Origin: a virus
IMG/VR virus record: IMGVR_UViG_3300010885_011315
Coordinates: 1 to 41,214 of that record
Direction: 5' to 3' (one strand)
DNA: 41,214 bases
In this document: positions 1 to 41,214 of the stretch, piece after piece
Position numbering within the stretch: the stretch's first letter is position 1
Layout: every line of letters starts with the position of its first letter
Notes under the pieces: model-generated
What the model was told of the DNA's origin: nothing
Database searches by the model: none
What the model saw: only the letters and a program-made list of their open reading frames with translations
Made by a program: the position numbers and the translations under genes

Positions 1-798
1 ACCACCAGAATAGGTGAAGCGAGGAACCTCAAGATCAATCATGTGGTAGAACCCACCGAACGAACGCTCAACACCAAGAGGAGCGATAAGCTCACTAGGA
101 GTTGCATAGCGGATGTCCTGACGGAGTTCTGCGTTGTTGCGGATCAGAGCACGACTTGTCTCAGGGCTGGTGATAAGTCCAAGGACAGGAACACCATTCT
201 CTTTACCAAGTGAGTTGTGACCAGCACCATCACGAATCAGACGAACACGAAGCGTGTCAAGCTGATCCTGTGCCAACTGGAAGGTTGGAACTGGAACTGC
301 GTTGAGAGTTGCGTACTCGGTGTTGTAACCAGCCTGTACCTTGGAAACAAGGCGCAGATACTCGCTACGGCGGCGATTGTCGAGGACAGTCTTGGTGAGC
401 TGAGTAAGCTGAGTAACAGTCTTAGCGATCTGGGACTCGATCTCAAACGAAGTCTTCAGATCGTCCAAGCAGATGCAAGGAGTCTGATAACTGCGGCTCT
501 GAAGATTCCAGCTACGGACAGTCTGACCGAAATCAAGATCTGAAGGAGAAGGAACGCAACCATTGCTGGAAGTGCCGTTGGAAACTCCAACATTCGTCCA
601 AGCATTTTCAAAATCACCAGAGAGCACACGCTCAACAGTAACTTCATTGAGAGTCGTACCCATTCCCTGAGGGAATTTGCCGACTCGGACTAGACGACCC
701 CAAGGGCCATCAACGGAATAACGCTCGTGAACGTCAACGGAGAATCTGTTCGTTTCCCGTTGAAATAAATCATTGACTGTAGAGCAAGTAATTGCCAT
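1..798 (-). CDS. major capsid protein, N-terminal 266 residues (cut by left edge)
   Basis: An open frame runs from an ATG at 798 to base 1 with no stop, so the 3' end lies outside. The protein starts MAITCSTVNDLFQRE and has a long helical middle (IAKTVTQLTQLTKTVLDNRR) followed by GFYHMIDLEVPRF near the edge. Length, alpha/beta layout and position fit the major capsid (HK97-fold) proteins of tailed phages; this is inferred from pattern, without a search. The leader is A/C-rich with no Shine-Dalgarno sequence. The next gene upstream is an HNH endonuclease, and scaffold and portal lie about 30 kb away on this map. The 57-residue fragment at 41039-41214 is a plausible C-terminus if the genome is circular. 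Confidence 0.7.
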   Translation of the reverse strand, partial: MAITCSTVNDLFQRETNRFSVDVHERYSVDGPWGRLVRVGKFPQGMGTTLNEVTVERVLSGDFENAWTNVGVSNGTSSNGCVPSPSDLDFGQTVRSWNLQSRSYQTPCICLDDLKTSFEIESQIAKTVTQLTQLTKTVLDNRRRSEYLRLVSKVQAGYNTEYATLNAVPVPTFQLAQDQLDTLRVRLIRDGAGHNSLGKENGVPVLGLITSPETSRALIRNNAELRQDIRYATPSELIAPLGVERSFGGFYHMIDLEVPRFTYSGG

Positions 799-966
799 AA
801 TATTATATTGTTTTTTGTATTGTTAGTTAATTTTGTCAAAGCATTTCCGACTGCAAGCAATCATTGCTACTTTGTTTGTTTCGGAAGAAGCGAAACTTCC
901 AATACGCTTATATTACGGATGCGACTCCGCTTACGCATACAGGTGGACTAACCCAAAATGTAATAC
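799..966 (-). promoter_or_regulatory. hairpin-rich leader of the capsid gene
   Basis: This gap between the HNH gene and the capsid gene holds three short inverted repeats: ATGCG/CGCAT (919-923 with 934-938), GGAAG/CTTCC (883-887 with 896-900) and AGCAA/TTGCT (856-860 with 864-868). The 40 bases before the capsid ATG are almost free of G on the coding strand and contain TATAAT three bases before the start, too close to be its -10. A TTGACA lies further up, but its spacing to TATAAT is about 26 and so unlikely to work. It may be a processed or stabilised mRNA 5' end for an abundant protein. Confidence 0.3.
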
Positions 967-1605
967 CTAGTCAACAGAAATCTTACATCTGCAATCTAAA
1001 TCCCAACAATTAGGGAGAATTTCATTTCCCTTGTTATGCTTTCTTCTATTCCAAGACAAAGGGATAACATGAAGATTAGAATGATGATGCCATCCACCTT
1101 TGGTTAAAGGAACAATGTGATCCACCTCAAATTTAATTCCAAACCTAGTAAACAGGGATTTGCATTGGGCTGATAAAGTTTTTTCAATTTCAGCGTTATG
1201 GTCTGGGTGCAATCGTTCAAGTAACATAGCCCTGCGCTTAGCTCTTTTTACCCTTCCATCAAGCCTAAACTTTTCTATGTTTTTCTTTCTGTTTTCATAC
1301 ATCAGCTTGACCTTTTCTGGATTTGCCTTCCTCCATTCTCTTGTTGACTCAAGATCTTTTTCTCTATTTTTGTTTCTCCACTTACGAAGATTGTCTCTGG
1401 CTTTATCTGGATTCGCTTCTCTCCATGCTTTATTGCGCCCAGAAACAACATCTTGGTTTTCCAATCTCCACTCTTTGTGAAATTTTTTATCTCTATTCTT
1501 TTGGGACTCAAGCATTGCTAGTGTTATCCAACGCTCTTTTCCTCCCCTGTGGTAATGCGAAAAAACCATTCCGTCTTCTCTAATAGTCCCACGTTTTAAT
1601 TTCAT
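967..1605 (-). CDS. HNH endonuclease (free-standing homing type)
   Basis: This 212-aa basic protein cuts DNA through a C-terminal HNH (beta-beta-alpha-metal) domain. The signature is visible at about residues 165-195: FEVDHIVPLTKGG, then HHHSNLHVI and NRRKHNK, which supply the metal-binding and catalytic His and Asn. The N-terminal half repeats a WR-x-ANP-x-K motif (KAWREANPDK, REWRKANPEK), typical of the DNA-binding arms of phage free-standing HNH proteins. An in-frame ATG exists at 1629, but the ATG at 1605 (MKLKRGTIRE) looks like the real start. No Shine-Dalgarno sequence is seen. It sits just upstream of the capsid gene, a common site for homing endonucleases, and could be a recent arrival. 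Confidence 0.85.
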   Translation of the reverse strand: MKLKRGTIREDGMVFSHYHRGGKERWITLAMLESQKNRDKKFHKEWRLENQDVVSGRNKAWREANPDKARDNLRKWRNKNREKDLESTREWRKANPEKVKLMYENRKKNIEKFRLDGRVKRAKRRAMLLERLHPDHNAEIEKTLSAQCKSLFTRFGIKFEVDHIVPLTKGGWHHHSNLHVIPLSWNRRKHNKGNEILPNCWDLDCRCKISVD

Positions 1606-1661
1606 GTTGATACAATATACCAACAACACGGCGATGTAAACGACTTATTTCAGTCAATGAC

Positions 1662-2048
1662 CTATTTCGTCAACATTTCTTTTAAGACCAAACAATTCTC
1701 CCTCGTTATCAACGGAGCAGTCCACCTTACAATACTCCATCCTAGCTTGGTAGCCTCCCAGTATTTCTCGGCATCAGCTAGGAACCCCCCCCCTCTGGAG
1801 TGTCTACCCCCCCAAGCTCCACCTTCAATCTCAATTAAAGTCTTTGAGGCGTGATGGGCATAATCAGCCCTCCAACGGCGAGTCGGATGAAACTTTAATT
1901 CGATTTCCAGATTTGGGCCGTCCACGCTTGCCCACAGAAGGTCGAACTTTCTTTCCAAGGAACTTGGCACATGAGGCTTTGGTGAGGATGCCTTCTTGGA
2001 TGAAGTGGAGGATGATGGCCTTTTGGTTTTTGGTGTTTTCTTTTGCAT
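1662..2048 (-). CDS. PD-(D/E)XK-like nuclease, DUF559/Vsr-type phage protein
   Basis: The 128-aa product has a Lys/Ser-rich N-terminus (about 30 residues) followed by a restriction-endonuclease-like core. An Asp in RWRADYAHH and the acidic pair in LIEIEGGAWGG mark the catalytic site, and EKYWEATKLGWSIVRWT is the usual closing helix-strand of this family, found in many phages as a small nuclease. The ATG at 2048 overlaps the upstream glycosyltransferase gene by 185 bases. A GTG at 1970 (VPSSLERKFD) would start at the conserved part and cut the overlap to 107 bases. Substrate unknown; homologues are often called endodeoxyribonuclease. It lies next to the HNH gene. Confidence 0.6.
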   Translation of the reverse strand: MQKKTPKTKRPSSSTSSKKASSPKPHVPSSLERKFDLLWASVDGPNLEIELKFHPTRRWRADYAHHASKTLIEIEGGAWGGRHSRGGGFLADAEKYWEATKLGWSIVRWTAPLITRENCLVLKEMLTK

Positions 2049-2853
2049 GGATAGTTATCTCTTCTAGCAGAATGTCTAATACTGATTTCTGTGAATTTGT
2101 CGCCCTAATGGTTTCCTTTGTTTCATGTGGATTCTGTGTAACCAGCACAGCACCAGCCGCAGGATCTCCCTGCGTACCATTCGGAATTACGCCATCAAAC
2201 ATTAACACGCCCAATTTATCTGGATGGTATATTACAGCAAGTGGATTGACTAGATCTGGAGTCACTACATCCCTCCGCCATTTAGCGGTGGGAACCCAAT
2301 CATGCTGGATGAGCTTAGTATCGTGCATCTGGTGGATCACGTTGGACGCACTAGCAATATCCCAAGCCGTCTTTTCGTTGTTGAAGATAGATGGAGCTAG
2401 GCGATGTAGATCCCAATGATATACGCCAACTCCACTCATGTGATTTACGCCATTGGGCATAATGCCAGCGATCTCTACTAAAGCCCCCATAAAGGGCTTC
2501 CTAGCTTCATTGTAGGCATTCTCAATATCGTCAACCCAAGATGACTTAAGCGGAATGGCATCTGGCTCCATCCAAAGAAAGGGTCGTTTTAGGGTTGTGG
2601 ATGCCAACCAAGCTACTGACTCAAAAGCCATATTGCAGGACTGAGGCCATCCGCCATGAGCATGATCGCAAGGCTCAATCATCACTTCCCCAAAGCAAGC
2701 TTTTAAAGGTTCGATGACTTGATCCAGACTTGATCCCCTAATAGGGACTAAGACCAGCTTGTGGGTTTCGTACAGACCAAGCTTGCAAACATGGTCAGCC
2801 CAACGGCGCATAAGGGGAAGATCCCCATCGTGGTAAGAGATGGCAACAATCAT
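1864..2853 (-). CDS. GT-A-type glycosyltransferase-like protein with basic tail
   Basis: This 329-aa protein has an N-terminal nucleotide-sugar-transferase look. It opens with a strand (MIVAISYHDGD), has FLWMEPDAIPL at about residues 92-102 (an acidic E-x-D in place of the classical DxD) and a conserved GVGVYHWD. The sugar domain ends near residue 225. The C-terminal 70 residues are basic and helical, with GKRGRPKSG resembling an AT-hook core, and are encoded in DNA that also encodes the next nuclease. It lies in the virion block, so it may modify virion proteins or the host surface. The family call is by pattern; donor and acceptor are unknown. Confidence 0.5.
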   Translation of the reverse strand: MIVAISYHDGDLPLMRRWADHVCKLGLYETHKLVLVPIRGSSLDQVIEPLKACFGEVMIEPCDHAHGGWPQSCNMAFESVAWLASTTLKRPFLWMEPDAIPLKSSWVDDIENAYNEARKPFMGALVEIAGIMPNGVNHMSGVGVYHWDLHRLAPSIFNNEKTAWDIASASNVIHQMHDTKLIQHDWVPTAKWRRDVVTPDLVNPLAVIYHPDKLGVLMFDGVIPNGTQGDPAAGAVLVTQNPHETKETIRATNSQKSVLDILLEEITIHAKENTKNQKAIILHFIQEGILTKASCAKFLGKKVRPSVGKRGRPKSGNRIKVSSDSPLEG

Positions 2854-2854
2854 T

Positions 2855-3169
2855 TCAGTCCTCTTGTCTTACATTAACTTGCCCCCATTTGTCAATAGGG
2901 CATTTTGATGTAGACATTCGGAGCTTGGCCTGAGTGGAGCAACCGCACTTTTGGCAACTACCAGTACCGCCAAATCCTTTGGGATTCCAGAACTCGCATT
3001 GATGACAAATTTTTAATCTATCATCCAACTCATCTTTACTAGTAGTATTAAAATTAGATCTTGCCCATTTTCCAACATCATCATTAAGAGATCTTATTTT
3101 TTTAAATATATTTGCTACCTCTGGATTTTCAGATCCATCTAAATTATAAAGTGGCTTTCCTGACGGCAT
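2855..3169 (-). CDS. zinc-ribbon protein
   Basis: The 104-aa product has a cysteine array ICHQCEFWN, then SCQKCGCSTQAKLRM, then SKCPIDKW, at about residues 54-95. This matches a zinc-ribbon pattern common in small phage proteins (CxxC, CxxCGC, KLRM, CPxxKW). The N-terminal half is helical and charged. It is directly upstream of the glycosyltransferase gene (one base between stop and start) and is co-transcribed. A related Cys array occurs in the gene at 33961-34629. Function unknown; a nucleic-acid or protein-binding role is likely for the ribbon. Confidence 0.6.
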   Translation of the reverse strand: MPSGKPLYNLDGSENPEVANIFKKIRSLNDDVGKWARSNFNTTSKDELDDRLKICHQCEFWNPKGFGGTGSCQKCGCSTQAKLRMSTSKCPIDKWGQVNVRQED

Positions 3170-3182
3170 AACAGATTATTGT

Positions 3183-3611
3183 CTAAACAGCAGAAAATGT
3201 AATATTGCAAGAAATATATCCCCCAAAACCATTGTCAATTCCCTTTATTAAAATAGATTCAGAAGCGGCAAGAGTTTTCTGAAAATTAAAACTATGCGCC
3301 CCGTTTGTGAAGTTGCATATAAATTGTCCCCAAGCGCAATCGGGAGCAAAAAAGCAATACAGCCCATCTTCATAAACAACATTATTAAATGACACATCAT
3401 CATCAACCACGCCTGTAATTATTATTTTAATAGCTTTGGTAGATGAATTTTTTAGTGTTACCCCTAATGTTTGCCCACATATTCCTATGTCTTGATTGTA
3501 GCTATAAGAATAACCAAAATCACATCCAGTTAATTGTCTTGTGCTACCATCTGCAAGATTTGTATCTGGAGATCCGCAACCATAATCACATGATTTTATT
3601 TTGCTCGGCAT
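3183..3611 (-). CDS. small virion-type protein, unknown
   Basis: I do not recognise this 142-aa protein. It is rich in Gly, Ser, Asn and aromatic residues, has eight or more Cys including CDYGCG near the start, and looks all-beta (alternating short hydrophobic strands such as IKIIITGVV). No signal peptide or membrane segment is seen. It follows four other small beta-rich genes downstream of the 471-aa virion protein, a usual place for tail-tip or fibre components. Base composition is more AT-rich than the large virion genes, suggesting a variable host-range cassette. Confidence 0.55.
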   Translation of the reverse strand: MPSKIKSCDYGCGSPDTNLADGSTRQLTGCDFGYSYSYNQDIGICGQTLGVTLKNSSTKAIKIIITGVVDDDVSFNNVVYEDGLYCFFAPDCAWGQFICNFTNGAHSFNFQKTLAASESILIKGIDNGFGGYISCNITFSAV

Positions 3612-3613
3612 AA

Positions 3614-3838
3614 TTAATAAGGATTGCCAGAAACATACACATCAATATTCTTTTCAATTCCATCCACGCATATTGACAAAGTATAAGTTTTAAGCTCAAT
3701 CCCTCCGCCTCCGCCTCCGTCACCTGTGCTTCCGCTTGGCGTAGAACTCCTTAGTAATCTACCACCAACCATAGAAATGTCAGACTGCACATTAAAAGAA
3801 GCTTGAGTAAAGCTTTGTGCTGGAACATTTGGCTTCAT
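3614..3838 (-). CDS. small Gly-rich virion-type protein
   Basis: The 74-aa product has an N-terminal region with Gln, Ser and Phe, a flexible linker of six consecutive glycines (STGDGGGGGG) at about residues 38-47, and a short beta-rich C-terminus. The glycine run joining two halves is typical of tail-fibre or baseplate connectors. Start and stop nearly abut the neighbours on both sides, so it is part of the same operon. No family recognised. Confidence 0.5.
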   Translation of the reverse strand: MKPNVPAQSFTQASFNVQSDISMVGGRLLRSSTPSGSTGDGGGGGGIELKTYTLSICVDGIEKNIDVYVSGNPY

Positions 3839-4144
3839 TTACAGGTCGTATGGAACAATCCTCAATCTATCAGATTTGGTATAAGCAATTTGATTCACTC
3901 TATCGTAATGAATTAAAATAATGTTATATAGTTTTACTTTATAATCTTGTATATCTGTAAACGCAAGCCAAGTTTTATACCTAGATACAAAACTAATGTT
4001 ATTAGTATCGGTATCAAGATTATTGGAAATGACAATCTCATCAATACGATTGCTAGACAATGCTGACGGATAGGTAAAATTAACAGTTCCAAAATCGTAG
4101 ACTTGGTAAAGCTGTGTTTTGAGTGGTGCTTTCAGTTCGTACAT
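3839..4144 (-). CDS. small beta-rich virion-type protein, unknown
   Basis: This 101-aa protein starts MYELKAPLKTQLYQVYDFG and alternates short strands with aromatic residues. It has no Cys, signal peptide or membrane helix. Its gene follows the 112-aa gene and lies one base from the next start, so it is translated from the same mRNA. The neighbours suggest a structural role in the tail; nothing more specific can be seen. Confidence 0.5.
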   Translation of the reverse strand: MYELKAPLKTQLYQVYDFGTVNFTYPSALSSNRIDEIVISNNLDTDTNNISFVSRYKTWLAFTDIQDYKVKLYNIILIHYDRVNQIAYTKSDRLRIVPYDL

Positions 4145-4145
4145 A

Positions 4146-4484
4146 TTACGAATTTATTGCAGTGTAATAAGCATTTACTGCGGCATAAACTGCGGCAACC
4201 CCAGCACTTGCCTCTGCCAATGTTAGAGATGGGTAATAAGCCCCTGTACCCAATGTAACAATGGGCGTTCCAGCAGATCCTATTGTTCCTCCGTAAACCA
4301 ATGGATTTGGCAATTCTATTGTTTGACCATTCATTCGTATTGCAATGCCATATTTAACGACTTCACTTACCGTAATGGATTTAGTAACTGTACACGCCAA
4401 GAAAGCAGATGGTTTAAATGAAACAGTTTCATTTCCAGTTGCGGCGGTAATTGTGACTAAAACTAGATCGTTTGGTGCTGGCAT
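4146..4484 (-). CDS. small virion-type protein, unknown
   Basis: The 112-aa product starts MPAPNDLVLVTITAATGN, has a beta-rich first two thirds with Thr/Val repeats and a C-terminal Ala-rich helix (AEASAGVAAVYAAVNAYY). It starts one base after the stop of the 471-aa gene with no Shine-Dalgarno sequence, so it probably relies on coupled translation. Family not recognised; by position a tail or head-completion component. Confidence 0.5.
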   Translation of the reverse strand: MPAPNDLVLVTITAATGNETVSFKPSAFLACTVTKSITVSEVVKYGIAIRMNGQTIELPNPLVYGGTIGSAGTPIVTLGTGAYYPSLTLAEASAGVAAVYAAVNAYYTAINS

Positions 4485-4485
4485 A

Positions 4486-5901
4486 TTATTGTGATGGTGT
4501 TGGTTCCGTAACGTAAATTAATTGCTTCATGTAAATATTACCCTGCCATAGTTCGCAATCGCCGCCAATGAGAATCTGCTGTCCTACAGTATAATTCGAT
4601 GGAGTGCTACCTTGCCCTCCGCTAATTAAAATGTCTGTCCCATTATTCACAATAGACTGTCCTCTAAGGGTAACTGGGGCTGGGGGGTGAATCATTCTTG
4701 ATGGAATATTAAAGAATTTCATCGCCCAAGGTTGCGTAACAACACTAAAAAACGGAAGGTCTGAAAGATCCTGTGGCCCTACATGATAGGTAATAACGTG
4801 CCTTGCTGATACAGTTAGAGATATTGGGTATCTGTTATTAAAGAATGATAGATTGACACTGGGATTGGTAATAACATCGTCCTGCACAACACCTTGCCTA
4901 GCTTGCCAAGTATAGATAATTCCCGGAAATTCGTAGTTAATTGTTTTAAACTCTGTGCGAGATGGGGGCAAAATAGGGTTACCGCCACCATCAACTGCAA
5001 GACTTTTAGTTGATCTCCTAATCCAAGGATACCCGATGTCTGCATCGGCAACATCTAAAATAGCCCCAGACGGAACCGCTGGAGGTGATAAATTCTCTCT
5101 CAAAATCATGCTCGTTGTGGTCTTAACTACCGCTAGATCGTGTGTAATCTCATAAGTTATTACGTCTGGGGGTTGAGACATGACAACCTTCTGCTTTTCA
5201 GACTTGGCGGCACTTACTGGATTGATTGAATCAGAAATCAAGAACTGGTTAATTCCACCGATCTGACCTTGAGTTTGTGCGGATGATGCAGTAGCAGATG
5301 GCAATACTATCTGTTTAATCGTAGTATTGATCGACCCATATTGATTAACAGCCTGTCCTTGAATTGTTCCACTTGGCAATTTTTCGTAAATCCTTTGGAC
5401 TAAAACGTAACGAGAGCGCAGGGGATTATCATCTCCTAGTTCTGCCATTGATTGTTTGGTAATTTTTGTTGTGCCGCCAAATACAGGGTCAGCCACCCCA
5501 AGGGCTACAGGAGCATACTGAGAGCGAGGAACAATATAGGCTCGTGTATAAACTGGATAATCTGGATCATCCAAGTTGTAATCAATTCCATAGTTCCAAG
5601 GATCTTGGCTTGCTAGGGTGCGATCATTTGCCCAGTAGTTATAGACAAACTTTCCAGTTGGCTCTGTCTGCTGAAATACCAGATACAAGTTAGAGGGCCA
5701 ATCATTGGCATCTCTTTTGTTGTAAATTACAGAGCCGTCTAAGGGTTGTGGATTATAATTGCCCTTCTCAATACTGACTTTCTCGACAAGGATGATATGC
5801 CCCTGCCTCGTGAAATAGTCTGGTACTAAAGGAGTGGGATACTGGGCTATACCCACCTCAAGCGGTGGATCTGGGAATGTCGGTCTGGTTATATTTGCCA
5901 T
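4486..5901 (-). CDS. 471-aa virion structural protein, unknown
   Basis: This protein is long, neutral, Pro/Thr/Ser-rich and almost entirely beta-like by eye, with many tyrosines and no coiled coil, membrane helix or enzymatic motif. Proline-rich patches (MANITRPTFPDPPLEVG at the start, IHPPAPVTLRG near residue 415) fit an exposed structural protein. Its ATG overlaps the TAA of the preceding 690-aa gene (TAATG), so translation is coupled. Following two very large ejection-type proteins and preceding small fibre-like genes, it is probably a tail component. No family recognised. Confidence 0.55.
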   Translation of the reverse strand: MANITRPTFPDPPLEVGIAQYPTPLVPDYFTRQGHIILVEKVSIEKGNYNPQPLDGSVIYNKRDANDWPSNLYLVFQQTEPTGKFVYNYWANDRTLASQDPWNYGIDYNLDDPDYPVYTRAYIVPRSQYAPVALGVADPVFGGTTKITKQSMAELGDDNPLRSRYVLVQRIYEKLPSGTIQGQAVNQYGSINTTIKQIVLPSATASSAQTQGQIGGINQFLISDSINPVSAAKSEKQKVVMSQPPDVITYEITHDLAVVKTTTSMILRENLSPPAVPSGAILDVADADIGYPWIRRSTKSLAVDGGGNPILPPSRTEFKTINYEFPGIIYTWQARQGVVQDDVITNPSVNLSFFNNRYPISLTVSARHVITYHVGPQDLSDLPFFSVVTQPWAMKFFNIPSRMIHPPAPVTLRGQSIVNNGTDILISGGQGSTPSNYTVGQQILIGGDCELWQGNIYMKQLIYVTEPTPSQ

Positions 5902-7973
5902 TATTTTTCTGGTACTCCTTTTCTGCTATATTCTTCTGGTTGACCTAATGCTGGAACTGACAATTCAAGGGCTTGCCAGACTGTTTCTGGCGCACGAGGA
6001 GTTGCCTTTGGAGCGACTACTGAGCTTGCAATGTTTGTCCAACTTTTCCAATCAATAGGTTCTTCAAGATCAGACATATTGGCAAAATGTTGAATAATGT
6101 TTGGAATGTATGGTCTTGCATAAATCTCAGCAAGGGTAATCGGAAGTCGTTCTCCAGACTCTGCAACCTTCGGCAAAGATCCCATAGCTTTAACAAAGGG
6201 GGCTTCTTCAATAACACCAAGCTGAGTTAATGCTAGTCCTGTGGCTATGGTCATGCCCATCTCTGGTATCGTCTCTGCGTCTGGTATTCGATTTTTCCAA
6301 TACCTAGATGCAGTAGCCCCAATCTGCAAACAGGCAAATGCTGGATTTTCCAACAAGAATCTTGGAATTCCAAAAGCAGATCCATATTCATTATCTCCCT
6401 TGTCTTCATCTTTAATGTAGATTCCTCCAATGTCATCAGCACAAAGCGCACCAATCCCAAACATGAGCATTCCAACAGAACCTCTTTTTAATTGGCGCAT
6501 GATAATGTCAGCCTCTTGGGGGCTAAGATTGTCTATACCCTTTTCAACTGCCTTCATTATTTTTAAACCACCCTGCACAGTTCCAAACTGATACTCAAAA
6601 ATCTGCCTAACAATGTTGGTTGGAATCTTAACAATGGGAAGAGTTTGCTCTGCCGCAAATGCAAGTGTGGTTCCCCATCCACCCTTCTTTTTGGCAGTTC
6701 TAATTGCATTTTGATACATATCAATAAGCGCATTGTCTGCTTTAAAAATAGAATCATTCGCATACTTAAAAGCTTCAATGTCAGCACTATTAACCACATC
6801 TTCACTCTTTGGGTTTTCACCATTTCGTTCAGCCCAATTTAAATAACGCTCAAAAGCAAGGTTATAGTTAGCAACCCTTGTAGGGTTCTTTACTGCTTCG
6901 TGAACTCTACCAAAGAATCCAAGAATCATATTGTCTGGAATATCGGCATCCTTTCCAAATTTAATATCAAGCGTTGATCCCTTGCCATAGATAATGTCTT
7001 TCATTTCTTTTACTCCAGAGAATATGCCCTTGTAGTAATTTTCCACATCTCCAGCAAATTCAGATGCCCTCCCTCCTTCAATTGGAGCTAGGTCAGCAAT
7101 ACGATCAATAATTGGTATATTCCGTAATGCGTATCCAGCACCCTCTGTTATTGGTCGAACCAATGCAATTTCAGCACTTGCCGCCGCCAGTTTAAAGATA
7201 GACTTAACTCCAGACAAAATTGAAAACCTTTTAATCTGCGTGATGGTTTCCAATCCCCTTTGGAATGGAGTCATCCCCTCACGCTCGGCCTTCCTTTTAT
7301 CTCTTTCCCACTCACGCTTGAGCCTGTCAAACCTTTGTAGCTTTTCTTTAACCTCTGGAGTTAGAACCTTATTGCGAGACACCTTCTTCGGAGCAAAATC
7401 TTTTTCATTAATTCGGCGTTGAAGATCAGAAGACATCCTATCTATTCTTGCTAAATGGGCTTTAATTGCGCTATCCTGCAATTGCTGAATCTTCTGTGGG
7501 GATTCCCTTAACTGGGATCTAAGTTCACCTAGTTTGACTCGCAAGTCATTGAGTTGTTTGGTTTCAACAGTAGGTGTCTTGTTGGGCTTTTTTAATTCAC
7601 CAGCTATCTCTTTTTCAACTTGGGCAATCTGCCTTTTTACGGCATCTTCCTTTTTAGCCTCATCATGCAGGGTCTTAACTGCTTCTATGGCATTCTTCCG
7701 ACTTTCAATAGATTTAAGATTAGCCTTGGCTAGTTTGATATTCTTGTTTGTTACTTTATCACGATCAAATTCTTTGCGTCCTTTTCGTGCAAGTTCCTTG
7801 TCCTGCAACACAGTAAGCTTTTCAACCTCGTGAGCTTCAGCCAAACGAATAGCCCTCATAAGAGAAGATAGATTTCTCCCCACATCAGATTTTCCCTCCT
7901 TCAGATCCTTTTGGATCTGCTCTAGGTCACTTAAAGCCTCTTGAGCCTCTTTACTCGCACGGACGCAACTCAT
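5901..7973 (-). CDS. 690-aa internal/ejection virion protein, polyvalent-protein-like
   Basis: Residues 1-240 are strongly charged coiled coil (many Lys/Glu heptads). The middle and C-terminal parts resemble the large polyvalent-protein domains that phages package and inject: LPIVKIPTNIVRQIF near residue 440, then amphipathic and hydrophobic segments (GSVGMLMFGIGALCADD, MTIATGLALTQLGV) that could insert in a membrane. The start lies 23 bases inside the 1339-aa gene, in the +1 frame, so the two are translationally coupled. Expected role: an internal core or ejection protein helping DNA cross the cell envelope. The domain link is by pattern only. Confidence 0.55.
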   Translation of the reverse strand: MSCVRASKEAQEALSDLEQIQKDLKEGKSDVGRNLSSLMRAIRLAEAHEVEKLTVLQDKELARKGRKEFDRDKVTNKNIKLAKANLKSIESRKNAIEAVKTLHDEAKKEDAVKRQIAQVEKEIAGELKKPNKTPTVETKQLNDLRVKLGELRSQLRESPQKIQQLQDSAIKAHLARIDRMSSDLQRRINEKDFAPKKVSRNKVLTPEVKEKLQRFDRLKREWERDKRKAEREGMTPFQRGLETITQIKRFSILSGVKSIFKLAAASAEIALVRPITEGAGYALRNIPIIDRIADLAPIEGGRASEFAGDVENYYKGIFSGVKEMKDIIYGKGSTLDIKFGKDADIPDNMILGFFGRVHEAVKNPTRVANYNLAFERYLNWAERNGENPKSEDVVNSADIEAFKYANDSIFKADNALIDMYQNAIRTAKKKGGWGTTLAFAAEQTLPIVKIPTNIVRQIFEYQFGTVQGGLKIMKAVEKGIDNLSPQEADIIMRQLKRGSVGMLMFGIGALCADDIGGIYIKDEDKGDNEYGSAFGIPRFLLENPAFACLQIGATASRYWKNRIPDAETIPEMGMTIATGLALTQLGVIEEAPFVKAMGSLPKVAESGERLPITLAEIYARPYIPNIIQHFANMSDLEEPIDWKSWTNIASSVVAPKATPRAPETVWQALELSVPALGQPEEYSRKGVPEK

Positions 7974-10900
7974 TATTTTTTAGTTCCCCTATAAGTTTAG
8001 ATATTATGGTCATCATGGGTTCAATCTGATCCTCAATCTGAGGTTCTAAATGTTTCACATCAACCCTATTGCGTTCAAGTAGTTTCGCAAGTTTAAGATT
8101 CCTCTCCTTGAGCGTTTTGGCTTTCATTGCCGTTGCTAGTTCTTTCTCAAACCTATCCCTATTTTTTTCGGCATTTCTCAAAGACCCTTTAGCTCCACTT
8201 TCTGTGTGCTGACCAAAGATGCCATTACCAGCTAGAGCATCCTTTGTGTTGTTCTCAGTCCATTCTTTCCCCATTATGTCCACGATCCTGTCATGCACCG
8301 CTTTCGACACTTTGGCTACATCCGTAGTGTTTAGCTTCTCGGAGACGGCCCTAGCCAATCCTCGTATCGCTACGCCCCTATTCATGGAGTCTGTATCTGC
8401 CGTTTCAATCTCCATTGTGTATTGGCTGATCTGTTCATCCACGGATAGGTCAGTAATTACTTCACCAGCCTGACGATCCTTCTTAGCGGATTCAAGGAAA
8501 TCAGAGATGGATTTCTCGTCAACTATGGACTTGGCTTCCTTTACTGCCTCATCACTTACCTTTAGTGCCTCAACCAATGCCCTGCTACGCTCACGGATTT
8601 TTCGTGACTCTTCTGGGGATAAAGGTTCATTTAATTGATCCTTGGTCATGCCTTCCACTTTCTGGAAATACCTTTTGGCGGCTTTCATCTGACGAATCAT
8701 AGATGACTCATTAATTTGAGAATCGTTAATAAGCTTTCTAGCGTTCAAGGATGATCCAGAGGCAGATGCCGTCCTATATTCAATCTCTAGCAATTTATCA
8801 AGATTTAAGTTAGCCTCGTCATAACTTGCGGCATATTTATTTTTATCAATCTTGTTTGTTGCGGATGCAAGGTTTCTTGTTTCTATGTCCAGCGTGTGCA
8901 GAGCATCTAGTGTTGCATATCGTAAAATTACCGTTTCCACAGGGGTTAAGGCACGAGGACGAACTTCAATCTGTTTTATCAAAGATGTAATTCTTCCAGT
9001 ATCAGAATTAATTTGCAACATGGCCTCTTTCCAAGTGTCTCCCCACTTTTCAGCCTCTTTCTTCATTATTGGGTCATAACCCAACTCCTGTCTTAGATTG
9101 TCAATTTTATCATTTGTCGCCTCAATATTTTCATCACGCTTGTTCTCAGATAGGTTTTTAATCTCAGTTGCACTCTTTCCAGACCAAAGTTCTGGGAAAT
9201 CAATTATCTCTTCTGGATTCCTTCCAAAGCTCTTGGCATAGGCATTCAGCCCTTCCGACTCTTGAAAGATGCTCTTAAGTTGACTTTCCGTATACTGACC
9301 ACCTTTTTTAAGGCCACTAAGGAATGCCGACTTCCACTTATCAAAGGAAACCTCTCCCTTAATGGACTCATGGGCTTGTGTTCCCTTAACTAAAGTTGCC
9401 TCAAATTCCTTTTTATCTGAAAACTCTGATGGTCGAGCCGCACCCATAGAAAACTCTGGAGATTTGAATGCAGGGAACTCATCAAGGGCAATGCGATTGC
9501 TGTGTAGATCCAATCCAAGTTGTTTGTCGGCCTCTAGTCCAGCCACATCAACTTGCTGGCTTGCTCTACCCACTTGTTCTGCCTCCCTGCGAGTCACAAA
9601 GTCATACGAGTTGGTTTTATAGCCAAACTCAGGTGATTCCCTTTGACTAGGGTTGCCATACTTGGATTGAACATCCTTCCAAGACATACCAGATGCAAGC
9701 AATGCCTCTTTGTGGTTGGCTCCATAGAAAGTTTCACCATCACTTGGTCGTTTATACGCCGCCGCTAGCAACCTATTGCCTTTAGGCTTCTTAGGTAGGG
9801 GCTTCTCCTTCTTGGGGGTAGCCCTTGGCTTGCCGTTGTCTAAAGACGTAACTACAACAGGCTTTTGTTTTACCTCTACTGTTATTTGTTTGTTTCTAGC
9901 AATTGCCTCCTTACGAGCATCATTTACAAACTTATTTCTTACTTTGGTTTCTTGGATCATCTTAGCGTCCTCAAGATTCTTGTTAAGAAATGCATCTACC
10001 TCTTCGGTAGTAGTTGCCTCTGCAAATGAATTGACTTCTTTAGGAGCAGTTGGCTCTGTAGTAACTACTTCTTCTTGACCTTCACCTTTCCGCTGTGGAG
10101 TTCCTTCTTCAGCTTTGACTGTTGTTGTTTCGATAATGGGCTTACCTTGCTCAGTAGATACCCCACTTGTTTCTTGGATTTGCTCTTCATTTTGTTTTGT
10201 TGGTTCAACAGGATTTTCTAATTCCTGAGTTTTGTTTTTAGCGGCTTCCCTTCTAGCTGTTTCTGCTTCTAAAGTTTTACCAGTATCAAGAAGCTCTTGA
10301 TTTTTCTGGATCTCATTCTCCAACCTAGTCTTACGCTTTGCTTCTCTCTGGTTTAAGGTTTCTTTAGCAGAAAGAGACTCCAGTTCTGTAGCGGCATCAT
10401 CAATCTTGGACTGAATGATTTCCTCTGAAGAATATGTGGGCTTCCTAACGCTCACTCCATATCCAGTAGCCAACTCTTCTGTGGAAGGAACCCTGCGTAG
10501 GAAGTCCAACTCAGTTGCCTCTTCTGTCGTAAGTTCTTCTGCTGGCTTGGCTTTAAGTTCATTAAGCCTTTCGGTTGCCGTTTCAGTCAGTTTTTTCTCA
10601 CTAGAAAATCTGGTTGTTGGCTGAATTGCCTCTTCCAAAATGCTTGCCGTCTCTGGAAGATCGACAGCTTCGGATTCTTTTTGAAGCCTATCAACTTCTC
10701 TCTTTGCCTTTTCCTCATCCACCAATGCCTGTGATCTGGGGTTGGCTTTTGCATATTCCTCTAGCAACGGATCACTCAATTCAGATAGAGCCTCTTTAAC
10801 CCTACCTTGCCTCTCCATCTCCTTTACATGAACAGCCTGTGCATGAAGAGCAAAAAACACATCTTGGATAGAGCCTTCTAGGGAAACATCTTTTATGGCA

Positions 10901-11970
10901 TCCAATATATTCTCGCCCTCAAGCCCTGCGGCAAAACCCCTGCTTGCGGCACTAGCCACTCCATTTGCTGTGGCATTTAATCCAATCCTAGATGCAGTTT
11001 CTACCAGCTTAGAAGCTGATTCAGCAATAAATGCATCTGCGGCTAAACCAGCCACCCTTCCGCCAAGGTAATAAGCAGGGAGAACTGCCATTGTTGTAAC
11101 GGCGGCATGAGTGGTACTTTTCTTATTTGCCTCCTCCTCATTAAGCCCTTCCTCTAAATACTTATTGAATAATCCCTCTTTGGATTCTCCGTATCCCTTG
11201 GCAATTAATGCCCCAAATCCAGCGGTGGCTAATGCACCACCAACTGCGCCTTCAATCAAAGATCCTCCTACTAATGCTGGCAACTCAATCAATGCCCCAG
11301 CAATCTTTGCCGCCTTTTCTCCAGCCCCACCTTTTTCTACTGGAGTTCCGCCAAAGGTGTTAGCCCAATCTTCAACAGATTGGCTTGCGATAAACGCAGA
11401 ATCCTCTGCCGCTTTGTCAAATCCTAGCGTTCTTTGAATTCCTGCAATGGCATTCCAAGTTCCTTCACCAATATAGCCAAGGGGGGATGTAATTCCACCA
11501 ATGACCTTAGAGACAGCGGATGGAACGCTTGTCCCTGTTTCGTCACTTACTTGCGTTTCGTTCCCCGAAGGGACTTGGCCTCGTAACCCTTGCCCATCTT
11601 CTTTCCTTTGACTTCCTTCTGTGGCTTGTTGGCTTTCTTTTGCAATATTCTCACCTCCTATTTCCGATACATTAGAGCTTAGATTGGGGTCGATGTTCCC
11701 GACACGCTGTTCTTGCCCCTGAGACTGTCGCAACTGCACTTCGCTGGGCTGTAGCCCTGCTTCATTGGAAGGTTGGACTTGTTCGTTGGCTTGGCGTTGT
11801 TCATTGCTATCCGTGTTGGCTTCTGGCTGACTTTGTTTGCTGACTTCATTTTGTTCACCCCCTTGTTGTTTTGATAAAAGATTTTTAATAGATGACGCAA
11901 TATCATCGTCATTCATTCCATCTGGAAATTCAATTCTTCCCAAGTCGGGAACATCTACAAGTGTTGGCAT
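7951..11970 (-). CDS. 1339-aa giant internal virion protein
   Basis: This is the largest gene. It has a good Shine-Dalgarno sequence (AAAGGAG, six bases before the ATG). The first 30 residues carry the short motif DLGRIEFPDGM followed by an acidic helix, seen at the N-terminus of many phage internal virion proteins. Residues about 35-150 are Gln/Ser/Glu-rich and disordered. Residues about 215-350 hold Gly/Ala-rich hydrophobic segments (LIEGAVGGALATAGFGALIA) that could cross a membrane. The rest is mostly charged helix, with Lys/Thr/Glu-rich stretches around 440-720. No transglycosylase motif is visible. Probable role: ejected protein forming a channel or delivered into the host. Confidence 0.6.
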   Translation of the reverse strand: MPTLVDVPDLGRIEFPDGMNDDDIASSIKNLLSKQQGGEQNEVSKQSQPEANTDSNEQRQANEQVQPSNEAGLQPSEVQLRQSQGQEQRVGNIDPNLSSNVSEIGGENIAKESQQATEGSQRKEDGQGLRGQVPSGNETQVSDETGTSVPSAVSKVIGGITSPLGYIGEGTWNAIAGIQRTLGFDKAAEDSAFIASQSVEDWANTFGGTPVEKGGAGEKAAKIAGALIELPALVGGSLIEGAVGGALATAGFGALIAKGYGESKEGLFNKYLEEGLNEEEANKKSTTHAAVTTMAVLPAYYLGGRVAGLAADAFIAESASKLVETASRIGLNATANGVASAASRGFAAGLEGENILDAIKDVSLEGSIQDVFFALHAQAVHVKEMERQGRVKEALSELSDPLLEEYAKANPRSQALVDEEKAKREVDRLQKESEAVDLPETASILEEAIQPTTRFSSEKKLTETATERLNELKAKPAEELTTEEATELDFLRRVPSTEELATGYGVSVRKPTYSSEEIIQSKIDDAATELESLSAKETLNQREAKRKTRLENEIQKNQELLDTGKTLEAETARREAAKNKTQELENPVEPTKQNEEQIQETSGVSTEQGKPIIETTTVKAEEGTPQRKGEGQEEVVTTEPTAPKEVNSFAEATTTEEVDAFLNKNLEDAKMIQETKVRNKFVNDARKEAIARNKQITVEVKQKPVVVTSLDNGKPRATPKKEKPLPKKPKGNRLLAAAYKRPSDGETFYGANHKEALLASGMSWKDVQSKYGNPSQRESPEFGYKTNSYDFVTRREAEQVGRASQQVDVAGLEADKQLGLDLHSNRIALDEFPAFKSPEFSMGAARPSEFSDKKEFEATLVKGTQAHESIKGEVSFDKWKSAFLSGLKKGGQYTESQLKSIFQESEGLNAYAKSFGRNPEEIIDFPELWSGKSATEIKNLSENKRDENIEATNDKIDNLRQELGYDPIMKKEAEKWGDTWKEAMLQINSDTGRITSLIKQIEVRPRALTPVETVILRYATLDALHTLDIETRNLASATNKIDKNKYAASYDEANLNLDKLLEIEYRTASASGSSLNARKLINDSQINESSMIRQMKAAKRYFQKVEGMTKDQLNEPLSPEESRKIRERSRALVEALKVSDEAVKEAKSIVDEKSISDFLESAKKDRQAGEVITDLSVDEQISQYTMEIETADTDSMNRGVAIRGLARAVSEKLNTTDVAKVSKAVHDRIVDIMGKEWTENNTKDALAGNGIFGQHTESGAKGSLRNAEKNRDRFEKELATAMKAKTLKERNLKLAKLLERNRVDVKHLEPQIEDQIEPMMTIISKLIGELKNNELRPCE

Positions 11971-11980
11971 TTGTCTCCTT

Positions 11981-13108
11981 TTACTCTAAAGTTCCTGTTT
12001 CTACATTATATTTGCGAACAGGGGTTTGTTGAGTAGGAGTTGTAGCTTTAGTTTTTGCAGTGGGCAAGGATGTTGATGGAATTAATTTGATGGCCTCGTT
12101 AAGATCCGATTTAGGGATGGCGACAAATGGATTCTTTTTGTCTTTTCGGTTCTCATAAACCCTAAACTCACCCTCTGGATCTTTGACATACTTCCCACTC
12201 TTATCCTGCTTGGCAGAATAGTATTTTTCCGTTCCCTCTGTAATCTCTTGATTGCTCTGAACCAACCTAATAGGAATTCCCTTGGTGAGTTTTTCTACTG
12301 CCTGTAAGTCTGTCAATCTCTGCCTTGAAAGTTTTGCCTGTCCCTCTGGAGATTCAGCCGCACGTTTTTCGCGCTCAATCCTAATGTCTTCTCTCTCTTT
12401 GTCCAATTTGAGTTGTTCTTTAAGCTGAACATCAGCAAGGGCAGTTGCATCTGCAACCTTAATGGCACGTTGCTCCTCATCCCTCTTACGCTTATTTGCT
12501 TCAAATGTTGGGTATCCAATCTCATCAATCTTTGCAAAATTAACTCGTCCAGTTTCTTTATCAACGGCTTCTGATGGAACTCCTCCAAGTTCATATCTAG
12601 CAAGATAAGCTGAAACGCCCTCAGAATATGCATCTGCATTTTCGTTAAATTGTTTTGCCGCCATCTGAAGGTTTGAAGACAAAGTTTTATTCGGGCCGTT
12701 TAGCGTATTTAAGTGCTTGGCTTGCCATAGTGCATATTGCTCTTTTGCCTTAACATTTTGAGCATCAATATTATTCAGATCCTCTAAAGCTGTCTGATAA
12801 TCTTCCTGCTGTCCCAAAGTTTTTAGATGAACGTCTGCTTTGTAGTTCTGGTCACGCAAGGCAAGCCTTTGCTCTTGAACTTGAGCAAGATAGGTTTTCT
12901 TTTCAATAGAGTTTAAGTCTTTAGCCATAGCAAGTGCCGTATCTGGCCCAACCCCACCCTTGGTGATAAGTTCATTCATCCTATTTTCAATGGAAGCCCT
13001 TTCGTCTCTAGCCGCTTGAATACTTGGATCTACATAGTAATCCTCTTGTTGTGTTTTAATGAATGCTTGAGCGTATGGACTCATTTGATTTGTTGTTCTA
13101 TTAGCCAT
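11981..13108 (-). CDS. 375-aa helical virion protein (internal core type)
   Basis: The chosen start at 13108 (MANRTTNQMSPYAQAF) has a Shine-Dalgarno sequence AGAGGA about eight bases upstream; an upstream in-frame ATG at 13123 gives five extra residues. The protein is highly charged and helical, with a long coiled coil (about residues 30-240, with DKEREDIRIEREKRAAES) and a basic Thr/Pro-rich C-terminus. It lies between the 223-aa and 1339-aa genes. Its composition and place fit internal virion or ejection proteins, which cluster in this order in podovirus-like phages. No family recognised. Confidence 0.55.
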   Translation of the reverse strand: MANRTTNQMSPYAQAFIKTQQEDYYVDPSIQAARDERASIENRMNELITKGGVGPDTALAMAKDLNSIEKKTYLAQVQEQRLALRDQNYKADVHLKTLGQQEDYQTALEDLNNIDAQNVKAKEQYALWQAKHLNTLNGPNKTLSSNLQMAAKQFNENADAYSEGVSAYLARYELGGVPSEAVDKETGRVNFAKIDEIGYPTFEANKRKRDEEQRAIKVADATALADVQLKEQLKLDKEREDIRIEREKRAAESPEGQAKLSRQRLTDLQAVEKLTKGIPIRLVQSNQEITEGTEKYYSAKQDKSGKYVKDPEGEFRVYENRKDKKNPFVAIPKSDLNEAIKLIPSTSLPTAKTKATTPTQQTPVRKYNVETGTLE

Positions 13109-13126
13109 AATTATTCCTCTCAAATG

Positions 13127-13798
13127 TTACTCTTGATCTTTTGCATTTTTTTCGGCTTGAGCCTCTGCCATTGCTTTGGCCTTGTATGCCTGTGACTCAA
13201 ACCTTGCACGATCTTGTGAATTGCCAAAAGTTTCCACTCCGGGTTGTGTTCCACGAATTCTAGCTAAGTGAGTTTCAAACTCTGTGGCCGTTCTGGGTGT
13301 TTCACCGTATTTAGCAACATTTGATGTGTTTGTCTGTGGATACTGAACACTTTGTCTTCCTCTAGAATTATTTATTCCACTACCGCCCATTGGAGCAAAA
13401 CCCAAAAGTTGACCACTATTCATTTTTTGGGCAATATCATACATTTCAGTTTTAAGTCGGCCTTGATTATCTGTTTCATAGAAACTTCCAGCAAATACTC
13501 TATAGTTAGGTGGGTATTTTTTCTCCGCTTGCTCCGATTCAAACATTTTCGCTTCTTGATTCTTTTTAATGGCTTCCAGTGTTACTGGATCTCTATACAG
13601 GGCTTCATAAGCTTCTCTTAGGTTATTTGCCCCACCATCGGCTCGTTGTGCAGAATTTTGAGCGTCAGGATTCCCTAGCACATTTTCAGATGCAAAGTAG
13701 TTTTGCAATTGAGGAGTTTGACCAATTTTTGGAGTTGCAAATTCTTGGTTTTTTTTGCCAAGCAATGATTTGAAATATTGATTATATTGATTGTCCAT
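13127..13798 (-). CDS. 223-aa hydrophilic virion protein, unknown
   Basis: The product starts MDNQYNQYFKSLLGKKN and is rich in Asn, Gln, Ala and Lys with few hydrophobic stretches, ending in an Ala/Lys/Glu helix (KAKAMAEAQAEKNAKDQE). The start lies one base after the TAA of the preceding gene, with no Shine-Dalgarno sequence, so translation is probably coupled. It belongs to the set of small internal proteins preceding the 1339-aa gene. Function cannot be read from the sequence. Confidence 0.5.
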   Translation of the reverse strand: MDNQYNQYFKSLLGKKNQEFATPKIGQTPQLQNYFASENVLGNPDAQNSAQRADGGANNLREAYEALYRDPVTLEAIKKNQEAKMFESEQAEKKYPPNYRVFAGSFYETDNQGRLKTEMYDIAQKMNSGQLLGFAPMGGSGINNSRGRQSVQYPQTNTSNVAKYGETPRTATEFETHLARIRGTQPGVETFGNSQDRARFESQAYKAKAMAEAQAEKNAKDQE

Positions 13799-13799
13799 A

Positions 13800-14882
13800 T
13801 TACATTATAGGTTGGTCAATATCGTCTTCATTAACAATTCTGCCTTTTCCAGACTGGGCCATTGCCTTCCTCCTCTCAAATTCAGCATAATCGTACTTAG
13901 TTCTACTTGCTGGTTGAGATGAAATCTTATCCTGCGTCATAGCAGGGGCAGTAGGAGTTGCTGATGTTGGGAACTCAGCTTCAATTTTTGCCCTTCCAGA
14001 TGCTTCGGCGGCGGCATTCTGTGCTGGAGATAAGGGGATTCCAGCCCTTGCAATCTGCTTATCCAAAGAAAGACCCTTGAAGTTTTTTGTGGACATAGGC
14101 GGCTGGGGCTTATCTACAACAATCCCAGATGATTTAGATTCCCAAGGGAATGCGTTCTTTTGGCGGTTATACTCAAGCTCACTAGCCACATTTTTCTGGT
14201 GCATTGCCTCTAGTTCCGCTTGCTCCTGCTGAAACTTGGACTTCAGATAATTAGCATTATCATTAGCAAGCCTACCCTCATACAAGACACGAGATGTGTC
14301 ATTGGCTCGTGTCTGCATTTGATTCTTCATTTCCCCTAAAGATGGGCTACTATCAACTTGTGGCATTGGTTGTGGAGAGCTTGGAAGCGGTTGTGGTGCA
14401 ACATCCCCATTAACTAAATCTTGTCCAGCTTTGTAGGCATTAGCCGCAAATGCACGGGCATAGTAATTAACTCCACCCTTTGGCGCAGTTATTTCTCCAT
14501 AAGGGCTTGGTTGATCTGGGGTTACCGATGTGTTTACATTGCTGGCGGCTTGCTCTCCAGCCCTAAAAGCTGGTGCAGTTGCCCTTTGACCAGCATTAAT
14601 GATTGCGTCAGAAACTACCTTTCCTCCTTTCATTATTGCCCCACCTACGGCAGATCCAACGGAGTCTGCAATAGTAGATATTTCTGGTAAGTAAACCTGT
14701 CCAACAATCTTTCTTTCTGGGGAAACATTAATTGGAAGGTCTTTTCCAGTGCCCTCAAATACCTTTCCCTCAAATTCCTTTTTAGAATAACGTTCTGGAG
14801 CCTTGCCGATTTTCTTCCAAGTGCCAGCAAATGGATTCAACTGATAGACTAACCCATTTTCAATTTTCTGCTTAAGTGCCAT
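13800..14882 (-). CDS. 360-aa virion protein with central Gly/Ala segment
   Basis: The N-terminus (MALKQKIENGLVYQLNPFAG) is followed at about residues 75-100 by a Gly/Ala-rich stretch (DSVGSAVGGAIMKGGKVVSD) that may be membrane-active, then Pro/Gln-rich low-complexity sequence and a helical Gln/Glu section. The ATG overlaps the adaptor stop as TAATG. The organisation resembles ejection proteins rather than shell proteins. No family recognised. Confidence 0.5.
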   Translation of the reverse strand: MALKQKIENGLVYQLNPFAGTWKKIGKAPERYSKKEFEGKVFEGTGKDLPINVSPERKIVGQVYLPEISTIADSVGSAVGGAIMKGGKVVSDAIINAGQRATAPAFRAGEQAASNVNTSVTPDQPSPYGEITAPKGGVNYYARAFAANAYKAGQDLVNGDVAPQPLPSSPQPMPQVDSSPSLGEMKNQMQTRANDTSRVLYEGRLANDNANYLKSKFQQEQAELEAMHQKNVASELEYNRQKNAFPWESKSSGIVVDKPQPPMSTKNFKGLSLDKQIARAGIPLSPAQNAAAEASGRAKIEAEFPTSATPTAPAMTQDKISSQPASRTKYDYAEFERRKAMAQSGKGRIVNEDDIDQPIM

Positions 14883-15610
14883 TAGATTAGGTTGCGGATT
14901 AGTGATGGAGCGAATGCCTTGGTTTGGATGTCAACGGAAGCCTGTTCGCCATCCTCAAAGCTAGCGGTTTCATCGTTAAGGCATTGATAAGCAAGCTCCC
15001 AATAGGTCTTAGCGCGTTCTAGCTCGTTGATATTATCAAAGTTCCAAGCCTGTACGCCATACCTGTACGCATTCCTATTGGAAGGAACCAGCCTATCCGT
15101 TGCATTCACAAGAGGAACATACCCACGGCGAACAATACAATACATAGTTCTGGTTTCGGGAACATTCCCAATCACCCGATAACGCTGAGTATCCACAGTA
15201 AAGTTGCCAGCACCATCACCAGAAGGGAGAGGGTAAGACCTAACTGGGCCTTGCCTAAGAATCTGAGTATCCCCAGCGTAGTTTGCTGGCAACCAACCAA
15301 GGCCACCCTCAACCCAAGGGAACCAATCACTCATAATGTCGGCAGTCTGACCAGATGAGTTGTCTGGATTAAGGGCGATCACCTTCAATACGCTCTCCAC
15401 TCCTGCAACAGTATCAAATACATAGTTTCCTCCGCTGTCCTGAGTGACTGCAAAGTTCATAATGAACCGATTGCCCCTCCATTGACCAGATGTGATAAAC
15501 CTCTCATTCACATCGTTGATTGCAGAAGCTACAATAGGATCACTTGCACCCTGAGAAGTGATGTATGGAGCTAAAAGTGTTTTAGCATCTGCAAAAGTGA
15601 GGGTAGCCAT
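14882..15610 (-). CDS. head-tail adaptor-like protein
   Basis: This 242-aa protein begins with a helix (TFADAKTLLAPY) followed by ASAINDVNERFITSGQWRG, resembling tail-tubular-A / gp4-type adaptor proteins that sit under the portal: N-terminal helices that count wells, a beta-barrel middle (residues 45-170) and C-terminal helices with AKTYWELAYQCLND. It would form the ring linking portal and tail. It is the first clear head-tail gene after the sugar-modifying genes and is coupled to the next gene. Assigned by pattern and position. Confidence 0.55.
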   Translation of the reverse strand: MATLTFADAKTLLAPYITSQGASDPIVASAINDVNERFITSGQWRGNRFIMNFAVTQDSGGNYVFDTVAGVESVLKVIALNPDNSSGQTADIMSDWFPWVEGGLGWLPANYAGDTQILRQGPVRSYPLPSGDGAGNFTVDTQRYRVIGNVPETRTMYCIVRRGYVPLVNATDRLVPSNRNAYRYGVQAWNFDNINELERAKTYWELAYQCLNDETASFEDGEQASVDIQTKAFAPSLIRNLI

Positions 15611-15651
15611 GAGTGATATAGTCCTACTTAATACAAGAAATTAAGTCAACG

Positions 15652-15891
15652 CTAATCCTCATCACCTTCACAATCAAACATTCCATCACGATAGGCATCA
15701 ATCATGCCATTCAAAGCGAATTTGTTCCCAAATTGCGTGGAGTGATAGCTAGTAATGCCATCATCATTTAAATTAGAAAGTAATACCACACCAATCTCAA
15801 AATGCTCTGCTAGTATAGCCCTAGCTTGGTCAAGAATGGCATCTATCCTAGCAAGTTCTGGGTCTTCGTCTGGATATTGTTCAACGTGCAT
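15652..15891 (-). CDS. small acidic protein, unknown
   Basis: The 79-aa product is strongly acidic (MHVEQYPDEDPELARIDAIL at the start, DGMFDCEGDED at the end) with one helix (LDQARAILAEHF). It has no membrane segment or recognised motif. It sits alone between the glycosyltransferase and the adaptor, with about 40 bases on the adaptor side. It could be a small regulator or assembly factor; nothing decides this. Confidence 0.45.
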   Translation of the reverse strand: MHVEQYPDEDPELARIDAILDQARAILAEHFEIGVVLLSNLNDDGITSYHSTQFGNKFALNGMIDAYRDGMFDCEGDED

Positions 15892-15915
15892 TGCTCTTAA
15901 TTATTTCCTCATCAA

Positions 15916-16599
15916 TTACTCCGCAAGGATCTTCTCCATTTCTTCCACGCAACCATCAATTCCTCCCCAACTCCAGAACTGTTTAGCCTTAGTAGGCATC
16001 TCATGGGGGAATCTCCACTCCACTCCATCGTGAGCATACTTCCACGCCCATGCACCAAGGCAGTTAAACTCGCTAAACTCCCTATAAGGCTGGATCTTAA
16101 TCCATTCCTTAAGTTCCATCCCATGCATTTTCTTTATAAACTCCCTAAACCCTCCATAAATCCACTTGGGGTAGATAATTGGTAGCCGCCTCATATACTC
16201 GCTTTCCATGTGGAACCCTATGGTTCTCTCGACAATCGGAGGCCAAGGGGTTTCTACGCCATCCTCGTGCAATATAACAGCCCTTCCGCCAACCATGAAG
16301 TCGTCGGGAGTAGTAGGGGAGGTGAAGATGCAATCAGAATCCACATGAAGGATGAAATCCCCATGAGTGTATTGATCTGCGTGAAGCTTCGTATTCTGCT
16401 GACCAAGATAGTCATCATCCCAGTTCTCCACCAGATGCACCACCTCACTCCCATGATGCTTGTATACCCCCATATCAGAGGCAGGAATAGCAACGTGGAT
16501 TGTACCAAACCCACTCAAGAACTTATCACAACTCCTCAAGCAATACTTCAACCATTGGAAGTCATCCCGATAAGATCTGATGAATATATCGCAAATCAT
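15916..16599 (-). CDS. glycosyltransferase, GT-A fold with DxD motif
   Basis: The start at 16599 overlaps the upstream stop as ATGA; an in-frame ATG at 16611 adds four residues. The 227-aa product begins ICDIFIRSYRDDFQWLKYCL, typical of GT-A enzymes that read a nucleotide sugar, and has the metal-binding DxD in DFILHVDSDCIF (about residues 81-92). The later WSWGGIDG and WRFPHEM may shape the acceptor site. It probably adds a sugar to a virion protein or host surface polymer. The paired FkbM methyltransferase gene immediately upstream suggests that the sugar is then O-methylated. Donor and acceptor cannot be told. Confidence 0.75.
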   Translation of the reverse strand: MICDIFIRSYRDDFQWLKYCLRSCDKFLSGFGTIHVAIPASDMGVYKHHGSEVVHLVENWDDDYLGQQNTKLHADQYTHGDFILHVDSDCIFTSPTTPDDFMVGGRAVILHEDGVETPWPPIVERTIGFHMESEYMRRLPIIYPKWIYGGFREFIKKMHGMELKEWIKIQPYREFSEFNCLGAWAWKYAHDGVEWRFPHEMPTKAKQFWSWGGIDGCVEEMEKILAE

Positions 16600-17249
16600 A
16601 GCGGAAGGCAAAGAATGTCGTATTGATCTCCTCCTTGCTCTGGATAGGCACTAAATTTATACCCCATAGCAATAACCGCATTCAATAAATCAACTGCACT
16701 ACTCCCCTGTTTACCCAAGGCATAACTATTCACCTCAATCCACATCTTAGGTCGGAATTTATCAATCAAATTAATTCCACCCTTTAAAGCTTCTACCTCA
16801 TAACCCTCCACATCCAACTTAATGAAGTCTAACCTATCCAGATTTAGCTCATCCAAACGCATCAACTTTACAGCCTCCCCCGATTTCCCCAGAGAACTAG
16901 CCCCCACGTTATCGTTGATCTGCAAGAAAGAGCTTCCTGCTTCACTGCTTAGACCATAGTTAAAAGCATGAACGCTAGGACAATTGTGCACCAAACATTG
17001 AAAAGCCGTAGGATTAGGCTCAAAGGCAATAACAACCCCCTTTGTTCCAACGGCCTTGGTATAAGCAATCGTGTGATCGCCAATAAATGCTCCAGCATCA
17101 ATAACTACATCCCCCTCCTTGATGTGATCTAGGATGAGAGGTAGGGAATTCTGGTCGTGGTCAAGTCTGCCAGACTCCTCTACCCACATTGAAATATGGG
17201 AGTCTCCATCAATTACAGCAATGCCATTAGGAAGGATCTTCATGCACAT
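16596..17249 (-). CDS. FkbM-family methyltransferase
   Basis: This 217-aa SAM-dependent O-methyltransferase has motif I as VVIDAGAFIGDHT (about residues 48-60), the acidic end of the next strand in VVIAFEPNP, and the FkbM hallmark DFIKLDVEGYEVEALKG near residue 140. Such enzymes usually methylate hydroxyls on sugars. It is the first gene leftward from the divergent promoter region. The ATG at 17249 (MCMKILPNG) or the one two codons later could start it; there is no Shine-Dalgarno sequence. Together with the downstream glycosyltransferase it forms a small sugar-decoration module. Confidence 0.85.
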   Translation of the reverse strand: MCMKILPNGIAVIDGDSHISMWVEESGRLDHDQNSLPLILDHIKEGDVVIDAGAFIGDHTIAYTKAVGTKGVVIAFEPNPTAFQCLVHNCPSVHAFNYGLSSEAGSSFLQINDNVGASSLGKSGEAVKLMRLDELNLDRLDFIKLDVEGYEVEALKGGINLIDKFRPKMWIEVNSYALGKQGSSAVDLLNAVIAMGYKFSAYPEQGGDQYDILCLPL

Positions 17250-17271
17250 TTATTTGCACTATCTGCAATGT

Positions 17272-17300
17272 ATTGTAAAGGCATTACAATTCCTTGACAC
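17272..17300 (-). promoter_or_regulatory. leftward promoter for the FkbM/virion operon
   Basis: On the minus strand GTGTCA (17295-17300) and TACAAT (17272-17277) are 17 bases apart, 9 of 12 consensus positions for a sigma-70-type promoter. Transcription would begin about 16 bases before the FkbM ATG. Its -35 box overlaps that of the rightward promoter, so the two could compete or share a regulator. Confidence 0.45.
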
Positions 17301-17321
17301 TTACACACAAGTGAATAGGAT
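17294..17321 (+). promoter_or_regulatory. rightward promoter of the early region
   Basis: A perfect TTGACA (17294-17299) is followed 16 bases later by TAGGAT (17316-17321). The predicted transcript start is about 17328, only a few bases before the ATG at 17332, which has no Shine-Dalgarno sequence. The mRNA may therefore be leaderless. Confidence 0.5.
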
Positions 17322-17331
17322 TTGTCTCAAT

Positions 17332-17574
17332 ATGGAAAAACGATTCAAGAAAGTAGTAAAGAACCCAGCCACAGGCAGAACCAAGACTGTCAAGTACGGA
17401 CAGGCAGGAAAGGCCAAAGATGGAGGAGATCGTATCCGCCCCAGCACTAAAAAGGGAGATGCCTACTGCGCCCGATCTAATGCCATTAAAGGGGACTGGA
17501 GAAAAGATCCTAACTCCCCCAATAGCCTCAGTAGAAAGAAATGGAAGTGCGTGGGAAGCAAAAGCAAGCGGTAA
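17332..17574 (+). CDS. small basic protein, DUF6321-like
   Basis: The 80-aa product is Lys/Arg-rich (MEKRFKKVVKNPATGRTKTV) and ends with the conserved block KKGDAYCARS, then DPNSPNSLSRKKWKC, seen in a widespread family of small phage proteins of unknown function (DUF6321-like, from memory). The two Cys and basic charge suggest nucleic-acid binding. A longer frame opens at 17134, but the ATG at 17332 is the natural start because the promoter lies directly upstream and the conserved part begins there. It is the first gene of the rightward region. Confidence 0.7.
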   Translation: MEKRFKKVVKNPATGRTKTVKYGQAGKAKDGGDRIRPSTKKGDAYCARSNAIKGDWRKDPNSPNSLSRKKWKCVGSKSKR

Positions 17575-17700
17575 GCTCAATCGACCTGTTTTGCTCACGA
17601 ACTCGCCACTTTTGCCTCGTTCAGTTTCATGGGTTGTTTAGAGTTAAAGAATACACAAGTAATTGAGGGTAAGCACTATGCGCATTTTGATAGCGTCCAT

Positions 17701-17730
17701 TTATTCTTTTTTATTCTTTTTTATTCTTTT
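17701..17730 (+). repeat. three tandem copies of TTATTCTTTT
   Basis: Three exact 10-bp units lie head to tail. All are pyrimidine-rich on the plus strand. The period is close to one helical turn, so bending or an unwinding element is possible. Confidence 0.8.
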
Positions 17731-17746
17731 GCTAAGACCGCTTTGA

Positions 17747-17800
17747 TTAGATGGATGTAGCCAAATGACCCCATAGGGGGATTCCACGCCCTACATCTAA
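17747..17800 (+). other. bulged compound stem-loop
   Basis: TTAGAT (17747-17752) plus GTAG (17757-17760) pair with CTACATCTAA (17791-17800), leaving a four-base GGAT bulge. The enclosed loop holds a second hairpin CCCC-ATA-GGGG (17769-17779). Ten outer pairs and four inner pairs make this a strong RNA structure. Confidence 0.45.
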
Positions 17801-17928
17801 ACAATTGCGACTAATTCACCCTAGTTAAAAAATGTGCCGTTAGGCGTGTAGCAAAAGACTCCCCTCTCTGTGAGCTAAAAATAATGATCCCGATAGGGTG
17901 TCTTTTTTAAAGGGATAGGTTTTAACAA

Positions 17929-18015
17929 ATGCGTCCTTCTCAAAAGGATAAATCCCAAAACTGGTCGGAGGATGAATTGAAAGAGACTTGCTTTCTGGGG
18001 AAGATTCAGCGATAG
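17929..18015 (+). CDS. possible 28-aa peptide
   Basis: The frame encodes MRPSQKDKSQNWSEDELKET and ends in KIQR. A purine stretch AAAGGGATAGG lies 8 to 18 bases upstream. It is followed 52 bases later by a perfect terminator, as expected for a short transcript. The peptide is hydrophilic and has no known motif. It could be a real microprotein, a leader peptide, or chance within a structured RNA. Confidence 0.25.
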   Translation: MRPSQKDKSQNWSEDELKETCFLGKIQR

Positions 18016-18067
18016 ATTGATTTGTCGCCTGCGCTTGAGGGTCTACCCCCTGTGAAAGTGAAGGTTC

Positions 18068-18103
18068 CGACCCAGAAGGTAGTTTCTGGGTCGCCTCTTT
18101 TTT
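18068..18103 (+). terminator. intrinsic terminator
   Basis: CGACCCAGAA (18068-18077) pairs perfectly with TTCTGGGTCG (18084-18093) around a six-base loop. CCTC and then six T follow. It would end transcripts from the promoter at 17294. Confidence 0.75.
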
Positions 18104-18245
18104 ACGCAGGATTTTAAGGCCAGTAGGTTCATGTCGCTAGGATTTCGGAACGAGGCGTGAAGCCTTCTACGTCCGAGTATTCCCAGACCTACAGGCGATC
18201 AACCCTGCTTTAACAGCCAGAGAGAGGTATGAGAAGAAAGTATTC

Positions 18246-18274
18246 TTGACACCATTCCAAGTCAATCATATATT
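18246..18274 (+). promoter_or_regulatory. near-consensus sigma-70-type promoter
   Basis: TTGACA (18246-18251), exactly 17 bases, then TATATT (18269-18274): 11 of 12 consensus positions. No good ATG follows for more than 300 bases, so its first product would be an untranslated RNA or a long leader for the gene at 18601. Confidence 0.65.
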
Positions 18275-18280
18275 TCTAGC

Positions 18281-18510
18281 AGATGGTGGAAAACATCATC
18301 TGGTGTACCCTCTGGAAATCGAGATCGTGTCGAGCCACAGGCGAAGGTCAAGAGATCTGGAATTGCCGCCAGATCTTAATTTGAGGAAGTATCATGGTAA
18401 CGCCCAGATCCTTCCCTCTCACTCCAATCCACCCAGCAGATAAGGCTCTATAGGTCATACTTGAAGCCGAGGGAGTGCAGAAGCACCCAGTTTCGCTCTG
18501 TGGGCTTCTT
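18281..18510 (+). ncRNA. candidate structured small RNA
   Basis: Starting at the expected start of the 18246 promoter, the sequence folds into successive local stems: CAGATG/CATCTG (18280-18285 with 18297-18302), AGATCTGG/CCAGATCT (18353-18360 with 18369-18376), GGAAG/CTTCC further on, and a bulged GAAGC-A-CC/GGGCTTC hairpin ending in TTCTTATATT near 18510. A 65-codon TTG-initiated frame overlaps it, but its start lies in the promoter and its product looks random. Family unknown. Confidence 0.4.
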
Positions 18511-18538
18511 ATATTCATAATCTATCTCTCTATAATAG

Positions 18539-18586
18539 ATTATAACCTAATAATTCATTCTATTCTTTCTATTATAACCTAATAAT
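18539..18586 (+). repeat. 16-bp direct repeat before the gene at 18601
   Basis: ATTATAACCTAATAAT occurs at 18539-18554 and 18571-18586, exact copies 32 bp apart (about three helical turns). They lie just upstream of the ATG at 18601, a good position for paired operators, and just downstream of a TATAAT at 18531. Confidence 0.7.
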
Positions 18587-18600
18587 CATACAATCTATCC

Positions 18601-18825
18601 ATGAAATCATACGACGAACTCCAACTAAACACGCTATCTCAAGCAAAACACCTCGCCTCTAACGGGGAAGAATTCTCTCATCTAATTAAAACGCTCTCTC
18701 CCGACAACTCATTGAGGATAAAACTACACGTGCAATCACTACCTGAGAGCATAGCGAACCAGACTATCTACGGGAAAGCTCATTGGAAGGAACAAAGCAC
18801 GGCCTCGCAAAAGAGACGCAAATGA
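18601..18825 (+). CDS. 74-aa protein, unknown
   Basis: The product starts MKSYDELQLNTLSQAKHLAS and ends with a basic tail (SQKRRK). It looks helical with no membrane segment. It has its own TATAAT-containing upstream region with a 16-bp direct repeat, no Shine-Dalgarno sequence, and its own terminator four bases after the stop, so it is probably a single-gene transcript. No family recognised; an early DNA-binding or host-modifying peptide is possible. Confidence 0.5.
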   Translation: MKSYDELQLNTLSQAKHLASNGEEFSHLIKTLSPDNSLRIKLHVQSLPESIANQTIYGKAHWKEQSTASQKRRK

Positions 18826-18826
18826 T

Positions 18827-18856
18827 GCGGAGATTAGGGGGATATTCTCCGCTTTT
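18827..18856 (+). terminator. intrinsic terminator
   Basis: GCGGAGA (18827-18833) pairs with TCTCCGC (18846-18852) and is followed by TTTT. It closes the 74-aa gene. Confidence 0.6.
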
Positions 18857-19094
18857 GTAACGCTGGGATTTTGGTAAAAAATTGTGGGGAGGTTTTTACG
18901 GAAAATCGTCACCGCAAAAACGTAAGACAAGAGGGGTGCCCGTCACTCGTTGTCCTCAAAATAAGGGATTCCTTAAACGATTGGCGGTTGTAAGACATGA
19001 TGAGTCATAGTCTGCAAGACATTTAGTTCTGGTAATAGGTTGGTGAATTGATAGGCTTGTCGTGTAAGGCAATAACGTCTTACAAAACCAAAAC

Positions 19095-19283
19095 ATGGCA
19101 ATGACACTAGACATACAGAAGGAATACATACTGTTAGAGAACGCAATCGCACAGGCCCTAGATAAGGCCGCTTTCATAGGCAATGAAATGGGAGGTAAGA
19201 CAAAGAACTATTCCAAGGTCGTTGATCTTTACGACGACCTTTCAGAAGCGATGACTAAGCTTCATGAAGCGATGGACGTATAA
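19095..19283 (+). CDS. 62-aa helical protein, unknown
   Basis: The product MAMTLDIQKEYILLENAIAQ continues as amphipathic helices (DLYDDLSEAMTKLHEAMDV) with no membrane segment. The leader is CA-rich (ACAAAACCAAAACATG) without a Shine-Dalgarno sequence and includes one copy of the GTCTTAC motif. A strong terminator follows 16 bases after the stop. It is flanked on both sides by the 8-mer array. It could be a small regulator acting there, which is inference from position only. Confidence 0.55.
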   Translation: MAMTLDIQKEYILLENAIAQALDKAAFIGNEMGGKTKNYSKVVDLYDDLSEAMTKLHEAMDV

Positions 19284-19299
19284 AACAAAGTAAGACAAG

Positions 19300-19322
19300 G
19301 GGAGGAGCAATCCTCCCTTTTT
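19300..19322 (+). terminator. intrinsic terminator
   Basis: GGGAGGA (19300-19306), loop GCAA, TCCTCCC (19311-19317), then five T. Perfect 7-bp stem with a stable tetraloop. Confidence 0.8.
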
Positions 19323-19334
19323 CTTTGCAGTCGA

Positions 19335-19455
19335 TGTCTTACATTCTATTGCTATCTCTTACCAGATTCCGTGTCTTACATTCTATCGCAAGCGAGCACA
19401 CTGTCTTACAAGCTATTATACAGCACTTGTCTTACAAATACTCGCCCTGTCTTAC
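19335..19455 (+). repeat. core of five same-direction TGTCTTAC iterons
   Basis: Copies start at 19335, 19372, 19402, 19428 and 19448, giving steps of 37, 30, 26 and 20 bases. The first two share a longer 18-base unit, TGTCTTACATTCTATTGC versus ...CTATCGC. The core fills the gap between the terminator at 19300 and the stop of the HTH gene and just enters that gene. Confidence 0.75.
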
Positions 19456-19976
19456 ACTGCCTCTTGTATGACATCCTGAGTCATCGCACGAGGAAAACCA
19501 GCAAGCGCATCTATCCCCATTTGCAAGACGTTCAACGACAACGTGGGTTTGTCGCTGTCGCTACCTATCCCAAAGATTGTCTTACCAGCTGTTGCGAGGT
19601 CTACCATCTTGCGAGAGTTGTCCAATGCAGAGAGAGAGTCCATGTCTTGTAAGGCATTAGCCGCTTTTGTAAGACCTTGTGCCATTGACGTGTGAAAACT
19701 CTTCTTATTCTCTTCAAGAGAAACCGACAAAGCATCGGAGGCGTGACAGATCGTGACAGCATCTCTGTGACCATTCTCTCTTTTAACCTCCAGTATCTCC
19801 TTTGATTTCGTGACAAGCTTTTGAGCGTTCGTTGATGTGGGCCATTCATCACGTTTTGCCCATTGCCTGATAGTCGCTGGTTTGATGCCATGAAGCCTTC
19901 CTGTCTCTGTAAGACAGCCTGTTGCAAGGTAGGTTGCTCTGACTTGATCTCTGTCTACTGCTAATGGTGAAGGCAT
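19452..19976 (-). CDS. HTH protein, possible small terminase subunit
   Basis: This 174-aa protein has an N-terminal helix-turn-helix: LATGCLTETGRLHGIKPATIRQWAKRD, with the recognition helix about residues 31-41, as in small terminase subunits and related phage DNA-binding proteins. Residues 55-125 are helical, suiting ring formation, and a C-terminal segment KPTLSLNVLQMG precedes a short tail. It is the only clear minus-strand gene inside the rightward region and is 8 kb from the large terminase. Several TGTCTTAC sites lie in and beside the gene, as pac sites do in the small-terminase genes of headful phages. It could instead be a transcription regulator. Confidence 0.5.
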   Translation of the reverse strand: MPSPLAVDRDQVRATYLATGCLTETGRLHGIKPATIRQWAKRDEWPTSTNAQKLVTKSKEILEVKRENGHRDAVTICHASDALSVSLEENKKSFHTSMAQGLTKAANALQDMDSLSALDNSRKMVDLATAGKTIFGIGSDSDKPTLSLNVLQMGIDALAGFPRAMTQDVIQEAV

Positions 19977-20013
19977 CGTGAAATGAGGTGTAACAATTGT
20001 GTGACAGATGGAG

Positions 20014-20041
20014 CTTGTATCATCTACAGAGAAAAGGTCAA
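20014..20041 (-). promoter_or_regulatory. promoter of the HTH/terS-like gene
   Basis: On the minus strand TTGACC (20036-20041) is 16 bases from TACAAG (20014-20019). Transcription would start about 30 bases before the ATG at 19976. The region also carries two GTGACA motifs, at 20001 and 20057. Confidence 0.35.
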
Positions 20042-20163
20042 GCTTTTAAGTTTTTCGTGACAGAATTTATTTTCTTTATTTTTCAATGATTGCTTGGAAT
20101 CGGGAGTGGATTTGATATCTTTTGAGTGTCGAGAGACAACAAACCAACCAACCAACAAAAAAC

Positions 20164-20304
20164 ATGACAACAACAGACAAAGATCAATTCATAAACTCAA
20201 AGAAGTTCAAGACACTTCTCAATGCAAAAGGTCAGATTATCGGAGAAAGAATAAAGGGAACGATACACGTTTACATGGGAGCAAAACGACCTTGCCGCAA
20301 ATAA
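20164..20304 (+). CDS. 46-aa basic protein, unknown
   Basis: The product starts MTTTDKDQFINSKKFKTLLN and ends GAKRPCRK; it is basic and hydrophilic with a beta-hairpin-like middle. The start is chosen because it follows a striking leader AAACCAACCAACCAAC plus an A-run with no Shine-Dalgarno sequence, the same type seen before the ERF gene. It heads the plus-strand cluster that runs to 22499. Function unknown. Confidence 0.55.
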   Translation: MTTTDKDQFINSKKFKTLLNAKGQIIGERIKGTIHVYMGAKRPCRK

Positions 20305-20313
20305 TTTTCTAAT

Positions 20314-20379
20314 ATGTTCAACATCTTCGCAATATACATCCTTTTAAGCATCACGCTTCTAATTATTAATATGGAATAA
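20314..20379 (+). CDS. 21-aa membrane micropeptide
   Basis: The peptide MFNIFAIYILLSITLLIINM plus a final Glu is essentially one membrane helix. It begins ten bases after the preceding stop and fills the gap before the 310-aa gene. No Shine-Dalgarno sequence. Very short, so it may be chance, but the uninterrupted hydrophobicity is notable. Confidence 0.3.
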   Translation: MFNIFAIYILLSITLLIINME

Positions 20380-20416
20380 TCAGTAGTAAGTAAACAACAA
20401 AAAAACAACCAAAAAC

Positions 20417-21349
20417 ATGAATAACCAACAAGTAGCACACCTCTGGGCAAGCGGAAACAAAGCATCAGGCAAAGGCTCCAACTTCTACTTTGAGGGAGAT
20501 ACGATCTATTCTTACGGGTCACACTTCCCCATTGCTCGAAGGATCACCGAAGGCTTTTACCTCATCACGGAAAGGGGATATAGCAACTCGACATCTCGAC
20601 ACATCTCCTGTACCCGAAGAGCAATTCCGAGCTTTGCTAAAGTCTTTAGCGTAGAGAATCGCCCTGATTCTACCTTTGAAACTATCAGAGAAGAGAAGAT
20701 GAGCCAAGCAAGGGAACGCTTGGAAGGGGCAAGGACACGCTTGGAAGGTGTTGAAGGAAAGAATGCCTTTAGCATTTATGAGAATGCAGAGAAACTTTCT
20801 CAATTCTGTGAAGAATCAATGGAGCTATTTGGGAGATTTTATATGCATGATAATTCTTTCGATTGCTCTTCTCAACTTTATCTTGGCAACATCAAAACGG
20901 AATGCTTGGAATTAATGAATAAGCATAAGGAAGCCTATGAGATAGCATTAGCAAAGAAGCAAGAGCAACAGGAAGCACGAAACGCAAAGAGGGAAGCTAA
21001 GTTTGCAAGGCAAAGAGAGTTGGAAAAGATGGAAGCCTTGGAACTTGTCCCACTCTGGAGAGCTGGCGAGTGTAACAATCAATGGAAACTCCGAAGCCTC
21101 CCTCCCATGCTTAGGATCAAAGGCTCTATGGTTCAAACATCACAGGGCGCGGAAGTATCCTTGGAAGATGCAAAGATGGCCTTTGGATTTATCAATCACA
21201 AGATATTGCAGGGGATTGAGTGGCACAGGAACGGAGAGACTTGCCAAGTGGGTGCATTCTCCTTGATCTCTATTGATGCGGATTTCGTGACTATTGGTTG
21301 CCATAAGTTCACCATTGAAGAGGTAAAAGCATTTGGAAAACTTCTCTAA
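20417..21349 (+). CDS. 310-aa conserved phage protein, DUF8033-like, unknown role
   Basis: The N-terminal part (about residues 1-85) carries AHLWASGNKASGKGSNFYFE, GDTIYSYGSHFPIARR and SRHISCTRRAIP, a pattern I have seen in many phage proteins of unknown function (DUF8033-like, from memory). A long charged coiled coil follows (residues 95-215), then a second domain with a related layout (VPLWRAGECNNQWKLRSLPP, INHKILQGIEWH) that looks like a divergent repeat of the first. No enzymatic motif. It is the largest early-region gene, with a CA-rich leader and no Shine-Dalgarno sequence. Probably acts in the host cytoplasm. Confidence 0.65.
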   Translation: MNNQQVAHLWASGNKASGKGSNFYFEGDTIYSYGSHFPIARRITEGFYLITERGYSNSTSRHISCTRRAIPSFAKVFSVENRPDSTFETIREEKMSQARERLEGARTRLEGVEGKNAFSIYENAEKLSQFCEESMELFGRFYMHDNSFDCSSQLYLGNIKTECLELMNKHKEAYEIALAKKQEQQEARNAKREAKFARQRELEKMEALELVPLWRAGECNNQWKLRSLPPMLRIKGSMVQTSQGAEVSLEDAKMAFGFINHKILQGIEWHRNGETCQVGAFSLISIDADFVTIGCHKFTIEEVKAFGKLL

Positions 21350-21364
21350 AAGAATAAAAAGAAT

Positions 21365-21616
21365 ATGAAAAACAATAAAAAAATGAGCTTTTTTGAATTA
21401 ATGAACGCCTTTGAAGTATCAGGATTTTCCTTCCATGCTTTTGGAAGCGTGAGGGAAAACGGAAAGAAAGTTGCCACTTTTTACAAGGGTGATACATTAA
21501 AGCAGGAGACTAGGGAAAAGCTAAAATCGGCTATTCCTAATGTCTTTTTTCTGGGTTCTGGTTGTACCTACGCCCCAGAGATCCGGTCTTCATTAGTTTG
21601 CATACCTAACAAATAA
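21365..21616 (+). CDS. 83-aa protein, unknown
   Basis: The product starts MKNNKKMSFFELMNAFEVSG and has a compact alpha/beta look (KVATFYKGDTLKQETREKL). The leader is A-rich (AAGAATAAAAAGAATATG). It lies 15 bases after the 310-aa gene, so it is in the same transcript. No recognised family. Confidence 0.5.
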   Translation: MKNNKKMSFFELMNAFEVSGFSFHAFGSVRENGKKVATFYKGDTLKQETREKLKSAIPNVFFLGSGCTYAPEIRSSLVCIPNK

Positions 21617-21619
21617 AAA

Positions 21620-21820
21620 ATGAACATTATAGAAACATTCTTAAAAGGAAACATTAAAGACGCAAAAAGGCTTTCGAAAAATCGCTCTTTCTTTTGGCTT
21701 TGCGCTAGAGGACAAGAGCTAGGATTAAGGCCCTTGCAACGTTGGAACATTGCCCTGTATCTAAAAGGCTTGCAATCGTGGGAAGATTATAACGAAAGCT
21801 CTATATTGTGGGAAAAATAA
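21620..21820 (+). CDS. 66-aa protein, unknown
   Basis: The product MNIIETFLKGNIKDAKRLSK continues with aromatic, basic sequence (NRSFFWLCARGQELGLRPLQ). It is helical and positively charged with no membrane segment. It starts three bases after the preceding stop and belongs to the plus-strand cluster. Function unknown. Confidence 0.5.
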   Translation: MNIIETFLKGNIKDAKRLSKNRSFFWLCARGQELGLRPLQRWNIALYLKGLQSWEDYNESSILWEK

Positions 21821-21855
21821 CATCAGAAAATAAACAAAAAAACAAACATAAAAAC

Positions 21856-22377
21856 ATGAGAACAGAGACAACGACAAGGAATATCTATACATTTCAAGAA
21901 CTAGGTGACAAAGCAAAGGAGAAAGCACGAGATTGGTGGCGTAAATCTTCCATAGGTGAAGAATGGTGGGAAGGTGTATATGATGATGCGGAAAGAATTG
22001 GTTTGAAGATTACCAGCTTTGACACCGGAAGGGGCAACCACATCACGGGAGGTTTTACAGATTCTCCCGAAGATGTCGCAAAGAAAATCATGGAAGAGCA
22101 TGGGGATATGTCGGAAACCTATGCAGACGCGAGGAACTTCCTTAAAGAGCTTGCTTCCTTCATGGAGAAAGCAGAGAAAGATGAATGGGGAGAGCTTGCA
22201 ACTCTAAAGCTGGAGAGTGAAAGGGAAGCAATCGAAAACGACTTTGAGTATGCAATCCTGCAAGAATACCTTTCCATGTTAAAGAAAGAGGATGAATGGC
22301 TTATGAGTAACGAGCAAGTAGACGAGGCTATCACTTGCAATGGATATGAGTTTACGGAAGACGGGAGGTATGCATGA
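21856..22377 (+). CDS. 173-aa conserved phage protein (YTFQELxxxAKEKARDW family), unknown role
   Basis: The start at 21856 is preferred to an upstream frame opening at 21808, because it follows the typical CA-rich leader (AAACAAACATAAAAACATG) and the conserved part begins just after it. The N-terminus IYTFQELGDKAKEKARDWWR, followed by EWWEGVYDDAERIGLKITSF, is a recurring pattern in phage and some bacterial proteins of unknown function. The rest is acidic and helical (LESEREAIENDFEYAILQEY). It overlaps the next small gene by four bases (ATGA). Confidence 0.65.
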   Translation: MRTETTTRNIYTFQELGDKAKEKARDWWRKSSIGEEWWEGVYDDAERIGLKITSFDTGRGNHITGGFTDSPEDVAKKIMEEHGDMSETYADARNFLKELASFMEKAEKDEWGELATLKLESEREAIENDFEYAILQEYLSMLKKEDEWLMSNEQVDEAITCNGYEFTEDGRYA

Positions 22378-22499
22378 CAATCATTGACGCATTAAGAATA
22401 TCCCTTATAGGTATTCTTTTATCTCTCCCCCTGTTCACGTTCTACGCTTGTCTTTCGACTATGTGGCGACAACGAAAACAGGAGGAAAGCAGAAAATAG
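22374..22499 (+). CDS. 41-aa single-helix membrane protein
   Basis: ATGA overlap with the preceding stop and a good Shine-Dalgarno sequence (GGAGG) support this frame. The product MTIIDALRISLIGILLSLPL continues FTFYACLSTMW and ends in a charged tail (RQRKQEESRK), so one membrane helix with a positive cytoplasmic end. It is the last gene before the bidirectional terminator. Function unknown. Confidence 0.55.
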   Translation: MTIIDALRISLIGILLSLPLFTFYACLSTMWRQRKQEESRK

Positions 22500-22520
22500 G
22501 GAACCAATAACAAAGCAAGA

Positions 22521-22548
22521 AAAGGGGGGATAAATTCCCCCCTTTTTT
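22521..22548. terminator. bidirectional terminator
   Basis: AAAGGGGGG (22521-22529) and CCCCCCTTTTTT (22537-22548) form a perfect stem with T-runs on both strands. It separates the plus-strand early cluster from the convergent minus-strand genes. The 230 bases beyond it to 22777 hold no supported gene. Confidence 0.9.
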
Positions 22549-22777
22549 CGTGCATTAAATTAAATGGGTATTGATACAGGATGAAGGAAAAAAACAAGCT
22601 CCCAGAAAGCCCTATAAATCACTTTGATTTTCTCCCCTTGTCATCATGCCTTTCATATCCCGACAATTCTAGGGGCCTTTATGCTTTGTCATACAAAGCT
22701 ACTACAAACGCTTACAATTACTTACTTTGTATTTTGTTTTACGATTGCTAACTTTATCGCACATTTACTTTTTTCGG

Positions 22778-23164
22778 CTATCCGTTGATTCGTCGGGCGT
22801 TTTCGTCGGGCGGAATACAACATCCATCGCAACCATGAATCCGATCTGTCGTCGGGTCATCTGGGTCAGGGTGTCCTATGCCATGAGGACAGATCCTCTC
22901 CATAATCCCTCTATCTTCTCTCCAGTTCTGAGGCCAATCTTTCATGTGGTGGTCAGAGTGGTTATGAATAGTGCAATGGCTTCCTTTGCATTTATCTTTA
23001 GAATGGACTATCAAGACGCGATCAGATCCTAAGAGCGTATAGCGTTCCATTTCAGAAACGATATGGACTACAGGCTTAATCTTTTTCTTTCGGAAGATAA
23101 GATCATATCCTTCCCTGTATTTGTCCGAGAAGTTGTTGCGTGGTCGTGATCCTTTTCCATTCAT
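22778..23164 (-). CDS. 128-aa Cys/His-rich phage protein
   Basis: The N-terminus MNGKGSRPRNNFSDKYREGY is a common opening of a family of phage proteins of unknown function. The C-terminal half has Cys/His clusters (DKCKGSHCTIHNHSDHH) and ends with the recurring block CPHGIGHPDPDD, then HGCDGCCIPP, which probably binds zinc. It overlaps the upstream gene by four bases (ATGA) and is the last gene of the long leftward transcript. Role unknown. Confidence 0.55.
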   Translation of the reverse strand: MNGKGSRPRNNFSDKYREGYDLIFRKKKIKPVVHIVSEMERYTLLGSDRVLIVHSKDKCKGSHCTIHNHSDHHMKDWPQNWREDRGIMERICPHGIGHPDPDDPTTDRIHGCDGCCIPPDENARRING

Positions 23165-23361
23165 AGTTTTAGTCCGTAATCTGAGATTAAGTCGTTCAAG
23201 TAGTCTAAGTCAGCTTGAGTGGTTGTTGTTGATCCATCGTGGTGTAGCTTCCATAGATACTGATGCATATTCCAAGCAACGAGATACCAATCTGTTGCAT
23301 GGACGGCATGAAGATGCTCTTCTGATTCTTCTGGCAGGTCGAATTCAAGTTTAGCTTTCAT
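23161..23361 (-). CDS. 66-aa conserved small phage protein
   Basis: The product MKAKLEFDLPEESEEHLHAV, then ATDWYLVAWNMHQYLWK, matches a pattern of small phage proteins seen beside nucleotide or replication genes; function unknown. It is acidic and helical. It overlaps both neighbours by four bases, so it is translationally coupled. Confidence 0.55.
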   Translation of the reverse strand: MKAKLEFDLPEESEEHLHAVHATDWYLVAWNMHQYLWKLHHDGSTTTTQADLDYLNDLISDYGLKL

Positions 23362-23492
23362 TTAATTAGGATGTTGTAGGATAGCTTTATGAAAACGGCA
23401 GTTAATGCGCTTAATGCAACAAGTACCATTAAGGCTCCCCACCACATGAGTATGTGCAGAAACGCTGTTGTGAGTTTATCTTGCCAGTTCAT
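23358..23492 (-). CDS. 44-aa membrane protein
   Basis: The start at 23492 is chosen because GGGGGAATCAAATG gives a Shine-Dalgarno sequence and the product then begins MNWQDKLTTAFLHILMWWGA followed by a second hydrophobic stretch to LSYNILIK. One or two membrane helices. The frame is open further upstream within the 145-aa gene, but that part is unlikely to be used. Overlaps its neighbours by 17 and 4 bases. Function unknown. Confidence 0.5.
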   Translation of the reverse strand: MNWQDKLTTAFLHILMWWGALMVLVALSALTAVFIKLSYNILIK

Positions 23493-23913
23493 TTGATTCC
23501 CCCTTGAGTGCGGCGAGTTCGGTATGCTCAGAGCCATTTGAACAGTCTGCCCAAATTTTCTCCGCAATCTCGACGGCTCGGTTGCGTTGTGATCGAAGCC
23601 TCTCGACCTCGGCCTTTAGTTCAGATTTCTCTTTTGCGTCATCATCAATTATTTCCATGCAGTTTCTTTTCTGTTGCTGTAGTTCCTCGACCTTCCCCTT
23701 GAGATTTACTGCATCTTCTGTTATCTGGTCTAAGGCGGCATTAGATGCGGCAAGTTCGCATTCTAGCTCTCTAGCGAAGTCTGCCCTAACCCATCCTCCA
23801 ACATTGCTGTGGAGTTGAGGTTCGGCGGCATCCGTTCGTGGTGTGTCGTGGTTCTTAGTCATATTTCCTGTTTCTGTAGTGGGATGGTTACAAACAGTTG
23901 AGTTATTTGTCAT
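23476..23913 (-). CDS. 145-aa coiled-coil protein with TPRTDA motif
   Basis: The N-terminus carries HDTPRTDAAE and GWVRADFARELECELA, a signature of early phage coiled-coil proteins of unknown function. Residues 45-125 form a long coiled coil with regular Leu/Val spacing. A second protein with the TPRTDA motif lies at 37783-38064. A downstream ATG (MTKNHDTPRTD) is an alternative start. Overlaps the upstream gene by 11 bases. Confidence 0.55.
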   Translation of the reverse strand: MTNNSTVCNHPTTETGNMTKNHDTPRTDAAEPQLHSNVGGWVRADFARELECELAASNAALDQITEDAVNLKGKVEELQQQKRNCMEIIDDDAKEKSELKAEVERLRSQRNRAVEIAEKIWADCSNGSEHTELAALKGESNELAR

Positions 23914-24175
23914 TTTCTTTATTAAGCTCCTCTTTAGCTATAGCCCACGCCCTCTGCATGGCGGCTTGCGCTCGTTTGTTTTTCTCATCATCATCTCCAG
24001 TTTTTTGAAATGGATTAATGGTGAGGATTCCCCTTTTAGCAAAGAACTTATCGCAAGCAACACTTACTGTATGAGATAGGTTGGTGAGGTAGTCTTCGTA
24101 ATCGTCCCCCTTAGTATCAATATGCAGATACTTGTTATGAGGGACGTAATTAACGAATGTTCTTCCCTTTCTCAT
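23903..24175 (-). CDS. 90-aa protein, unknown
   Basis: The product starts MRKGRTFVNYVPHNKYLHID and ends in a Lys/Glu/Ala-rich helix (KNKRAQAAMQRAWAIAKEEL). No membrane segment or motif. It overlaps the upstream gene by four bases and the downstream by 11, part of a tightly packed operon. Confidence 0.5.
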   Translation of the reverse strand: MRKGRTFVNYVPHNKYLHIDTKGDDYEDYLTNLSHTVSVACDKFFAKRGILTINPFQKTGDDDEKNKRAQAAMQRAWAIAKEELNKENDK

Positions 24176-24498
24176 GCAAGAGAGTGCAGAAGGGCTTCAC
24201 AACGGCACAGAATGCAGTCTTCTTTGCCTTGCTCATCTGGAGATCCATGATCCACTCCGCTAGTCTTAGCGACTGCTGAGAGAACCACATAGGCATCTCC
24301 TAGCAACTCCCACATTTCGGGGGCTTTAGCGAATAGCTTGGCGAACTTAAGTGACTCACCAATGAAAACGCTGTCGTCCATTGTAAGGATACAACGATCA
24401 TTAGCGTCTACTACACTATCATCCTGCGCCCTGAGTGGGAACTGCATGGGAACTCGTACTGATTCTTCGTCTACTCCTGCTGGTATAATAATGCTCAT
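24172..24498 (-). CDS. 108-aa protein, unknown
   Basis: The product starts MSIIIPAGVDEESVRVPMQF. The central segment CILTMDDSVFIGESLKFAKL and the later KAPEMWELLGDAYVVLSAVA look like a helical phage early protein. Two closely spaced Cys (CILCRC) are near the C-terminus. No known family. Coupled to the downstream gene by an ATGA overlap. Confidence 0.5.
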   Translation of the reverse strand: MSIIIPAGVDEESVRVPMQFPLRAQDDSVVDANDRCILTMDDSVFIGESLKFAKLFAKAPEMWELLGDAYVVLSAVAKTSGVDHGSPDEQGKEDCILCRCEALLHSLA

Positions 24499-24500
24499 AA

Positions 24501-24707
24501 TTAGTTAATGCTGTATTGTGCGAACTGTTTGTTGTTTTTGACTACGTTTGTTTTGATGACATTAATGCCCATACTGCGAAGCTCATGGATTCGGGCGGCA
24601 AGCCTAAAGCATCCAAACTGGTTGAGTGCCTGTAGTGGCGTAATGCCCTTGCCCTTAAGCATGAATTTATGGATTTTAAATGACTGAGATTTATTGGAGT
24701 GTTTCAT
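24501..24707 (-). CDS. 68-aa winged-helix/HTH protein, HTH_39-like
   Basis: The small basic protein contains TPLQALNQFGCFRLAARIHE, then LRSMGINVIKTNVV, the pattern of a small phage helix-turn-helix family (Pfam Helix-turn-helix domain PF14090, from memory). About the usual length for this family, so it is a stand-alone DNA-binding domain. It is a candidate regulator of the leftward early or middle genes. It overlaps the upstream gene by four bases. Confidence 0.7.
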   Translation of the reverse strand: MKHSNKSQSFKIHKFMLKGKGITPLQALNQFGCFRLAARIHELRSMGINVIKTNVVKNNKQFAQYSIN

Positions 24708-24904
24708 TCGGTGTATTTCTTAATGAGTGAATCAATCTCATCTGCGATGTCTTTTGTCTTACCAAAGGAATTCATCATGCGTATATCTTTTATGACATCT
24801 ATCAAGATGAAAAACTCCTGTTCTAATGCCTCGCACCTCTTCTCTGCGGAGGCTACTTTTTTTTCTAATGTTTCCATGTATTCGTCATTGGTCATGTTGC
24901 TCAT
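24704..24904 (-). CDS. 66-aa coiled-coil protein
   Basis: The product MSNMTNDEYMETLEKKVASA continues as a single charged helix with heptads (EKRCEALEQEFFILIDVI). No other motif. Four-base overlaps on both sides. Its role is unknown; small coiled-coil partners are common in such gene strings. Confidence 0.5.
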   Translation of the reverse strand: MSNMTNDEYMETLEKKVASAEKRCEALEQEFFILIDVIKDIRMMNSFGKTKDIADEIDSLIKKYTE

Positions 24905-25113
24905 TGGTTTTTGTCTTGTTGTGCGATTTCTCGCTTGGTGATTTGAATTGCAATATTGTAGAAGTATAGGTTGAACTTTTCTTGATCTTTGCGGAATAGG
25001 TCTGCTAGTTCCTCAAGCTGAATTCTGCGAACATGATGTCCGTAGAGCCATAGCCCAAGAACGTAAGATCCGATAAGGCTAATGATTCCCGTGGTGATTA
25101 CAAGTGCATTCAT
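24901..25113 (-). CDS. 70-aa membrane-anchored protein
   Basis: An N-terminal membrane helix (ALVITTGIISLIGSYVLGLW) is followed by a charged cytoplasmic helix (LADLFRKDQEKFNLYFYN). Overlaps both neighbours by four bases. Unknown function; could be an inner-membrane partner of the secreted protein encoded just upstream. Confidence 0.5.
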   Translation of the reverse strand: MNALVITTGIISLIGSYVLGLWLYGHHVRRIQLEELADLFRKDQEKFNLYFYNIAIQITKREIAQQDKNQ

Positions 25114-25358
25114 TTTTCAATAATAATAATAGGGGCTACAGGTTTCCGATCCTGCCAAACAGAATCGTAGTAATTGCGAATTTGCGAACTGTACGATGTC
25201 TCAATGCGCTCCTCCTTGTAGTCGCACAGGGACACGTCATGGCGAAATTGCGGCATTGCCCAAGCTCGGTATTGAACATCCGCTAAATCTTCTTGTGCTG
25301 ACACGCTTGCTACTAATCCAGCGATAACCGCTAGGTATGACATGGTATGGTATTTCAT
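25110..25358 (-). CDS. 82-aa secreted protein with signal peptide
   Basis: The start at 25358 (MKYHTMSYLAVIAGLVASVS) gives a classical signal peptide with a likely cut after SVSA. A TTG 15 bases upstream is less likely. The mature part is about 60 residues with one Cys and many aromatic residues, ending in a hydrophobic strand PVAPIIIIEK. An exported phage protein among early genes could act at the periplasm or envelope, for example in exclusion; this is inference. Confidence 0.5.
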   Translation of the reverse strand: MKYHTMSYLAVIAGLVASVSAQEDLADVQYRAWAMPQFRHDVSLCDYKEERIETSYSSQIRNYYDSVWQDRKPVAPIIIIEK

Positions 25359-25362
25359 ATTT

Positions 25363-25578
25363 TTAAGCGACAAGGTGTGCGTAGTCTGCTGGGTTTTGGT
25401 CTTTGTTTATTTCATTGATCTCTTCCTTTGCATACATAAGCGAGGAGAGAATTGATCGGGCAAAATCAATGTGGAAGCTCACATACTTAGAGTTATCCCT
25501 TATTGTTTTCTTGCATTGCTCTTGAAAGATTACTTCAAGGCTATTGATGGTATCTGCTGTTGTGTTTATGTTTTTCAT
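25363..25578 (-). CDS. 71-aa protein, unknown
   Basis: The start at 25578 (MKNINTTADTINSLEVIFQE) is preferred to an upstream ATG at 25620 because the leader CAAAACAAACAACATG matches the CA-rich leaders of other early genes. The product is helical with one Cys. It is the first gene after the terminator at 25698-25739, so it probably has its own promoter in the 120 bases between, where I see only weak candidates. Confidence 0.5.
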   Translation of the reverse strand: MKNINTTADTINSLEVIFQEQCKKTIRDNSKYVSFHIDFARSILSSLMYAKEEINEINKDQNPADYAHLVA

Positions 25579-25697
25579 GTTGTTTGTTTTGCAGAGGTTG
25601 GTTGCTCCTCTTGAAACCATTCAATCAGTTTTTGAAATTCGATCAAGAATTATTTTCAATTATTTTCACGCCTTCTGGAGCCGCATAAACACTAGCT

Positions 25698-25739
25698 CAA
25701 AAAGAAACCCCCACCCAGAACATGACAACTGGATGGGGG
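25698..25739 (-). terminator. intrinsic terminator after the SSB-like gene
   Basis: On the minus strand CCCCCATCCAG (25729-25739) pairs with CTGGGTGGGGG (25708-25718) across a ten-base loop, then TTTCTTTTT. It closes the replication block. Confidence 0.85.
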
Positions 25740-25767
25740 CTATGCGACCAACAACTACCGACAATTT

Positions 25768-26034
25768 TTAGAAGTTGATGTCGTCGTCTTCGTCAACTTT
25801 CTGGGGCTGGTATCCGTTTCCCTTGGCCTTGTTGTGGCTGTCAACTCCTTTTTTATATGGAGGCTTGACCTCAAATGAAAGAAACGCATCTCCAGCCTTG
25901 GAGGTTTTCTCCCATACGCTAATCTCATAATTCTTTCCCTCTACATTGAGAGGCCCAGACAATTGAGGAGCCTTTGGATTTACATTGTTTTTGCGGAAGG
26001 CCGCACCCTTATTTGTGTTGTCGTACTCTGGCAT
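25768..26034 (-). CDS. SSB-like small protein (DUF736-like) with acidic SSB tip
   Basis: The start at 26034 (MPEYDNTNKGAAFRKN) is chosen over one at 26124 because it begins the conserved part and follows the CA-rich leader ACCACAAACAACAT. The 88-aa product has a small beta-barrel-like core (GPLNVEGKNYEISVWEKTSK, then FLSFEVKPPY), resembling DUF736-type proteins, and ends DEDDDINF, close to the DDDIPF tip by which bacterial SSB recruits partner proteins. It lies beside the helicase gene. It probably binds single-stranded DNA during replication. Confidence 0.55.
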   Translation of the reverse strand: MPEYDNTNKGAAFRKNNVNPKAPQLSGPLNVEGKNYEISVWEKTSKAGDAFLSFEVKPPYKKGVDSHNKAKGNGYQPQKVDEDDDINF

Positions 26035-26050
26035 ATTATGTTGTTTGTGG

Positions 26051-27304
26051 TTAGCGTTCGTCAAATCGTAGGAACTCAGATCGGAACGTGAGTGGAATAC
26101 TAGCCCTTGGACAGGCTCGTGCAAGCTTTATATTTAAGAACCAACTGCTCTGGTCTTTTTCATCCTGAGATATAGTCAAGAACAAATCGCAATCATGTTC
26201 GATAGCCCTAGACTCTCGTGATGCTCCGTCAGAATTAAGTTGAGTGAGTGCGATGATGACAATGCCAAGCTCCTTGGCTAGCGTTTTAAGCGTCCTAGAA
26301 GCCTCTGCAACTTGCCTTTCCCTGCTGTCCTTTATGTTCGTAGGCTCAAGCAACTGGATGTAGTCTACAACTACTAGCTTGACTTTATGGACGGCAACCA
26401 TTCGTCTTACAGCCGCCCTCAACTGTAGGCAGTTAAGACTACTCTCATCACGAATCCAGATAGGTAGCTTGGAAATCTGACTAACTCCCTGACTAATCCT
26501 TGCCATCAGTTGCTTGTCCACATCACCAGCCTTGGTTAGCAGGGACAGATCAGCTCCAGACTTTGACGCTATCAGCCTATCTATAAGCTCTCCCTTGCTC
26601 ATCTCAAGAGAGATAATTCCAACTGGATTCTCGCCAACATCAGCCGTCCTCATCGCCATGTTTAATGCCACAGCCGTCTTGCCTCCCTTTGTCGGCGCAC
26701 CTATGACAACAAGCTGACCATTGCGAAAGCCTCCTGTCATTTCATCAAGTAGTCTAAAACCGCTAGTAATTCCTATAAGCTTACCCTTGTTATTAATCAT
26801 TTCTTCGTACTCATTGACACGCTCTGCCGCCACTTCCTTAACGCTCTCAATGCGAGACGTTGTTTCTGCATCTGCGGCAACTGCAATGAGTGCCTTCTGG
26901 ACTATCTCGCTCAACTCCCCTGCGGAAGCTGGATCATTTGCGCTAGCAATAATCCTTTCGGCGGCGGCAATTGCAAGCCTAGAGGTGTGCTTATGTTTTA
27001 GGATCTCAATATATCCCCCCCAGTTACTCACAACACATGGAGCGATGAAGCATTCAGTTACGAATGCCGCACCACCAGATAGCTCTAGAGTGCCAGCATT
27101 GCTCATATGCTCCGTGATGGTTACTAGATCGCAACCCTGTCCTTCCTTCCAAAGCTCAATAGCTGAGTTGAATATTCGCTTATGTGCAGGATGGAAGAAT
27201 AACTTCTCGCTAATCTGATCAGCCGCTTCATTGATGATGCTGGGACGCTGTAGGATTGCCGAGATGAATGCCTTCTCAGCATCGCAGGATTGTGGTGATG
27301 TCAT
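26051..27304 (-). CDS. DnaB-type replicative helicase
   Basis: This 417-aa protein is slightly shorter than bacterial DnaB. It has an N-terminal DnaB helical domain (AEKAFISAILQRPSI to about residue 110), a linker, then a RecA-like motor with Walker A GAPTKGGKT (about 202-210), ISLEMSKGEL, and Walker B VVVDYIQLLEP (about 311-321), followed by TLKTLAKELGIVIIALTQLN. It would unwind the phage replication fork as a hexamer. No primase domain is attached and no primase gene was found, so host DnaG is probably used. The leader is CA-rich (GTAACCAACAACAACATG) and lacks a Shine-Dalgarno sequence. Confidence 0.92.
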   Translation of the reverse strand: MTSPQSCDAEKAFISAILQRPSIINEAADQISEKLFFHPAHKRIFNSAIELWKEGQGCDLVTITEHMSNAGTLELSGGAAFVTECFIAPCVVSNWGGYIEILKHKHTSRLAIAAAERIIASANDPASAGELSEIVQKALIAVAADAETTSRIESVKEVAAERVNEYEEMINNKGKLIGITSGFRLLDEMTGGFRNGQLVVIGAPTKGGKTAVALNMAMRTADVGENPVGIISLEMSKGELIDRLIASKSGADLSLLTKAGDVDKQLMARISQGVSQISKLPIWIRDESSLNCLQLRAAVRRMVAVHKVKLVVVDYIQLLEPTNIKDSRERQVAEASRTLKTLAKELGIVIIALTQLNSDGASRESRAIEHDCDLFLTISQDEKDQSSWFLNIKLARACPRASIPLTFRSEFLRFDER

Positions 27305-27315
27305 GTTGTTGTTGG

Positions 27316-28005
27316 TTACTTTTTAGTCTTCTTTTCTTTCTTGGGCTTCTCTTCCTTCAATGCCCACCAGACATTTACTTGCTGTTGGAATGTATTCCAG
27401 TAGTTGGAAAGATCTTCCTTCCACACTACCTCAAAGTCGCCTTCCTCTTCCTTGCCGATACGGACGATGGCATGGTTGGTGATTGTGCGCCCAAGGTTGT
27501 TGTAATTCCAAAGCTGTGCATACCCTGCGGCTTGCCTCCAATAAGGCTCAGAGATCTTCTTGCTGGTCTTGAAGTCGATAAGGATATGTTCCCCCTGCTC
27601 ATTCGTAGCGATAAGATCAATCGTTCCTCCGTATCGGTATAGCTCATTTACAAGCTGAACTTCTGTGGCGACCTTCTTGAGTTTTGCAGACTCCCACCAA
27701 TCGTGGAACTTATTGTAGCAAAGCAAGGCACGATCAATGTCTTTCGTTGCATAATCGTCCAAGTCGGCAACTTGTCCATTGAGATAGCATTCGATTAGGA
27801 AGTGGGCAATTGTCCCCACATCGGCGGCGTTATCCCTCTCCTTGCGGTAGTCCTTGCCTTTCTTCCCTAGATCCCATGCCCAATGGATTAAACCTCCAGC
27901 GTCTTCTCCGATTTTGCAGATGGTCGAGCCACCGCTTACTTGTGTGCCGTCTGCCAGAAAGTATTTCTGGTGAGGGGCGTTTCGTATCAGTTTTGTTTTT
28001 TCCAT
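27316..28005 (-). CDS. RecB/Cas4-type PD-(D/E)XK exonuclease
   Basis: The 229-aa protein shows the ordered motifs of the RecB nuclease family: GTIAH (about 64-68), a Glu in TEVQLV (about 115), GGTIDLIA (Asp about 130), LIDFKTSK (Asp 144, Lys 146) and the Q-x-x-x-Y motif QAAGYAQLW (158-162). It ends in a Lys-rich tail (EEKPKKEKKTKK). It probably resects DNA ends for the ERF annealing protein encoded elsewhere in the genome. It directly precedes the helicase gene. The leader is AACAAGACAACACTATG, without a Shine-Dalgarno sequence. Confidence 0.85.
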   Translation of the reverse strand: MEKTKLIRNAPHQKYFLADGTQVSGGSTICKIGEDAGGLIHWAWDLGKKGKDYRKERDNAADVGTIAHFLIECYLNGQVADLDDYATKDIDRALLCYNKFHDWWESAKLKKVATEVQLVNELYRYGGTIDLIATNEQGEHILIDFKTSKKISEPYWRQAAGYAQLWNYNNLGRTITNHAIVRIGKEEEGDFEVVWKEDLSNYWNTFQQQVNVWWALKEEKPKKEKKTKK

Positions 28006-28017
28006 AGTGTTGTCTTG

Positions 28018-28281
28018 TTATTCTGACTTTTTAAATCTTTGTTTGCAAACACGCAATTGCTCCAAACTTTTAATTTGCATAGATGATTGTGATCCAACGA
28101 GCCACCAAGTAATCGCTTCATGCCCTTTCTTTTTTCTTGGTAGCTTATGCGAAAAACCTAGAACCTCCCATTCTCCAAAAACCTCCCCTATTCTGTTTTT
28201 GGTTTGATTATGTTTATTCCCATCCGTTACGGGTGGGAGCTTGTTGATGAGGTGGGTGTAAACAGACTCTTGGGTTTCCAT
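28018..28281 (-). CDS. 87-aa small protein, possible DNA-binding domain
   Basis: The middle, RIGEVFGEWEVLGFSHK, then WWLVGSQSSMQIKSLEQLRV, resembles the small beta-rich domains that precede HNH or AP2 domains in phage proteins, but the usual Cys pairs are absent. The C-terminus is basic (CKQRFKKSE). It starts four bases after the terminase stop and could be a relic of a mobile endonuclease or an adopted regulator. Assignment is uncertain. Confidence 0.4.
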   Translation of the reverse strand: METQESVYTHLINKLPPVTDGNKHNQTKNRIGEVFGEWEVLGFSHKLPRKKKGHEAITWWLVGSQSSMQIKSLEQLRVCKQRFKKSE

Positions 28282-28284
28282 CAG

Positions 28285-29973
28285 CTACCGATAGTCAGAC
28301 TCCAATTCATTGTCCATAACAAAATCATCCCAATCGTCAGAATTTGAGGATTGACTTCCTGTGGCATCTCCGAATCCATGCTGTGCCACAAACAACTCAA
28401 TAAGTAAGGCAAGAGCATCAGCCCTGTCAGGAGAGCTTCCTTTGGTGCGCTTCTTCAAGTCCTTCTTACTCTCTAGCAACGTGCGTTCATTTCGCAGGGA
28501 ATAGATCCTAGCGCATAGCTCTCGTGCCGTTTGGTCATCTAGCCCCCTCATCCTTCCACTCATTATGATGACTTTGATCTGACCCCATAGCTGAGTTACC
28601 CGATTGGCGTAGACTTGCTTTGCAGGACGCTCATCCTCAACGCTAATTGGAGAATCAGTAGCCGCCCCTCCAAAGCTCACTCGCACGAATCCAGATTGCC
28701 AGCGTTGCGAGATGATGTCAGCAATGCCAGCACCAGCACCAGTTGCGTCCAAGGCAAAATCTTCTGGCTCCACATTGTTCTTTTTTAGCAACTCAATCGT
28801 CTGATCGGCAACTTGGTAAAATAAGGGATAGTTTGGATCATCCATAAGACTGAGCTTGATCGTCTCGGTGAGATTGATAGTGAGGTTGCCATCTGTTGCT
28901 TTACCTACCTTGGCGAAACGCAAGATACAATCATCCCCCTCAGTCGTGAATGCAGGGTCTAGTGCCGCTAGGGTTTTGAGGTCACCCCCTGTCCATACTA
29001 CCTTATCTCTGGCGCATCCTTCCGTAATCATGGCGGAATCAACCATTGTGTTCCTAGCTCCAGACTTGCTCCACATTCCCCTGCAATAGCTATTCCACTC
29101 CAGACTACCCTCGCCAAAATTCTTGCGGATTGTATCCACGTTGTCCTGACCAAAGAGGTAAGGATAGAGCAATCGTCCAGCCTTAATGTTTGGAGACTTA
29201 AGCCCATCAAACCTTACGCAAACTCCTGTCTTTGTCTCCCAATGCTCATCGTCATCTCCAATGCTACCCCATCCCATGTTTGGCTCGCAGAACAACCCAT
29301 GAGGATCAAATAAGCTAGAAGCGTTAGCAATAGCGACAAAGTGATAAAAGTCCGTACCAACCGCTAAGTTTGCCCTAGCAGAGAATACCGCTGGATTGGT
29401 CTGCGCCGCCTCATCAACCATGATTACCATTCTTGGCAAGTGAACACCCTGCAACTTGCCCACGGCTTGCTCTACAGCCCCACTATCAACCGCAAGGGCT
29501 GTTATAGCAGACCTATCATCACCCTTAGTGAACTGGATCTTGGTTTGGGAATCGACAACATTCAAACCGAATAACGGAACACATGGTCTAGTAAACCGCA
29601 TCATCTCAGCCCAGATACGACCACGAAGAGATGGAACAGTCGTGCTGGTTAAAGCCACACGAGTTCCCATTGGTTTAGCTAGATACTCCACCAGAGATAG
29701 CAAAGTGAACGTAAATGTCTTACCAGCGGCGGCACACCCAGTAACCCCGATCTCGTCATAGTTTGTCCATGCCCATAACGCCAACTCATTCCAATTATTC
29801 CAGCTTTTAATTACGTCAGGCCAAAGCATATGAATGCAATGCTTGATATGCTGACCCCTACTAATGCCAGTAACCCTAGATGGGTCTTTATCAGCCACCA
29901 TCAATAACTCAATCTCAAGTTGAGTTATGTTGGGGAACTTACTAAAGTCTAGTCCGTATGTTTGGAGCTTCAT
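28285..29973 (-). CDS. terL: large terminase subunit
   Basis: This 562-aa protein packages DNA into the prohead. The ATPase domain has Walker A GCAAAGKT (79-86) and Walker B VIMVDEA (183-189) with the catalytic Glu. The C-terminal RNase H-like nuclease domain has acidic residues in LAALDPAF (Asp about 339), FALDATGAG (about 410) and SPDRADALALL (near 520), as in TerL proteins. Length is normal. It follows the scaffold gene. A strong hairpin ends only seven bases before its ATG, leaving no room for a Shine-Dalgarno sequence. The small subunit is not next to it; a candidate is at 19452-19976. Confidence 0.92.
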   Translation of the reverse strand: MKLQTYGLDFSKFPNITQLEIELLMVADKDPSRVTGISRGQHIKHCIHMLWPDVIKSWNNWNELALWAWTNYDEIGVTGCAAAGKTFTFTLLSLVEYLAKPMGTRVALTSTTVPSLRGRIWAEMMRFTRPCVPLFGLNVVDSQTKIQFTKGDDRSAITALAVDSGAVEQAVGKLQGVHLPRMVIMVDEAAQTNPAVFSARANLAVGTDFYHFVAIANASSLFDPHGLFCEPNMGWGSIGDDDEHWETKTGVCVRFDGLKSPNIKAGRLLYPYLFGQDNVDTIRKNFGEGSLEWNSYCRGMWSKSGARNTMVDSAMITEGCARDKVVWTGGDLKTLAALDPAFTTEGDDCILRFAKVGKATDGNLTINLTETIKLSLMDDPNYPLFYQVADQTIELLKKNNVEPEDFALDATGAGAGIADIISQRWQSGFVRVSFGGAATDSPISVEDERPAKQVYANRVTQLWGQIKVIIMSGRMRGLDDQTARELCARIYSLRNERTLLESKKDLKKRTKGSSPDRADALALLIELFVAQHGFGDATGSQSSNSDDWDDFVMDNELESDYR

Positions 29974-29980
29974 AAAAGTT

Positions 29981-30009
29981 GGGGGAGGATGCTTCTAACA
30001 CCCTCCCCC
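29981..30009 (-). terminator. hairpin between scaffold and terL
   Basis: On the minus strand GGGGGAGG pairs with CCTCCCCC (8 perfect pairs) followed by AACTTTT and then the terL ATG. It may act as a partial terminator reducing terL after scaffold expression, or as a translational block. Confidence 0.55.
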
Positions 30010-30028
30010 TGTCTCATCCCAAGACAAA

Positions 30029-31222
30029 TTATCGAAGCTGACTACGGATAGCCTCCATTGCAGACCTTGGCTTTCCTTTTGGCTCACCATCGGCATCATC
30101 GGATGATCCCTTGCTAATGCGAGGTTGGACGGCAATATCCTCCTTTGCCCTGCTCTTATACTTGGCAAGCTCGGCCTTTAGCTTGTCATTCTCGGCAACT
30201 GCCTCACGAGCGATAACCGCAAGGAATGGAGCAACTGTCATCTCATTCTGGGTTGCGTTCCCATGAATGATTGCCCTAGCCGCCTCAATCCTCTGCTTCA
30301 CAAGTTTGTCGTTGTCATCATCTCCTGTCATTTTGAAGAAGTCGGATTTCTTTGCAAGGTGATTGGTCATACGCTCAAAGTTCGTATTAACCTCCTCAAC
30401 GATCTTTAGGCTCTGCTCTTCCTCGGCCTGTTGAACTTTATAAGCAGTCTCCTTGGAGTTTGCTAAAGCATAATTAAGTTCCTCACGTTTGGAATCTGCC
30501 TCATCCAAAAGGATGGCAAATTTCCCTGCCGCCGCGCCACCACCGAATGACTCATCAATAAAGTCAATACGCTCACGACCAGTGAGAGATAATGCTTTTT
30601 CTGCAATTGATGCATCGTCACCGAACTCCTGCGCAAATGCTTTTGCCTTGTCAACCAATGCAACAAATGGAGCCTCGTAATTCTTTTTAAACGTAGAAGA
30701 ACGCTCAAAGTTAGTGCGCTCAATCTCTCCCTCTAGCTTCTCAAGCTTCTCACGATAGGTAAGAACCTCCGCATCCTTGGCCTTAAGTGACTCCTCGTAG
30801 GCTTCTGCCTTCTTGCGAAGCTCTGCAATGTTCTCTTCCTTGGAACGCTTCTTAGGAGCCTCTACAGGCTCAACGTCCTTGGATAGATCAATGTCGGAAA
30901 TATCAAAGCTATCAACGGATTCAACCTTCTCCTCCTTGACTTCCTTTGCCTTCTTTGACTTCTTCTCGGCAGGCTCGGTTGTGCCTCCCTCCATCTGCTT
31001 AAGATAGTCGTTAGCGTCCTGCTCGGCTACATAGTCTAGGTCTGTGGGGATCATTCCATCTGGAAGATCTTCAAGACTTTTGATGTCGATCTTCTTTAGG
31101 TCTGGCTTCTTATTGAGTTGTCGGGAAATCTGACTCTCCCATGACTCGTTGTTTGGTTCTGGCGTGGACGCAATAACAGGGTCAGCCGCTTGCGTTTGGT
31201 TTGGTATGGTTTCTTCTGACAT
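30029..31222 (-). CDS. scaffold-like protein
   Basis: The 397-aa product is acidic in its first third (with EEKVESVDSFDISDIDLSKD near residue 100), strongly coiled-coil from about 125 to 300, and ends with a basic helix (GKPRSAMEAIRSQLR), the usual layout of a scaffolding protein that organises coat assembly and is then removed. It follows the portal and precedes the terminase. Shine-Dalgarno sequence AGGAGAG before the ATG. The coat gene it should serve is not adjacent, which is unusual. Assigned from composition and neighbours. Confidence 0.65.
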   Translation of the reverse strand: MSEETIPNQTQAADPVIASTPEPNNESWESQISRQLNKKPDLKKIDIKSLEDLPDGMIPTDLDYVAEQDANDYLKQMEGGTTEPAEKKSKKAKEVKEEKVESVDSFDISDIDLSKDVEPVEAPKKRSKEENIAELRKKAEAYEESLKAKDAEVLTYREKLEKLEGEIERTNFERSSTFKKNYEAPFVALVDKAKAFAQEFGDDASIAEKALSLTGRERIDFIDESFGGGAAAGKFAILLDEADSKREELNYALANSKETAYKVQQAEEEQSLKIVEEVNTNFERMTNHLAKKSDFFKMTGDDDNDKLVKQRIEAARAIIHGNATQNEMTVAPFLAVIAREAVAENDKLKAELAKYKSRAKEDIAVQPRISKGSSDDADGEPKGKPRSAMEAIRSQLR

Positions 31223-31225
31223 AAA

Positions 31226-31504
31226 TTAAAACTCTCCTGTGTAGCTAGGTTGAACCTCAGTAAACTCCTCTGGAACGATGGATAGGTTGTGAAGGTCTGT
31301 AATGATAGATGCCCTTCCTGCATCGAACCCGAATAAGACGGCGGCGTTATCTGCGATCTTGGTTAGCGCATTGGTGTTACCCAATGTCTTAGCCGCAGTT
31401 AAACTATCTGTTAGCTCAAGTGCCGCCTTCAATACGGGCAATTGCAGGATCTTTTTTAGCTCTACAGCTAGGGTTACATCAGCCCTCCATTCTTCAAATG
31501 TCAT
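31226..31504 (-). CDS. 92-aa protein in portal-scaffold block, unknown
   Basis: The product starts MTFEEWRADVTLAVELKKIL and has Ala/Leu-rich helices, ending EVQPSYTGEF. It resembles small helical proteins found between portal and scaffold genes in other phages, which are not well understood. It overlaps the upstream gene by 11 bases and lies four bases before the scaffold start, where the Shine-Dalgarno sequence for scaffold falls inside its last codons. Confidence 0.5.
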   Translation of the reverse strand: MTFEEWRADVTLAVELKKILQLPVLKAALELTDSLTAAKTLGNTNALTKIADNAAVLFGFDAGRASIITDLHNLSIVPEEFTEVQPSYTGEF

Positions 31505-31679
31505 TTTTTATTTCTTTGGCTTCTTCGTCTCTGATCGAATGGATTAGGTTTTTTAGTGTTAATGCCAGCTCGGATTCTGCTCCGTGAAACGTGCGAAGAT
31601 ATATGTATCGCTCGTAGATAAGAGCAACTATCTGCTCCCTCATTTCTTCTCTCCCCGAATCAAAGGGGTTTGTTGTCAT
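31494..31679 (-). CDS. 61-aa protein, unknown
   Basis: The product MTTNPFDSGREEMREQIVAL is helical and charged with no motif. It is preceded by a CA-rich leader (AAACCAAAACC, then AAAAAAACAAATG) without a Shine-Dalgarno sequence. It sits after the portal stop in a 50-base gap region. Function unknown. Confidence 0.5.
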   Translation of the reverse strand: MTTNPFDSGREEMREQIVALIYERYIYLRTFHGAESELALTLKNLIHSIRDEEAKEIKNDI

Positions 31680-31729
31680 TTGTTTTTTTGGTTTTGGTTT
31701 ACTGCGCCATACGCTAGTAATACTAAGAA

Positions 31730-33964
31730 TTATTGGTTTTGATTCTGTTCGTATTTCTGAGCGATCTTTAGCTTGTCAATCATAAGCCTCTGCGCCGTTT
31801 TGCGGTCTTGTAACTGCATCTGGTGTTGAGCTTTAGCTTGCTTGATCTGAGCGTCATTCTGGAACTTCAAGCGGTCAAGCTCTATTTTGTTCATAGCGAT
31901 CATCTGTTGAGGGTCTTGCTGTCCACCCTGTTGCTCCATTGCCTGTTGCTGTGCTTCCATCTCCTTCATCTGGATGTCTTCCGCCATGCTAGCAAGCTGG
32001 TCAGCAATCTTCATAAGCTCACTTGTCTGCTCATTCATGCTGTCAAACTGATCTTGGCGAGTAGGATCTGTCTCTAAGAATTGGAGATGCCCAAGCAAGT
32101 GAGGAAGCAGAGCTTGCATAGACTGATTAGCTTGCCTTGGGTCTACTTGCTGATCCTGCACCGCTTGGACAATACCGCCACCAAACTGAATATGAACAGC
32201 AAGGTGAGTTGCGTGATTCTGATCTGGATCAATGAGAACCTGACCCCCCGATTGGAGTGCATTGTTCTCAAGAGATGCAATGGATAGGTCGTTGCCATCT
32301 GGTCTTGTCTCCTCTGGAATGCCGAAGGTTTCAACGCCAGTTTGCCCAGCAATCGCCGCAATGTTGGCATTAATAACACGCTTGCGATTAGACTCTGGGA
32401 GCTGTGGAAGGTACTGACCAATAAGATTCATGGCCTGTAGTCGTGCAGAAGCAGAGCCTTGCCCGATGGAGCGAGTAGCTTTAATGGTGTCCATGTCGAG
32501 CAATGCTCCTGCTGGAACGCCCCTATCCATACAAGCCTTCTGGAACCTTAAAGCCTCCTTGCCGCCGTGATCCTCTTCAATAAGGTTCGGGTTTGATGCT
32601 CTGCGATAAACCTCGGCGTAATGAACATCAAGTGCCTGTAGGTAGATCTCTGCACGAGTATTGGTGAGGCGACTCTTCTCGCCCATCTCAAGCTCAACTT
32701 CTCTTGCTCCTTTCCTGCTTCCACCATTAACCACCGAAGGCATGAATGAACCAATGTCATCTGACTCCTGTGCGTTGAAGAACTGAGCAACTTGCATGGA
32801 AGCTCCAAGATTTGTCGAGACATTCTGTTGAACAAGCTCAAGTCCAGACGGAAGAATCCTCCAAGGCCCGATCTGAATGCTCTTCATCTTCTCGGCATCA
32901 GCCGCAGAGCTTGCTCGGAACATGGTAGTGCCACCGACGATGGCGTTCTCCATGAGGGAGTTATTCATGCGGTTCATTGCCTCCGCATACTTATAAACCT
33001 TCTGGCCTAGCCCCCTGACTCCAGCATAGTATCCATTGCCAATTCCGTTAAGGAAGATAGTGAAAGCATTAGAGAAATCCTTATAGCGTCCAATCTTCTT
33101 GCAAAGAAACTCTGTGCTGTTGATGCGGTCAAAAATATAGTGGGAAATGCGACCATCATATTCACGCACATAGAAGTGAGCTATCTTGATTACCTTGCTC
33201 TTGGCATAGGAATAGTAAAGTCCGTTATTTTTAAGCTCTGTCTGATACCACTCCCAAGGGCGGCGTTGATCCTGCTCATCAGTACGAGCTTGCATGATAG
33301 CTTTGCGGACTTCCTCTACGTCCCATCCTCCCCTTTCGGCGGCTTCCTTATTCTCAATATATGAGTAAAGCTCCTCAGAATAAAGCTCATCCAGAACATA
33401 GCAGAACTCCCAATTGTTCCAATCTACCTTGGCTCCTCTGGGAACAACCATAGCCCAAGGTTCAATCGACTTAGCCCTCCAATCAGTCTGGTCTGGGAAA
33501 TACATACAAGACTGACCATGAATAACGAGTGACTTATGGCAAACTTGGTGTTGCGCTAAGAAGTTAGGATTAGAAGATGCAAGAAGCCTGTGGAACTCTT
33601 CCGTAATGATGCGGCTATATTCCTCACGCTTACCCATGTCCTTGCCGTACTTGGTTTTGCAAGTAGCATACGAACCAACGGATGTAAGAATATCGAAGTA
33701 TGGGATAACAGCGGCTTCCACTTTAGCCTCTGCATGACCCCAGTTTACATTAATTCGATCTGCCTGACCAAGTTCACGAAGCTGTTGCTCGTTAAAAGGG
33801 GGGTTACCATCAATAATGCCTTGGATTTGACTGCGACGATGTGATGCGATCTGATCGTCTTCCTGTAGGGTAAAAAGCATTGCACGAGCTGAACCAGCGT
33901 CCTCCACCCTTGTTTTTGGTGGTTTTCCGCCTTCTTCTAGGTCTTTCAGTCCGTATGTAATCAT
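31730..33964 (-). CDS. portal protein
   Basis: This 744-aa protein has the alpha/beta, helix-rich profile of podovirus-type portals: an N-terminal region with RINVNWGHAEAKVEAAVIPY, a clip/stem region (HKSLVIHGQSCMYFPDQTDW), a conserved NGIGNGYYAGVRGLGQKVYK around residue 315, and a C-terminal Gln-rich coiled coil (about 620-744) that may form the long barrel inside the capsid as in P22. It would form the dodecameric ring through which DNA enters and leaves. Its ATG overlaps the previous stop (ATGA). Called from size, order and pattern. Confidence 0.8.
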   Translation of the reverse strand: MITYGLKDLEEGGKPPKTRVEDAGSARAMLFTLQEDDQIASHRRSQIQGIIDGNPPFNEQQLRELGQADRINVNWGHAEAKVEAAVIPYFDILTSVGSYATCKTKYGKDMGKREEYSRIITEEFHRLLASSNPNFLAQHQVCHKSLVIHGQSCMYFPDQTDWRAKSIEPWAMVVPRGAKVDWNNWEFCYVLDELYSEELYSYIENKEAAERGGWDVEEVRKAIMQARTDEQDQRRPWEWYQTELKNNGLYYSYAKSKVIKIAHFYVREYDGRISHYIFDRINSTEFLCKKIGRYKDFSNAFTIFLNGIGNGYYAGVRGLGQKVYKYAEAMNRMNNSLMENAIVGGTTMFRASSAADAEKMKSIQIGPWRILPSGLELVQQNVSTNLGASMQVAQFFNAQESDDIGSFMPSVVNGGSRKGAREVELEMGEKSRLTNTRAEIYLQALDVHYAEVYRRASNPNLIEEDHGGKEALRFQKACMDRGVPAGALLDMDTIKATRSIGQGSASARLQAMNLIGQYLPQLPESNRKRVINANIAAIAGQTGVETFGIPEETRPDGNDLSIASLENNALQSGGQVLIDPDQNHATHLAVHIQFGGGIVQAVQDQQVDPRQANQSMQALLPHLLGHLQFLETDPTRQDQFDSMNEQTSELMKIADQLASMAEDIQMKEMEAQQQAMEQQGGQQDPQQMIAMNKIELDRLKFQNDAQIKQAKAQHQMQLQDRKTAQRLMIDKLKIAQKYEQNQNQ

Positions 33965-34629
33965 ATTTTAAGTGATGCTGATGCTTGGGTTAAATCTTCT
34001 GTTTTTAACCAGCACCAGTCTGGTCGAGCCTCCGTTGTCTCGGATTTTTCACCAGAGAGCAACACTTTTCTCTTTACATGAACAATTGCTTCGTTCCTGC
34101 AACCGCAAGCTCCGCAAGTGTAAAGGCTTGCATCCAAAGTGGTTGTTCTTTTGCCTCTAACTTTGGACACTAGCTTTGTGATAGTTTCCATAACATTACA
34201 ACCGGCACAAAAATTAGTTGTCATATTGTTATAGCATCTGGAGCATATCTCAGCCCTTCGATTCGCCTCATCTTGGCTAACAAAAACGTCTTCCCCTTTC
34301 ATGCCGTCAATAGCCATCGTGGACAGAGAGGTGATACCCTTAATGATGCTTTCGGCTGATAGGAGTGGCCTAGTCCCCTTGGCAGGAGTTCCATCAGTAT
34401 ACACGCACCAACCATGAGGAAGTTGCCGACATAGCTGATCTTCTACACGCTCCATCCAATCATTAGGAAGGGGAATGCTATTATCAATATAATGAGCCTT
34501 AACCCTAGACAAAAGGCCATCCCACGACAATTCACCATCAATCTTCATTCCTGTCTCTGGGACAGTGAAGCGATAGCGATTTGGCGGAACCGAATCAGTC
34601 TTGATTAGCTTCTGTCGTATCATTTTCAA
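33961..34629 (-). CDS. 222-aa zinc-ribbon protein upstream of portal
   Basis: Residues about 130-180 carry CxxC pairs: ICSRCYNNMTTNFCAGCN and YTCGACGC, with a C-terminal Trp/Cys (PDWCWLK). The N-terminal half is a mixed domain with GWCVYTDGTPAKGTRP. The Cys array recalls the 104-aa ribbon protein at 2855-3169, so the two may be distant relatives. It is translationally coupled to the portal, so a role in head assembly or packaging control is likely, but no function is known to me. Confidence 0.55.
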   Translation of the reverse strand: MKMIRQKLIKTDSVPPNRYRFTVPETGMKIDGELSWDGLLSRVKAHYIDNSIPLPNDWMERVEDQLCRQLPHGWCVYTDGTPAKGTRPLLSAESIIKGITSLSTMAIDGMKGEDVFVSQDEANRRAEICSRCYNNMTTNFCAGCNVMETITKLVSKVRGKRTTTLDASLYTCGACGCRNEAIVHVKRKVLLSGEKSETTEARPDWCWLKTEDLTQASASLKI

Positions 34630-34786
34630 GTAGTTGTTTGAAGTGTTCTAGCCCTGCATAAAACCCACCAAGGAATGCATTCCGAGCGTAGTCTTGATGT
34701 CCTTGTGCAGATCCATGATGTTGCGAGTAGGTTCGGATGCCTATCGTGTTGTACCAATCGTTGAATGTATCTTCTAGCTTTTTCAT
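34595..34786 (-). CDS. 63-aa protein, unknown
   Basis: The product MKKLEDTFNDWYNTIGIRTY contains YARNAFLGGFYAGLEHFKQL, a Gly/Ala/aromatic helix. It overlaps the next gene by 35 bases and the previous by four (ATGA). Small proteins with this YAR..F..G.YAG pattern are frequent in phage gene strings; role unknown. Confidence 0.5.
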   Translation of the reverse strand: MKKLEDTFNDWYNTIGIRTYSQHHGSAQGHQDYARNAFLGGFYAGLEHFKQLLENDTTEANQD

Positions 34787-35061
34787 TTTTTTAGGTCTTT
34801 AAATGCGTTAATAACTTTTCCCAGTATATCACCAGCGTCATCTACCGCTTCTTCTGAAAGGTCTGGAAACCTAGCATGAAGAAATTCGTGGCAGATAACC
34901 TCTTCAAGAGATCGGCTGGATTTTGGATTAATGTGTATGGTCTTTGTCTCATAGACGCATAGCCCATCGTTCTTGTGTCCATTGGTAGTTCTGGTGTTTC
35001 CGTATCCATACTTCCAAATACTTCCATTAATCTTGATACTGCCAATCTTAGTAAATTTCAT
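34783..35061 (-). CDS. 92-aa HExxH metallopeptidase-like protein
   Basis: The central motif EVICHEFLHARFPDLSEEAV contains HEFLH, the HExxH zinc site, with downstream acidic residues that could be the third ligand. The preceding strand KTIHINPKS is typical of minimal zinc-peptidase domains. At 92 aa it is near the smallest size for such a fold, so it could be a true small protease or a zinc-binding relic. It lies in a string of overlapping genes between the ERF block and the portal. Confidence 0.55.
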   Translation of the reverse strand: MKFTKIGSIKINGSIWKYGYGNTRTTNGHKNDGLCVYETKTIHINPKSSRSLEEVICHEFLHARFPDLSEEAVDDAGDILGKVINAFKDLKK

Positions 35062-35138
35062 CGTCTAAATGAAACCATGATATACATCAATACTGATGCA
35101 CTCATAGCTCCGATAATTAATTGCTGTAGTGTTGACAT
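35058..35138 (-). CDS. 26-aa membrane micropeptide
   Basis: The frame MSTLQQLIIGAMSASVLMYI, then MVSFRR, is one membrane helix with a positive tail. It starts inside the end of the DUF3310 gene and its stop overlaps the next ATG (ATGA), the same coupling used by its neighbours. It fills a gap otherwise empty in this compact region. Confidence 0.4.
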   Translation of the reverse strand: MSTLQQLIIGAMSASVLMYIMVSFRR

Positions 35139-35347
35139 TGTTCAATGATTGCAAGTTCTTTATTTAAGCACCAAATAGCTTTTTTTAGATCTTCGACCTC
35201 CTTCTCTGGATATTTCTGTCCAGCACGAAAGATATATTTAATTGCATTTCCTCTAAGATAATTGAGATGGGCAATCGTATCTACAAGCTCTCCACCACTT
35301 GGAACCTTGTAATGGGAGGGGCTGTTCACTGGATCGTGGTCGCTCAT
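35117..35347 (-). CDS. DUF3310 family protein
   Basis: The 76-aa protein has the family signature VNSPSHYKVPSGGELVDTI, then GNAIKYIFRAGQK, then EDLKKAIWCLNKEL, and covers the whole domain. The family is found in many phages and has been called a nucleotide kinase-like protein, though it lacks a P-loop here and its role is not settled. It overlaps the upstream gene by four bases. Confidence 0.85.
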   Translation of the reverse strand: MSDHDPVNSPSHYKVPSGGELVDTIAHLNYLRGNAIKYIFRAGQKYPEKEVEDLKKAIWCLNKELAIIEQCQHYSN

Positions 35348-35556
35348 CGTTTTGATAGTATCATTCCCCTTCTTTCGACGATAGAACGCCCCATCTGATC
35401 CTTCACCACACGATGCTCAATGTTGCCCCTCACCATGTCCTGCAATACACGATCAAGCATTCGCTTGTTTGTTTTGCTTTCTGCCTCGTAAGGGCCAGCA
35501 AGCCACGAGAACTCTGGCTCAATATAAAACTCTTTCGTTAATTCTGTTTCGTTCAT
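35344..35556 (-). CDS. 70-aa protein, unknown
   Basis: The start at 35556 overlaps the upstream stop as ATGA, like its neighbours, and gives MNETELTKEFYIEPEFSWLA. The product is charged, with Arg/Glu-rich helices (NKRMLDRVLQDMVRGNIEHR). An open frame extends to 35601 but that part lacks support. No family recognised. Confidence 0.5.
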   Translation of the reverse strand: MNETELTKEFYIEPEFSWLAGPYEAESKTNKRMLDRVLQDMVRGNIEHRVVKDQMGRSIVERRGMILSKR

Positions 35557-35789
35557 TTGATTATTCTGTAGTGAGGTATTGGGCTTTGTCTGGTCGTGCA
35601 TTGGGTTTTAAATATTTTCCTTTCTGCCAAGCCTTCATTCAAAAGATTTGCAATCATTTCTTTGGTGTGGCTTAGACCTTTTTTTGTCATCTTGGCTATC
35701 TGCTTTGTGGTGTAAAACCCCTCTGGAATATCATCTAGGTTGTTTGATAATGACTTGGCAATGGCATCAGCCCAATCGTTGGCACTCAT
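35553..35789 (-). CDS. 78-aa winged-helix protein
   Basis: Starting at 35789 (ATGA overlap), the product MSANDWADAIAKSLSNNLDD continues GFYTTKQIAKMTKKGLSHTK and EMIANLLNEGLAERKIF, a helix-turn-helix with wing, ending in PIPHYRIIK. This pattern is seen in small phage winged-helix proteins. Probably binds DNA as a regulator in the recombination operon. Confidence 0.6.
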   Translation of the reverse strand: MSANDWADAIAKSLSNNLDDIPEGFYTTKQIAKMTKKGLSHTKEMIANLLNEGLAERKIFKTQCTTRQSPIPHYRIIK

Positions 35790-36541
35790 ATTGGCAACCT
35801 CCACTCTTTATCAAACTCTCCACGAGTTAGGAGCCAAACTGCGGAATCGTTCCCAATCACCTCTCCAATAACCATGCCCTGTCGCCACCCAAGGGTCGCC
35901 CTGCGGCATGAGGCATAGTCCATACTTGCCTTACGAGTAAGTGTGCCAACGCAGAACCCACTACTCTCCTTGCTTGTCCTTCCTTCTCCCATCTGACTAC
36001 GGTGCGTGTGAGCAAATACTACCTTCCCTCCGTACATCTCTGCCATATCCCTAGCGGCGTTTTCATTAAAGATCGTGCCATGCGTAAACGTCACATCTCC
36101 AAGCATCCACTTTTGATAAACTCCGTTGTAGGGAATCCTCCTGCATTTGATCTCTGCTAGATATTCGTCAATGTGCTGGTCAACTGATTCAGCGCAACAT
36201 GATACGATGGCGTTATTGCTAGACTTAAGATGCTGTATCCTAACTTCGTGATTGCCATCTAAGGCTATGGTAGCACCAATGTCTTTAAGGAACTGAAGCC
36301 CCCCATCAATGTCTGGTCGTACAGGCTCAGACTCATCACTTGTTCCAGCCGCCCCTTTTCTCATGGCGGCAGTATCAGCCCAATCGCCTAGATGAATAAC
36401 CTCTTCTGGCCTCCATGCGTCCTTAGCTCTCAGAACTGCATCTAATGCCGTAGGATCGGCGTACTTGCCGTGGGAGCAACCCACCGCTATGAAGCGAGTG
36501 GGCTTTGTCCCGATGTTGAACATCTTCGGCTTCTTGCTCAT
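35786..36541 (-). CDS. calcineurin-like metallophosphoesterase
   Basis: The 251-aa protein has the ordered metal-site motifs: LGDWAD (about 51-56), LDGNHE (94-99), FTHGT (152-156) and FAHTH (176-180). The first motif is GCSHGK (21-26), so the usual metal-binding Asp of D-x-H is a Cys here. Phage members of the family act on nucleotides, DNA ends or protein phosphates. It is coupled to the ERF gene (stop and start share a base), which suggests a role in recombination or nucleotide processing, similar to SbcD-type partners, but this is inference. Confidence 0.85.
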   Translation of the reverse strand: MSKKPKMFNIGTKPTRFIAVGCSHGKYADPTALDAVLRAKDAWRPEEVIHLGDWADTAAMRKGAAGTSDESEPVRPDIDGGLQFLKDIGATIALDGNHEVRIQHLKSSNNAIVSCCAESVDQHIDEYLAEIKCRRIPYNGVYQKWMLGDVTFTHGTIFNENAARDMAEMYGGKVVFAHTHRSQMGEGRTSKESSGFCVGTLTRKASMDYASCRRATLGWRQGMVIGEVIGNDSAVWLLTRGEFDKEWRLPI

Positions 36542-37272
36542 TACTCAGTGGGGGAAATGGTAACGAGTTCAAACTTGCTTGGATCTTTCTTCGATGGGGC
36601 TACTCCCACATCAACGATTGTCCCCTCTGTTCCGAACTCCGTAGCGGCATCAAACAACTTCTCATCGAATGTCATAGCCTCAATGATCTTGCCATTGTCA
36701 TTGAATTCAACTGCATACAACGTCCAAACTTTGGGGCTTCCCTCCTTGCTCTTGGCGGCAACCTTCGTGTTAGTGGGAAGAACTCCCCTCCACACCCCTG
36801 TAACTGCTCCTGCTGGACGTACCGATGGACTCCTATCCATCACCTTTGCTACTGCTGGACGAGCCTCCTCCTTCTTAACTTGAAGATGCTCATTGCCGTC
36901 AAGATCGTCTTCTGTTGCAAGGCCACAAACAGCCGCAAGTGAGTAGCGACGAGCGTAAGTAATTGCTCCGCCAACTCCCTGTGGAGACTGATCCTTCAAT
37001 GGCAGAAGGAGTGTTGTTGTTGTAGAATAACCCGACTTGTGGATGATGGTTGTCTCAACTCCTGCCATTCCCTCCATAAATAGAGGGGCTTGAGTGATAG
37101 CAAGTCCATGTTTTAGTAACACAGGACGTGTTGCATCTACGATTGCCTCCAATGGTGCATACTTGCTTTTGAAGTATGGATTGGATGCTGTCTTGGCTAC
37201 ATTGTGTAGCTCTCCGATTGCATCAACAAGTGCTGATGCGTACTCCTGCTGTGGCGTTGTTTCTGTTTTCAT
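36541..37272 (-). CDS. erf: ERF-family single-strand annealing protein
   Basis: The 243-aa protein anneals single strands in recombination. The ERF core is at about residues 10-125: LHNVAKTASNPYFKSKYAPL, VLLKHGLAITQAP, and GVGGAITYARRYSLAAVCGL, the most conserved segment. The C-terminal part (about 150-243) is beta-rich (KVWTLYAVEFNDNGKIIEAM) and may be an added OB-like domain. The leader AAACCAACCAACCAAAAAC, then AAACAACATG, lacks a Shine-Dalgarno sequence and nearly repeats that of the gene at 20164. It works naturally with the RecB-type exonuclease and SSB-like protein encoded further left. Confidence 0.9.
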   Translation of the reverse strand: MKTETTPQQEYASALVDAIGELHNVAKTASNPYFKSKYAPLEAIVDATRPVLLKHGLAITQAPLFMEGMAGVETTIIHKSGYSTTTTLLLPLKDQSPQGVGGAITYARRYSLAAVCGLATEDDLDGNEHLQVKKEEARPAVAKVMDRSPSVRPAGAVTGVWRGVLPTNTKVAAKSKEGSPKVWTLYAVEFNDNGKIIEAMTFDEKLFDAATEFGTEGTIVDVGVAPSKKDPSKFELVTISPTE

Positions 37273-37300
37273 GTTGTTTGTTTTTGGTTGGTTGGTTTAT
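37273..37300 (-). promoter_or_regulatory. CA-rich leader of the ERF gene
   Basis: On the minus strand three CCAA units followed by AAAACAAACAAC lead straight into the ATG, without G. The plus-strand gene at 20164 has the same arrangement. It overlaps the stop of the 44-aa gene. Confidence 0.5.
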
Positions 37301-37431
37301 CTTTCGTCAGCCTCAATCATTGAATCATCAATGAATCCGATGGCCTCATCTAGCGTTTCCCGAAGATCCTTCAAGCTATCCAAAAGGATCTCAACTTTTT
37401 CCTCAAGAGACAATGGTTCTTTTTTAGACAT
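37297..37431 (-). CDS. 44-aa acidic helical protein
   Basis: The product MSKKEPLSLEEKVEILLDSL continues KDLRETLDEAIGFIDDSM as one amphipathic helix and ends IEADER. It starts three bases after the upstream stop and ends inside the ERF leader. Length and spacing fit a real small gene; function unknown. Confidence 0.5.
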   Translation of the reverse strand: MSKKEPLSLEEKVEILLDSLKDLRETLDEAIGFIDDSMIEADER

Positions 37432-37433
37432 GA

Positions 37434-37742
37434 TTAATTATGGAAGATTGCTACTCCTGCAAACGTGATAGCTACTGCGATACCAATAGCCGACATCCAG
37501 AATAAAGAATTGACGCTATGAACAAGAAGCTCCTTGAGTTCAGAAGCCTCATCGTAATGACACTCGCTGGCGTGATTGAGGCGATCTAGCTGTAGTGCGT
37601 GATCGTTAATAACTTCCTCAAGGGCTGTAAGTCCATCCTCGTGACTTTGTAGGACTTCCTCTAAATCCATGTATTCCTCCATGTTTTTTTCGGGGGCTTT
37701 CTTTGCGGCTTTGGCTTTCTTTGGTTTGGTTGGTGTTGTCAT
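37434..37742 (-). CDS. 102-aa C-terminally anchored membrane protein
   Basis: The start at 37742 (MTTPTKPKKAKAAKKAPEKN) is preferred to an upstream frame from 37874. A Lys-rich N-terminus is followed by a coiled-coil section (LEEVLQSHEDGLTALEEVIN) and one C-terminal membrane helix (LFWMSAIGIAVAITFAGVAI). The topology suggests an inner-membrane anchor for a cytoplasmic complex, for example attaching replication to the membrane; this is inference. Confidence 0.55.
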   Translation of the reverse strand: MTTPTKPKKAKAAKKAPEKNMEEYMDLEEVLQSHEDGLTALEEVINDHALQLDRLNHASECHYDEASELKELLVHSVNSLFWMSAIGIAVAITFAGVAIFHN

Positions 37743-37782
37743 AGGCTTTGGTTTTATTTGGAGATGATACGGATGTCGAGAA

Positions 37783-38064
37783 TTATTTTGAAAAAAGATT
37801 CTCCATGATTCCGTCAAGGTAAACACTTGCGCTAGAGCCTTTGTATTCGTTGATGGCAGAGTTGATAGCGGCAATCAATGAGGATTGAGTGTTCTTGATT
37901 GCGACCATCCTGTGGTTCAATTCCTCCACTTCACGCTCCAATCCTCTTGCGTGTTCAAGTATGGTCGTTGCAATACAACCGCCTTGCATGAGAGCGTCCG
38001 TGCGTGGCGTGGCACATTTCCTGCAATAGCTTTCGTGGTGGAAGTGATCCTGTTCAGTTGTCAT
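37783..38064 (-). CDS. 93-aa coiled-coil protein with TPRTDA motif
   Basis: The start at 38064 (MTTEQDHFHHESYCRK) is chosen over an upstream ATG at 38127. It has a His/Cys-rich N-terminus, the motif CATPRTDAL, then a coiled coil (LEHARGLEREVEELNHRMVA). A second protein with TPRTDA and a coiled coil is at 23476-23913, so these are probably distant paralogues. Preceded by a likely promoter and a terminator, it begins a new transcription unit leading into the ERF block. Confidence 0.55.
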   Translation of the reverse strand: MTTEQDHFHHESYCRKCATPRTDALMQGGCIATTILEHARGLEREVEELNHRMVAIKNTQSSLIAAINSAINEYKGSSASVYLDGIMENLFSK

Positions 38065-38072
38065 GGATGATG

Positions 38073-38101
38073 CTTCTAGGTTGATAGAATACGAATGGCA
38101 A
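38073..38101 (-). promoter_or_regulatory. promoter of the ERF transcription unit
   Basis: On the minus strand TTGCCA (38096-38101), 17 bases, TAGAAG (38073-38078). The start would be within about eight bases of the ATG at 38064. It lies just behind the lysis terminator, where a promoter is needed. Confidence 0.35.
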
Positions 38102-38146
38102 GAAAAAAGAAAACTCCCCACCAGCAACTAATCGGCTAGTGGAGAG
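38102..38146 (-). terminator. intrinsic terminator of the lysis block
   Basis: On the minus strand CTCTCCACTAGC (38135-38146) pairs with GCTGGTGGGGAG (38114-38125), ten normal and two G-T pairs, followed by TTTTCTTTTTTC. The 176 bases between it and the endolysin stop hold no gene. They contain ACAT-CAA-ATGT and outward-facing TTGACA (plus strand) and TATAAT (minus strand) elements near 38260-38280. Confidence 0.8.
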
Positions 38147-38322
38147 CGATTTCCCTTTTACCCCAATCCGCGACCATTGCTGGCGGCAGTTGGTGAGGGG
38201 ATAAGATATGACGGATGCGGTAAGGGCATCAAGATATTTTTTTTAAAAGAGAAAATAAATTATAGGCTTGACATCAAATGTGAATAACCCCTATGTACCC
38301 CATACTGCTCTTGCAGAGAGCT

Positions 38323-38778
38323 TCAAATTCGTCCTGTTACTTTTCTTAAATCTTTAGTCCTATTCAACCATCCATTCAAAAACACTTTAGTCTTTGGATT
38401 GTGGATTACTAGACGCTTGTAAAAAGATTCCTGTTCGTTGATGAACTTCGATGGATCGTCCTTAGAAAGCCTCAGTATCTTGTTGGCTCTGGACAAACCG
38501 CAATTCACACAGCAATTGAAAAATATGAAGTTCATAGGCCAATCCATGTCATCACAACCATACTTGACCCAATACTCGTTCCAGTAAATTTCAGATGCCT
38601 CATCGTATGTCAGGCTAGGAATATCGACATTGGGATGTGATCTAGCGTCTATTCCGTACTTAGTTCCAACCAGTTTTCCATTCCTGTAGTTCCCTGCATC
38701 GTCCTTGTGCAAGTCTAGCTTTTTCCCCTCCCACTTAAAAAGCCAAGGGATGATTACGTCTTTAAATAGTTTCGTCAT
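38323..38778 (-). CDS. endolysin, glycoside hydrolase family 108-like
   Basis: This 151-aa enzyme would cut peptidoglycan at lysis. The start at 38778 (MTKLFKDVIIPWLFKWEGKK) puts the catalytic Glu at about residue 17 in WEG. The following DDAGNYRNGKLVGTKYGIDA corresponds to the G-x-T-x-YGI block after the catalytic site in this family. The later NFIFFNCCVNCGLSRANKIL, a helix with three Cys, matches the usual FD-x-x-x-N-x-G region with changes. No signal peptide, so a holin is needed. It overlaps the upstream membrane protein gene by 17 bases. Confidence 0.75.
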   Translation of the reverse strand: MTKLFKDVIIPWLFKWEGKKLDLHKDDAGNYRNGKLVGTKYGIDARSHPNVDIPSLTYDEASEIYWNEYWVKYGCDDMDWPMNFIFFNCCVNCGLSRANKILRLSKDDPSKFINEQESFYKRLVIHNPKTKVFLNGWLNRTKDLRKVTGRI

Positions 38779-39091
38779 CGAAGTTCTTTGGTCTTTGGAT
38801 GTATTCAACAACCTCTTCCTTTACTCGTGCCACAGATGACACCACTTCTTGGACTTGGTTTGTTCCCATCTTCCAATCGTAGACCATGCGACCAGTAACC
38901 ATGAAGACAACGATAGCCCCTGTGACGTACATGGAATTCGTCGTGATGGTGACGAATCCAGCCAAAGCTACGTCTGGAAGAGTGTAGAGGTGAGCAATTG
39001 CCCATCTCCATGAGGCTTGAATTAATCCGATCCCGACAAGAGAAACAATGAGCCTCTGGGAAACGACCTTATTCAAGCGAGGAATTTCCAT
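38762..39091 (-). CDS. holin-like membrane protein
   Basis: The 109-aa product has two membrane segments: VSQRLIVSLVGIGLIQASWR (about 10-29) and a longer one across VALAGFVTITTNSMYVTGAI to VVFMVTG (about 41-67), then a charged coiled C-terminus (VQEVVSSVARVKEEVVEYIQ). Topology, size and its place directly before the endolysin fit a holin. The 59-aa membrane protein at 39435-39614 is the other candidate; one may be an antiholin. Confidence 0.6.
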   Translation of the reverse strand: MEIPRLNKVVSQRLIVSLVGIGLIQASWRWAIAHLYTLPDVALAGFVTITTNSMYVTGAIVVFMVTGRMVYDWKMGTNQVQEVVSSVARVKEEVVEYIQRPKNFDDETI

Positions 39092-39438
39092 GATGTCTTA
39101 ATGCCAATATATCCGACAACACATACTATGGAGACAATGGCAATGCCTCTCCAGATCCAAAGCTCCTTAAGGGCTTTAATCTGCTTCTGCTCCCAATATA
39201 CGGCATCATTCTGAGCCTTTGCCAACGCCAATGACTGATCTTGAACCTGAGTCTCGTAGGTCGTAATGGCATCAGAAAGCTCCTTGACTGCGGCGTGACC
39301 CTCTGGACGCACATACTGACGCACCTTTTCCACGCTCGTTTTAACGGCCACTACTGAAGGCGCAGTATAAATACGCTTCTCTTGATGGGCGCATCCAATA
39401 ATAAGTATGGACGCTAATACAATAAGAAGTTTGTTCAT
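39073..39438 (-). CDS. unimolecular spanin (u-spanin)-like lipoprotein
   Basis: The start at 39438 (MNKLLIVLASILIIGCAHQE) gives a lipoprotein signal with lipobox IIGC, cleaved before Cys16, so the N-terminus would sit in the outer membrane. A periplasmic coiled coil follows (about 30-90), and a C-terminal membrane helix WRGIAIVSIVCVVGYIGIK (about 96-114) would anchor it in the inner membrane. That is the layout of u-spanins such as T1 gp11, which fuse inner and outer membranes at lysis. It implies a Gram-negative host. An upstream open frame from 39519 would hide the signal and is rejected. Overlaps neighbours by 4 and 19 bases. Confidence 0.75.
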   Translation of the reverse strand: MNKLLIVLASILIIGCAHQEKRIYTAPSVVAVKTSVEKVRQYVRPEGHAAVKELSDAITTYETQVQDQSLALAKAQNDAVYWEQKQIKALKELWIWRGIAIVSIVCVVGYIGIKTSWKFLA

Positions 39439-39614
39439 TTTAATAGTTTCCTGACACCAGCGTAGATTGCTATCAAACCAGCACATAGCGACACAAGCAA
39501 GGTTAGGTTCTGAAGCCAAACGTGGGTTGCGTCAAAGAAGCTAATAACAAGCGAAACTAACGAGACAATTGCGCTTGTTGGGCCTACGTCAGATTGTGAA
39601 ATGTTATCGCTCAT
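39435..39614 (-). CDS. 59-aa two-helix membrane protein, holin candidate
   Basis: The product MSDNISQSDVGPTSAIVSLV has two hydrophobic segments (about 14-28 and 35-52, the second LQNLTLLVSLCAGLIAIYAG) joined by a short turn, and a basic C-terminus (VRKLLK). This is the classical small class II holin layout. Its stop overlaps the spanin ATG (ATGA). It heads the lysis cassette just after the receptor-binding-type gene. Confidence 0.65.
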   Translation of the reverse strand: MSDNISQSDVGPTSAIVSLVSLVISFFDATHVWLQNLTLLVSLCAGLIAIYAGVRKLLK

Positions 39615-39615
39615 A

Positions 39616-40467
39616 TTAACTCACAAGTGAATTTTTAAGTTGGTTTATAATACCAATCATAGCTTCTACATTTGTGCTAGTTCCAATGCTATAAAATGAG
39701 ATTGTTCCATCATACAATAGATTATTTGCGCTAACATTACCAATCGTTTTGAACAAAAGGAAGTTATTGCCTGAAAAATAATCAGCATAATCTGTAGCAT
39801 AAGTTCCCCAACCGAAAGGGGATTTAGGGAATGTAACATCACCATCAAGCCTAGAAAAACATAATTCTGGCCCACTAAACGCAAATGATTCGTATGAATT
39901 TGGACTGACAATGTAACCACCTTCCGATTCGCTAATAAAAATGTCGCCCCCCGTTTGCGCTCCATCATTATTAGATCCAAAAATAGCTTCTGTTCCACTT
40001 AGAGGAATAGTAAAGCTGTTAGTTGCGTCAACACACATGTGGAAATCTAACCCATTTATATCGGTTGAATCATTTAATAGAGTATCTAAATATCTATTTG
40101 TGTTGCCAATAGAATTTGGAAGCCTTCCACTCAATCCTGTCAGTTTATTATAGAATTCAGATGTGAAATTGTAGTTTACTGGATTTCCAGTAAGTTTGAT
40201 ATTCACTAATGCCCCTGCAAGAGTAGATGGCCCGACTAGGAAACACGCCTGTCGAATTGCACTCCAGATGCCAGCAGATTTCAGCGATAGGAAAGCAGTA
40301 TTGAATGCGGTCTTATTGGAAGAAATAGATTCTGACGATGCACCGAAATTTGCGCCAGTAGCTTCTACTGCGTTAAACCATGCAAATGCGTCTGGGTCAT
40401 AAGGAGATCCAGAAGAACCTCCTATAATTGGGCAATTTATACTAGCCTTCAGTGACAGGCTTGGCAT
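39616..40467 (-). CDS. 283-aa tail appendage / receptor-binding-type protein
   Basis: The N-terminal third carries DPDAFAWFNAVEATGANFGA, then LKSAGIWSAIRQACFLVGPS, a helical motif common near the start of the C-terminal domain of phage tail and capsid-fibre proteins. The rest is beta-rich (LDFHMCVDATNSFTIPLSGT, ISFYSIGTSTNVEAMIGIIN), consistent with a lectin-like or concanavalin-type sandwich. It is more AT-rich than the neighbouring genes, as host-range modules often are. No fibre repeats. Role inferred from pattern and its place between head proteins and lysis. Confidence 0.55.
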   Translation of the reverse strand: MPSLSLKASINCPIIGGSSGSPYDPDAFAWFNAVEATGANFGASSESISSNKTAFNTAFLSLKSAGIWSAIRQACFLVGPSTLAGALVNIKLTGNPVNYNFTSEFYNKLTGLSGRLPNSIGNTNRYLDTLLNDSTDINGLDFHMCVDATNSFTIPLSGTEAIFGSNNDGAQTGGDIFISESEGGYIVSPNSYESFAFSGPELCFSRLDGDVTFPKSPFGWGTYATDYADYFSGNNFLLFKTIGNVSANNLLYDGTISFYSIGTSTNVEAMIGIINQLKNSLVS

Positions 40468-40470
40468 GAC

Positions 40471-40800
40471 CTAGGATGTGTAAGCCACTACAGAAGTTCC
40501 AGCACCAGTTGTGAAGCTGGTAGTATTTCCATACAGGACGAAACCAGCAGGGAAAGTAACTCCAGTAACAGTTCCAGTAATGTTGCCAGCGTAAGCGGTA
40601 AGCGTTCCGCTAGTGACAAACTGAAGTGCGTAAAAAGTGCCAGATCCAGATGCCGTAGAAGCAGGGACGATCTTGCCTCCGTTAGCTCCAGAGTTGTGAT
40701 CTGAAACATTCAAAACGCCATCTAGGGTTTCTAAAATCTTACATTGCGTTATTAATTCGCCATCTCTTGGATTTGAGTAAACAGGTTGAAATGTTGTCAT
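40471..40800 (-). CDS. 109-aa virion protein, decoration or fibre base type
   Basis: The product starts MTTFQPVYSNPRDGELITQC and is dominated by Gly/Thr/Ser-rich strands (ALQFVTSGTLTAYAGNITGT, then FPAGFVLYGNTTSF). Short phage structural proteins with the pattern FPAGF-x-LYG are frequent near capsid and tail-spike genes. It probably coats the capsid or forms the base for the 283-aa protein whose start follows three bases later. No enzymatic motif. Confidence 0.5.
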   Translation of the reverse strand: MTTFQPVYSNPRDGELITQCKILETLDGVLNVSDHNSGANGGKIVPASTASGSGTFYALQFVTSGTLTAYAGNITGTVTGVTFPAGFVLYGNTTSFTTGAGTSVVAYTS

Positions 40801-40809
40801 ACAAACAAA

Positions 40810-41040
40810 TTAATATCTTTTATTTAATAAGTAGGCAAGTGATATTGCAAGATAAACAACGGCTCCAGTAATGTCTTTCTCTGCACGAATGCCAGACTTA
40901 ACTATAGCTGTACGAATCTCATTGTAAGCGATTTGCATTCGGACAGGGCCGATATACTGACTATCTGAATGCGATAAGACACTAGCCTTTGCTAGTGGGT
41001 ATATTTTAATTAGAAACCAGAGATCGCGGAGGAGTTTCAT
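40810..41040 (-). CDS. 76-aa protein with hydrophobic C-terminal helix
   Basis: The product starts MKLLRDLWFLIKIYPLAKAS and ends in a hydrophobic helix ITGAVVYLAISLAYLLNKRY with a basic end, so it may be membrane-associated. Its ATG shares bases with the stop of the preceding frame (TAATG), so it is coupled to that gene. Unknown function. Confidence 0.45.
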   Translation of the reverse strand: MKLLRDLWFLIKIYPLAKASVLSHSDSQYIGPVRMQIAYNEIRTAIVKSGIRAEKDITGAVVYLAISLAYLLNKRY

Positions 41041-41214
41041 TACTCAGAAGGGGTTTCGACTACCTTGCAGAACTCGGCGGGTATCCATGAGAACTCGCCT
41101 CCGTAGATTGCAAACACGGCTGAGTGGAATTTTGTTCCGGCTGTCTCGTAGCTTCCAGAGACTTCTCCCTGCTCGTTGCCGAGGAGAGTTGCGATTCGAC
41201 TCCAGTAGGGGTTA
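41039..41214 (-). CDS. C-terminal 57 residues of a protein cut by the right edge, likely the capsid protein
   Basis: An open frame enters from the right edge and ends at 41039. The visible part begins NPYWSRIATLLGNEQ and continues SGSYETAGTKFHSAVF, then AIYGGEFSWIPAEFCKVVE. The segment S-x-x-YETA followed by a hydrophobic strand and WIPAE resembles the end of HK97-type capsid proteins, where ETA..(I/V)F....W-(V/I)P is common. The capsid gene lacks exactly such an end at the left edge, so the two pieces probably belong together across a circular junction with a few bases missing (the frames differ by one). Confidence 0.5.

Follow-up and report, generated by a model that had tools for sequence, protein, structure and literature searches.

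The closest precedents for the region described here are the pac sites of phages P22 and SPP1. In P22, the DNA signal lies inside the TerS coding sequence (PMC9611059), and in SPP1 the direct repeats of pac overlap the beginning of the TerS gene (PMC4737164). Whether small terminases read DNA sequence at all is unsettled: a review describes TerS binding to pac DNA as weak and mostly sequence-independent (PMC9611059), and it has been argued that the SF6 TerS does not read the repeats (PMC4737164).

Here, we analysed a 41,214-base IMG/VR phage record (the whole stretch of DNA, hereafter the window), for which a first-pass annotation had reported a dense array of one 8-mer in and around a gene with an HTH product. 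Comparison of about 30 relatives separates three layers: a conserved non-coding element, TGT[C/A]AC boxes, and the TGTCTTAC array. The stretch that holds them is probably a pac-like packaging-initiation (terminase recognition) region, with boxes bound by TerS and the array as an accessory. The features, in window positions, are:

18301 to 18517, plus strand: structured RNA upstream of gene A, with strong covariation
18601 to 18825, plus strand: gene A, which converges on TerS, encodes a basic protein of 74 aa and occurs in 19 of 21 genomes, counting the window
18842 to 19015, minus strand: conserved non-coding element, found by profile match, with invariant G-CG--CACC and AATTTTT
18856 to 18861, minus strand: site 3, a GTTACA (= TGTAAC) box at the distal end of the element
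18877 to 18883, minus strand: element core AATTTTT
18935 to 18944, minus strand: element core GACGGGCACC, a putative cleavage or core-recognition sequence
18922 to 19916, both strands: TGTCTTAC array
19335 to 19455, plus strand: densest block of the array, five same-direction copies with steps of 37, 30, 26 and 20, between the TerS stop and a terminator-like hairpin
19452 to 19976, minus strand: TerS-like gene (174 aa), with an N-terminal HTH, a predicted central helical hairpin and a conserved C-terminal motif
19743 to 19758, minus strand: site 2, a pair of TGTCAC boxes within the TerS gene at +218 and +228, with a third at 19810-19815
20001 to 20006, minus strand: site 1, a TGTCAC box lying 30 nt ahead of the TerS start, with a partner GTTACA at 19989-19994 and a further TGTCAC at 20057-20062
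28285 to 29973, minus strand: large terminase TerL (562 aa), with Walker and nuclease motifs, one PHROG TerL match and a structure model

The repeat array, the TerS-like gene and their phage group

The array comprises 11 exact TGTCTTAC/GTAAGACA copies, in both orientations and irregularly spaced (starts at 18922, 18990, 19195, 19290, 19335, 19372, 19402, 19428, 19448, 19578 and 19909), together with seven more one-mismatch copies; the rest of the window holds only three exact copies. In an unbiased scan of every 8-mer, TGTCTTAC ranked first with 11 in 1 kb, followed by its own overlap GTCTTACA with 9, and the next words reached 5. The best of any 8-mer in 20 second-order Markov sequences, our chance control, was 3-5 per kb at most. 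The array of the first-pass annotation is thus real, with 11 rather than ten exact copies, and the five same-direction copies and their steps proved correct on recount. It does ignore gene boundaries, as had been remarked: it enters the minus-strand HTH (TerS-like) gene, and it also covers a small ORF on the plus strand (19095-19283) and the intergenic DNA on both sides of that ORF. Its bulk falls in the interval separating the TerS-like gene (minus) from gene A (plus), which are convergent. A literature text search for TGTCTTAC as a word found no paper.

Repeats were also seen elsewhere in the group. At L007 3410-3640, a GACGAAAATGACCC tandem repeat is followed by three GTAAGACA copies 37 bp apart, forming a second small array 2.4 kb upstream of TerS, and in the G008 contig an intergenic gap away from the main array (46226-46260) holds two more GTAAGACA copies, spaced by 27 bp. 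A repeat region of about 15 copies of a word containing ACCAGAGAC lies at a contig end in L003 (G001; about 76-491), where it probably marks an assembly break.

The identification of the HTH protein as TerS-like is supported by several observations. Every one of the 21 homologues matches TerS PHROGs (best E 6.5e-7 to 2.4e-5), four main families being matched by 18-21 of the 21, mostly across the HTH, and the size of the protein (174 aa, about 19 kDa) would fit the TerS range of 15-21 kDa. The predicted structure (mean pLDDT 66) starts with the HTH, followed by a long helix, by a helical hairpin (79-110/114-135) as putative oligomerisation core and by a disordered or loose C-terminus, in agreement with the TerS protomer as described in PMC9611059; the fold class is a reading of this model, for which Foldseek returned no significant match. 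Both the sequence family and the N-terminal HTH fit a TerS, and the earlier impression of a small terminase subunit is supported by the PHROG matches and the structure model. Profile searches gave no match of the HTH protein to replication initiator families, and a PDB sequence search with the TerS and TerL profiles gave nothing significant. In 50,697 annotated phage records, the best TerS matches were only to the HTH of P2-like terminase ATPase subunits and were rejected. The gene is not adjacent to that of TerL, lying 6.5-9.7 kb downstream of it in related contigs; such adjacency is usual, not essential, for TerS.

Distant relatives keep the C-terminal motif SVNxLxLxxDxL, but their N-terminal domain has diverged strongly or been exchanged; L075 and L082 are TerS chimeras. 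Codons 65-66 of TerS (about 19779-19784), Lys-Arg AAA-AGA, are almost invariant among relatives, with Arg AGA in 171 of 171 pairs, which suggests a further DNA-level signal, TTAAAAGAGA. A 92-aa protein beside the portal-like gene (31226-31504, minus strand), conserved in 20 of 21 genomes, would be a remote alternative TerS candidate.

The gene set of the window is podovirus-like (TerL, a large portal-like protein, a DnaB-type helicase, an exonuclease and an Erf-type annealing protein), the portal and tail labels being readings from size and order, without profile match; no major capsid protein was recognised among the window ORFs read or scanned. The nuclease domain of the TerL model, which is otherwise poor, matches RB49 gp17 and Sf6 gp2 (E about 1e-4). 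More than 80 IMG/VR contigs carry this TerL, which has no relatives in the 50,697 annotated phage records, and a host search of 84,980 bacterial and archaeal genomes, using the profile of TerL and the pattern of the element, found no true relative. An HNH-type endonuclease-like protein, patchy in relatives, is encoded near the contig end (967-1629, minus strand).

Conserved element, boxes and neighbouring RNA

The most widely shared non-coding DNA of these genomes is the element, about 125 bp just downstream of TerS, which occurs in up to 19 of 21 other genomes and lies 3' of TerS in every family contig extending that far. Its core reads GACG[GC]RCACC and then, after 50-53 nt (mostly 51), AATTTTT, as seen in 32 distinct sequences. 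An RNA structure for the element was rejected for want of a consensus fold, and its inverted-repeat arms differ between phages, with no single common register. A look-alike core in L044, L058 and L062, where TerS is absent, is probably due to chance. The second most shared intergenic gap (25621-25767; nine other genomes) precedes the replication-gene block and is a possible promoter region.

The second layer is the TGT[C/A]AC box, which recurs at three fixed places: before TerS (within 65 nt; 27 of 29 phages), inside TerS (+140 to +340; 27 of 29) and at the end of the element (25 of 29), against chance expectations from random windows of 0.5, 1.9 and 0.5, respectively. The residues encoded by the in-gene box vary (AVT, DVT, IVT, VVT, VSR) and the element-end box is flipped in orientation in some phages, indicating that DNA, not protein, is what is kept. 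The boxes also persist in phages in which the HTH or the residues encoded are different. At amino-acid-identical positions, codon identity was 0.70 for box codons, some of which belong to TGTCTTAC copies, versus 0.44 elsewhere (p about 1e-4). One phage with a strongly diverged HTH, G022, has lost every TGT[C/A]AC box but kept the array, suggesting that TGT[C/A]AC goes with the HTH; G026 (locus L066), whose HTH is also diverged, is likewise without these boxes. As judged from these comparisons, TGT[C/A]AC is likely the box of the TerS HTH.

The TGTCTTAC array has a narrower distribution: roughly half of the phages have 5-11 copies, the others 0-2. Its presence requires two changes on the TerS tree versus six on the TerL tree, at least four of the latter being forced by well supported branches. 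Furthermore, G024 and G009 have near-identical TerL but differ in TerS type, and of the two the array is found in G009 only. Together, these results indicate that the array travels with the TerS cassette, a co-inheritance that physical linkage alone could explain because the array overlaps the TerS gene. HTH type alone does not predict the array: G005, with an HTH (KPATIRQWAKRD) like that of the window, has none, and G022, whose TerS has the C-terminal half of the array-bearing type, carries an array in the 3' part. The idea that genomes with the array share an accessory DNA-binding gene of their own was considered and rejected, as no gene family proved exclusive to them. The array is best read as a lineage-specific accessory box set, not a universal core, whereas the TGT[C/A]AC box and the element are near-universal. 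Of the first-pass proposal that the array is a candidate pac, the part that stands is a region behaving as a conserved cis-acting site in and beside TerS; the array as its core does not, being absent from about half the family. Absence of the motif from close relatives had been named as an argument against that proposal, and the comparison gave a divided answer, the motif being absent in some sister phages and kept in relatives sharing the TerS type.

Beyond the element, the order TerS, element, gene A and RNA recurs across genomes, with gene A between element and RNA wherever all three were seen. The gene A protein has no Pfam match. The RNA spans 217 positions and is present in at least 16 genomes or contigs of the group. 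In a model-fitted alignment, 91% of cells pair, double changes occur in 29 of 52 pairs, and the covariation score is 0.44 (0.19 shuffled, at most 0.14 slid); in an unfitted alignment, double changes occur in 19 of 35 pairs. An Rfam search found no match, and the RNA is a candidate for a new family or leader. It is present in most group members, preceded by promoter-like sequence and with a hairpin at its end. That the RNA and gene A join TerS and the element in one packaging cassette, with a structured RNA in or beside packaging initiation, is a speculation to which we give very little credence; a leader that controls gene A is just as possible a role for the RNA. To our knowledge, the pRNA of phi29 is the only packaging RNA known, and if the speculation were true, a TerS/TerL phage would use a structured RNA in or beside packaging initiation.

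Proposed packaging initiation and competing explanations

We propose that the region from about 18.84 to 20.06 kb is probably the terminase recognition region of this phage group, pac-like and possibly cos-like. The TerS-like protein, encoded within the region, would bind the TGT[C/A]AC boxes before its gene, in its gene and in the element. Bound TerS would hold the DNA for TerL, and the first packaging cut would fall in or near the element, whose core is GACGGGCACC...AATTTTT; packaging would presumably proceed by the headful mode. The TGTCTTAC array would be a second box set, inherited with the TerS cassette and most likely providing extra sites for the same nucleoprotein complex. In favour of a pac are the location in and beside the TerS gene and the conserved, cis-acting DNA boxes. 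Against packaging count a TerS profile match mainly in the HTH, the distance of TerS from TerL, and contig ends that are not piled at the element. Fixed ends near the element, suggested by a first look, were rejected with an unbiased TerL-based contig set: the ends of 57 TerL contigs ending within 10 kb downstream of TerL are scattered over the variable TerL-TerS region, and none of the 57 shares a terminus at the element. Of 22 large contigs, 8 can be closed into circles, and their break points differ; such circles would be in keeping with circularly permuted, terminally redundant virion DNA. Scattered ends and circles fit permuted or in-cell circular DNA, giving no support for cos and no proof of headful packaging.

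The same contig ends bear on a cos site with fixed staggered nicks in the GACGGGCACC core and boxes acting like cosB. The arrangement does resemble cosN-cosB, in that a compact conserved core next to TerS has binding boxes to one side of it, and one contig (G002) ends 4 nt before the core. However, a terminus common to independent genomes was not seen in the scattered ends, although ligation inside cells could hide cos ends, and the different break points of the circles also speak against it; we consider a cos site quite unlikely. Somewhat more weight, within the range of the unlikely, goes to a replication origin, in which the boxes would be initiator sites, the HTH protein a lambda-O-like initiator whose own gene contains the origin, and the element's A/T tracts (AATTTTTCC.AAAAA) a melting region. 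The boxes do lie in and beside the gene of a DNA-binding protein, the phage has a DnaB-type helicase and no other recognised initiator, and conservation of the element also fits an origin. Yet the profile matches of the HTH protein are to TerS families and none to initiators, the helicase is 6-8 kb away, and the array is irregular and two-way, without the regular same-direction spacing of iteron origins. GC skew, which had been suggested as a check for an origin, does not switch cleanly at the array; it tracks gene strand, which confounds it. Other origin-like evidence was not seen in the analysis, and an origin is less likely than packaging.

Transcriptional control, with the boxes as operators for an HTH protein that regulates itself or for a repressor from host or phage, appears more doubtful still. 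The TGT[C/A]AC pairs some 20-30 nt before the TerS start codon occupy a plausible operator place, but most of the array and the element fall inside coding sequence and in the gap where TerS and gene A converge, and array-bearing genomes have no regulator gene specific to them. We retain packaging initiation as the preferred reading. Its interest is that the family keeps the same box at three fixed places around TerS while protein and coding sequence diverge, with G022, where the HTH has diverged and the boxes are gone, as one natural exception. With defined sequences, predicted partners and natural swaps, this phage group makes sequence-specific TerS recognition testable.

Comparison with known systems

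Repeats inside the gene of their presumed reader are also found at lambda ori, whose iterons lie in gene O; here, in contrast, spacing is irregular and two-way, and the protein matches TerS, not initiators. This phage group has a podovirus-like gene set and genomes of 42-48 kb, as PaP3 does. The PaP3 cos and the lambda-type cos (cosN-cosB) share with our locus a conserved core next to TerS and neighbouring boxes, whereas no common contig terminus was found here, and the core is unlike the PaP3 cos 20-mer quoted in PMC9611059. P22 pac resembles the locus in placing a DNA signal inside TerS coding sequence, but is one 22-bp site, compared with multiple 6- and 8-bp boxes over 1 kb here. With the pac of the Bacillus headful phages SPP1 and SF6, the locus has in common several TerS-proximal sets of short repeats, which in those phages lie over the TerS gene start, and an HTH TerS of similar size (PMC4737164). 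It differs in that the boxes, whose words are unrelated, extend over the entire TerS gene and its flanks, that the invariant core is found downstream of this gene, and that TerS and TerL are 6.5-9.7 kb apart.
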